From assembly GCA_019748155.1 (NCBI GenBank), contig JAIEPY010000020.1, positions 1-44,751 of the forward strand: a stretch of 44,751 nucleotides of DNA, written 5' to 3'. Below, one piece after another: positions 1 through 44,751 of the stretch (the first letter of the stretch is position 1; each line of letters opens with the position of its first letter). The position numbers were made by a program, and so were the translations under genes. Origin of the DNA: Burkholderiales bacterium. GTDB taxonomy: Bacteria > Pseudomonadota > Gammaproteobacteria > Burkholderiales > UBA11063. The notes under the pieces are model-generated. The model saw only the letters and a list, made by a program, of their open reading frames with translations, did not search any database and had not been told where the DNA came from.

Positions 1-136
1 TTTAAATCCATTGGATTACAATTTAGTGATTGTATAAATTTAGCTTAGCCTATACCTATAGGAGGCTGAGTAGTAACTATGAAAGTCGCACAGGAAAGCT
101 TGCGTATGGTTATATAAATCTATTCACACAAAAATT

Positions 137-145
137 TGATATAAT
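137..145 (+). promoter_or_regulatory. Extended -10 promoter before the frameshifted membrane gene
   Basis: TGATATAAT matches the extended -10 pattern TG-N-TATAAT, about 60 bases before the first ATG at 205. No good -35 box lies 17 bases upstream, which is usual for extended -10 promoters. It would drive the broken membrane gene and perhaps dcyD. Seen by eye only. Confidence 0.35.
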
Positions 146-204
146 TCTATGATTAGTGGTTAATTACTTCAAATAAATATAAACGCACTTTATCGAAAGA
201 AAAA

Positions 205-731
205 ATGAAGCTTAGTTCGATTATACACAAATTAAGACATGAAATATTAAAAATGTGGGTTTTATCATTTTATTTTACGGTTTTTTTTATTGCAATCAGT
301 TATTTTCGTTTTGCTATACTAAAGCATGCTCAAGTGCCATATACTGATTTTGGGCTGGGTATCGTGAAAGCAATAGTTTGTGCCAAATTTTTATTAGTTA
401 GTCAGGCAGTATATCCCATCAAGTTAAATGATGGTAAATCAATTATATTGCACATTATTGGACGCTCTTTATTGTATGTGATGCTTGTAACGATACACTT
501 ATTGCGATTGAGGAAGCTATTATGGCAAAAATTCATGGCAAAAGTCTTTTACATTCGATTACTGGGCTAAGTCCGGGATCAATTCATATATTTTTCTCAT
601 TGGATATACTTTATTGGCTGATGGTGGTACCGTATGTGGTGTTGTCTGCAATCATGCAATCAATCGGTGTAAATTCATTACGCGCAATATTTCTAGGTCA
701 CAGTAAAGCTAAACCAAAACAGGATTTGTAA
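205..731 (+). pseudogene. Small multi-span membrane protein gene, split by a frameshift
   Basis: Two overlapping reading frames make one protein. The first (from ATG 205) encodes a hydrophobic protein with membrane segments near residues 18-34 and 55-68 and reads well until about base 490. The second frame then takes over (IAIEEAIMAKIHGKS, then a further membrane segment) and ends with the TAA at 729-731. Joining them with one missing base between about 484 and 500 gives a smooth protein of about 175 residues. The first frame alone runs into a basic, unlikely tail before its stop at 570. The TAA abuts the ATG of dcyD at 732, so the two genes were probably co-transcribed. I do not recognise the family. 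A sequencing error is the main alternative to real decay. Confidence 0.5.
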
Positions 732-1727
732 ATGTTAACAATCAATGATTTTCCAAGCTATAAGCTAATACCTCATCCAACCTCAATTACAAAACTAAAA
801 CGCATCTCAGCTCACTTAGGCGGAGCGGATATTTATGTAAAACGTGATGATACTAATTTTTTGGGTGGCGGCGGGAGCAAGTTACGCAAGCTCGAATTTT
901 ACTTAGGTGCGGCATTCCAAGCTGGTTGTGACACAATTATTGCAATGGGAGCAATGCAGTCCAATCATGCACGGTTATCCGCTGCAGCAGCACTCCACGC
1001 TGGATTTGACTGTGAAATTATCCTCGGGCATAAGGTGCCCCGTGATGATCCTGATTATCTCCATAATGGTAATTTATTACTTGATCGGATAATGGGCGTA
1101 ACCATTCATGAAACCGATGCAGCAGCTGATTTGATGGCGCTGGCTTTAGCGCGTAAAGCTGAGCTTGAAGCGCTGGGTAAAAAAGTCTATATTATTCCTT
1201 TTGGCGGTTCTTGTGCCTTAGGCAGTTTAGGTTATGTTAGCTGTGCATTTGAAATAGCTGAGCAAGAACAACAAATTGGAGTAAACTTTGATAGCATTGT
1301 TTTAGCCAATGGTAGCAGTGGTACTCATGCCGGTTTATTGGCTGGTTGCGAGCTGGTGGGGGGTAGAGCTAAAGTTATTGGTTATAATGTACTAAAACCT
1401 ATAGCAGATACATTACCAGTCACCCGGCAAATTACGCAAGAGATATTTGATTTGTTGCAATGTGAGAAACTGGTTGATGATAATCATATTTATTTAGATG
1501 ATTCATATCTTGGCGCGGGTTATGGTATTCCAACGGATAGCATGCGTGAAGCGGTACGTTTAATGGCGCACGAAGAAGGGCTGTTTCTCGATCCGGTATA
1601 CAGTGGTAAAGCATTTGCCGGATTTATTGCAGATATTAAGCAGGGCAAATTTGCCGGACAAAAAAATCTACTGTTTATGATGACGGGTGGCGCACCTGGT
1701 TTGTACGCCTACCAATCCGAATTCTAA
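732..1727 (+). CDS. dcyD: D-cysteine desulfhydrase / ACC-deaminase family PLP enzyme
   Basis: This 331-residue protein is a fold-type II pyridoxal-phosphate enzyme of the family that holds D-cysteine desulfhydrase (D-cysteine to pyruvate, sulfide and ammonia) and 1-aminocyclopropane-1-carboxylate deaminase. The cofactor lysine is K50 in GGGGSKLRKLE, the family signature, followed by the AMGAMQSNHAR substrate-binding segment and a C-terminal MMTGGAPGLYAY loop. Length is normal for the family. The start ATG follows the upstream stop codon directly, with no convincing ribosome site, which suggests translational coupling to the broken membrane gene. Family assignment is secure. The choice of D-cysteine over ACC or another D-amino acid is inferred from overall resemblance to bacterial DcyD proteins. 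Confidence 0.85.
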   Translation: MLTINDFPSYKLIPHPTSITKLKRISAHLGGADIYVKRDDTNFLGGGGSKLRKLEFYLGAAFQAGCDTIIAMGAMQSNHARLSAAAALHAGFDCEIILGHKVPRDDPDYLHNGNLLLDRIMGVTIHETDAAADLMALALARKAELEALGKKVYIIPFGGSCALGSLGYVSCAFEIAEQEQQIGVNFDSIVLANGSSGTHAGLLAGCELVGGRAKVIGYNVLKPIADTLPVTRQITQEIFDLLQCEKLVDDNHIYLDDSYLGAGYGIPTDSMREAVRLMAHEEGLFLDPVYSGKAFAGFIADIKQGKFAGQKNLLFMMTGGAPGLYAYQSEF

Positions 1728-1730
1728 TTC

Positions 1731-1826
1731 TTTGGTATGCTCAAAATCATGCCCCGAGAAATCTTTTTGATGAATGCTTTTAACAAATGCAAAGGTTTGT
1801 TGAATCAACTCATGCTTATTTATCAA
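1731..1826 (-). pseudogene. Remnant of the N-terminus of an HD-domain phosphohydrolase
   Basis: Between the convergent dcyD and acetyltransferase genes, the minus strand reads about 30 codons from a TTG at 1826-1824: INKHELIQQTFAFVKSIHQ, then KDFSGHDFEHTK. The SGHDxxH segment is the metal-binding start of the HD superfamily (YpgQ/YedJ-like hydrolases), where it occurs about 25-30 residues from the N-terminus, as here. After HTK the frame runs into the dcyD 3' end and resemblance stops, so only the first helix and HD motif survive. It is too short to function. Confidence 0.5.
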
Positions 1827-1841
1827 TCAAGCAATCTTCAT

Positions 1842-2330
1842 TTAAATTATATCCAGACGATAAAAGCGATCATCAACCAAAACGATGGGGAACTCCTCAG
1901 GTAGTTGAGTTTTATTCATCAGTGTAAACCCATTTTTTTCATAGAAGCGGTGTGCTGCCAAATATTTATCAGTGGTTCCCAAATAGATTGTAGTAAGTTG
2001 CTGCTGCTTTGCTGTAGCACGTAAACGCTCAAATAATTGTTGAGCTATCTTATGTGGTGCACCACGATAACCATCAGCGACAAACATTTTACGTAATGGA
2101 CCTTGTGTTGGTGAAAAAATTTTAAGTGAAATTGTACCAACTACTTTTTCATCATCTAATGCCAGCCAAAAATTACCATGATTAACTTGATAAAACTCTG
2201 GGATTTGTAATAAATCTGGTTGTGCCTCAAGATTGGTTGCAAGTCCATATTCACCAACCTGAATCCCGAGAATTAATTCTACTAGTTGTGAGGTATATTG
2301 TTCTTGGTATTCTATAATTCGAATTGCCAT
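1842..2330 (-). CDS. GNAT-family N-acetyltransferase
   Basis: The 162-residue protein has the GNAT fold pattern: an N-terminal substrate half, a central strand FWLALDDEKVVGTISL, then RKMFVADGYRGAPHKIAQQL, which is the acetyl-CoA pyrophosphate-binding motif A (R/Q-x-x-G-x-G/A), and finally AAHRFYEKNGF, the usual C-terminal strand-helix. Known GNAT enzymes move the acetyl group of acetyl-CoA to an amine; the substrate here cannot be named. The gene ends 74 bases upstream of lpdA-side sequence in the same orientation and starts at ATG 2330. It may be a separate unit because lpdA lies upstream with its own leader. Confidence 0.8.
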   Translation of the reverse strand: MAIRIIEYQEQYTSQLVELILGIQVGEYGLATNLEAQPDLLQIPEFYQVNHGNFWLALDDEKVVGTISLKIFSPTQGPLRKMFVADGYRGAPHKIAQQLFERLRATAKQQQLTTIYLGTTDKYLAAHRFYEKNGFTLMNKTQLPEEFPIVLVDDRFYRLDII

Positions 2331-2404
2331 AAATTTCTTCTCGTATAAAAATTAAGCAGACTTGTTAGGTCTGCTTAATCAATTAACTTACTGCGTGGCG
2401 GTGA

Positions 2405-4153
2405 TTATTTCTTCTTAGGCATGTATAAATCGGTGATTGAACCATCCACGATTTCACACGCAAAGGCTACTGACTCAGATAATGTCGGATGCGCATGTAT
2501 CGTTAGAGCCACATCATGAATATCACAATCCATTTCAATTGCCAGGCAAGTTTCTGCTAATAGTTCACCAGCGTTTGCACCAACAATTGCGGCACCAATT
2601 ATACGATGGGTGTTTTTATCGGTGATAATTTTTGTGAAACCATCATCGCGTCCATTCCCAAGAGCACGACCTGATGCCGCCCATGGGAATTTACCAACTT
2701 CGATTTCCAGACCTTGCGCTTTTGCTTCGCCTTCAGTCAAACCAACCCATGCCACTTCAGGATCAGTATAGGCGATACCAGGGATAACCCGTGCATCAAA
2801 GAATGACTTCATTCCAGCACAGTTTTCGGCAGCTACACGACCTTCATGTACCGCTTTATGTGCAAGCATTGGCTGACCAATCACATCACCAATTGCATAA
2901 ATATGTGCTACATTAGTACGTTGTTGTTTATCTGCCGGAATAAAGCCTTGTTCTGTTACGATCACGCCTGCAGCTTCAGCGCCGATGGTTTTACCATTTG
3001 GACGACGACCAGCAGCTACCAATATTTTATCAAATTTTTGTGCTTCAGCTGGTGCACTAGGACCTTCAAAGGTAACCCAGATACCATCAACTTTAGGCTC
3101 TACTTTAGCGCATTTAGTTTTAGTGTAGATTGCTTCATAGCGTTTTTTAATCCGGTTTTCGAGAACTTTAACCACATCACGATCTGCACCCGGGATTAAG
3201 CCATCACCAAGCTCAACTACGGTTACTTTAGAGCCTAATGTGCCATAAACCTCTGCCATTTCCAGACCGATAATACCACCACCAACCACTAATAATCTTT
3301 CAGGTACTGATTCAAGAGCTAGTGCTCCGGTAGAGTCAATCACGCGTGGATCATCAAACGGGAAGCCTGGTACTTTAAATGAATGTGAGCCTGATGCAAT
3401 AATTGCATTGGTAAAACGTACTGTTTTAACACCTTCAGTAGTTGCTACTTCAATTGTATGTGGAGAAGTGAATTTGGCTAAACCTTGAACTTTTTCAACT
3501 TTACGTTGTTTAGCTAGACCGTCTAAGCCTTTGGTTAATTTACCAACAACCCCAGATTTAAACTCACGGATTTTATCAATATCTAGATTAGGTTTGCCGA
3601 AGCTCACCCCATGATGACTCATTTCATCCGCTTCGTTAATTACTTTAGCTACGTGCAATAATGCTTTAGACGGGATACAACCAACATTTAAACAAACACC
3701 ACCCAAGGTTGGATGTTTTTCAATCAATACTGTTTTTAAACCTAAATCAGCAGCCCTAAATGCAGCAGTATAACCGCCAGGACCAGCACCAAGCACCATT
3801 ACATCACAAACAATTTCACCATCTTTTGCTGCGGGAGTCGCTGTGGCTTGAGGCGCGGCAACTGGTGCAGCAGGTGCTGAAGCTGTTTGAGCTGGGGCTG
3901 TAGTTGTAGCCGCACCAGAAGCTTCAACTTTAAAGATTACATCACCTTCATTGATTTTTGAACCAACTTTAACCAGCATTTCAGTGATAACGCCTGCTTT
4001 GTCTGCAGGAACTTCCATAGTTGCTTTATCTGTTTCCAACATAATCAGGTTATCATCAATACTAACCGTGTCGCCAACTTTTACGTAAACTTCTGCAACA
4101 TTGACATCACTATGTCCACCAATATCTGGAACTCTAATTTCTAAAATGCTCAT
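2405..4153 (-). CDS. lpdA: Dihydrolipoyl dehydrogenase (E3) with N-terminal lipoyl domain
   Basis: This FAD enzyme reoxidises dihydrolipoamide in the pyruvate and 2-oxoglutarate dehydrogenase complexes, making NADH. The 582 residues show, in order, a lipoyl domain (residues 1-78) with the lipoylated K43 in LETDKATMEVP, an Ala/Pro/Thr-rich linker (about 80-110), the FAD motif GAGPGGYTAAFRAA, the redox pair C154/C159 in CLNVGC, the NAD motif VGGGIIGLEMAEVYG, and the catalytic HAHPTLSE near the C-terminus. E3 with its own lipoyl domain is typical of Neisseria and other betaproteobacteria, where it usually follows aceE-aceF. Those genes are absent here, so it stands alone. A GGAATAA ribosome site precedes ATG 4153. 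Confidence 0.95.
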   Translation of the reverse strand: MSILEIRVPDIGGHSDVNVAEVYVKVGDTVSIDDNLIMLETDKATMEVPADKAGVITEMLVKVGSKINEGDVIFKVEASGAATTTAPAQTASAPAAPVAAPQATATPAAKDGEIVCDVMVLGAGPGGYTAAFRAADLGLKTVLIEKHPTLGGVCLNVGCIPSKALLHVAKVINEADEMSHHGVSFGKPNLDIDKIREFKSGVVGKLTKGLDGLAKQRKVEKVQGLAKFTSPHTIEVATTEGVKTVRFTNAIIASGSHSFKVPGFPFDDPRVIDSTGALALESVPERLLVVGGGIIGLEMAEVYGTLGSKVTVVELGDGLIPGADRDVVKVLENRIKKRYEAIYTKTKCAKVEPKVDGIWVTFEGPSAPAEAQKFDKILVAAGRRPNGKTIGAEAAGVIVTEQGFIPADKQQRTNVAHIYAIGDVIGQPMLAHKAVHEGRVAAENCAGMKSFFDARVIPGIAYTDPEVAWVGLTEGEAKAQGLEIEVGKFPWAASGRALGNGRDDGFTKIITDKNTHRIIGAAIVGANAGELLAETCLAIEMDCDIHDVALTIHAHPTLSESVAFACEIVDGSITDLYMPKKK

Positions 4154-4198
4154 ATTTATTCCTTAAAATGTATAAAGTTATTTATGCTTGAGTTAGTC

Positions 4199-4741
4199 TT
4201 ATACTCTAATTGGTAAAGCTAAATCATATCCCCAGAAAGTTAAAATTAATCCAAAGGTTCGTTTTAAAGCAAGGTAAACTAAGATTGCTACCTCGATTTT
4301 ACCCGATTTTTGGTATATATATCCATATGCAGCGCCCACAAAAAAAGTTAAAATTACAAAATTAATTTCATTTGGGAGATGACGTGTTCCATCGACGATG
4401 CTTATCATCACGATGGGAAGCCCACTGGCAACAGCTTTAGACTTAATTTCAACAATTTGGTGCAAGCCGTTTTGTAATAGTTGACGATAAATTATTTCTT
4501 TGCTAAAGCTTTATAAATAAATCATTGCTAATAGACTACTGAGCGGTTTTGTAACAATATTTAAACTCGCAAACAGGTGTAAAATAACAAAGAGCGGGAT
4601 TAGCTGAACAATATAAATTATCAGATAGCTTATCCATTTTCCAGATAAGATTGACTTTAAGTTGCGAAGATTGTACCGCCCCACATAAAAATTGAAATTT
4701 GCTATGTGGGGCTTTTTGTTACTAAAGAGCAAATGTAGCAC
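4199..4741 (-). pseudogene. CPBP-family intramembrane protease gene with an in-frame stop
   Basis: Reading from about 4741, the frame gives a hydrophobic segment (ISYLIIYIVQLIPLFVIL), then meets TAA at 4511-4513. It continues in the same frame as SFSKEIIYRQLLQNGLHQIV and on to a stop at 4199. The second part has the CPBP/Abi layout: KEIIYR at the place of the E-E-x-x-x-R motif, DGTRHLPN at the second motif, and a final membrane segment LTFFVGAAYGYIYQKSG. One nonsense codon therefore splits an otherwise readable gene of about 180 codons. The first motif has K where E is usual, so activity was doubtful even before the stop. The hairpin at 4678-4712 lies inside the proposed 5' end, so the true start is uncertain and may have been replaced. 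Confidence 0.5.
4678..4717 (+). terminator. Strong hairpin with T-tract (terminator-like)
   Basis: GCCCCACATA (4678-4687) and TATGTGGGGC (4703-4712) form a perfect 10-bp stem with a 15-base loop, followed on the plus strand by TTTTT (4713-4717). That is the shape of a Rho-independent terminator for plus-strand transcription, yet every gene around it is on the minus strand. The stem is preceded by A residues on that strand, so its T-tract favours only the plus direction. It may be a leftover of a lost gene or limit antisense transcription. Confidence 0.45.
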
Positions 4742-4765
4742 AATATGAACTCAGTATTAACCGTT

Positions 4766-5287
4766 TTAGCGGCTTAGAACGTATAATGCGTGATCGACAT
4801 AATGATCATAGAGCCATTCATTATTAGGGATAGTTTTGACTTGAGTAAAACCGAGTCTTTGAGCCACGGCATGACTCTTGAGATTGTTTGTTGCGCATTG
4901 GATATTAACGGTTACTAGATTGAGGTCTTGAAATCCATATTCAATCAACAGTTTTACTGCTCGTCGTATAATTCCCTGACCTTGGGTGTCTTCGCTAATC
5001 CAATAACCAATTTCAGCACTTGCGCCATCTATTTTATTGAAGCTGACAACTCCAATATACTGCTTATCATTCCATAGCCCAAGGATAAGATTAGTGCCAT
5101 TAGCATAACCCTCCTGTGCTTTTTGGATAAACTGCTCTATATGGGCAACGGATGTCGTCTGGTCGAGCCATGGCATCCATTGCCTTAGATAGGTACGATT
5201 ATGCTCAATTACCGCAAAAACAGAAGCTGCATCGCTGAGTGTAAATTTACGCGCCATGATACGCTCATCAATTTGCCACTTCAGCAT
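4766..5287 (-). CDS. RimL/RimJ-type GNAT N-acetyltransferase
   Basis: The 173-residue protein matches the ribosomal-protein-serine acetyltransferase branch of GNAT enzymes. It has an N-terminal LKWQIDERIMARKFTLSDA, then HNRTYLRQWMPWLD, the family hallmark after the first helix, a central GVVSFNKIDGASAEIGYWIS, the acetyl-CoA loop QGQGIIRRAV and a C-terminal NLKSHAVAQRLGF. The start at 5287 is chosen over an internal ATG at 5257 because the first ten residues align with the usual RimL beginning. It starts 12 bases after the asmA-like stop at 5300, so it is probably the distal gene of that transcript. RimL acetylates the N-terminus of L7/L12, but many relatives act on other proteins or small molecules, so the substrate is open. 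Confidence 0.85.
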   Translation of the reverse strand: MLKWQIDERIMARKFTLSDAASVFAVIEHNRTYLRQWMPWLDQTTSVAHIEQFIQKAQEGYANGTNLILGLWNDKQYIGVVSFNKIDGASAEIGYWISEDTQGQGIIRRAVKLLIEYGFQDLNLVTVNIQCATNNLKSHAVAQRLGFTQVKTIPNNEWLYDHYVDHALYVLSR

Positions 5288-5299
5288 GGTGTTGACTTT

Positions 5300-7939
5300 C
5301 TAATTGCCGAATAACTTACCAATGACGTTAGTAACACCCTGACTAACAGCATCTACCGCTTTATTTTGTTGTTGATTATTAGGGTTTCCTTGCTGCGGAT
5401 TACCAAGAACGTTATTAATCTGTTGTTTAACATTTTGCTGGATTTGCTGTTTATTATTTTCAAAGGCAAGTTTGAGCAATTGTTGCTGAATTGAACCCCA
5501 GTCCAGACTAGCACTTGGTGCTGCTATCGTACCGCTAATTGTAGCTGGGAAAGTTAATTTTTTGAAAATCGGATTAATTCCGTTTACCAAAAGTTGACTA
5601 CTGGTTTTGTAGTTTAAGGCTTTAGAGCCAGCTAAATTTGCCGAACCGGAGCCATTTAGAGCAACACTTGGGCCATTTAATTTAAATGCAGATGGATTAA
5701 CTAAACCATTATTAATCGCGACATTGGCACTGAAGCTACCCAAATTAGTTTTTTGATTCAAATCCCGGGCAGCAGGTGAAGCGGCTTTAGCTATCTCAGC
5801 CTTCATATTATTGATAGCTTGAACGACTTGCGCTGAATTAGCCAAAGTTTGTACAATATCGCCGCTATTGGAGCCGCTATGCCCAATTACACTGTCGAGT
5901 TGCCCAACCAATTTATCCAAACTAATACCAAGCACAGTGATATTACCAATCTGAATATTTTGCTTACCACCTAGTGTTGCTAACTCCATATTGCTCCCAA
6001 TGCTGGAGTTACCGCTAAACTGTAGCTGACGCATCGGAACACGATAACCATTTACATTACTAAAATCAGCGACATCCATCTGATCAATAGTGATATTTTC
6101 ACTAAACGCCAGTGGTTTAAATGAGCTTACGTTAACATTCCCAGTCGCGGTTGAATTAGCAATTTTGGCGCGTAATTGGCTGAGACTAATTGTATTCATA
6201 CTGCCACTAAAGCTAGTATTAAGCATAACTTGATTTAATAATGCTTTATTGCTAATATCTGGTGGCGTCATTCCTAGTTGTTGCATTACACCGTTTAATG
6301 AGAAAGTTGGTAGATTGATTGAACCGCTATATTTAGGATTAGCAAAATTCTGTACTGCCACCGTTGTGTTTCCACTTAGTAATGTACCAAATTTGAAATT
6401 AGCACCATTTAGATTTACGCTGTTGGTTGTAGCTTTAAAACTGCTATTAATTGCGAAACTATTAAGTAATGGTTTGTTTTTACGCTCAGCAACAGCAATA
6501 CCAAGTCCGTCTAAAACTTTATTTAAATTAGTCTCCGAAAGGTTAATCGCTCCAGATACGCTTGGGTTAGCAAAATTTTGAATTTGTAAGCTACTAAATG
6601 CAGCTTTTAGGCTATCGCCAACACTTAGTTTAACGTTACTTAAATTAGCAGCGCTTTGAGTGGCATTAAAGCTACCGCTAAAGGCAAGGCTATTTAATAA
6701 TGGTTTATTTTTACGCTCTGCGATTGCAATTCCCAGTCCATCCAGCGTTTTATTGAGGTTGAAAGTTGGAATGGTTACATCACCCATTACGCTTGGTTTA
6801 GTGAAGTCTTTGACTTGCAGGCTACCAAATGACGCGCTAACGCTATCTCCCGCACTTACCTTTAGACCTTTGAGCGAAATATTATTTTTATCGCCACTAA
6901 AGCCATTGCTGCTAATTGCAAAACTATTAAGCAGCGGTTTATTTTTCCGTTCAGTAACGGCGATATTTAAACTATCAAGTAGTTGATTAAGATTAAATTT
7001 CTCCAAATCCAGATTACCACTATAAACTGGGTTGGCAAAATTTTTCAAAGACAGAGCAACATTACCCTTAAATTTATCCGATAAATTGAATTTAAAATCT
7101 TTTAGCGTCAAGTTATTAGTATCACCATTGATATTACCCGAAAAAATCACATTATCCAAGAGTGACATGCCGTGGCGTTGTTTGCTAGCGATATTGAATT
7201 GATCTAAAATTGAATTTAGGGCTAATTTGTCAATGGCTAGATCGCCAGAATAAATTGGTTTAGCAAATTGTTTTACCTCAAAATTTAGTTTACCTTGTGC
7301 TAAGTCGTTGTATTTAAACTTAACTTTATTTAGCGAAAGTTGTTCTGCACCCTGATCAAAAGTAATTCCACCTCTAAAATCAGTATCAACAATCAGATTA
7401 GCATTTTTCACACCATAGTTTTGTTTTAAATCACGATCAGCATAGTTTAAGGTCGCATTGGTAAAGCTAAATGCGCTCATCTCAAGACGCAGTGGTTGTG
7501 GTTTACCGCCCTCAGCGCTAGCGATGTTTGACTCTTGATTTGGTGGCGTAAAAGTCCAGTTGTTAACTCCATTTTGTTTGATAAGTGCAAGATTAAGTCC
7601 ATCAATTGCCAGCGTTTTAACTACGATGTGATTACTTAATAATGGAATCAAACCAACCGATACATCAGCTGAGTTTAAGGTCATGAAATTAGATTCGCTA
7701 AAACTGGCTGGATTAGAAAGGGATACTTGTTTAATGGTTACGCCCAAATTAGGGTAAATTTTCCAGCTAATATCGCCATCCAATGCGATAGTCCGTCCGG
7801 TCGATTGATAGACGGCTTTAACGATGAATGGTTTAAAGCGGTTAGGGTTTACTATGGTCACTAGGAGCACTAAAGCAATAGCAACTACTGCCACTATTCC
7901 TAATAAACTATAAAGCGTATATTTTATAAATTTTTTCAT
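5300..7939 (-). CDS. AsmA-family inner-membrane protein with expanded internal repeats
   Basis: AsmA proteins are anchored in the inner membrane and extend through the periplasm as a long beta-groove; relatives (YhdP, TamB, YdbH) help move phospholipids to the outer membrane. The 879 residues begin with one membrane segment (LLGIVAVVAIALVLLVTIV) and the AsmA signature NPNRFKPFIVKAVYQSTGR. About five units of 75-79 residues then follow from residue 226, each starting like FANPxYSG and most containing ERKNKPLLNS. A conserved AsmA C-terminal half comes next, then a Gln/Asn-rich tail. The repeat block is an obvious in-gene expansion. The start has a GGAAAGAAAG ribosome site. The next gene downstream is the RimL-type acetyltransferase, 12 bases away. 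Confidence 0.85.
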   Translation of the reverse strand: MKKFIKYTLYSLLGIVAVVAIALVLLVTIVNPNRFKPFIVKAVYQSTGRTIALDGDISWKIYPNLGVTIKQVSLSNPASFSESNFMTLNSADVSVGLIPLLSNHIVVKTLAIDGLNLALIKQNGVNNWTFTPPNQESNIASAEGGKPQPLRLEMSAFSFTNATLNYADRDLKQNYGVKNANLIVDTDFRGGITFDQGAEQLSLNKVKFKYNDLAQGKLNFEVKQFAKPIYSGDLAIDKLALNSILDQFNIASKQRHGMSLLDNVIFSGNINGDTNNLTLKDFKFNLSDKFKGNVALSLKNFANPVYSGNLDLEKFNLNQLLDSLNIAVTERKNKPLLNSFAISSNGFSGDKNNISLKGLKVSAGDSVSASFGSLQVKDFTKPSVMGDVTIPTFNLNKTLDGLGIAIAERKNKPLLNSLAFSGSFNATQSAANLSNVKLSVGDSLKAAFSSLQIQNFANPSVSGAINLSETNLNKVLDGLGIAVAERKNKPLLNSFAINSSFKATTNSVNLNGANFKFGTLLSGNTTVAVQNFANPKYSGSINLPTFSLNGVMQQLGMTPPDISNKALLNQVMLNTSFSGSMNTISLSQLRAKIANSTATGNVNVSSFKPLAFSENITIDQMDVADFSNVNGYRVPMRQLQFSGNSSIGSNMELATLGGKQNIQIGNITVLGISLDKLVGQLDSVIGHSGSNSGDIVQTLANSAQVVQAINNMKAEIAKAASPAARDLNQKTNLGSFSANVAINNGLVNPSAFKLNGPSVALNGSGSANLAGSKALNYKTSSQLLVNGINPIFKKLTFPATISGTIAAPSASLDWGSIQQQLLKLAFENNKQQIQQNVKQQINNVLGNPQQGNPNNQQQNKAVDAVSQGVTNVIGKLFGN

Positions 7940-8008
7940 ATCTTTCTTTCCGTTAATGGTTTTTCATCCAATGCGATCACTTAGAGTCTATACATAAAAG
8001 CTATACCT

Positions 8009-8635
8009 TTATCTTGTTTGTGATTCTACTGGCATACTTTCTGTTGACACTGCTACGGGTAGTTGATTTTCAGCTAATTTACAATTTGGTGCTTTGCTAA
8101 AGTCAAAGTATTTGGGACGATTCTTTACTCGAATATATTTGTCATTGATGAAGTAAACAAAGTTTGAACGCTCAGAACAATTAGCTAGCGTAAAGTTTGG
8201 TGCTGCACTTTCATTATCATGCGGAGCTACATTAAGAAACTTGTATTGACCTAGCTTCTTACCACAAAAACCAAATAAACTATACTGTTTAACATTTCCA
8301 TGGTATTGTGCTTTAATCGCTGAGTCAGAAGCTAGTGCTAGCAGACCAAATTGATCAATCACAATTGGGTTTACCATTTCAGGGCTAGTTACCATAACCA
8401 CGAAATTATTGCTTTCTTCCTCAAATGGTTGAAACATGATGCTTTGGTTTATTTTACACATGCTATTAGCAGGAAGAGTAAATTTACTCGCGCTTTCATC
8501 TAGGTTCTTTATTTGGATAGTTGTTGCTTTTGAGGTATTATTTTTTAAGTATAGATCATCCATGCTAACAGCTAATGCGCCTGCATTTGCGATTAGTGGT
8601 AGTATGCCAATTATGGCTAAATATATATGTTTCAT
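8009..8635 (-). CDS. Secreted protein of unknown function
   Basis: I do not recognise this 208-residue protein. It starts with a clear Sec signal peptide (MKHIYLAIIGILPLIANAGA, cleavage near residue 19-22) and has no further membrane segment, so it should be periplasmic or secreted. The mature part contains four cysteines (in NSMCKIN, FGFCGKK, ANCSERS and PNCKLAE), enough for two disulfides, and ends in a low-complexity tail. It lies 69 bases upstream of the AsmA-type gene in the same direction, without a strong terminator between them, so it could share a transcript and act in the envelope. That link is positional only. Confidence 0.7.
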   Translation of the reverse strand: MKHIYLAIIGILPLIANAGALAVSMDDLYLKNNTSKATTIQIKNLDESASKFTLPANSMCKINQSIMFQPFEEESNNFVVMVTSPEMVNPIVIDQFGLLALASDSAIKAQYHGNVKQYSLFGFCGKKLGQYKFLNVAPHDNESAAPNFTLANCSERSNFVYFINDKYIRVKNRPKYFDFSKAPNCKLAENQLPVAVSTESMPVESQTR

Positions 8636-8739
8636 AGCATATCCTTACATAGGTTAACACCGTATTATACTGTAATTAATTTGAATTAATGAGATATTCG
8701 AGTGAAAGATTAGAATGGGAAGATTAAGGTAGCTTATGC

Positions 8740-8779
8740 ATCAAGTGGAATAAGCTTTTCTCCACTTGATAGCTTTTTT
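8740..8779 (+). terminator. Hairpin with T-tract between rimO and the secreted-protein gene
   Basis: ATCAAGTGGA (8740-8749) pairs perfectly with TCCACTTGAT (8761-8770) around an 11-base loop. TTTTTT (8774-8779) follows on the plus strand. It lies just beyond the rimO stop codon, as expected for the end of the rimO transcript. However, the T-tract is on the plus strand and no plus gene is near, so the direction of termination is uncertain. Confidence 0.5.
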
Positions 8780-8798
8780 CTGTAAAGGAATTCTATGA

Positions 8799-10112
8799 TT
8801 AAAGTGGCTTTGCATACAGGTCATAATCTTTAGCTGCAATAATTTCAACCTGAACAATATCTCCAGCTTGAATATTATCGTATTGCCCCATATTTTTGAT
8901 GTAGATTAAGCCATCAATCTCAGGTGCATCATATTTACTACGCCCAACAATTAGCTTACGTCCAACTTCGTCAATGATTATTGGCATCTGGCTACCGATT
9001 TTGGCTTGTAATTTTGCCTGACTGATAGCTTGCTGGTGCTGCATGAAGCGGTGGTAGCGTTGTTCTTTAATTTCTTCAGCTACATGATCAGCAATCAAAT
9101 TCGCTCCAGCGCCTTCCACTGGTGAGTATTTGAAGCAGCCAACTTTTTCTAATTGTGCCGTAGTCAGAAAATCCAGTAGCATTTGAAAATCTTCTTCGGT
9201 TTCGCCAGGAAAACCAACGATAAAGGTGCTACGAATTGCCAAATCTGGACAAATTTTACGCCATTGATTAATCCGCTCCAAGAGTCCATCAACATTTCCC
9301 GGGCGTTTCATTGCTTTCAAAACTTTAGGGCTGGCGTGTTGAAACGGTATATCTAGATAAGGAAGAATTTTTCCTTCAGCCATCAAAGGAATTACTTCAT
9401 CAATGTGCGGATATGGGTAGACATAGTGCAAGCGTACCCAAACATCTAATTTGGCAAGTTGTTCACATAAATCAATGAACTTGGTTTTAACTGGACGCCC
9501 ATTATGAAATCCGGTTACATATTTCTTATCGCTGCCATATGCCCCAGTGTCCTGAGATACGACTAATAGTTCCTTAACTCCTGCGGCAACCAATTTTTCT
9601 GCCTGAGTAAGCACATCACCGATTGGATAAGAGTCTAATTTACCGCGCATACTTGGTATAATACAAAATGAGCAGGTATTATTGCAGCCCTCAGAGATTT
9701 TGAGATATGCATAATGCTTAGGGGTTAGTTTTACACCTTGTGCCGGAACTAAATCTACAAATGGATCATGGGGCTTTGGTACGTACTTGTGAATTAAATT
9801 TAACACTTCCTGTGCTGCATGTGGACCTGTCACGCCTAATACATTTGGATATTTAGTTTCAATTACACCTTCTTTAGCACCAAGACAGCCAGTTACAATA
9901 ACTTTACCGTTTTCTTTGAGTGCTTCACCAATTGCATTTAATGATTCTTCAACCGCCGAATCAATGAAACCACAGGTATTGACAACAACTAACTCAGAAT
10001 CAGCATAACTGTTAACGACTTCATAACCTTCTGCCTTTAAACCGGTTAAGATATTTTCTGAATCAACTAGTGCCTTGGGGCAGCCCAACGATATAAAACC
10101 AATTTTTGCCAT
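8799..10112 (-). CDS. rimO: Ribosomal protein S12 methylthiotransferase RimO
   Basis: RimO is a radical-SAM enzyme that adds a methylthio group to a conserved aspartate of ribosomal protein S12. The 437 residues contain the N-terminal UPF0004 domain ([16 protein letters not shown], second cluster cysteines), the radical-SAM motif CNNTCSFC with C143, C147 and C150, the RGKL segment typical of the family, and a C-terminal TRAM-like domain ending in DYDLYAKPL. Length is normal. It begins 3 bases after the phaR stop, so phaR and rimO are almost certainly one transcript, an arrangement with no obvious functional logic. Confidence 0.95.
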
Positions 10113-10115
10113 GCT

Positions 10116-10688
10116 TTATCTACTACCTTTTTCTGCATTAAACGGGAATTTTATCATATTCATAAAATTCTCAGCCTGACTTTGAATTTGTTCGTGTACT
10201 TGTTCCTGCATTTGAATGAAGTTGTTGGTGCTAGTATTAAGATAGTCAAAAATATTTTGTTGTACTTGTGGCCCACGTTCTTGCCAAAATTCTTTCCATA
10301 GATCTAGACTTGATGGAATCGAGTCTTTGGGGTAATTTGCTTTTAGCTGGGCGTAGAATCGCTTTTGCGTTTGACGGAGCATGTCCATTCCCTGCTCTAA
10401 AAATGGGCTAATTGCTGGTTGGAATGCTTTGCCATAAAAACGAATAATTTGCACTAGAAAGTCATTGGATAATATTGGCGAATCAGTAGCTTCTTCTTCG
10501 AGGAGGATTTGCAACAAAACGCTGCGGGTTACGTCAGTATCATTCTTAACATCAAGAACGCTCACCACATCACCATCCATGATCATTTGCTTAATATCTT
10601 CCAATACGATATAGGTGCTGGTCGCAGTATCGTAAAGCCGGCGGTTCTGGTATTTCTTGATAACTCTATGTTCTGGTTTTTTTTTCAT
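10116..10688 (-). CDS. phaR: Polyhydroxyalkanoate synthesis repressor PhaR
   Basis: PhaR binds polyhydroxyalkanoate granules and, when free, represses phasin genes and often its own gene. The 190-residue protein carries the conserved N-terminal DNA-binding domain (VIKKYQNRRLYDTATSTYI) followed by the accumulation-regulator domain (SVLLQILLEEE), then a Gln-rich helical tail suited to granule binding. It is divergent from a phasin gene, and the shared spacer carries TGC-rich palindromic boxes. This is the classic setting in which PhaR controls phasin supply according to granule surface. No PHA synthase gene lies in the window. Confidence 0.92.
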   Translation of the reverse strand: MKKKPEHRVIKKYQNRRLYDTATSTYIVLEDIKQMIMDGDVVSVLDVKNDTDVTRSVLLQILLEEEATDSPILSNDFLVQIIRFYGKAFQPAISPFLEQGMDMLRQTQKRFYAQLKANYPKDSIPSSLDLWKEFWQERGPQVQQNIFDYLNTSTNNFIQMQEQVHEQIQSQAENFMNMIKFPFNAEKGSR

Positions 10689-10717
10689 AAGTACCTGATA
10701 GAAAAATTAAAAAAAAC

Positions 10718-10747
10718 TTGACAAATTATGCTGCACTGCACAATAAT
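10718..10747 (+). promoter_or_regulatory. Phasin promoter with a PhaR-type operator in its spacer
   Basis: TTGACA (10718-10723) and AATAAT (10742-10747), 18 bases apart, form a plausible sigma-70 promoter for the phasin gene. The spacer holds TGCTGCACTGCA (10729-10740), a TGC/GCA palindromic element of the kind described for PhaR operators upstream of phasin genes. Binding there would block RNA polymerase. Promoter and site are read by eye; the assignment to PhaR is inferred from gene context. Confidence 0.5.
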
Positions 10748-10809
10748 ATCGTCTGTAAGATATAATAAAGGTACTAATTATACCTCTAAATAATTATAAC
10801 ATGGAATAA

Positions 10810-10826
10810 TTGTGCACTTGCAGCAA
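10810..10826 (+). promoter_or_regulatory. Second candidate PhaR box
   Basis: TTGTGCACTTGCAGCAA lies about 27 bases before the phasin start codon and repeats the TGCA/TGC elements of the upstream box, including a TTG...CAA outer symmetry. A second site near the start could strengthen repression. The assignment is inferred from similarity to the first box. Confidence 0.35.
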
Positions 10827-10852
10827 TTAACCGAATTTTGGAGAATATTATC

Positions 10853-11392
10853 ATGATTAAAAACGAACAAATTGCAACAGAAACTCAAAAAGCAATAGAT
10901 ACTGCAATGGAGTTAGTTACAACTTCAATTCACTCAGTTGAAAAATTAACTCACATTCAATTAGAAACTTCACGTCAAATTATGGAAGAAACTTCTAAAG
11001 CAATCAAAGAGCTAGCTAGTGTTACTGATCCTAAAGAAATGTTTAGCCGGGTAAATGCAATGGCTACTCAAGCGGTTGAAAAAAATCTTGCTTCAGCACG
11101 TGATGTTTATGATATCGTGAGCGAAGTTCAGTCTAAAATCAATAAAGTGGCTGAAGAAAGTGTACAAAACCTTCAACAAGCTGCATTAACTTCAGTTGAT
11201 GGTTTAGCTCAATATAATCCAAGTGGCGCTAAAGCTGCAACTAATTCTTTAAAAACTTGGATTGATAGTGCTAACCAAGCATTATCAGCAATGAATAAAG
11301 TTGCCGCTCAAGTTACTGAATTTACTAATAGCAATATTAATGCTGCTACTACAGCAACGGTTAATGCTACGAAAAAAACTGCCAAAAAATAA
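10853..11392 (+). CDS. phaP: Phasin (PHA granule-associated protein)
   Basis: Phasins coat polyhydroxyalkanoate granules and control their number and size. The 179-residue protein is almost entirely amphipathic helix with no membrane segment or signal peptide (AIDTAMELVTTSIHSVEKLT; AMNKVAAQVTEFTNSNINAA) and ends in an Ala/Thr/Lys-rich tail, ATKKTAKK, as in many phasin_2 proteins. The start at ATG 10853 is preferred to an upstream TTG at 10838 because GGAG at 10840-10843 is correctly spaced for it. The gene is divergent from phaR with operator-like boxes between, and is closed by a strong terminator, so it is a single-gene unit. Confidence 0.88.
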   Translation: MIKNEQIATETQKAIDTAMELVTTSIHSVEKLTHIQLETSRQIMEETSKAIKELASVTDPKEMFSRVNAMATQAVEKNLASARDVYDIVSEVQSKINKVAEESVQNLQQAALTSVDGLAQYNPSGAKAATNSLKTWIDSANQALSAMNKVAAQVTEFTNSNINAATTATVNATKKTAKK

Positions 11393-11412
11393 TTTATTAT
11401 CTTTAGGTATAT

Positions 11413-11449
11413 AAAAAACCGCGGTGATTTGATTCATCGCGGTTTTTTT
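11413..11449 (+). terminator. Rho-independent terminator of the phasin gene
   Basis: ACCGCGGTGA (11418-11427) and TCATCGCGGT (11434-11443) pair over 10 positions (one G-T pair) around a 6-base loop. A-rich sequence precedes the stem and a run of seven T follows it. It lies 20-50 bases after the phasin stop and isolates phaP from dnaA. The flanking A-tract would let it work in both directions. Confidence 0.85.
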
Positions 11450-11682
11450 GTTTATTCATTTTTTATACATGATTATTGGTTTAGAAAAAAGCTCCATAAA
11501 TACTCTTCCGAGATAAGCTATGCCCAGATCATTATTTCTGGTAAAATACTGTGGTATGCTTTTGATTATACAGAATTTTATTTTAGGTTTTGTAATGTGG
11601 ATTGCGTATTAATATTTGATGTGCTTAAGTTTTTTGAGTGCAATGCTTATTTAGAATATACAAGTGTAGGAAAAATAAAATA
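11450..11682 (+). other. AT-rich dnaA leader, candidate replication origin
   Basis: This gene-free stretch lies directly before dnaA. It contains three imperfect DnaA-box-like sites: TTATACATG (11463-11471), TTATACAGA (11566-11574, eight of nine matches to TTATNCACA) and TGTGGATTG (11596-11604, reverse strand). Genes to the left run leftwards and genes to the right run rightwards, as expected around an origin. No perfect box is present, so the call is tentative. A dnaA promoter must also lie here, but I could not fix its -35 and -10. Confidence 0.35.
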
Positions 11683-13131
11683 ATGACCGAATTGGAAATA
11701 ATTTGGCAGCAGTGTTTAATGTTGATTAAAGAGCAGGGCATCGTTAGCGAGACTGAGTATAATACTTGGGTTAAAACATTACAGCCACAGATCAAAGATA
11801 ATAAATTAGAGATTGTAGCAACTAACCGCTTGACACATGATTTTGTCAGTAAGAAATTCTGGAGCAAGATTAGTGCTGTGTTAGCAGAGTTAACTGGTGG
11901 AGCTGAAGTACAGCTTGTTGTGTCTGAGGTTCGACCGACTCTAAATTTGCAGCAAAATACTAGTGCGGAAACTAAAAGCAATGATGAGAATAAAGCTCCG
12001 AGAATTGACAATGAAAACTTGGCAACGGCGGCACCTAAAGCACCATTGTCACGTGCGCAAGTTAAATCGCGACAAGATAAAGAGGTTTTAACCCAACTTC
12101 ATCAATCGACTAAACTAAATAAAGATTATACGTTTGATAGTTTAGTGCGTGGTAATTCTAATCAGTTGGCTTATGCCATTGGGATGCATATTACCCAAGA
12201 ACCAGGTAATCGCAATCACAACCCCTTGTTTATTTATGGTGGTGTTGGCTTAGGTAAAACACATTTAATGCAGGCAATTGGCAATGAAATATACAAAAAA
12301 AATCCGAATGCTAAAATTCGCTATCTACATGCCAATGATTATATTCAGGATGTAGTAAAAGCTTCGATGCGCCAAGGGTTTGATGAGTTAAAAAGGTACT
12401 ATAACGGTTTAGATTTACTGCTAATGGATGATATTCAGTTTATTGCGGGTGATAAAACCAAGACTCAGGAAGAATTTTTTTATACCTTTAATAACTTGCT
12501 GGATAAAAGTAAACAGGTAATAATGACTTGTGATACTTATCCTAAAAATATTAACAACCTTAATGAGCGCCTGATTTCTCGCTTTGCCTCAGGTTTAACG
12601 GTTGAGATTCAGCCACCTGAACTAGAAATGCGCGTTGCAATTCTGAAGAAAAAAGCGGGGCGGAATAAAATTGATCTTGATGATGAAGTTGCGTTTTTTA
12701 TTGCGCAAAATATTAAATCTAACGTCCGTGAGCTGGAGGGCGCGTTAAATAAAGTTGCCTACCACGCTAAATTCTCACGTAAGGGTTTGAGTATTGCAAT
12801 TGCTAAAGAAGCTTTGATGGACATTATTGCAATTGAATCGCGTAGTGTGTCAATTGATGATATTCAAAAAACAATTTGTGATTTTTATAAGCTGAAAATT
12901 TCTGATTTATTATCAAGTAAGCGTACTCAATTAATTGCTCGTCCGCGACAAATTGCGATGACGATAACGAAAGAGTTGACCCAATATAGTCTTCCGGCAA
13001 TTGGTGAGGCTTTTGGTGGGCGTGATCATACAACCGTGCTGCATGCGCAGCGCACAATTACTGATTTGCGGACCAAAGATGAAAAAATTGACCGCGAATA
13101 TAAACTATTAATTCAAATGTTACAAAACTAA
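11683..13131 (+). CDS. dnaA: Chromosomal replication initiator protein DnaA
   Basis: DnaA binds origin boxes, melts the origin and loads the helicase. The 482 residues show the N-terminal domain (IIWQQCLMLIKEQG), a variable linker, the AAA+ ATPase with Walker A GGVGLGKTH (K192) and Walker B LLLMDD (D249, D250), and the C-terminal DNA-binding domain with GGRDHTTVLHAQR from about residue 445. The start at 11683 fits the family's usual MxxLxxIWxxC beginning; an in-frame ATG 45 bases upstream would add a tail unlike DnaA. The ribosome site is weak (TAGG, 12 bases away). dnaN follows after 15 bases. Confidence 0.97.
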   Translation: MTELEIIWQQCLMLIKEQGIVSETEYNTWVKTLQPQIKDNKLEIVATNRLTHDFVSKKFWSKISAVLAELTGGAEVQLVVSEVRPTLNLQQNTSAETKSNDENKAPRIDNENLATAAPKAPLSRAQVKSRQDKEVLTQLHQSTKLNKDYTFDSLVRGNSNQLAYAIGMHITQEPGNRNHNPLFIYGGVGLGKTHLMQAIGNEIYKKNPNAKIRYLHANDYIQDVVKASMRQGFDELKRYYNGLDLLLMDDIQFIAGDKTKTQEEFFYTFNNLLDKSKQVIMTCDTYPKNINNLNERLISRFASGLTVEIQPPELEMRVAILKKKAGRNKIDLDDEVAFFIAQNIKSNVRELEGALNKVAYHAKFSRKGLSIAIAKEALMDIIAIESRSVSIDDIQKTICDFYKLKISDLLSSKRTQLIARPRQIAMTITKELTQYSLPAIGEAFGGRDHTTVLHAQRTITDLRTKDEKIDREYKLLIQMLQN

Positions 13132-13146
13132 TTTCTGAGGTATAAC

Positions 13147-14250
13147 ATGTTATTGAAATTTCAACGCGATACTTTGCTAAAACCACTTACTCAAACTACC
13201 GGTTTTGTTGAAAAAAAACAAACCATGCCGATTCTTTCAAATATTTATCTCAAAAAATCTGGAGAGCAGGTAATTGTAGTTGCTAATGATATGGAAATTC
13301 AGGCAACACTAAATGTTCAAGGTGGTATTGAGGGTGATGATTTTGCCATTACGTTGCCAGCTAAAAAATTGCAGGATGTATTGAAAGCGTTACCTGATGC
13401 AGAAATTAGTTTGGAAGTAATTGAAAATAAAGTTACAGTAAAAGCTGGAAGAACTAAGTTTACCTTACAAAGCCTACCAGCCGATCATTATCCACTATTA
13501 AGAGTTAGTGATGAATGTGTTGGTCAGTTTAATCTTGCGCAACGTGACTTGCGTGAATTAATCGGTAAGGTTCAATACTCAATGGCGGTGAATGATAGTC
13601 GGGTATTTCTCAATGGTATGTTGCTTGAAATAAAGAATAATCAATTACACTTGGTTGCAACTGATGCACATCGCCTGAGCTTTGTGAATTATGCGCTAGC
13701 GGATATGCTGTCGGATATTAGCACTATTATTCCACGTAAAACCATGCTCGAGCTTTATCGTTTATTAGAAGATAGTGATGATCAGGTAACGATTAAAATG
13801 TATCCAAATCAAGTAATTTTTGAAACTCAAAATAAACAATTGATTACTAAAGTAATTGATGGTAAATATCCGGATTATGAACGGGTGATCCCATTAACCA
13901 ATGATAAATTATGTCTGATTAATCGTGAAGAGTTTTTACATGCCGTGCAACGGGTGGCAGTAATTGGAATTGATAAATTAAAAACTCTGGTGCTGGATCT
14001 AAAACCAAATTTATTGACGATTAGCTGCCGGAATGAGGAACAGGAAGAGTCACGCGATGAGTTAGCCATCCAATATGGTAACGATGCTGAATTACGCTTA
14101 AATTTTAACATCAGCTATGTTTTGGATGTCTTAAATAACAGTAATGCTGAGAATTTACAATGGGCGTTTTTCGATAATCAGCGGAGCATTTTGGTAACTG
14201 TGCCAAATGAAGTTGATTTTAAATACGTGATAATGCCATTACGCAATTAA
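13147..14250 (+). CDS. dnaN: DNA polymerase III sliding clamp (beta subunit)
   Basis: The beta clamp encircles DNA and tethers the replicative polymerase. The 367 residues fit the usual three-domain length. Recognisable parts are the N-terminal LLKFQRDTLLKPLTQTTGFV, the domain-1 segment TKFTLQSLPADHYPLL, the domain-2 LHLVATDAHRLSFVNY that lines the ring, and the C-terminal VTVPNEVDFKYVIMPLRN, a close variant of the canonical MPMRL end that forms part of the binding pocket. GAGG at a good distance precedes ATG 13147. The gene sits in the dnaA operon. recF, which follows dnaN in many bacteria, is absent. Confidence 0.97.
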   Translation: MLLKFQRDTLLKPLTQTTGFVEKKQTMPILSNIYLKKSGEQVIVVANDMEIQATLNVQGGIEGDDFAITLPAKKLQDVLKALPDAEISLEVIENKVTVKAGRTKFTLQSLPADHYPLLRVSDECVGQFNLAQRDLRELIGKVQYSMAVNDSRVFLNGMLLEIKNNQLHLVATDAHRLSFVNYALADMLSDISTIIPRKTMLELYRLLEDSDDQVTIKMYPNQVIFETQNKQLITKVIDGKYPDYERVIPLTNDKLCLINREEFLHAVQRVAVIGIDKLKTLVLDLKPNLLTISCRNEEQEESRDELAIQYGNDAELRLNFNISYVLDVLNNSNAENLQWAFFDNQRSILVTVPNEVDFKYVIMPLRN

Positions 14251-14257
14251 TTACTCA

Positions 14258-14384
14258 ATTACTCTTTGTCTTTGAATCTTGTACTTTGTCGGATTTCAAA
14301 AAAGACTCCTTATGTAGTTCTAGCTACACTGCGTCATCTTTTTTATCAATCCTTCGCGTCCAAGAATCAAATACTTCGAGTAAT
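14258..14384. repeat. 127-bp imperfect palindromic element between dnaN and gyrB
   Basis: The left arm beginning ATTACTC...TTTGAATCTTG...GGATTTCAAAAAAGA matches the reverse complement of the right arm, ATTACTC...TTTGATTCTTG...GGATTGATAAAAAAGA, over about 50 positions with scattered mismatches. The centre contains its own small hairpin, GTAG-TTCTA-GCTAC. The whole element can fold into one long stem in RNA or as a cruciform. No protein is evident. It resembles a MITE or other short mobile palindrome rather than a simple terminator, and fills the place where recF would be. Confidence 0.6.
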
Positions 14385-14405
14385 ATTGCTTAGTAATAAA
14401 AATAA

Positions 14406-16829
<2,424 letters not shown>

Positions 16830-16866
16830 TTTATCTCAGCAGCTATGCTATAAGATAGATTGATAA

Positions 16867-16931
16867 TCCTAGATCGTTGCTTTGCTCCTCACCTACGTGC
16901 TGTAGGCATCGTCGCAAAGCGCGCCTACTAG
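16867..16931. repeat. Palindromic element after gyrB, same core design as the dnaN-gyrB element
   Basis: GCTTTGC (16879-16885) pairs with GCAAAGC (16913-16919), and inside it CCTAC-GTGCT-GTAGG makes a second perfect small stem. CTAG occurs on both outer flanks. Its core, CTCCTCACCTACGTGCTGTA then GGCATCGTCG, lines up with CTCCTTATGTAGTTCTAGCT then ACACTGCGTC of the element at 14258-14384. The two are probably members of one family. It is more GC-rich than its surroundings. Confidence 0.45.
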
Positions 16932-16957
16932 TATACATGAATAAAATTGGGGTGGTT

Positions 16958-17449
16958 ATGCAAAAAGTAATTCAATTTGCCTATGAAGAATTTTTATCGC
17001 GAGATGAGTTAAATCTTGCTGATGTTGAATTATTAAAGCGCGCAGCCGAAGCGGTTAATCATGCCTCAGCGCAGTTTTCCCATTTTAATGTAGGAACCGC
17101 AGCACGACTAAGCGATGGTTCAATCTATACTAGCAGTAATAAAGAGAATACTTCAATTATAACTTGTGCGGAACAAAATCTACTTTTGGAACTTCATTCC
17201 TTATTGCGTGAGTTTACGATTGAGAGTATTGCAGTAACTTTTAAAAATATGAACCCAGGCACCAGTAGTGATTTCCCAATTACTCCTTGTGGTAAATGTC
17301 GCCAGCTACTTTTAGAAGCTGAAGATAAATCAGGGTATGCAATGCGAGTAATTATGGCTGGTCAATCCGGTAAAGTTTATATTGCAAGCGGAGTACATTC
17401 GATGTTACCTTTGGCGTATAGTGAGTCTTTTCTTCAACATAATCATTAA
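16958..17449 (+). CDS. cdd: Cytidine deaminase-like zinc enzyme
   Basis: Cytidine deaminase converts cytidine or deoxycytidine to uridine or deoxyuridine in pyrimidine salvage. The 163-residue protein has the short homotetrameric-type zinc site: C70 and catalytic E72 in ITCAEQNLL, then PCGKC with C111 and C114. The substrate segment SHFNVGTAARLSDG precedes them. The start at ATG 16958 is chosen because GGGG at 16949-16952 is well placed; upstream in-frame codons run into the palindromic element. An N-terminal extension of about 25 residues is longer than in typical Cdd. Relatives such as blasticidin deaminase share these motifs, so the exact substrate is inferred. Confidence 0.82.
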   Translation: MQKVIQFAYEEFLSRDELNLADVELLKRAAEAVNHASAQFSHFNVGTAARLSDGSIYTSSNKENTSIITCAEQNLLLELHSLLREFTIESIAVTFKNMNPGTSSDFPITPCGKCRQLLLEAEDKSGYAMRVIMAGQSGKVYIASGVHSMLPLAYSESFLQHNH

Positions 17450-17466
17450 TTTTAAAGTGTAATTTA

Positions 17467-18876
17467 ATGAAATTATTTCAGAATTTGATTTTAACCACTG
17501 CTGCAATATCGCTTTGCTCGTGTGCGAGTAATCCGTTCAGTTCTTATAAATCTACCAGCGATACGACATTGCATAAAATCTATAGTGGGCAATTACCGAT
17601 GGCAATGGAAGCAGAAAGTACCAGCGATCCATTGTATAATATGGAATATGGTAGTTTATTGCGCATGGATCAAAATTATTCGCAAAGTAACTATTATTTT
17701 AGTTTAGCCCAACAAAGTATGGATGTGTGGGCAAATAGCTGGATGAGTACCACTGGTGGGCAATTGAGTAATACTGCATTGTCAATGCTAGTCAATGATA
17801 ATGCGACTGAATATCAGCCGCGTGGTTATGAACGGAGTTTTGTAACGACTTATCATGCCTTAAACCATCTGGATCTTAATAATTGGCAAAATGCGCGGGT
17901 TGAAATTAAGCGGATGTATCAAATTGAACAAGCTACTGAAAATTACAATCAGGCACTCTACAATCAGGAAGCACAAGAGTTTCAGAAGGTAAAACAAGAT
18001 AGTCAGCAAAATTATTTATCAACACAAATTCTCAAGAAATACAATTTCACTGATATCAATACACCCCAAGTTTTAGCGCTAAAAAATAGTTATCAAAATG
18101 CGTTTAGCCATTACTTGGCTGGGTTTGTTTTTGAGGCACTAAATGAACCAAGTTTATCGCGCCCGGGATATGTTAAAGCAGGTCAGTTAAACCCAAATAA
18201 TACGCTAATTCAACAAAGTATTGACAATATTGATAGTAATACCCGTTCCAAAAAAGGAACTACCGATTTATTGATTGTCGAAGAAATTGGGCACGCACCG
18301 CAAATTAAATCGGAAGAAGTTCATGTGCCGATCAATTTGAATTTTAGTGCCTCGCAAAACAATCAACAATCCTGTATCAATATGATTGATGTGTTTTATC
18401 CACGCTTGATTATGGATCAAATGAATACAACGCCGTATGCATTCTCACTAGATAATACCAACTATAATCCAATGCTGATGGTTGATGTAAATTTGATGGT
18501 GGCGCGTTCAATCCGCGATCAAACGCCACATATTATTGCCCGTAATGTTGCTGCCGCAGTGCGTAATATTGCCACTTCACAGGCGGCTTGTACGGCTGGT
18601 AATAATGGTGGTTCGTTGGGAACAATACTAAGTCTTGGTGCTAGCTTGGGTGGTATGCTCTTGGATCGGGCTGATGAACGGACGTGGACTTTATTACCAA
18701 GCAAAATTTATATTAATCGGGTGAATAATTTAGCTTATGGCGAGCATAAAATAACAGTGAACCTTAATGGTGTGCCACATATTCAAACGATTACGCTTAA
18801 TCAACCATACCAAATTGTGACATTTAGGGTAATTGGTAGCCAAATTATATTTAATCTTCAAAGGGGTAGTGTGTGA
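17467..18876 (+). CDS. COG3014-family outer-membrane lipoprotein (LpoB operon)
   Basis: The 469-residue protein starts with a lipoprotein signal peptide ending in the lipobox SLCSC, so it should be lipidated and exported. The body is a helical, TPR-like region (YNMEYGSLLRMDQNYSQSN; NNWQNARVEIKRMYQIEQA) followed by a beta-rich C-terminal domain. This is the layout of COG3014 proteins, which are commonly encoded just before YcfL and LpoB, as here. The stop overlaps the next start by four bases (GTGA), so translation is coupled. The molecular role of COG3014 is not established; context points to peptidoglycan synthesis at the envelope. Confidence 0.8.
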   Translation: MKLFQNLILTTAAISLCSCASNPFSSYKSTSDTTLHKIYSGQLPMAMEAESTSDPLYNMEYGSLLRMDQNYSQSNYYFSLAQQSMDVWANSWMSTTGGQLSNTALSMLVNDNATEYQPRGYERSFVTTYHALNHLDLNNWQNARVEIKRMYQIEQATENYNQALYNQEAQEFQKVKQDSQQNYLSTQILKKYNFTDINTPQVLALKNSYQNAFSHYLAGFVFEALNEPSLSRPGYVKAGQLNPNNTLIQQSIDNIDSNTRSKKGTTDLLIVEEIGHAPQIKSEEVHVPINLNFSASQNNQQSCINMIDVFYPRLIMDQMNTTPYAFSLDNTNYNPMLMVDVNLMVARSIRDQTPHIIARNVAAAVRNIATSQAACTAGNNGGSLGTILSLGASLGGMLLDRADERTWTLLPSKIYINRVNNLAYGEHKITVNLNGVPHIQTITLNQPYQIVTFRVIGSQIIFNLQRGSV

Positions 18877-19253
18877 AAAAACTGATATATAGTTTGATGG
18901 GAGCTGGCGTTCTTCTTAGTGCATGTAGTACCAATCGAATCAAAGACCATGTAGTTGAAGTCGGTAATATGGGTAATGTAAAAGTTACCAAAATGACCTC
19001 AGTACGGGTAAATGGTTTATTAATTGCGCAAGGGTATTTCCATAATACAGGTAGCAAAGCTGCTCAGGGATATTACCGTTGTCAATTCTATGATGCCAAT
19101 AAAATGCAAGTTGGTGATGCTGAACAATGGCAATTGCTTACAATTTATCCAAATGAAGATCAGCCAGTTAAATGTCAGGCAACCCAGCTTGAAGCCACTG
19201 ATTTCAAAATCGAATTTTCGAATGATGCAAGTAACGTAACGATTTATAACTAA
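18873..19253 (+). CDS. ycfL: YcfL-family lipoprotein (DUF1425)
   Basis: The 126-residue protein begins with a lipoprotein signal peptide (lipobox LLSAC) and has the compact beta-sandwich pattern of YcfL: VNGLLIAQGYFHNTGSKAAQ, then GYYRCQFYDANKMQV. The start is GTG at 18873, overlapping the previous stop. In enterobacteria ycfL lies next to lpoB (ycfM), and the same neighbour follows here after seven bases. Its function is unknown; membership of the LpoB locus suggests an envelope role. Confidence 0.8.
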   Translation: MKKLIYSLMGAGVLLSACSTNRIKDHVVEVGNMGNVKVTKMTSVRVNGLLIAQGYFHNTGSKAAQGYYRCQFYDANKMQVGDAEQWQLLTIYPNEDQPVKCQATQLEATDFKIEFSNDASNVTIYN

Positions 19254-19266
19254 GTAAAGGATGAAA

Positions 19267-19851
19267 ATGAAAACTAAACTATTACAATTATCTCTATTAA
19301 GTGCCACTGTATTTCTAGGCGGTTGTGCTAGCCCAACTATTTCTTATGTTGATCCTAATGCGGTAAATAATCTGACTACTAATTTTAATCAAAATGATTT
19401 ACGCGCAGTAGCTCAGGATATGTCAATGCAGTTAATTCAAAGCGGTAAGATGAATAAATGTAAATCTTATACGATTTCACCAGTTAAAAACTCAACTGAT
19501 CAATACGTAGATACTTCGGTTATGACTAATGCGATGGCAGATAAATTATCTAATTCATCGGCAGTTAATTCAACTTATGTAGTTTCAACTCAGGAAATGC
19601 AAAATCAGGTGGATGAATTAGAACGTCAGAATCAATCTGGCTTATACGATCAATCAACTACCGCTAAGACTGGTAAAATGAAAGGTGCGCAATGTCGCGT
19701 AGATGGTAAATTGACCAGTGACACTTCAGTTGGACCAGATGGTAAGACTACGTTAGTTTCATATACTTTCTTCGTTCAAGTCTTTGATGTACAGCAAGGT
19801 GCTGCAATCTGGCGTAATTCGAAGAATATATCTAAAGCTAAAACTTATTAA
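19267..19851 (+). CDS. lpoB: Penicillin-binding protein activator LpoB
   Basis: LpoB is an outer-membrane lipoprotein that reaches through the peptidoglycan to switch on the synthase PBP1b. The 194-residue protein has a lipobox at LGGC, a short disordered stretch, and the globular domain with LRAVAQDMSMQLIQSGK, YTISPVKNSTDQYVDTSVMT and the C-terminal TLVSYTFFVQVFDVQQGAAIWR. The ATG at 19267 is preferred to that at 19261 because the ribosome site AAGG directly abuts the first and is correctly spaced for the second. It closes the three-gene lipoprotein operon. Confidence 0.85.
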   Translation: MKTKLLQLSLLSATVFLGGCASPTISYVDPNAVNNLTTNFNQNDLRAVAQDMSMQLIQSGKMNKCKSYTISPVKNSTDQYVDTSVMTNAMADKLSNSSAVNSTYVVSTQEMQNQVDELERQNQSGLYDQSTTAKTGKMKGAQCRVDGKLTSDTSVGPDGKTTLVSYTFFVQVFDVQQGAAIWRNSKNISKAKTY

Positions 19852-19926
19852 AATGAGTTAATCATGCTTGCAGTTGTTTTGCAATCTGTCACAAACTGCG
19901 CAAATTAAAGATAAAAGGTGTTGTCG

Positions 19927-20781
19927 ATGCAGACCAATTATATTGAACGAGTTAATCAGTTTGAAGAAAAATATCGCATCAGCTATTCTGCTTGGGGCAA
20001 CCCTCAGGCAGAAAAGGTCTTACTCTGTGTTCATGGTTTAAACCGCAACAGTCGTGATTTTGATTTTGTTGCGGCAAAAATGGTTGTGCATGGTTATTAT
20101 GTAATTGCACCAGATTTGCCAGGACGTGGCAATAGTGATTATTTAGATGACCCGCGCGGTTATAGTTTAGAATCTAATATTGCAGATTTAATTGATTTAC
20201 TCCATCAGCTTCAAATTGTCAACTATGATTTTCTCGGTGTTTCCTTGGGTGGTATTTTGGGCATGATGCTTGCCAGTTTACCGCAAAATAATATTCGTAA
20301 ACTAGTCTTGTCAGATATTGGTGCAGAAGTTGAATTTGCCGGAATTGCCCGAATTGCTGGTTATAGTATGCACCAGCCTGATTTTGCAAGCTATTCTGAA
20401 GCTTGTGAATATTTGCGGAGTTTGTCTTTAGATGATGGTATTTATCAGGAAGAAATTTGGCAGCATATGTTTGTCAGTTCCTTTCAGAAAAATTGTAGTG
20501 GGCGCTGGGAACTTAAACGAGATTTACGATTAGCAATTAGCTTGGCATCGACAATGAATGGCAGCGATAACCTTGAGTTTTGGAGTTTTTGGGAACGCGT
20601 GATTGTAGCAACCTTAGTTATTCATGGTGTGCACTCTGATTTACTTAGCACCGCGACCGTACAAAAAATGCAGCACCAAAATCCACAAACTGAAGTATTA
20701 ACGGTGAAGGACGCCGGACATTCGCCATATTTATACCGAGAAGAGCACTTGGCACGAATTTCACAGTTTTTAAATATTTAA
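19927..20781 (+). CDS. Alpha/beta-hydrolase
   Basis: The 284-residue protein is a classic alpha/beta-hydrolase. The oxyanion-hole motif VHGLNRNSRDFDF comes first, then PDLPGRGNSDYL, the nucleophile elbow GVSLGG with S106, a variable lid, and DAGHSPYLY with the catalytic histidine near the end. A probable acid lies in VHSDLLS. No signal peptide is present, so it is cytoplasmic. Start ATG 19927 is nine bases after AAAGG; an in-frame GTG at 19918 is too close to it. The substrate cannot be told from the sequence. Confidence 0.82.
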   Translation: MQTNYIERVNQFEEKYRISYSAWGNPQAEKVLLCVHGLNRNSRDFDFVAAKMVVHGYYVIAPDLPGRGNSDYLDDPRGYSLESNIADLIDLLHQLQIVNYDFLGVSLGGILGMMLASLPQNNIRKLVLSDIGAEVEFAGIARIAGYSMHQPDFASYSEACEYLRSLSLDDGIYQEEIWQHMFVSSFQKNCSGRWELKRDLRLAISLASTMNGSDNLEFWSFWERVIVATLVIHGVHSDLLSTATVQKMQHQNPQTEVLTVKDAGHSPYLYREEHLARISQFLNI

Positions 20782-20798
20782 CCATATGGGAGAAAATC

Positions 20799-21509
20799 AT
20801 GAATTCAGGTAGCAGAGTAATTGGAGCTATAATTCTAGCCGTCGGAATAGCCGCCAGCGGACACTATATTGGTAATGGAATTAAGTTTTTTCGTAATTTT
20901 GATCGCTCGGTTGAAGTTAAAGGTTTGGCTGAACAAAATGTTAAATCAGATTTGGCAACCTGGAGTATTAATTTTAGCGTCAGTGGCGGTGACCTCAAAG
21001 CCTTATATCAGCAAGTTAGTCTTAACCAAAAAACGGTAAGTCAATTTTTAGCAAGTAATGGTTTTGCGGCAAAAGACATCCAATTAGGCACAATTAGTGT
21101 CAATGACAATTGGGCAAATCAATATGGTAATCCCAATGCCAAGCTACCGCATTATCAAATTAGCAATAGTGTGAGTGTTACTACTTCTAATGTTGATTTG
21201 GTGGCAAAAGTTAGCCAGAATGCTGGTGAATTAGTCAATCAAGGTGTGATTGTTACCAATAACAGTATCAGTTATTTTTATAATAATCTTAATAGCATCA
21301 AAGCTGGGATGCTGGATAGCGCCACCCAAAATGCTAAATCCGCCGCCGAAACTTTTGCAAAAAATACTCAATCTCAGGTTGGTAAAATTAAATCTGCCAG
21401 TCAAGGAGTGTTTACTATATCTTCGCCGGATGGCTCAAACGTGGGGGACACTAGCAATCTCAATAAAAAAGTGCGCGTGGTTACTTCCATTCAATTTTTC
21501 TTAAATTAA
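20799..21509 (+). CDS. SIMPL-domain (DUF541) envelope protein
   Basis: The 236-residue protein has an N-terminal signal or anchor helix (VIGAIILAVGIAASGHYIG) and then the SIMPL domain: SVEVKGLAEQNVKSDLATWS, IQLGTISVNDNW and a C-terminal KVRVVTSIQFFLN. SIMPL proteins (YggE, BP26, SIMPL itself) are secreted or periplasmic; bacterial members have been linked to oxidative-stress tolerance, but their biochemical role is unclear. GGGAG precedes the start. The next gene begins four bases after the stop, so the two are co-transcribed. Confidence 0.85.
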   Translation: MNSGSRVIGAIILAVGIAASGHYIGNGIKFFRNFDRSVEVKGLAEQNVKSDLATWSINFSVSGGDLKALYQQVSLNQKTVSQFLASNGFAAKDIQLGTISVNDNWANQYGNPNAKLPHYQISNSVSVTTSNVDLVAKVSQNAGELVNQGVIVTNNSISYFYNNLNSIKAGMLDSATQNAKSAAETFAKNTQSQVGKIKSASQGVFTISSPDGSNVGDTSNLNKKVRVVTSIQFFLN

Positions 21510-21513
21510 GTTA

Positions 21514-21903
21514 ATGATGCGCATCATAGGTTTTGTTCTATTGTTGCTGTATTCGCTGACTGGATTTGCGGATAATGTTCGTCAGTTTCCGGCTAATGCG
21601 ATTTTTGCAACGGTTAAGAAAGTTGACTATCCACAAGTTATTGTGCAAGAGATTCCGAGTAATTGGGGGAGCTCATTATTAGGAATGATGTTACTTTCGA
21701 CGCGTAAATTAGTAATGAGTCCTTCATCGGTAATTCGTGGGCTGGATAATAATAATCTGGTGCAAAACTATCTGCCCAATTTACTGGATCAGCCGGTGGC
21801 GCTTCAATTGGATTTTCAGGGACGGATTTGGGTAATTTGGCAGCTACGTAGAGATGAGACTAATTGGGTCATTCAACAAAAACGTAATGTATGGCTGAAG
21901 TGA
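21514..21903 (+). CDS. Small secreted protein of unknown function
   Basis: The 129-residue protein has a signal peptide (MRIIGFVLLLLYSLTGFADN) and a beta-rich mature part with VKKVDYPQVIVQEI, a hydrophobic patch SLLGMMLLSTRKLV, and repeated W-containing strands RIWVIWQLRRDETNWVIQQK. I do not recognise the family. It follows the SIMPL gene by four bases, so its product is probably exported with it. The start may be either of the two adjacent ATG codons. Confidence 0.65.
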   Translation: MMRIIGFVLLLLYSLTGFADNVRQFPANAIFATVKKVDYPQVIVQEIPSNWGSSLLGMMLLSTRKLVMSPSSVIRGLDNNNLVQNYLPNLLDQPVALQLDFQGRIWVIWQLRRDETNWVIQQKRNVWLK

Positions 21904-22029
21904 GGTTAGCGTGCAATTAATAATGTTTGCAGAATATTTAGTTAGCAGCTATCGTTACGCTGAGCTTCTTGCTTCGTATTCCAATAGTTACAGATTTTAG
22001 AATATGAGCACTTACAAATAAGGGAAGAT

Positions 22030-22725
22030 ATGATTAGCAGTAAAGTTATTATTGCATTGGATTTTAGTGAGCGTCAGCAAGTATTGGATTTGGTTTCAGG
22101 TTTAGACCCTCAAGAGTGTCGGCTTAAAGTTGGTAAAGAATTGTTTACCAGCTATGGTCCGCAAATTGTGCGTGAGTTGCAGGCACTAGGTTTTGAAATA
22201 TTTTTGGATTTAAAATTTCACGATATTCCCAATACGGTCTATAAAGCAATTCGAGCGGCAGCTGATTTAGGTGTGTGGATGGTTAATGTTCATGCCAGCG
22301 GTGGGCGTGCGATGCTGACTCAGGCGCGACAAGCGATTAATGATAGCCAAAATAAGCCGTTGTTGATTGCAGTGACGATTTTAACTAGTCTGAGTGTCAG
22401 CGAAGTCGCCGAAATTGGCTATGGACAGGATCTCGCAAGCCTAGTTAAACATTTAGCAGGCTTAAGCTACGAGTGTGGTTTAGATGGAGTAGTATGCTCA
22501 GCGCAAGAAGCAAATATAATTAAAAGCGTTACCGCGCCAGGATTTTTAACGGTCACGCCGGGTATCCGTCTGGCTGATGCAACTAAAGATGACCAGACTC
22601 GTGTAATGACACCTGACGCAGCGGTTAAAAATGGAGCGGATTATCTGGTGATTGGACGCCCGATTGCGCAAGCGCAAGATCCACTAGCCATTTTGCACAA
22701 AGTAAATTCCTTACTCAATAAATAA
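22030..22725 (+). CDS. pyrF: Orotidine 5'-phosphate decarboxylase
   Basis: PyrF removes the carboxyl group from OMP to give UMP, the last step of pyrimidine synthesis. The 231-residue TIM-barrel shows IIALDF at the first strand, LKVGKELF, the catalytic FLDLKFHDIPNTV (Lys-Asp-x-Lys-His-Asp tetrad region), WMVNVHASGG, TVTPGIRL and DYLVIGRPI for phosphate binding. Length is standard. GGGAAG precedes ATG 22030. It stands alone with 126 bases before it and 97 after. Confidence 0.96.
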   Translation: MISSKVIIALDFSERQQVLDLVSGLDPQECRLKVGKELFTSYGPQIVRELQALGFEIFLDLKFHDIPNTVYKAIRAAADLGVWMVNVHASGGRAMLTQARQAINDSQNKPLLIAVTILTSLSVSEVAEIGYGQDLASLVKHLAGLSYECGLDGVVCSAQEANIIKSVTAPGFLTVTPGIRLADATKDDQTRVMTPDAAVKNGADYLVIGRPIAQAQDPLAILHKVNSLLNK

Positions 22726-22822
22726 GTTGTAATTTTAACTAGTGTTCAAAGTCCAAGCAATAAACTTGAGTGATGAATATAGCTAGTAATAAACAGTAAT
22801 TTTAATATGGAAGATTTGGATA

Positions 22823-23605
22823 GTGGAGAATAATTTAACCCGTAACTTACTGGGTTTTGCCAATTTTTTAGCCGATGAAGCCGCGCAGATTAGCCGCAAA
22901 TATTTTCGTCAAGCAATAACTATTGATAGCAAAGATAATAAATCTCCGGTAACAATAGCTGATCGTGAGATAGAATTACGTTTGCGTGAGCTAATTAAAC
23001 AACATTATCCGAGCCACGGGATTATTGGTGAAGAGTTTGCTAATCACGATACACAAGCTGAATTTTGCTGGGTCTTAGATCCGATTGATGGAACAGTGGC
23101 ATTTTCAACTGGCAAACCAAGCTTTACTACTTTAGTTGCATTATTACGCAATGGTGTGCCTTTGTTGAGTATCATAGATCAGGCAATTAGCAAAGAGCGT
23201 TTTAGTGGTATAGCAAATCATGGTGCATGGCTAAATAATGCAACGCTGCAAACTAGTCTACAAACCGAGGTTACGAATGTACGCCTGAATGCAACTACTC
23301 CATTGATGTTTACAACTGCTTACGAGCGCGATGCTTTTGAGCGCGTGTGCTCTCAGGTGCGTTTGACTGCTTTTGGTGGTGATGCCTATGCTTTTGCCTT
23401 GTTGGCAGCCGGGCATATTGATGTGATAATGGAAGCAGAATTACAATATTATGATATTGCCGCCTTAATGCCAGTGATTGAAGGCGCTGGTGGTGTAATT
23501 AGCGATTGGCAAGGTAAACCTTTGGATCGTGAATTTAATGGTCAGGTTTTGGCATCAGCTAATGCCGAATTACATAACAAAATTTTACAAATTATTAATA
23601 GTTGA
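22823..23605 (+). CDS. hisN: Inositol-monophosphatase-type histidinol-phosphate phosphatase
   Basis: The 260-residue protein belongs to the Mg-dependent inositol monophosphatase superfamily: GEEF, WVLDPIDGTVAF (metal ligands D, D) and the C-terminal YYDIAALMPVIEGAGG. It resembles HisN, which removes phosphate from L-histidinol phosphate. This fits the window: the HisB part of the HisC-HisB fusion lacks the phosphatase domain found in E. coli HisB, so a separate enzyme is needed. The GTG start at 22823 is used because no in-frame ATG gives the conserved N-terminus. Specificity for histidinol phosphate over inositol phosphate is inferred. proS follows after 17 bases. Confidence 0.78.
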   Translation: MENNLTRNLLGFANFLADEAAQISRKYFRQAITIDSKDNKSPVTIADREIELRLRELIKQHYPSHGIIGEEFANHDTQAEFCWVLDPIDGTVAFSTGKPSFTTLVALLRNGVPLLSIIDQAISKERFSGIANHGAWLNNATLQTSLQTEVTNVRLNATTPLMFTTAYERDAFERVCSQVRLTAFGGDAYAFALLAAGHIDVIMEAELQYYDIAALMPVIEGAGGVISDWQGKPLDREFNGQVLASANAELHNKILQIINS

Positions 23606-23622
23606 TTTTAGGAATATAAAAT

Positions 23623-25119
23623 ATGGAAAAAACTGCAATTACCCCAATTCGGAGTGAGAATTACCCAGAGTGGTATCAACAAGTGATTGTTGCTGCTGAT
23701 TTGGCAGAAAATTCTGCGGTACGCGGTTGCATGGTAATTAAGCCGTGGGGATATGCAATTTGGGAATTGATGCAAAAGGATTTGGACAAACGCTTTAAAA
23801 AAACCGGGCATGTTAATGCTTATTTTCCATTATTAATTCCACTTAGCTATTTAGAAAAAGAAGCGGCACACGTGGATGGCTTTGCCAAAGAATGTGCAGT
23901 AGTTACGCATCATCGCTTGGTTGCGGATGGTAAAGGTGGACTTAAACCAGATGGTGAACTTGAAGAACCATTGGTAATTCGTCCAACTAGTGAGACTATT
24001 ATTGGCGAAAGTTTTGCTAAGTGGGTCAAATCTTACCGTGATTTACCATTACTGATTAATCAATGGGCAAATGTAATGCGCTGGGAAATGCGTACGCGTT
24101 TATTTTTACGCACTTCTGAGTTTTTGTGGCAAGAAGGGCATACTGCGCATGCTAGCTCTGAAGAAGCAGTTGAAGAAACTATTAAAATGCTGGAAGTTTA
24201 TGCTGCGTTTGCTGAAGATGTAATGGCTATGCCAGTAATTAAGGGGGAAAAACCTTGCTTTGAACGTTTCCCTGGGGCAGTAAACACGTATTGTATTGAA
24301 TCAATGATGCAGGATTGCAAAGCCTTGCAAGCGGGAACTTCGCACTTTTTAGGGCAAAACTTTGCGAAAGCATCCGGAATTGAATTCCAAAGTAAAAATG
24401 GTAATTTAGAACATGCCTGGACTACTTCGTGGGGTATGTCAACTCGGATGATCGGTGGCTTAATTATGACGCATAGCGATGATAATGGTCTAGTGTTACC
24501 ACCACGAATTGCGCCACAGCAAATTGTGATTCAACCTATTTATCGCAATGACGAACAACGTGCGGCGGTATTGGCATATTGCCAGCAGTTAAAACTTGAC
24601 CTGGAAGCACAAAATTTTGCGGGTGATGAAATTCGGGTTATGATTGATGATCGTGATATCCAGGGTGGAGCAAAATCATGGGAATGGATTAAAAAAGGTG
24701 TGCCATTAAGAGTTGAAGTTGGTCCGCGGGATATTGAAAAAGATGCAGTTATGCTTTCTCGTCGTGATGACTTAAGCAATAAGCAATCAACACCACGTGC
24801 AGAGCTGATTGCCAATGCTGTAACACTCTTGAGTGATATGCAGGATAATTTATTTGCTAAGGCTAAATCTTTCCGCGACTCGCGGATTAGTGAAATTAGT
24901 TCTGTTGCTGAGTTTAATGCTTTCTTTGCTGCCGAACAAAATATTGATAGTGGCTTTGTATTGGCATATGCAGTCGATGAATTTGCAATTGAAGAATATA
25001 TCAAACCGCTTAAAGTTACCGCGCGCTGTATGCCATTAGCGGATAATGATACCCCGGGCGTGTGTATCTTTACCGGTAAACCAGCTAAACATAAAATGAT
25101 TTTTGCTAAAGCATATTAA
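23623..25119 (+). CDS. proS: Prolyl-tRNA synthetase, archaeal/eukaryotic type
   Basis: ProS charges tRNA-Pro. At 498 residues it lacks the roughly 180-residue editing insertion of the usual bacterial enzyme. It has the class II motifs of the short form: motif 2 region VMRWEMRTRLFLRTSEFLWQ, then EGHTAHA, and motif 3 region TTSWGMSTRMIGGLIM. An anticodon-binding domain (LPPRIAPQQIVIQPIY) follows, then the extra C-terminal domain ending in KHKMIFAKAY with a closing tyrosine, a mark of the archaeal/eukaryotic class. This class is scattered in bacteria (Mycoplasma, Deinococcus, Borrelia) but unusual in Proteobacteria, pointing to horizontal acquisition. TAGG precedes the start. Confidence 0.93.
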   Translation: MEKTAITPIRSENYPEWYQQVIVAADLAENSAVRGCMVIKPWGYAIWELMQKDLDKRFKKTGHVNAYFPLLIPLSYLEKEAAHVDGFAKECAVVTHHRLVADGKGGLKPDGELEEPLVIRPTSETIIGESFAKWVKSYRDLPLLINQWANVMRWEMRTRLFLRTSEFLWQEGHTAHASSEEAVEETIKMLEVYAAFAEDVMAMPVIKGEKPCFERFPGAVNTYCIESMMQDCKALQAGTSHFLGQNFAKASGIEFQSKNGNLEHAWTTSWGMSTRMIGGLIMTHSDDNGLVLPPRIAPQQIVIQPIYRNDEQRAAVLAYCQQLKLDLEAQNFAGDEIRVMIDDRDIQGGAKSWEWIKKGVPLRVEVGPRDIEKDAVMLSRRDDLSNKQSTPRAELIANAVTLLSDMQDNLFAKAKSFRDSRISEISSVAEFNAFFAAEQNIDSGFVLAYAVDEFAIEEYIKPLKVTARCMPLADNDTPGVCIFTGKPAKHKMIFAKAY

Positions 25120-25163
25120 TTGATCTTATAATCAGAAGATATAGCTGTAAGCATAATCTCCAG

Positions 25164-25457
25164 TTGATTATTTATGATTACGGTTATGAGAAATACACGG
25201 TTAACCCATATTCAAACACCATGGCTGTTTTGTCATACAATATTACGCACGTAAACAAGTTGATGGTAAATACGTTGTTGTGGCTTAACCTTGGATATCA
25301 GCTAACTCATGCATTTAATCTGCAAGGTTTGGAGACGATAGCAATAGATGTGAATAGCGTGAGTGATGCGGATATTGAAGCTTTTAGAACGTTGTTAAAA
25401 GTAACTCTTTGCAAAACAGAAGTTTATATGGTGGTAAATTATAACCTTTATGGTTGA
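25164..25457 (+). CDS. Possible small protein, unrecognised
   Basis: An open frame of 97 codons from a TTG, or 78 from the ATG at 25221, lies between proS and the convergent DUF1640 gene. The C-terminal half (LETIAIDVNSVSDADIEAF) reads like a real protein, but neither start has a ribosome site and no motif is recognisable. It could be a decayed gene. Without it, the interval 25120-25462 holds nothing else I can name. Confidence 0.3.
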   Translation: MIIYDYGYEKYTVNPYSNTMAVLSYNITHVNKLMVNTLLWLNLGYQLTHAFNLQGLETIAIDVNSVSDADIEAFRTLLKVTLCKTEVYMVVNYNLYG

Positions 25458-25462
25458 GTATA

Positions 25463-25711
25463 TTAATGAATCATGTATTTTAGTATCCCTGCAACAGACA
25501 CGATACCAGCAACTCCAATTCCTAGCATCCATTTAATTAGCTCAAGTTTTAACTCAACTAAATCCCGTTTCGTGACCAAGTCTTGACTAGTTGCAATATC
25601 ACTTATGATTTTTTCAATCGTTTGTGCTTGAATATCTGCTTGATCTTGACTAACTCCTACGCTACGTAGCTGTCTTGCATAATCAATAGGATCAAATTTT
25701 AATGTTGACAT
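25463..25711 (-). CDS. DUF1640-like coiled-coil protein with C-terminal membrane anchor
   Basis: The 82-residue protein matches the short bacterial relatives of DUF1640/CCDC90: an N-terminal FDPIDYARQLRSVGVSQDQA, a helical middle, then DLVTKRDLVELKLELIKWML, the coiled-coil signature, and a membrane helix GIGVAGIVSVAGILKYMI at the end. It would be tail-anchored. It is the only minus-strand gene right of dnaA and lies alone between proS and hisG. The function of this family in bacteria is unknown. Confidence 0.65.
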   Translation of the reverse strand: MSTLKFDPIDYARQLRSVGVSQDQADIQAQTIEKIISDIATSQDLVTKRDLVELKLELIKWMLGIGVAGIVSVAGILKYMIH

Positions 25712-25810
25712 TTTCTCTAGACTCCTAATAGTTACGAAATTGTATCATATTTTTAGTTATTCCGATGAATAAACCTAATGTGAGATATAGAAAATAAGTT
25801 TTACTTAAAT

Positions 25811-25819
25811 TGTTATAAT
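25811..25819 (+). promoter_or_regulatory. Extended -10 promoter of hisG
   Basis: TGTTATAAT fits TG-N-TATAAT, 46 bases before ATG 25866. GGGAG lies just before the start codon. No short leader peptide rich in His codons is visible between them, so the classic his attenuator is absent. Confidence 0.5.
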
Positions 25820-25865
25820 ATTGGGTTATTTAGAAAATTAATTTCAGAGTGTTAGGGAGCTTACG

Positions 25866-26747
25866 ATGTTAGAACCAAGATTACGGGTTGCATTACAAAA
25901 ATCAGGAAAATTATCCGAAGGTAGTTTGGATTTACTTAATAAATGCAGTTTTAAATTACGCCCAGCCAAGAATCATTATCTGATTCAATCCAAAGAAATG
26001 AATACCGATTTTTTGATGATTCGCGATGATGATATTCCGGGTTTTGTAGATAGTGATGCCAGCGATATCGGGATTGTTGGTGAAAATGGTTATTTTGAAT
26101 ACATTTTGGAAAATCCTGAGCATAATTTAACCGTGATTGCTAAGCTGGGTTTTGCGCAATGTCGTTTGAGTATTGCCGCAGCACATGATTCTGGTATACA
26201 AAAGTTAGCTGATCTGAATGGTAAAACCATTGCCACTTCATACCCGGAGACTTTGCGTGATTTCTTGGCTAAGAATCAGATCAAAGCCAAAATATTGGTA
26301 ATGCATGGCTCAGTCGAGCTAGCGCCTAAGATTGCGATTGCTGATGCAATTTGTGATTTGGTGTCTACTGGTACTACGCTTAAAGAAAATGGTTTAGTTG
26401 AGCTTCACATTATTTTGGAAAGCGAAGCCGTGCTGATCGGGCGTAAAACTGCAGCAGCGGATATTTCGGAGCGCACCAATGAATTAGTTTTTCGTTTACA
26501 AAGCGTGATTAAGGCCAAAGACAGCAAATATATTATGCTCCATATTGATAAAGATAATATTGATAAACTTAAAGAAATGCTGCCGGGTTGTGAGTCGCCA
26601 ACGGTCTTGCATTTACACGGTACAGATAATAAAGTTGCGGTGCATGTGGTGAGTAAGGAAGGTGTATTTTGGGATACGATTGCCAAGCTCAAAAGCATTG
26701 GTGCTTCTTCGATTTTGGTGTTGCCGATTGAAAAGATGATGGATTAA
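25866..26747 (+). CDS. hisG: ATP phosphoribosyltransferase, long form
   Basis: HisG joins ATP and PRPP in the first step of histidine synthesis. At 293 residues it is the long form: catalytic domain (RVALQKSGKLSEGSLDLL; SDIGIVGENGYFEYI; the PRPP loop in DLVSTGTTLKENGL) followed by the C-terminal ACT-like regulatory domain (SPTVLHLHG; KVAVHVVSKEGVFWDTIAKL), which binds histidine for feedback control. The long form does not need HisZ. Many betaproteobacteria instead use short HisG with HisZ, so this form is notable if the lineage guess is right. The next gene, an SNF2 helicase, starts only 24 bases later. Confidence 0.94.
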   Translation: MLEPRLRVALQKSGKLSEGSLDLLNKCSFKLRPAKNHYLIQSKEMNTDFLMIRDDDIPGFVDSDASDIGIVGENGYFEYILENPEHNLTVIAKLGFAQCRLSIAAAHDSGIQKLADLNGKTIATSYPETLRDFLAKNQIKAKILVMHGSVELAPKIAIADAICDLVSTGTTLKENGLVELHIILESEAVLIGRKTAAADISERTNELVFRLQSVIKAKDSKYIMLHIDKDNIDKLKEMLPGCESPTVLHLHGTDNKVAVHVVSKEGVFWDTIAKLKSIGASSILVLPIEKMMD

Positions 26748-26771
26748 AATTGATAGTTTTGAGGTGAATTT

Positions 26772-29714
26772 ATGACGCAGTTAAAAAAGCCAAATGCAAA
26801 GAAAGTTAATAAAAAGTCAACTAAGTCGCGAGCTAATAAAAATGAAACACTAAATAAAGTAGATTTATCTACTTGGCAGACTACAGATGAAGATGAGATT
26901 GTTCGACGACAAATCAGAGCAAAGCAAGAGCATTTTGTAATAGAGAATCTAGAACCCGAATATCATCATTTTAGCACTTTTAAAATCTCATCGGTTAAGG
27001 ATGCAAGTTATACGGTGGAAATTCGTTCATTGGATTCCAGAATTAATTCTTGCAATTGCATTGATTTTCGGAGTAATGGCTTAGCTACTTGTAAACATAT
27101 TGAGTTTACCTTAAATTATTTGCAAGCACGTGGTATTCGGAAGTTCAAAACTGCAGCTAAAGCAGGTAGTTCTCGCGTCGAAATATTTCTCGATAATTGC
27201 TATGATATCAGCAGTTCCGTTGCAATTAAGATTCAATACCCTACTAATTCCGATACTAAACAACTAGAACAGTTAGACCAATTTTTTTCGACCAATGGTC
27301 AGCTCTTGGGCGCTCCAGAAAAATCTTATGCAGTACTCAAATCTGTGCTCGAACAGTTAGAAGAAAAATTTCGCGGTAAAGTAAGAATCTCACAACATAT
27401 TGATTATTATATTGAATATCAGCAGCAACAAGGGTTAAAGACCGAACATTATAATACTTTCATGCGTGATGTTGCTTGTGGCAAGATTAATTTAAATTTG
27501 GTTAAAGCTGAGTTGTATCCGTATCAACGCGATGGAATGTTACATCTGGCATTTAATGAGCGCGCTTTGCTTGCTGATGAAATGGGCTTGGGTAAAACCA
27601 TTCAGGGAATAGCCGCGAGTGAATTATTGCGTCGTTATCAGCAAGTAAGCCGAGTTTTAATTGTGACAACAGCTTCATTAAAATCCGAATGGGAAGAGCA
27701 AATCGCCAAATTTACCGATAGTTCTAGTTTATTAATCTATGGTACTCGAGCGAAGCGCTTGCAGGCTTATCGCCAAAAATCTGATTATTACATAATGAAT
27801 TATGAGCAGGCTGTTGCTGATTTTGAGGAAATTAACCGAATTCTAGCACCTGAAATCATAATTCTAGATGAGGCACAACGCATAAAAAACTGGCAAACTA
27901 AAACTGCGGCGAATATCAAGCGCTTAGATAGTCGTTATGCTTTTGTTTTAACTGGTACTCCGATTGAAAATCGGATTGACGATATTTATTCATTAGTACA
28001 ATTTCTAGATCCTTATTTACTCGGTTCATTATTCCGTTTTAATCGTGAATTTTACCAATTTGATGAAGATGGCAAACCCTCTGGTTGCAAAAATCTTAAT
28101 GGGCTTTATCGTAAACTGCAACCGCTAATGCTCTGCCGTAAGAAATCTGATGTTGAGGGTGAATTGCCTCCGCGGACGGTTAATAATTTTTTTGTATCAA
28201 TGGCAAAAGAACAGCGCATTCGTTATGAAGATTATGAGTCTCAACTGGCAATTTTGATGGCTCGGGCACAAAAACGCCATTTGACCAAAGAGGAGTCTGA
28301 GAAATTACAGCGATTATTATCTTGTATGCGGATGATTTGTGATACTCCATATATTTTGGATTCAGATTATAAAGTCGCTCCTAAAATTGATGAATTGGAA
28401 ACTATTTTGGAGGGGGTATTAGCTGATAAATCGTGCAAAGTGATTATTTTCTCAGAGTGGTTGCGAATGCTAGAGCTTGTAAAAGGCATGGTGAATGAAC
28501 AAAATTGGGGAATTGCTTGGCATACTGGGGCGGTGGATCAGAAAAAACGTCGTGAAGAAATTAATCGCTTTAAAAATGACCCAGAGTGTCGATTGTTTTT
28601 ATCTACAGACTCCGGCAGTGTTGGTCTAAATCTGCAAGTAGCAAATGTGGTTATTAATCTGGATTTGCCGTGGAATCCGGCAAAGTTAGAGCAAAGAATT
28701 GCCAGAGCATGGCGCAAACATCAAACCCGAGCAGTGCAGGTTATCAATCTAGTATGTGAAAATAGTATTGAACACCGCATGTTACCTCTTTTAGAGCTGA
28801 AAAAAGCAGTAGCTAAAGGTGTTATGGTTGGTGACGAAGAGTTTAACGATATTCATATGGCGACAGGTCGCGCTGCATTTATGGAGCGCTTAGAAGCATT
28901 GATGACCGATAAGTCTGAGTCAACCCAAGAGGAAAATGCGGACAATCAGAACATAGCATCTAGTTCTAATGAGAAAAATAAGGAACTGTATGCTAATGCG
29001 ACGGAAAACATTGACCTTCAAGATGCAACTGAACGCTCGCTAGTTGATAATATTATTAATAAAGCTAAAAATGATTTAGTTCGTGAATTTGGCACTAAAT
29101 TAAATCAAGTTGATGTGTATATTAATCAAAATAATCAAGAACCGGTTGTGTTTAGTGTCGTTGATAATTTGCCCTCGGATAGCGCCAATAGTGTGTTAGA
29201 AACTGCTACTGGTATTATCAAAGTAGAGCAGATTGATAGCAAAACCTATGATACCTTACAACGTTTGATTGCGGCGGGGGTTATTTCATTAAACCCAGCC
29301 TACAGTAATCTATATTCCAAGAGTTCCCCAGAATCCAAAATGCAAATTAGTGAGCGTAATTTACAATTGGCGGATTGTCATTTGGATAAAGTGGGATATT
29401 ATCATAAAATGGCGGGAGTTTTGCTTGCCAATGAGTTTTTCAAAGAAGTCGTACCTGCGTTAAAATCTGGTTTAAATCATGCTATTCATGTTCTAGGATA
29501 TTTATATGGTGGATTTAACGCCGATAATGATGATTTAGCGATAGATATAGTTCAAGATGTCGTGAGCATTCGCGATGAGCATAGTGATTTTGTTGTGCTA
29601 TTTAAACAGTTGTTTAGTGATGATAGTAAATTAGCACATAGTGAGTTATCTTTGATTGCGAATCGTTTGCAAGAGTCGATTGAGCAATTGAGTAATCTAC
29701 GGAGTAGTTATTGA
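26772..29714 (+). CDS. SWIM-SNF2 family helicase/translocase
   Basis: The 980-residue protein has a Lys-rich N-terminus, a SWIM zinc finger (C94, C96, C107, H109 in CNC...CKH), and a full SNF2 ATPase: LADEMGLGKTIQ (K275), LDEAQRIKNW (DEAQ 366-369), VLTGTPIENR, then the second lobe with STDSGSVGLNLQVANVVINL and RIARAWRKHQTRAVQVINL. About 265 residues follow with no domain I recognise, starting with an acidic linker. Such enzymes move along double-stranded DNA and displace bound proteins; bacterial copies occur in RapA-like roles and in defence systems. It directly follows hisG but has no link to histidine synthesis, so it begins the foreign block. GAGG precedes the start. Confidence 0.9.
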   Translation: MTQLKKPNAKKVNKKSTKSRANKNETLNKVDLSTWQTTDEDEIVRRQIRAKQEHFVIENLEPEYHHFSTFKISSVKDASYTVEIRSLDSRINSCNCIDFRSNGLATCKHIEFTLNYLQARGIRKFKTAAKAGSSRVEIFLDNCYDISSSVAIKIQYPTNSDTKQLEQLDQFFSTNGQLLGAPEKSYAVLKSVLEQLEEKFRGKVRISQHIDYYIEYQQQQGLKTEHYNTFMRDVACGKINLNLVKAELYPYQRDGMLHLAFNERALLADEMGLGKTIQGIAASELLRRYQQVSRVLIVTTASLKSEWEEQIAKFTDSSSLLIYGTRAKRLQAYRQKSDYYIMNYEQAVADFEEINRILAPEIIILDEAQRIKNWQTKTAANIKRLDSRYAFVLTGTPIENRIDDIYSLVQFLDPYLLGSLFRFNREFYQFDEDGKPSGCKNLNGLYRKLQPLMLCRKKSDVEGELPPRTVNNFFVSMAKEQRIRYEDYESQLAILMARAQKRHLTKEESEKLQRLLSCMRMICDTPYILDSDYKVAPKIDELETILEGVLADKSCKVIIFSEWLRMLELVKGMVNEQNWGIAWHTGAVDQKKRREEINRFKNDPECRLFLSTDSGSVGLNLQVANVVINLDLPWNPAKLEQRIARAWRKHQTRAVQVINLVCENSIEHRMLPLLELKKAVAKGVMVGDEEFNDIHMATGRAAFMERLEALMTDKSESTQEENADNQNIASSSNEKNKELYANATENIDLQDATERSLVDNIINKAKNDLVREFGTKLNQVDVYINQNNQEPVVFSVVDNLPSDSANSVLETATGIIKVEQIDSKTYDTLQRLIAAGVISLNPAYSNLYSKSSPESKMQISERNLQLADCHLDKVGYYHKMAGVLLANEFFKEVVPALKSGLNHAIHVLGYLYGGFNADNDDLAIDIVQDVVSIRDEHSDFVVLFKQLFSDDSKLAHSELSLIANRLQESIEQLSNLRSSY

Positions 29715-29836
29715 GTGTTTCTATAATGGTGTAGGTAACAGGTTTAATGATGTTGGGAACCGGGTTTTAACTGTTTGGGGGATTGTTGTGCGGCTACAAA
29801 ATATTAAACTTACTTTAATTGAGAGTGATTGACTAG

Positions 29837-30901
29837 ATGACTGTATCAAGCTTGAGCGTGCAACATTCCTCAGATTATAAAAATTGGCTGGGGGATTTAA
29901 AAAATAAATTTCGCCAAACCCAGATTAAGGCTCATCTTGCGGTTAATACTGCGCTATTAGAATATTATTGGCAACTGGGGAGCGATATAGTTGCGCGACA
30001 AAAATACACAGCTTGGGGTGGTGGTTTTCTCGAACAGTTGAGCCGTGATTTAAGTAGTGAATTTCCTGATGTTAAAGGATTCTCTTATCGCAATTTGAGA
30101 TCTATACGTCAATGGTATTTATTTTGGCAACAACTTGTAGCCAATTTAAGTGAAGCTGATAGACAACAAGCTATTCATAAATTATTTCAATTGCCGTGGG
30201 GGCATAATCTTGCAGTAATTTCTAAATGTCGAAATATAGCAGAAGCATTATTTTATGTGACCAACACAGTTCAATACAATTGGAGCCGTGCAGTACTTAC
30301 ACATCAGATTGAAAGCCAACTTTATGAACGAGATGGTAAATCAATTAATAACTTTAGCCAAACATTACCACAACCACAATCTGATTTAGCCAAAGAAATT
30401 ATCAAAGATCCATATAAATTTGATTTTTTGGGACTAGGCTCAAACTTTAATGAAAAACAGCTTGAGCAGGCGTTGATTGATAATATTAGCAAATTTTTAC
30501 TTGAGCTAGGTAATGGCTTTGCTTTTGTGGGCAAACAAAAATTGCTCCAAGTAGGTGAACGTGATTTTTATTTGGATTTATTATTTTATCATACCAAGCT
30601 GCACTGTTATATCGTAATAGAATTAAAAACTGGTGAATTTCAGCCTGAATATGCAGGAAAACTAAATTTTTATATTAATGCGCTAGATGCGCAAATCAAA
30701 ACTAGTGACGACAAACCAACCATTGGAATTTTGCTATGTAAGACGAAGGATAGCTTAGTGGTTGAATATTCTTTACGCGATATAAATAAACCGATTGGCG
30801 TCGCTGAGTATCAATTAACCCACGAACTGAGTGAAGAATTTAGAAAGAGTTTGCCAAGTGTCGAAGAGCTGCAAGCTGGGTTATTCGGTGAGTGTTTGTG
30901 A
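29837..30901 (+). CDS. YhcG/DUF1016-family PDDEXK nuclease
   Basis: The 354-residue protein has the two-part YhcG layout. The N-terminal winged-helix domain contains YWQLGSDIVARQKYTAWGGG, FLEQLSRDLSSEFPDVKGFS and YRNLRSIRQWYLFWQQ. The C-terminal nuclease core has ERDFYLDLLFYH, then IVIELKTGEF, with the PDDEXK residues D247, E262 and K264. Members are frequent in defence islands and near restriction-modification genes; some act as restriction or anti-phage nucleases. It lies 122 bases after the SNF2 gene in the same direction, suggesting joint action of a translocase and nuclease, which is inference. Confidence 0.9.
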   Translation: MTVSSLSVQHSSDYKNWLGDLKNKFRQTQIKAHLAVNTALLEYYWQLGSDIVARQKYTAWGGGFLEQLSRDLSSEFPDVKGFSYRNLRSIRQWYLFWQQLVANLSEADRQQAIHKLFQLPWGHNLAVISKCRNIAEALFYVTNTVQYNWSRAVLTHQIESQLYERDGKSINNFSQTLPQPQSDLAKEIIKDPYKFDFLGLGSNFNEKQLEQALIDNISKFLLELGNGFAFVGKQKLLQVGERDFYLDLLFYHTKLHCYIVIELKTGEFQPEYAGKLNFYINALDAQIKTSDDKPTIGILLCKTKDSLVVEYSLRDINKPIGVAEYQLTHELSEEFRKSLPSVEELQAGLFGECL

Positions 30902-30979
30902 TGCGCAATTTTAAACTGTTAGGTGCTACGTTACATAATATGGTACAGGTGATGTTTATTGTTTTTGGTGGAAGCAATT

Positions 30980-32800
30980 ATGCAGTTTAAAAGCTTAGGC
31001 GAGCAAATTGAGTTCTTTTTGAATCCAAATAATTTGGATTTATGGGAGCTGCAAAAGTCATTTAAAACGATGATTGATCGCTATTATCGTGCAAAACTAA
31101 CCTCACGAACATTGTTTTCTTTGCAAAAACCAATTGATGAGATTGAAGAACTTTGTGAAATAATAAGGCTTATCAGTAATAAAAAAGCAACTAAGCAATG
31201 TGAAGAAGCGGCCAAAAATTTACAGGAATTATTAGACAGATGTCCAGCAGCAAGTTATTTTAGAGAAATCTTAAATAAAAACATCAAAGAAATAAGTGAA
31301 TTAACTGATGCTACTATAAAAAAACAAGAGTTGTCCGAATTAGCCTCTCATTTGCAGAAAATTTTGCGTGCGTATTTCAAAAAATGCCAGCGAAACTATG
31401 AGTTTCAAGAAATTATTAAAACAAGCAAAAGCGGGTGGCCTGAAACTTGGGAGTTCTTAAGCCGTAGTGTAATATTAACAAGCTTAAGTGGTTTAATTAC
31501 ATACGTAATTAGTCTAATACCTAATCCAATCATAAGCAATCTATCCTTTGAATATTTAAAAAATATACTGAATAACATGAGTGCAATTATTATGGCACTA
31601 ATTATTTGTGTGATTCTTCCTGCCATATACATAGCCCTCGCTATCTTCGATGATAGTCGTTTAATTCTTGATAAAATCAAAGCTAAAGTTGTTCGGAATC
31701 AAAGTGATGCCAAAAAATTCTTTCTCAAGGAAATCATAAAGTTAATCTTTATCACAGCTGTTTTGGGTTTGGTGGTATCTACAATACATGCGCATACATT
31801 TAAGTTTAGCAATAGTTCCTTAGCTTTTTTAATAATCGCAGTAATACTTACAGGTTTGTGTGTTACTGCTAAACATATTTTTTCTGGCATAAAAGACTTT
31901 TTATTTAATCTGCGTGCGGTTGTTTTAATTTTATTACCGATGTTGTTTCCTTTGTTGTGGGCTGCAGTAGCTACTATTGACAAGAATCACCAAGTCGTAG
32001 ATTATATTCTTGTTATGGAGCTTATTGTTATTGTCATAATACTGATCACATTGGTAGAGATGAAATTCTATAACGCTATAAGCAAGGCTGGATTATTTGT
32101 ATTAATTTATTTTGTAGCATCATGGATTATAATTTCTCCGCAAATAAATATTTTAGAACTTTTAGGGTTAAGAAATAACCCTAATATAATATCTTTGTTA
32201 AAACTAAATGAAAATAGTCCTTTTTTAATCGAAGAATTACTGGGTATGGGATTTCAGCAATTACAGTATAATGGTAACGAGTCTCAGGCAAGTGACTTAC
32301 AACTCGAACGCTATGTTTTTGAGTCTAGTATTGAGTCTACAGTATATTTGACTGAGAAGGATATACCATTAGCAGATCTGAAGAATTACGTAGCGCGTAA
32401 TAAAATCTCATTTTGTAATAGTAAGTTAAATCGAGCAGTTTTGTCCGAATTTGAGAATGGCGATGAATCAAAGCATTATTTTGGTTATGAAGGATGTAAT
32501 GCCAATGTTAATGCATTTGAAGCTGATGAAAAGATCAAATTAGTCAACAAACTATTCTTAGTGCGACAATACGAAAGTAATTATACCTATTGGATTTTTG
32601 GAGCACATATTAATTGGAAAAAACCTGATGAATTAATAATTAGTGCAGCAAAGAATGATAATTTTAATACCATCGTACTAAATAAAGACCGTGGAATGCT
32701 ATATTACGATGAAACTCCGTTTTCTACGTTTACCAAACCAGAAAATCTACATAATTTTAGTTTAACTAAATATGGTAATGAGTCAAGCCAAAGTTATTAA
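30980..32800 (+). CDS. Unrecognised multi-span membrane protein with soluble ends
   Basis: I do not recognise this 606-residue protein. The first 165 residues are helical and charged (FKTMIDRYYRAKLTSRTLFS; CEEAAKNLQELLDRCP), probably cytoplasmic coiled coil. About seven membrane helices follow, among them SAIIMALIICVILPAIYIAL, AVVLILLPMLFPLLWAAVA and YILVMELIVIVIILITLVEM. The last 190 residues are soluble, with three cysteines and a WIFGAHINWKKPDELIISAA segment. Start ATG 30980 has GGTGGA seven bases upstream; a TTG at 30959 has none. It sits between a defence-type nuclease and a Fic protein, so it could be the membrane effector of the block, but nothing in the sequence proves it. Confidence 0.75.
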   Translation: MQFKSLGEQIEFFLNPNNLDLWELQKSFKTMIDRYYRAKLTSRTLFSLQKPIDEIEELCEIIRLISNKKATKQCEEAAKNLQELLDRCPAASYFREILNKNIKEISELTDATIKKQELSELASHLQKILRAYFKKCQRNYEFQEIIKTSKSGWPETWEFLSRSVILTSLSGLITYVISLIPNPIISNLSFEYLKNILNNMSAIIMALIICVILPAIYIALAIFDDSRLILDKIKAKVVRNQSDAKKFFLKEIIKLIFITAVLGLVVSTIHAHTFKFSNSSLAFLIIAVILTGLCVTAKHIFSGIKDFLFNLRAVVLILLPMLFPLLWAAVATIDKNHQVVDYILVMELIVIVIILITLVEMKFYNAISKAGLFVLIYFVASWIIISPQINILELLGLRNNPNIISLLKLNENSPFLIEELLGMGFQQLQYNGNESQASDLQLERYVFESSIESTVYLTEKDIPLADLKNYVARNKISFCNSKLNRAVLSEFENGDESKHYFGYEGCNANVNAFEADEKIKLVNKLFLVRQYESNYTYWIFGAHINWKKPDELIISAAKNDNFNTIVLNKDRGMLYYDETPFSTFTKPENLHNFSLTKYGNESSQSY

Positions 32801-32848
32801 TATTATGCAAATTATTAAAAATAGAACACCATTAATGGATAACATTTA

Positions 32849-33916
32849 ATGCACAAATTAACAAACTTACCGCCGGAATATAATTTTGACGATCCTGCAG
32901 TTTGGCGGGCGCTAAATTTAGCTTCGCGAGCATTAGCTGAGTTAAAAGGGGAATCAAAAACTATTCCCAATAGTGATATTTTGATCAATACACTTAGTTT
33001 GCAGGAGTCAAAAGAGAGTTCTGAGATTGAAAATATTGTTACCACGCAAGATGATTTGTTTAAATCGCAAGTTGATGATGGTTTCAAAAATATTGCAGCA
33101 AAAGAAGTAAAGCAATATGCGGCTGCTTTGTTGCACGGCTATCGCTTGATCTCAGAGCATCAATTATTGACAAGTAATCATATTCTTGAGATTCAGGCAA
33201 TATTGGAACCAAATAAACCTGGGTTTCGTAGACTAATGGGTACTGCACTCAAAAATTCTGCTGGTGAAGTGGTTTATATGCCGCCACAAAACCCACAGGA
33301 CATTATTGAACTAATGTCGAATTTGGATAAGTATATTAATTTACCCGAGTTGCATGATGTTGATCCATTGATTAAAATGGCGATTATTCATCATCAATTT
33401 GAAAGTGTTCATCCTTTTTATGATGGCAATGGGCGAACTGGGCGGATTATCAATGTTTTATATTTGATCTATACTCAATTATTGGATATTCCAGTATTGT
33501 ATTTAAGTCGCTATATTAACCAACACAAAACAGATTATTATCGCTTGCTACAATCGGTACGAGTAGATAATAATTGGGGTGAGTGGATCGTTTGGATGTT
33601 GAATGGGGTTTCTGTTACCGCTGGACAAACAGTTGGATTGATTCGTCAAATTAAGAAGTTGATGAATGATTTTCAGCAAAAGATTCAGGCTGATGCTGCA
33701 AACATTTATAGTAAAGAGCTATTGGATAGCTTATTTAAGCACCCATATACCAAGATTAAATTCATTGAAGATGATTTGGGCGTGCATCGCCAAACTGCTG
33801 CGAAATATTTGGATCAGCTCGTTGAGCTTGAGTTACTAACTTCGCATAAAATAGGAAAAAGTAACTATTATATTAATCATAGTTTATTTGACTTGTTAAG
33901 CACGGTAGTTAAATGA
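32849..33916 (+). CDS. Fic-family adenylyltransferase with N-terminal inhibitory motif and winged helix
   Basis: Fic proteins transfer AMP (or related groups) to hydroxyls of target proteins. The 355-residue protein has the complete active site HPFYDGNGRTGR (H188 to R199). The autoinhibitory motif S/T-x-x-x-E-G/N is present as SSEIEN (S57, E61, N62) before the Fic core, making this a class II, self-inhibited enzyme. The C-terminal part is a winged helix with LGVHRQTAAKYLDQLVELEL, so it may bind DNA. This Fic-plus-HTH type is common in mobile and defence regions and can regulate its own locus. Four palindromic boxes start two bases after its stop codon. Confidence 0.92.
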   Translation: MHKLTNLPPEYNFDDPAVWRALNLASRALAELKGESKTIPNSDILINTLSLQESKESSEIENIVTTQDDLFKSQVDDGFKNIAAKEVKQYAAALLHGYRLISEHQLLTSNHILEIQAILEPNKPGFRRLMGTALKNSAGEVVYMPPQNPQDIIELMSNLDKYINLPELHDVDPLIKMAIIHHQFESVHPFYDGNGRTGRIINVLYLIYTQLLDIPVLYLSRYINQHKTDYYRLLQSVRVDNNWGEWIVWMLNGVSVTAGQTVGLIRQIKKLMNDFQQKIQADAANIYSKELLDSLFKHPYTKIKFIEDDLGVHRQTAAKYLDQLVELELLTSHKIGKSNYYINHSLFDLLSTVVK

Positions 33917-33918
33917 CG

Positions 33919-33985
33919 TGTCGAAGAAGCACGAATTTTTCGACATGACAAAATAACGTGTCGAAAAAATGGCAAAATTTCGACA
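33919..33985. promoter_or_regulatory. Four TGTCGAA boxes in alternating orientation at 20-bp steps
   Basis: TGTCGAA (33919-33925), TTCGACA (33939-33945), TGTCGAA (33959-33965) and TTCGACA (33979-33985) are perfect copies of one 7-mer, direct and inverted in turn, each separated by exactly 13 bases. A 20-bp step is about two helical turns, so all boxes face the same side. The flanks also agree (CGTGTCGAA and TTCGACATGA). This is what a cooperative, multi-dimer operator looks like, lying between fic and hisD. As RNA, each pair could also form a 10-bp hairpin, so a transcript-level role is the alternative. Confidence 0.6.
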
Positions 33986-34143
33986 TGAGAAACTAAAATT
34001 TGACTAAAATTATCAATAACCATTTTATTTATAATGGTAAAGTAATGTACGTAAACGTATCAAGCTGAGATCTAAAACCAGCAATAACGGCAATAAGAGA
34101 CATGCCGTGCAATCTAAAGATTAATTTTAAGGGAGTGGGTAAA

Positions 34144-35439
34144 ATGCGTGTGGTAACGTGGAATAAATTAAACGCAAATGAACAAGAACAAGTATTAAGC
34201 CGTAGTAGTAGCAGCGATGATGCTGCCTTAACGACATTGGTAAAAGGTATTATCTCTGACGTACGCGCTCGTGGTGATGCAGCATTATATGAGTATGCAG
34301 AGAAATTTGATGGGGTAAAACTAGATTCTTTAATCGTGAGTGAAGCGGAATATGCAGCGACCGAGAGCCTATCCGCAGCTGACAAACAAGCGATTTTAGA
34401 TGCAATTGATAATATTCGCCATTACCATACGGTGAGTGCGCCGAAACCTTTTGAATTTGAAAAAAATGGTGCGAAATTAGGTAAAATATTCCGCCCAATT
34501 GAAAAAGTTGGTTTGTACATTCCCGGAGGAACTGCACCATTGGTTTCAACGATGCTAATGCTTGCGATTCCGGCAGAAATTGCAGGTTGCCCAACCAAGG
34601 TTCTGGTAACACCACCAAGCAAAGATGGCACGATTAATCCGGCGATTTTATTTGCTGCCAAAGCTTGTGGCATTGACGCGGTGTATAAAGTTGGTGGAGC
34701 GCAAGCGATTGCGGCATTGGCATTTGGAACTGAATCAATCCCAAAAACTTACAAAATTTTTGGACCGGGTAACAAATACGTAACTGAAGCCAAGATTCAG
34801 GCAGCGCAACATCATCAAGGTGCAGCAATGGATATGCCAGCCGGACCATCGGAAGTGTTGGTGATTGCTGATGAGAAGGCTAATCCGGTTTTTGTTGCCA
34901 GCGATTTACTAGCGCAAGCCGAGCACGATGTAGCAGCACAAGTGATTTTAGTTACTACTTCAGCCAAGTTAGCGGAGACGGTTCAGCTTGAAGTTGCTTG
35001 TCAAACCGCTTATCTATCACGTAAAGAAATTATTGAGCAATCATTGGCAAAAAGCGCGACAATTATTGCTGCAGATATGACGGAAGCGTTTGCAATTTCC
35101 AACCAATATGCCCCGGAACATTTGATTTTGCAGGTTGAAGATGCTGAGAGCTATTTATCACAGGTAATTAATGCTGGTTCGGTATTTGTCGGTGCATGGA
35201 CACCTGAATCGGTGGGGGATTATGCCAGCGGAACCAATCACGTTTTACCAACTTATGGTTATGCACAAATGTATAGCGGTTTGGATGTGATTGCCTTTAT
35301 GAAATCAATCTCATTCCAAAATCTATCCGAAGCAGGGATTCGCCATTTAGGACCTACGGTCGAAACTTTGGCTGATTTGGAAGGTTTGGATGGACATAAA
35401 AATGCGGTGACAGTACGCTTAGATTATCTACGTGGTTAA
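34144..35439 (+). CDS. hisD: Histidinol dehydrogenase
   Basis: HisD performs the last two oxidations of the pathway, L-histidinol to L-histidine, with NAD and zinc. The 431 residues carry the family segments VGLYIPGGTAPLVSTMLMLA, KVGGAQAIAALAFGTESIPK, FGPGNKYVTEAKIQA, DMPAGPSEVLVIADE, LLAQAEHDVAAQVILVT, and the catalytic NQYAPEHL. The start at ATG 34144 follows AGGGAG; the frame stays open to an ATG at 34102 that has no ribosome site. Its own promoter must lie in 33986-34143, as a 7-kb foreign block separates it from hisG. Confidence 0.96.
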   Translation: MRVVTWNKLNANEQEQVLSRSSSSDDAALTTLVKGIISDVRARGDAALYEYAEKFDGVKLDSLIVSEAEYAATESLSAADKQAILDAIDNIRHYHTVSAPKPFEFEKNGAKLGKIFRPIEKVGLYIPGGTAPLVSTMLMLAIPAEIAGCPTKVLVTPPSKDGTINPAILFAAKACGIDAVYKVGGAQAIAALAFGTESIPKTYKIFGPGNKYVTEAKIQAAQHHQGAAMDMPAGPSEVLVIADEKANPVFVASDLLAQAEHDVAAQVILVTTSAKLAETVQLEVACQTAYLSRKEIIEQSLAKSATIIAADMTEAFAISNQYAPEHLILQVEDAESYLSQVINAGSVFVGAWTPESVGDYASGTNHVLPTYGYAQMYSGLDVIAFMKSISFQNLSEAGIRHLGPTVETLADLEGLDGHKNAVTVRLDYLRG

Positions 35440-35512
35440 TATTGTAATTTTGTCTTTAATAATAGTGCTTAGGGTTAATGAATCTTTAATTTAATGAAAT
35501 AGGAGTTTTACA

Positions 35513-36073
35513 ATGAAAAATAGATTTTTTTGTATTGGTGTTTTGAGTTTATCACTTATGGCTTGTGCGAGTAATCAATCGGCTAACACAACCGCGAATC
35601 AACCGCCACAAACTAATCCATCAGATGCGGTGAATATTAGCTCAAATGATGCAGATAATGCAAATATCAATAATAACACAAACGCTGATCAGGCGACTAA
35701 TTCAGTTTATTTTGGTGTTGATCAGTATAATGTTGATAATCAATATGATTCAGTTATTGGCTATAATGCCAATTATTTAGCAAGTCATAATGGTGCTAGT
35801 GTGAAAGTAGCGGGTAATACCGATGATACTGGTTCGGTAGAATACAATCTGGCATTGGGGCAACGCCGTGCTGATGCTGTGAAAAAAGCTTTGATTGCCA
35901 AAGGTGCAAATATGAATCATATTGAAGCAGTATCAAATGGTAAACTTATCGCTAAATTTTCTAATGCCAGCGATGATGGACGGGCAAAAAATCGTCGTAC
36001 TGATATTATCTTTACCAAGCAACAACCAGCTGGTTATCACTTAGATAGCAATGGTTTGCCTGTAGTTAAATAA
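35513..36073 (+). CDS. OmpA/Pal-type peptidoglycan-binding lipoprotein
   Basis: The 186-residue protein has a lipoprotein signal with lipobox SLMAC, a Asn/Thr/Gln-rich disordered linker of about 45 residues, and an OmpA C-terminal domain: VKVAGNTDDTGSVEYNLALG, then QRRADAVKKALIAKG and GRAKNRRTDIIF. The D and R of this domain bind diaminopimelate in peptidoglycan, so it would tether the outer membrane to the wall. It resembles Pal but is not next to tol genes. It is one of two unrelated genes between hisD and hisC-hisB. TAGGAG precedes the start. Confidence 0.85.
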   Translation: MKNRFFCIGVLSLSLMACASNQSANTTANQPPQTNPSDAVNISSNDADNANINNNTNADQATNSVYFGVDQYNVDNQYDSVIGYNANYLASHNGASVKVAGNTDDTGSVEYNLALGQRRADAVKKALIAKGANMNHIEAVSNGKLIAKFSNASDDGRAKNRRTDIIFTKQQPAGYHLDSNGLPVVK

Positions 36074-36156
36074 TTATTTGGTAACTTAATATAGTTTTTT
36101 TACAGTATAGAGATAATTAATAAATCTCTATTGCAATGGCATAAAGAAAGTATCAT

Positions 36157-36777
36157 ATGGCAGATAAATTTACATTGATTTTGGGTGATCGGCAATTATC
36201 ATCATGGTCACTAAGAGCATGGTTAATGGCTAAGCATATTGGGATTGACTTTGAAACTAAATTTATCAATTTGTCAGCACCATCAGCCAAAGATGAAATA
36301 TTGCGTTACTCACCATCAGGTAAAGTTCCTGCATTAATGCATAATGATCTTGTTATCTGGGACTCTTTGGCAATAGCTGAATATTTCAATGAGTTATTTC
36401 CTACGAGTGGTTTATTTCCTCGTGATGTTAATTCGCGCGCAATTGCCAGAAGCGTAATTAGTGAGATGCATTCTGGGTTTCAAAGCATAAGATCATCAAT
36501 GCCATTTAGCCTAAATTGTGGTTTATCATTTATTGATTCTGATGAGTTACGTCTTGAGATAAAGAGAGTAGAAGAAATTTGGTTGGGTTTGCGCACTAAA
36601 TCTGTCGATAGCGGTGGATATTTATTTGGTGAATTTGGCATTGCTGATGCAATGTTTGCGCCAGTGGTCTTACGCTTTAAAGCTTATGGTTACCAATCAA
36701 AAAATGAGATTGTGACAGAATATTGCAATACAATTCTAAATAATCAATTCGTAAAAGAATGGTGTACAAATAGTTAG
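36157..36777 (+). CDS. Glutathione S-transferase family protein
   Basis: The 206-residue protein has the GST thioredoxin-like N-terminal domain with LGDRQLSSWSLRAWLMAKHI, the cis-proline turn SGKVPALMHNDLVIWDSLAI (S in the glutathione-binding DS pair), and a helical C-terminal domain with GGYLFGEFGIADAMFAPVVL, the conserved capping box. The catalytic residue is probably one of the serines in LSSWSLR. The natural substrate cannot be told. The gene ends 33 bases before hisC-hisB, so both may be on one transcript. Confidence 0.85.
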   Translation: MADKFTLILGDRQLSSWSLRAWLMAKHIGIDFETKFINLSAPSAKDEILRYSPSGKVPALMHNDLVIWDSLAIAEYFNELFPTSGLFPRDVNSRAIARSVISEMHSGFQSIRSSMPFSLNCGLSFIDSDELRLEIKRVEEIWLGLRTKSVDSGGYLFGEFGIADAMFAPVVLRFKAYGYQSKNEIVTEYCNTILNNQFVKEWCTNS

Positions 36778-36810
36778 TCTAGAGTATGAAATAAAAGAAA
36801 GAGAGAATAA

Positions 36811-38463
36811 ATGCAATGGTTAAATAAACAAGTTCGCCCAGAGATTCTTGCTCTGGCGCCTTATGTTTCGGCTCGTTCTGAATTAGCTGATGCTAGCGGT
36901 TTGATTCCGCTTGATGCCAATGAAAATCCGTGGGCACCGTATCCACAAACTGCAGAGATGAGCCTAGTAAATCGCTATCCTGACCCTCAGCCAGTTAATT
37001 TATTATCGCGCTTAGCAACTTTTTACGGGGTAAAAACCGAGCAGATTTTTGTTGGTCGTGGGATGGACGAGGGGATTGAGTTACTGATTCGGGTATTTTG
37101 TACTGCTTATCAGGATAATATCGTTACCGCTAAACCAACTTTTTCATACTATAAAGTTGCTGCTGATATTCAAGGAATTGAAACCCGTGAGCTTGCATTA
37201 GGTGCTGCACCTGATTTTAAATTGGATATCCAGCAATTATTAGCGCTATGTGATGCCAAGACTAAAATTATTTTTGTCTGTACGCCGAATAATCCAACCG
37301 GTAATTCATTAACACTTGCTGAGATTGAAACTATTTTAAAAGCTAAGCCTGAAGTAGTTTTAGCGGTGGATGAAGCCTATTTGGAATTTAGTAGCTTACC
37401 ATCGGCAATTGCTTTAATGAGCAAGTACGACAATCTGGTGGTAATGAAAACAATGTCCAAAGCCTTTGCCTTTGCTGGAGTGCGGATGGGGAGTTTACTT
37501 GCCCAACAGCCAATTATTGAGCTAATTCGTAAAGTAATGGCACCCTATCCGTTAGCTGAACCATGTATTCGTGTCGCGATGCAAACGCTTTCACCACATG
37601 GGATGTACTTAGCGCAAAGCCGGATTGATACGCTAAAAAGCGAACGAGAGCGGGTATTCTCTGCGTTACAACAAGTTGCGGGTATTACCGTTTACCCTAG
37701 TGGTGCTAATTTCTTATTGGTGCAAGTTGTTGATGCCGCTAAGACTTATAAGGAATTATTAGCCAAAGGAATTATCGTCCGTAATCGTCACAAAGACATT
37801 GCCAATACTTTACGAATTACCATTGCTTCCGCTGCGGAGAATGATTTATTATTGGCAGCTTTTGGAGTTGCCGGAGCTAATCCACAACTACAGCGCACTG
37901 CTACCGTAATTCGCAATACCAACGAGACCAAGATTGTTGCCGAAGTTAATCTGGATAAAACTACGCCAGTTAAAATCCATACTGGGATTGGTTTTTTTGA
38001 TCATATGCTTGAGCAATTGGGTAAACATGGTGGCTTCAGCTTAAAACTGATTGCTGATGGTGATACTCATATTGATTACCATCATACTGTCGAAGATGTG
38101 GCGATTACGCTGGGGCAAGCTCTCAAACAGTCGCTGGACAATAAGCGTGGTATCAATCGCTATGGCTTTACAGTTCCGATGGATGAATCATTGGCTTCAG
38201 CCAACATTGATTTGAGCGGGCGTGGCGTGCTGGTTTATGAAGCATCATTTGCGACACCGCTGATTGGTGATTTTCCGGTGGAAATGGTTGAACATTTCTT
38301 TTATAGCTTGGCTGATTCTATGGAGGCTGCAATTCATCTCAAAGTTAGTGGTGAAAATGCGCATCATCAGGTCGAGGGCTTATTCAAAGCTTTTGCTAAG
38401 GCGCTGCAGCAAGCAATTGCAATTACCAGCGATGGATTACCTTCCACCAAAGGCATACTATGA
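36811..38463 (+). CDS. hisC-hisB: HisC-HisB fusion: histidinol-phosphate aminotransferase and imidazoleglycerol-phosphate dehydratase
   Basis: One 550-residue frame holds two enzymes. Residues 1 to about 355 are HisC, a fold-type I PLP aminotransferase with IFVGRGMDEGIELLIRVF, FVCTPNNPTGN and the cofactor lysine K217 in TMSKAFAFAGVRMG. After a short QLQRT junction, residues about 360-550 are HisB dehydratase with the Mn-binding HHTVEDVA and GENAHHQVEGLFKAFA and the terminal PSTKGIL. They catalyse steps 7 and 6 of the pathway, consecutive reactions. No phosphatase domain is present. E. coli fuses HisB to a phosphatase instead, so this pairing is unusual. The TGA overlaps the next ATG (ATGA). 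Confidence 0.95.
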   Translation: MQWLNKQVRPEILALAPYVSARSELADASGLIPLDANENPWAPYPQTAEMSLVNRYPDPQPVNLLSRLATFYGVKTEQIFVGRGMDEGIELLIRVFCTAYQDNIVTAKPTFSYYKVAADIQGIETRELALGAAPDFKLDIQQLLALCDAKTKIIFVCTPNNPTGNSLTLAEIETILKAKPEVVLAVDEAYLEFSSLPSAIALMSKYDNLVVMKTMSKAFAFAGVRMGSLLAQQPIIELIRKVMAPYPLAEPCIRVAMQTLSPHGMYLAQSRIDTLKSERERVFSALQQVAGITVYPSGANFLLVQVVDAAKTYKELLAKGIIVRNRHKDIANTLRITIASAAENDLLLAAFGVAGANPQLQRTATVIRNTNETKIVAEVNLDKTTPVKIHTGIGFFDHMLEQLGKHGGFSLKLIADGDTHIDYHHTVEDVAITLGQALKQSLDNKRGINRYGFTVPMDESLASANIDLSGRGVLVYEASFATPLIGDFPVEMVEHFFYSLADSMEAAIHLKVSGENAHHQVEGLFKAFAKALQQAIAITSDGLPSTKGIL

Positions 38464-39705
38464 ATAAAGAAGAACGTAAGATTGTAGGTCTGGCAGCTCT
38501 TGGTGGGATGCTGGAACTCTATGATTTCGCAATTTATGGCATGTTTGCCGTTTATTTTGCGCATCAATTTTTCCCGAGCACCAATGCTTATACCGCGATT
38601 TTAGAAACTTATATGGTTTTTTCGTTGGGGTTTATTTTGCGTCCATTGGGTGGAATCATTTTTAGCCATATTGGTGATGAGTATAGTCGCAAAAATGTCC
38701 TGGTATATACGATCCTGATTATGGGGGGCTTCGGTTGGAATCGCATTCTTACCAACGTATGCTACGATAGGGATGGCCGCGCCGTTGTTGTTACTTCTCT
38801 TCCGGCTTTTGCAAGGTTTGGCGATTGGTGGTGAAGTTCCAACTACTTTATTAGTGAATCAATGCCTAAAAAGCGAATTTTGGCGTTTGGGGTCACTATG
38901 ACAGGTGTGTTTAGTGGCTATTTATTTGCGGCAGCAATTAATTATATCCTTACACGCTGTTTTGATAATATTCAGTTAAATGATTTTGCTTGGCGTATTC
39001 CCTTTGCCTTAGGTGGCTTAGTCTGTTTCATTAGTTACAAAATCCGTAAAAGTCTCCGTGAGACCAAGGTATTTCAGGAAATAATGAATAAGCCTAAACT
39101 TCCACTGGTTTATTTGCTCAAAAACTATACTCCGCAAGTTGGTGCAGGAGTAATTTTCTCGGCTACTCAACAGGTGTTTTCTATTTTAGCGATCATTTAT
39201 ATGCCAACTTATCTGCGCTCTATTTTACAGCTAAGTCAGGACTCGATAAATAGTATGCTGCCAGTAGCGTTAGCTGTGTCAGTGATGACGATTGCCGCAT
39301 CTGGGGTAGTATTGCGTAATCTGGTAAATTTACCGCGTCTTATGATGGTTTCTTTATTGGTAAATCTACTAATTGTACCTCTAGCGTACTATTTGATTGT
39401 CAATCAATACTCATTTAGCGGCTATATTTTATTGATGTTTGGGCATGCTTTTATTGGCTTAATGATCCCCTTTATATTTAACAACCCTGTTTCCGGCTAA
39501 TATTCGGCTTAGCGGTGTTGCAATGAGTTACAACTTATCGGTTGCTACTTTTGGTGGTCTGGCTCCGGTTTTGGTTACTACTGCAATTAAGCAAACACAA
39601 GCGATTTACCTTAGCCCGGTATTGTATATTTTAGCATTTATTGTCGCAAGTATTATACTGGTTGCGCTATTTTCTATTAAAAATAACAAAGTTTATACAG
39701 AATAA
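38460..39705 (+). pseudogene. MFS (metabolite:H+ symporter-type) transporter gene broken by three indels
   Basis: The gene starts inside the hisC-hisB stop and reads as an MHS/ProP-like transporter (LELYDFAIYGMFAVYFAHQF; RPLGGIIFSHIGDEYSRKN). It shifts frame at a G6 run (38723-38728); with five G it would continue [15 protein letters not shown]...[11 protein letters not shown]. It shifts back at a T3 run (38847-38849), where four T would give [14 protein letters not shown] third shift at CCCCTTT (39467-39473) leads into LYLTTLFPANIRLSGVAMSY. The rest is intact to 39705, about 415 codons in all. All three lesions are in homopolymers, so true decay, phase variation and sequencing error are all possible. 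Confidence 0.8.
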
Positions 39706-39756
39706 TTGTTCCGTTACTCTATAACGACTGTATATTTATCACCATTATTATTAAAC

Positions 39757-39780
39757 CCTGTCTTTAAGGCAGGATTTTTT
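39757..39780 (+). terminator. Rho-independent terminator after the MFS pseudogene
   Basis: CCTGTC (39757-39762) pairs with GGCAGG (39768-39773) around TTTAA, followed by A and six T. It ends the hisC-hisB/MFS transcript, so hisH and hisA need a promoter in 39781-39914. TATAAT at 39845-39850 is a candidate -10 there. Confidence 0.75.
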
Positions 39781-39914
39781 AATAATGTGCAGAGGTTTCT
39801 CAATGATGATTTTGCTAAGCTAACCAAGAGATGATGAAAAAAGATATAATATCTCCTTGGTTTAAATATCCAGTTTTGCTTATACAGTGTAATTCTCTTG
39901 AGGGATGTTGATTA

Positions 39915-40541
39915 ATGAAGTTAGCGGTGATAACAGGCGGTGGAGCAAATTTCTATTCGATTGAAGTTGCATTACAAAGAATGGGTGTCGAATACGAACT
40001 AACCACTGACAAAAATGTGATTAATGCCGCAGATGGCGCAATTTTACCCGGGGTTGGTTCTGCTGCTTATGCAATGAACGAATTAGCCAGGCATGGTTTA
40101 TGTGATACTTTGCGCAATTATAAAAAGCCATTACTGGGAATTTGCTTGGGAATGCAATTACTCTATGAATCTTCCGAAGAAGGTGGTGATGTTAAATGCT
40201 TAGGGATTTTACCGGGTAAAATCCGTAAATTCATTGCAACAGCAGAGCTGATTGTACCGCAAATGGGTTGGAATAATTTTAGCAAACTCCAAGAGTCCGC
40301 ATTACTTAATGAGATTAATTTAGCTAAGGATGTTTATTTTGTGCATAGTTACTACGCTCCAGTTAATCAAGTAACGGTTGCGGCATGTGATTATGGGGTT
40401 AAATTTGCTGCGATGGCAGCACAAGATAACTTTTATGCGATGCAGTTTCATCCTGAAAAATCTGGTAGTATTGGTGAACAATTGTTGGCTAATTTTATAG
40501 CAATTGTGCAACAACAAGCCAAATTCCAGATTGAGCAATAA
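39915..40541 (+). CDS. hisH: Imidazole glycerol phosphate synthase, glutaminase subunit
   Basis: HisH releases ammonia from glutamine and passes it to HisF, which closes the imidazole ring. The 208-residue class I amidotransferase has the nucleophile C77 in GICLGMQLLYESSEEGG, the oxyanion strand GAILPGVGS, FVHSYYAP, and the His-Glu of the triad in MQFHPEKSG. GAGGG precedes the start. It is followed 30 bases later by hisA. hisF, normally after hisA, is not in the window. Confidence 0.95.
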   Translation: MKLAVITGGGANFYSIEVALQRMGVEYELTTDKNVINAADGAILPGVGSAAYAMNELARHGLCDTLRNYKKPLLGICLGMQLLYESSEEGGDVKCLGILPGKIRKFIATAELIVPQMGWNNFSKLQESALLNEINLAKDVYFVHSYYAPVNQVTVAACDYGVKFAAMAAQDNFYAMQFHPEKSGSIGEQLLANFIAIVQQQAKFQIEQ

Positions 40542-40571
40542 TTAAAGTCTAATAAAATAGAGGAAATATTA

Positions 40572-41300
40572 ATGGTAATTTATCCGGCAATTGATTTACG
40601 GGATGGCAAATGTGTACGTTTATATAAAGGTGATTTTGCAACGACTAAGATTTATAATGATAACCCGGCTGCAATGCTTGAAGAGTTTGCGGCCGCAGGT
40701 AGCGAATGGGTGCATATGGTTGATTTAGATGGAGCTAAAGCTGGCAAATTTACGCAAGGTGAGCTGATCGCAAAATTAGTCAAAAATTCGCCATTAAAAA
40801 TTGAAGTCGGTGGTGGGATTCGGGCTACTGAAGATTTAGAGCTTCTGTTTACTGCTGGCGTAGCGAGGGTTGTAGTTGGTAGCGTTTGTGTTTCTGAACC
40901 GGAGTTAGTTAACCAATGGATGACACGCTTTGGTGCGGATAAAATTGTTCTGGCATTGGATTGTAGTCTGGACAATCAAGGTGTACCCAAAGTTCGTACG
41001 CATGGCTGGCAACAAGAAAGTAGCTTAAGCGTTTATGATGTGCTAGATAACTACCCGAATGCACAATATGTTTTATGTACCGATGTTGGTGTAGATGGTA
41101 CTTTGGCTGGACCTAGTATTGCACTGTATAAACAAATTCAGTTGCGTTACCATGATTTAAACTTAATTGCATCTGGCGGTGTTGGCAAGTTGGCTGATGT
41201 AGTTGAATTACGCCAATTAGATGTGCATGGTGTCGTAATAGGTAAAGCGTTGTATGAAAATCAATTTAACCTAGCTTCTGCACTTGCGGCTGCTGTTTAG
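40572..41300 (+). CDS. hisA: ProFAR isomerase
   Basis: HisA is the 1-(5-phosphoribosyl)-5-[(5-phosphoribosylamino)methylideneamino]imidazole-4-carboxamide isomerase, the step before HisH/HisF. The 242-residue half-barrel repeat shows VIYPAIDLRDGKCVRLYKGD with the catalytic D, WVHMVDLDGAK, IEVGGGIR with a phosphate loop, VLALDCS, TDVGVDGTLAGPS with the second catalytic D, and LIASGGVG. GAGG precedes the start. A transporter gene follows 11 bases after the stop in place of hisF. Confidence 0.96.
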   Translation: MVIYPAIDLRDGKCVRLYKGDFATTKIYNDNPAAMLEEFAAAGSEWVHMVDLDGAKAGKFTQGELIAKLVKNSPLKIEVGGGIRATEDLELLFTAGVARVVVGSVCVSEPELVNQWMTRFGADKIVLALDCSLDNQGVPKVRTHGWQQESSLSVYDVLDNYPNAQYVLCTDVGVDGTLAGPSIALYKQIQLRYHDLNLIASGGVGKLADVVELRQLDVHGVVIGKALYENQFNLASALAAAV

Positions 41301-41311
41301 AAAGAAGATTA

Positions 41312-42592
41312 ATGGCGTTAAGCATTGATAAGCGTGAACAGCAACTTTATCGTAAAGTTAGTTGGCGGATTATTCCCATCCTCTTGACTGCTTACATTTT
41401 AGCTTATTTGGATCGGATAAATATAGGCTTTGCTAAGCTGCAAATGCTTGATGAACTGCATTTTAGCGAAACTATCTATGGTTTGGGTGCTGGAATGTTT
41501 TTTATCGGTTATTTCTTATTTGAAGTGCCAAGTAATTTAATCATGTTGCGTGTTGGTGCCAGACGCTGGATGGCACGGATTATGCTTAGCTGGGGAATAA
41601 TATCCGGGTGCATGATGCTGGTATCTACGCCGAGCATGTTTTATTTATTGCGCTTCTTGCTTGGATTAGCTGAAGCTGGGTTTTTCCCGGGGGTAATTTA
41701 CTATCTCTCTATTTGGTATCCTGAGGCGCGGCGTGGCAGAATTTATGCGCTATTTATGACCGGAGTTGCGATTTCTGGTGTGATTGGTGGACCATTATCT
41801 GGGTGGATTCTGCATAGTTTGTCTGGAGTTCATAATTTAGCTGGCTGGCAATGGCTGTTTATTATTGAAGCGGTGCCTTCTATCGTAATGGGTGGCGTGC
41901 TTTTATTTACTCTTGATGATAGTATTTATGCTGCTCGCTGGTTAAGCCCTAATGAAAAGCAGCGCTTATTGGCTAATTTGCAAACGGATAAACGAAGCAA
42001 AGTAACGCTTAAATTAAAACAAGTCTTTACTAGCCCAGTAATCTGGAAATTAAGTTGTATTTATTTTTGCTTTAGTATCGGTCTTTATGGGGTTGGATTT
42101 TGGCTGCCCACGATTATAAAAAATGCTGGAGTTAACGATAATTTAACTATTGGGATTTTAAGCTCTATTTCTTATGCGACCGCAGTAGTTGCGATGTTAC
42201 TTCTGGGGCGGAGTTCTGACAAACATAATGAACGGCGTTGGCATTTAGCGCTTACAGCTTTGGCTGGTAGTTGTTGTTTATGGTGGAGTGTTGCGGCTAG
42301 TGACAATTTGGCGGTGGCAATAATCTTACTGAGCTTGGCGACTGGGGCAATTTTAAGTGTGATTCCATTGTTTTGGAGTTTACCAACTACTGCTTTGAGC
42401 GGTGCTACTATGGCTGCAGCAATTGCTTGGATTAACTCGCTTGGTGGTTTAGCTGGTTTTGTTTGCCCATATTTAATTGGGTTCTTGAAAGATTTTACCG
42501 GCAATATGGAGGATGGAGTTTATTTTATATGTCTATCTTTAGTTGTCGGTGCATTTTTAACTTTGTCATTTAAACCAAAAGTGAGAAATTAG
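41312..42592 (+). CDS. MFS transporter, anion:cation symporter (ACS) type
   Basis: The 426-residue protein has the twelve-helix MFS pattern. The ACS-family hallmarks are the N-terminal RIIPILLTAYILAYLDRINI, FIGYFLFEVPSNLIMLRVGA and LRFLLGLAEAGFFPGVIYYL. A central cytoplasmic loop (WLSPNEKQRLLANL) follows, and the second half contains SDKHNERRWH. ACS transporters import organic acids such as phthalate, tartrate or galactonate with protons. The substrate cannot be told. It follows hisA by 11 bases, so it is probably in the same transcript although unrelated to histidine. Confidence 0.88.
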   Translation: MALSIDKREQQLYRKVSWRIIPILLTAYILAYLDRINIGFAKLQMLDELHFSETIYGLGAGMFFIGYFLFEVPSNLIMLRVGARRWMARIMLSWGIISGCMMLVSTPSMFYLLRFLLGLAEAGFFPGVIYYLSIWYPEARRGRIYALFMTGVAISGVIGGPLSGWILHSLSGVHNLAGWQWLFIIEAVPSIVMGGVLLFTLDDSIYAARWLSPNEKQRLLANLQTDKRSKVTLKLKQVFTSPVIWKLSCIYFCFSIGLYGVGFWLPTIIKNAGVNDNLTIGILSSISYATAVVAMLLLGRSSDKHNERRWHLALTALAGSCCLWWSVAASDNLAVAIILLSLATGAILSVIPLFWSLPTTALSGATMAAAIAWINSLGGLAGFVCPYLIGFLKDFTGNMEDGVYFICLSLVVGAFLTLSFKPKVRN

Positions 42593-42617
42593 TCAACTAA
42601 TTCCAAAAGGTGGTGCT

Positions 42618-42911
42618 ATGCGCAAATTATTAATCCTATCTCTTATCCTACTAGCAAAATTTTCTGTTGCTGCGGTGGTTATTAATTATGGGCATGAGAG
42701 TTTATTTCTGGGAAATGATAATGTTAGTTGTGGGCGTTATACTTTAGTAAATGGCTCATCAATTAACGATGTATTGAATTATTGCACGGTGGTTGGGCGG
42801 GCGCTAAATTCTGATGGTGAAATTTTGTTACGGGTTAAGACAGAAGAGGCAGGAATTGTTGATTGTTATTTTTTAAACGGTAAATTAGATCAATGTTATA
42901 TTGATGATTAA
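42618..42911 (+). CDS. Small secreted four-cysteine protein, copy 1
   Basis: The 97-residue protein has a signal peptide (MRKLLILSLILLAKFSVAA) and a mature part with four cysteines: NVSCGRYTLVNGSSINDVLN, then YC, VDCYF and QCYID. The spacing and residues around them repeat in the protein at 44242 (NLYCGDLKIDSATTLKQV...C...VRCDF...GC), so they are paralogs. The mature domain would be a small disulfide-bonded periplasmic protein. I do not recognise a named family. It lies 12 bases before the reductase gene. Confidence 0.7.
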   Translation: MRKLLILSLILLAKFSVAAVVINYGHESLFLGNDNVSCGRYTLVNGSSINDVLNYCTVVGRALNSDGEILLRVKTEEAGIVDCYFLNGKLDQCYIDD

Positions 42912-42923
42912 GAAGGAAAATTT

Positions 42924-43979
42924 ATGTCAGTATTATTTACACCTCTAAAAGCTGGAGTTCTTGAATTAAGTAATCGGATTATTATGGCGCCGTTAACGCG
43001 TTGCCATGCAGCTGAGGGAAGAGTTCCCAATGATTTGATGGTTGAGTATTATACTCAGCGCGCAAGTGCTGGTCTGATCATCAGCGAAGCGACGTCAGTT
43101 TGCCCAATGGGAGTTGGCTACCCAGACACCCCTGGAATTTGGTCGGAGGAACAAATCGCAGGATGGAAAAAGATTACAACTGCAGTTCATAATGCTGGCG
43201 GTAAAATTGTACTACAGCTTTGGCATGTTGGGCGTCTGTCTGACTCAAGTTTTTTAAATGGTGCACAACCGGTATCGGCTAGCGCAATTGCTGCGGATGG
43301 TCATCCAAGCCATGTTCGCCCGATTAAACCTTATGATGTGCCACGTGCATTAAATATTGCAGAGATTAAACAAGTGGTTGCGGATTATAAACAAGGTGCA
43401 CTTAATGCTCAATTAGCCGGTTTTGACGGTGTGGAAATTCACGGCGCCAATGGTTATTTGTTGGATCAATTTTTACAAGATAATTGCAATCAACGTGATG
43501 ACGAATATGGTGGCGGCATTGTTAATCGTGCACGTCTGATGTTGGAAGTTACTGATGCTGTGTGTGAAGTATGGGGAGCTGAACGAGTTGGTATGCATTT
43601 AGCGCCGCGTTGTGATTCACAATCTATGGGTGATTCAACGTCATTAGAAACTTTTAGCTATGTAGTTCGCGAACTTGGTAAGCGTAAGCTTGCGTTCATT
43701 TGTGCACGGGCTGTTTTGGCTGACGATAATTTACACGTTAAACTTAAACAAGAGTTTGGTGGAATATATATCATTAACCAACAACTAAGTAAAGAAACAG
43801 CTGAAACTGAAATTGATGCTGGGCATGCTGATGCAGCCGCATGGGGACAAGCGTATATTGCTAACCCTGATTTGGTGCAACGGTTTATACTTAATGCTAC
43901 ACTAAATCAGCCAAAACCTGAGTTATTTTATGGTTATGGGGCTGAAGGCTATACCGACTATCCTACTTTGAATGGTTAG
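42924..43979 (+). CDS. Old Yellow Enzyme family alkene reductase
   Basis: The 351-residue protein is an FMN-dependent ene-reductase of the NemA/OYE type, reducing activated C=C bonds or nitro esters with NAD(P)H. It has the FMN and substrate segments NRIIMAPLTRCHA, LIISEATSVCPMGVGYP, QLWHVGRLS, FDGVEIHGANGYLLDQFLQD (with the H-x-x-N pair) and AAWGQAYIANPDL near the end. Length is typical. GAAGG precedes ATG 42924. Its physiological substrate is unknown, and its neighbours, a transporter and a small secreted protein, do not settle it. Confidence 0.92.
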   Translation: MSVLFTPLKAGVLELSNRIIMAPLTRCHAAEGRVPNDLMVEYYTQRASAGLIISEATSVCPMGVGYPDTPGIWSEEQIAGWKKITTAVHNAGGKIVLQLWHVGRLSDSSFLNGAQPVSASAIAADGHPSHVRPIKPYDVPRALNIAEIKQVVADYKQGALNAQLAGFDGVEIHGANGYLLDQFLQDNCNQRDDEYGGGIVNRARLMLEVTDAVCEVWGAERVGMHLAPRCDSQSMGDSTSLETFSYVVRELGKRKLAFICARAVLADDNLHVKLKQEFGGIYIINQQLSKETAETEIDAGHADAAAWGQAYIANPDLVQRFILNATLNQPKPELFYGYGAEGYTDYPTLNG

Positions 43980-44112
43980 ACAGTATTAGGTTGTGTGGTG
44001 GTATAATCACCTGATTTATAATTTTTTATCGGTATTATGGTGTTTTTATTCGCTTTTAAATAATTTATGTAATTTGTTTCATAAGTGACTTATTTACATA
44101 ATACTATGAGGA

Positions 44113-44141
44113 TTGACTTGAATGCGTTAAAAGAGTAAAAT
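44113..44141 (+). promoter_or_regulatory. Promoter of the second small secreted-protein gene
   Basis: TTGACT (44113-44118) and TAAAAT (44136-44141) with a 17-base spacer are a good sigma-70 promoter. Transcription would start near 44149, leaving a leader of about 93 bases before ATG 44242. The leader has a GC-richer part (GGTACGGCAACACGTGCTCC) that I cannot assign to a known riboswitch. Confidence 0.6.
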
Positions 44142-44241
44142 CGTGTAATAAAGAATGAAGATTAGCAGTTGAATACTGGTACGGCAACACGTGCTCCCTG
44201 TTATAGGTAGTGGATTTTTAATTAAATGAAGGGAATTATTT

Positions 44242-44520
44242 ATGCGTAAATTAATTTTATCTCTCTTAGTGCTTCCATGTGTTTCATATGCTGGTTCTTT
44301 AGACATGAATAACTTGTATTGTGGCGATTTGAAAATTGATTCTGCGACTACTTTAAAACAAGTGGAAGATAAGTGTCAAATTAAAAAAGAATATGACAAA
44401 ACTTATAATTATGAATTAGGAATGTACGAAGTAAAATTTGTAAATACTGCGACTAATGATAAAGTACGTTGTGATTTTCCTCGTGACGAACCAAGCGCTC
44501 TGGTTAATGGTTGTCGTTAA
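44242..44520 (+). CDS. Small secreted four-cysteine protein, copy 2
   Basis: The 92-residue protein has a signal peptide (MRKLILSLLVLPCVSYAGS) and four mature cysteines in the same order as the protein at 42618: LYCGDLKIDSATTLKQVEDK, then C, VRCDF and a terminal GCR. It also shares the LDMNNLxC start of the mature domain with the truncated copy at 44581. Charged residues dominate the middle. It has its own promoter and AAGGGAA ribosome site. No function is known. Confidence 0.7.
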   Translation: MRKLILSLLVLPCVSYAGSLDMNNLYCGDLKIDSATTLKQVEDKCQIKKEYDKTYNYELGMYEVKFVNTATNDKVRCDFPRDEPSALVNGCR

Positions 44521-44580
44521 TAATTAATTAAATTGGATTGATTTTAATCTTAATTTTATTTGTGCTTAGGAAGGTTTATT

Positions 44581-44709
44581 ATGCGTAAGTTATTATTTAG
44601 TTTATTACTATTGCCAGTAGTTGCTTTTGCCAGTGATTTAGACATGAGTAATTTGAAATGTAGAAAGCTGCAAATTTATGCATCCGCTGAGGTGAGATGC
44701 ACCACTTGA
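44581..44709 (+). pseudogene. Truncated third copy of the four-cysteine protein gene
   Basis: The frame starts MRKLLFSLLLLPVVAFASDL and continues DMSNLKCRKLQI, parallel to copy 2, with AGGAAGG as ribosome site. Resemblance then ends abruptly and the frame stops after IYASAEVRCTT (TGA 44707-44709), giving 42 residues instead of about 92. Only the signal peptide and first cysteine motif are kept. The sequence after it has TATAAT at 44726-44731 and a GGAG at the window edge, so another gene probably starts just outside. Confidence 0.5.
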
Positions 44710-44751
44710 AAGCTTAATTTTGAGCTATAATTTGTAACTAAAAATTGGAGT

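What the first reader, a model, noticed from the sequence alone, without database searches (positions are those of the whole stretch)
33919..33985. Helically phased array of four alternating TGTCGAA/TTCGACA boxes
Four perfect 7-mers alternate in orientation with exactly 13 bases between each, a strict 20-bp step (about two DNA turns). Such regularity is hard to get by chance and fits a cooperative operator or a nucleoprotein array. It begins two bases after the fic stop and precedes hisD. The Fic protein has a winged helix and could be its reader, or the boxes may control hisD.
Basis: seen in the sequence. Interest (0 to 1): 0.7.

Follow-up and report, generated by a model that had tools for sequence, protein, structure and literature searches.

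The report
Operator array read by SoFic toxin
The four evenly spaced DNA boxes behind this gene are most likely the binding array of the anti-phage enzyme (SoFic) encoded next to them: across bacterial phyla the box spelling changes together with the amino acids that should touch the DNA, which gives a read-out code for a DNA-binding domain that had no known target.

Summary
In detail: four perfect 7-mers, alternating in orientation, 20-bp step, two bases after the fic stop, unique in the genome. It is not chance and not a hisD control site.

The neighbouring gene is SoFic, a single-protein anti-phage AMP-transferase with a C-terminal winged helix (wHTH). Of 167 SoFic-like genes found by protein alone, 95 have such an array beside them (76 upstream, 21 just after the stop); control stretches have it in 2 of 155 and 7 of 153. 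The 19-21-bp alternating geometry is kept but the spelling changes (TGTCGA, TGTATA, TGTAAA, TGTTAA, TGCACA, TGGGTA), and it follows the recognition helix: of 351 protein columns, the three most informative about the box core are Q315, H313 and A318, all in or at the edge of that helix. [HKGQ]R[QE] helices have TCGA boxes in 21 of 21 cases, other classes in 0 of 49. A rule fixed beforehand picked the right core as uniquely best in 15 of 17 new loci.

Local autoregulation is inferred, with one published precedent (CccR). What an array after the stop codon does, as here, is open.

The parts
33919..33925 (+). Box 1, TGTCGAA
   Evidence: exact match
33939..33945 (-). Box 2, TTCGACA (inverted)
   Evidence: exact match
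33959..33965 (+). Box 3, TGTCGAA
   Evidence: exact match
33979..33985 (-). Box 4, TTCGACA (inverted)
   Evidence: exact match
33911..33990 (.). Whole array: two 40-bp units, 75% alike
   Evidence: direct repeat D3; extended half-site A-Y-R-TGTCGAA-A-A seen over all TGTCGAA arrays
32849..33916 (+). fic = SoFic, 355 aa: Fic_N + Fic (HPFYDGNGRTGR) + C-terminal wHTH; proposed reader of the array
   Evidence: Pfam; PADLOC SoFic 4.8e-115; PDB SoFic 3eqx/3zcn; AlphaFold2 model pLDDT 86
33659..33886 (+). SoFic-like_C winged-helix domain, residues 271-346
   Evidence: coordinates
33782..33826 (+). Recognition helix and the turn before it, residues 312-326 (VHRQTAAKYLDQLVE); H313, Q315, A318 are the three positions most informative about box spelling
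   Evidence: helix 314-326; mutual-information scan
34144..35439 (+). hisD, next gene downstream; judged not to be the target
   Evidence: Pfam Histidinol_dh 1.1e-160; comparison with relatives

Best explanation
The array is the DNA operator of the SoFic protein encoded just before it. The wHTH of each SoFic subunit reads one 7-bp box (extended half-site A-Y-R-TGTCGAA-A-A); box spelling is set mainly by residues 313, 315 and 318 of the recognition-helix region (here H, Q, A). Boxes in alternating orientation every 20 bp (two DNA turns) would let two or more SoFic dimers line up on one face of the DNA. In most relatives the array lies over the likely fic promoter, so the most likely job is negative autoregulation of a toxic anti-phage enzyme, as shown for the Fic-HTH protein CccR. 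Shown here: existence, geometry, linkage to SoFic, covariation with the recognition helix, prediction on new loci. Inferred: physical binding, cooperativity, repression. Open: what the 3' location does in this window (roadblock at the end of the transcript, control of an antisense start, or a parking site that holds the enzyme in one activity state).
For: Arrays beside 95 of 167 SoFic-like genes collected by protein only, against 7/153 inside the gene and 2/155 in a far flank; 19 hits in 1670 shuffled regions. Conversely 49 of 92 array loci picked by DNA alone carry a Fic gene and no other family recurs as often, next is HsdR with 9; three further 'orphans' have the gene just outside the fetched stretch. 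Same geometry, different spelling, per helix class. Columns 315, 313, 318 rank 1-3 of 351 by mutual information with the box core. [HKGQ]R[QE] -> TCGA 21/21, other classes 0/49. Of 38 Fics next to DNA-selected TGTCGAA arrays, 34 have a non-S/T residue, R, then Q or E. Rule fixed: predicted core uniquely best in 15 of 17 new plasmid/phage loci, 1 tied, 1 wrong; with full arrays 5 of 6 exact, the sixth one letter off. TCGA spelling arose at least twice on the catalytic-domain tree, and helix and box changed together in 4 of 4 independent pairs, 2 of 2 on well supported branches. Array moves with fic, not with the neighbour.
Against: No binding or expression data. The independent-pairs test is too small to be significant alone. 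Exceptions: L250 (helix SRLTAS with a perfect TGTCGAA array); a Fic in G015 with an unrelated helix (TNV) lies between TGTCGAA arrays. About 40% of SoFic-like genes have no detected array. Many TGTCGAA arrays lie in genomes where no SoFic-like_C domain was found (19 of 25 tested; also G014 and G007 in the genus). In this window the array is 3' of the gene, where simple promoter repression of fic is not possible.
Confidence: 0.83

Rival explanations
1. The array mainly controls hisD (promoter or attenuator of the his genes).
For: It lies 158 bp before the hisD start; a TTGACT hexamer follows at 34000.
Against: The array follows fic to other loci in G009 and G021 whose downstream DNA is unrelated; G009 has hisG-hisD adjacent with no array between; box spelling tracks the Fic helix.
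Confidence: 0.04
2. It is an RNA element: inverted repeats fold into hairpins that terminate or stabilise the fic transcript.
For: The strand folds well (box 1 with box 4, box 2 with box 3; z -4.95); many arrays sit just after the stop codon.
Against: Boxes are conserved as letters within a helix class instead of varying by compensatory changes, and they covary with a protein helix; the same arrays are mostly upstream of fic; no good GC-rich stem with T-run. Hairpin potential follows from any inverted-box operator.
Confidence: 0.05
3. The boxes are recombination or cassette-boundary sites (attC/dif-like), or a dispersed REP-like repeat.
For: Four inverted boxes resemble a folded attC; some arrays lie next to defence genes without SoFic; G015 has arrays on both sides of a Fic gene.
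Against: Only one copy in the own genome; covariation with the Fic helix; no recombinase recurs among the neighbours. The true REP-like family GAGCCTGTCGAAGG has 21-23-bp steps and GC-rich flanks.
Confidence: 0.03
4. The reader is another, unlinked regulator shared by many bacteria, and SoFic is one of its targets.
For: Orphan TGTCGAA arrays exist in genomes without SoFic-like_C.
Against: An unlinked reader would not make the spelling follow the recognition helix of the adjacent Fic, nor be predictable from it.
Confidence: 0.05

Closest known systems
CccR of Yersinia pseudotuberculosis (PMC9755527)
   Same: Fic domain plus C-terminal HTH; the protein represses its own gene through inverted repeats that were footprinted; the paper compares its structure with SoFic SO_4266 (3eqx).
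   Different: One pair of 10-bp boxes, AGATAATCAT-N26-ATGATAATCT, 36 bp centre to centre, in the promoter; here 3-4 or more 7-bp boxes every 19-21 bp, upstream or downstream, in the SoFic family proper, with spelling that differs by helix class.
SoFic / EcSofic anti-phage system (PMC12249575; PDB 3eqx, 3zcn, 9vjc)
   Same: The window protein belongs to this family.
   Different: The paper treats the C-terminal domain as a regulator of toxicity (ATP moves it) and searches in its text found no operator; EcSofic has a 47-aa antitoxin gene AS1 downstream, and no sense-strand ORF of that kind lies in the window's fic-hisD gap.
CbFic2 of Coxiella burnetii (PMC10628234; PDB 8cil)
   Same: Class II Fic with wHTH; [quoted passage not shown]
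   Different: Only random DNA was tested and no specific site is known; DUF4172-type N-terminus; only about 21% identical over the aligned fold.

Membership tests
SoFic (PADLOC PDLC03963) | Full-length match to the SoFic profile | tested here: met
   E 4.8e-115 over residues 5-351 of 355
SoFic | Fic_N + Fic with HPFx(D/E)GNGR + SoFic-like_C wHTH | tested here: met
   Pfam; HPFYDGNGR in the translation
[quoted passage not shown]
   SSEIEN at residues 57-62 (read from the translation); E61 and N62 invariant among 28 relatives
SoFic | Fold of Shewanella SoFic | tested here: met
   3eqx_B Z 41.5, rmsd 2.1 over 346 residues
SoFic | Protects against phage, AMPylates targets | not testable with these tools
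   needs experiment
Fic-HTH autorepressor operator (CccR type) | Inverted-repeat boxes in the gene's own promoter | tested here: not met
   window array is 3' of fic; in the family 76 of 167 genes have it upstream, median -89 to -42 from the start
Fic-HTH autorepressor operator (CccR type) | Boxes bound by the Fic protein's HTH | tested here: inconclusive
   not measured; box-helix covariation and prediction support it strongly
Fic-HTH autorepressor operator (CccR type) | Gene de-repressed when boxes or protein are lost | not testable with these tools
   needs experiment
REP/BIME repeat | Many dispersed copies per genome | tested here: not met
   one array in 2.67 Mb
attC-type recombination site | Linked tyrosine recombinase / RYYYAAC-GTTRRRY core | tested here: not met
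   no such core in the array sequence and no recombinase family recurs at array loci
Intrinsic terminator | GC-rich stem followed by T-run | tested here: inconclusive
   one weak 5-bp candidate inside the array

The most novel reading that the evidence does not exclude
The array is not (only) a promoter operator but a local DNA docking site that sets SoFic's enzyme state: held as aligned dimers on its own array next to its gene, the toxin is quiet, and events that strip or destroy that DNA during phage infection release it. This would explain why the array may lie upstream or just downstream, as long as it is beside the gene, and would fit the reported DNA-driven dimerization and activity switch of CbFic2 and the ATP-driven movement of the EcSofic C-terminal domain.
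Probability: 0.15. Interest if true: 0.92.

Novelty: new variant of a known kind. Interest (0 to 1): 0.75.

Why it matters
SoFic is a widespread single-gene anti-phage system whose C-terminal domain has had no assigned target and whose trigger is unknown. A conserved, helically phased operator with a residue-to-base code names the target, gives a ready in-vitro handle (DNA as ligand) and makes the question of how the toxin is kept quiet directly testable. The natural variation in hundreds of linked protein-operator pairs is also a ready data set for winged-helix recognition.

Tried and rejected
attC/dif-like or REP-like element: dropped after the covariation result and the single copy in the genome. 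hisD control: dropped after the relatives. RNA hairpin/terminator as the main role: dropped. GAGCCTGTCGAAGG arrays of Acidovorax and others (steps 21-23) are a separate GC-rich repeat and were excluded. First hold-out in Actinomycetota was uninformative: no array scoring 20 or more with a prediction; one sub-threshold case agreed (L387, SRQ, TGTTAGC) and some predicted loci had none. Related loci in viral contigs by protein: none confirmed. Rfam: no match. AS1-like antitoxin between fic and hisD: no sense-strand ORF of 16 or more residues with ATG start. First pass of the helix table missed loci L040-L099 through a naming slip and was redone.

Full report
WHAT IS THERE. Window 33919-33985 holds TGTCGAA-N13-TTCGACA-N13-TGTCGAA-N13-TTCGACA, all four boxes perfect, starting two bases after the fic stop codon. 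It is two 40-bp units, 75% alike. Base composition predicts about 0.0002 exact pairs in the window and 4e-11 such arrays in the genome. The own genome has no second copy with any spacing of 0-30.

THE GENE. The preceding gene (32849-33916) is SoFic: Fic_N, Fic and SoFic-like_C domains, PADLOC SoFic 4.8e-115, fold of Shewanella SoFic (3eqx, Z 41.5 over 346 residues). The model (pLDDT 86) has a winged helix with helix 314-326 in the recognition position. The inhibitory motif SSEIEN (57-62) makes it class II. SoFic is a published anti-phage protein (PMC12249575).

THE ARRAY TRAVELS WITH FIC. Other species of the genus carry the same array. In G021 it begins 3 bases after the fic stop and in G009 77 bases after, beside genes unrelated to hisD; downstream DNA shows no similarity while the fic end plus array does. 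G009 has hisG and hisD adjacent with no array. So hisD is not the conserved partner.

A DNA-ONLY SEARCH FINDS FIC. A three-box pattern in 84,980 genomes gave 117 stretches in many phyla where my own estimate of chance is about two. After removing a GC-rich REP-like family with 21-23-bp steps, 92 array loci remained, counting the window and the genus loci; 49 hold a Fic gene, and the next most common family (HsdR) is in 9. Three loci counted as orphans in fact have an HRQ SoFic just outside the fetched stretch.

A PROTEIN-ONLY SEARCH FINDS ARRAYS. SoFic-like_C hits from the genus, the phylum, the class and Bacteroidota gave 167 genes not chosen by array. With a spelling-blind finder (at least three alternating boxes, 19-21-bp steps), 95 have an array (76 upstream, 21 downstream, 2 both); controls: 7/153 inside the gene, 2/155 in a far flank, 19 in 1670 shuffled regions (Fisher p about 1e-26 and 1e-32). 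Upstream arrays sit at about -89 to -42 from the start codon (median).

THE SPELLING FOLLOWS THE RECOGNITION HELIX. Helices X313-R-Y315-T-A-Z318: [HKGQ]R[QE] go with TGTCGA(A/T), [ST]RQ with TGTTAA, [ST]R[ILMV]..T with TGTATAG, [ST]RP mostly with TGTAAAG.RN with TGCACAA or TGCCCAA, NRK with TGGGTAA. TCGA boxes: 21 of 21 in the first class, 0 of 49 in the others (p 3e-18 without correction for relatedness). Scanning all 351 columns of the protein against the box core, the top three are 315, 313 and 318 (z 14.1, 12.3, 12.1; median column 2.6, 95th percentile 7.8). That ranking is the main control for relatedness, because plain ancestry would raise all columns alike. On a tree of the catalytic domain alone the TCGA class needs four changes, at least two on well supported branches, and helix and box changed together in 4 of 4 independent pairs (2 of 2 on supported branches), too few for significance alone.

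PREDICTION. The rule was written down before new loci were fetched. Actinomycetota gave no usable case. Of 20 new plasmid/phage loci, 17 had a prediction; the predicted core was uniquely the best of five in 15, tied in 1, wrong in 1 (p about 3e-9 against 1 in 5). With full arrays, 5 of 6 were exact and the sixth differed by one letter (TGCATAG for TGTATA).

MECHANISM. Shown: geometry, linkage, code, prediction. Inferred: SoFic subunits bind single boxes; dimers line up on one face of the helix every two turns; in most species this represses the fic promoter. The precedent is CccR, whose HTH represses its own gene (PMC9755527). In this window, as in 21 of 167 genes, the array lies just after the stop. 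Such genes more often follow a co-directional gene within 100 bp (6 of 10 against 10 of 47), so they may lack their own promoter. Downstream arrays obey the same code (TGGGTAA with NRK, TGCACAA with HRN and SRN, TGTATAG with SRM and TRL), so they are still SoFic sites, but their job is not settled. [quoted passage not shown]

LIMITS. No experiment. Exceptions are L250 (SRLTAS with TGTCGAA), a Fic in G015 with an unrelated helix between TGTCGAA arrays, and arrays in genomes with no SoFic found (19 of 25 tested; some are incomplete MAGs; relics of lost SoFic genes or another reader are both possible). About 40% of SoFic-like genes have no array by this finder. Relatives in the collections are partly MAGs. 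The literature search covered open-access PMC only; recent SoFic PDB entries (9tb0, 9tc4, 9tch, 9tcl) may belong to work I could not read, so prior knowledge of an operator cannot be excluded.

Noticed in passing
window 25866-35439: hisG and hisD are separated by a defence-like block (SNF2 helicase, DUF1016/YhcG nuclease = PADLOC PDC-S02, 613-aa membrane protein, SoFic); in G009 hisG and hisD are adjacent, and in G002 an Abi_alpha gene and another gene lie before hisD (L039), so this gap looks like an insertion hot spot.
   Followed up: partly
window 36811-38463: One ORF encodes a HisC-like aminotransferase fused to HisB (IGPD); G009 has a similar 568-aa ORF.
   Followed up: partly
window 38460-39500: A sugar-transporter-like (MFS) gene inside the his cluster seems broken into two ORFs (124 and 212 aa).
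   Followed up: no
G1054, locus L378 895-2127: A Fic protein without the SoFic-like_C domain (helix QRQAAYRIVERL) has TGTTTCA four-box arrays of the same 20-bp geometry on both sides, so the array habit extends beyond SoFic.
   Followed up: partly
L033 8317-8383 and 10017-10083 (G015): Two TGTCGAA arrays flank a Fic gene whose wHTH does not fit the code.
   Followed up: partly
L036 2096-2163, L037 1052-1077 (G014), L038 8979-9005 (G007): TGTCGAA arrays or half-arrays in genomes with no SoFic found, next to RhuM-Fic/REase genes or ordinary genes; relics or sites of another reader.
   Followed up: partly
L050, L058, L103, L129 and others: GAGCCTGTCGAAGG...CCTTCGACAGGCTC arrays with 21-23-bp steps, dispersed in Acidovorax and other GC-rich genomes, look like a REP-type repeat that merely shares the TGTCGAA core.
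   Followed up: no
L300, L303, L304, L313, L316: Bacteroidota SoFics 89-97% identical that differ at residue 315 (L or P); arrays shift between TGTATAG and TGTAAAG, with mixed arrays in L300 and L304: a natural specificity-switch series.
   Followed up: partly
window 11638-16829: dnaA-dnaN-gyrB order, so the window probably lies near the replication origin.
   Followed up: no
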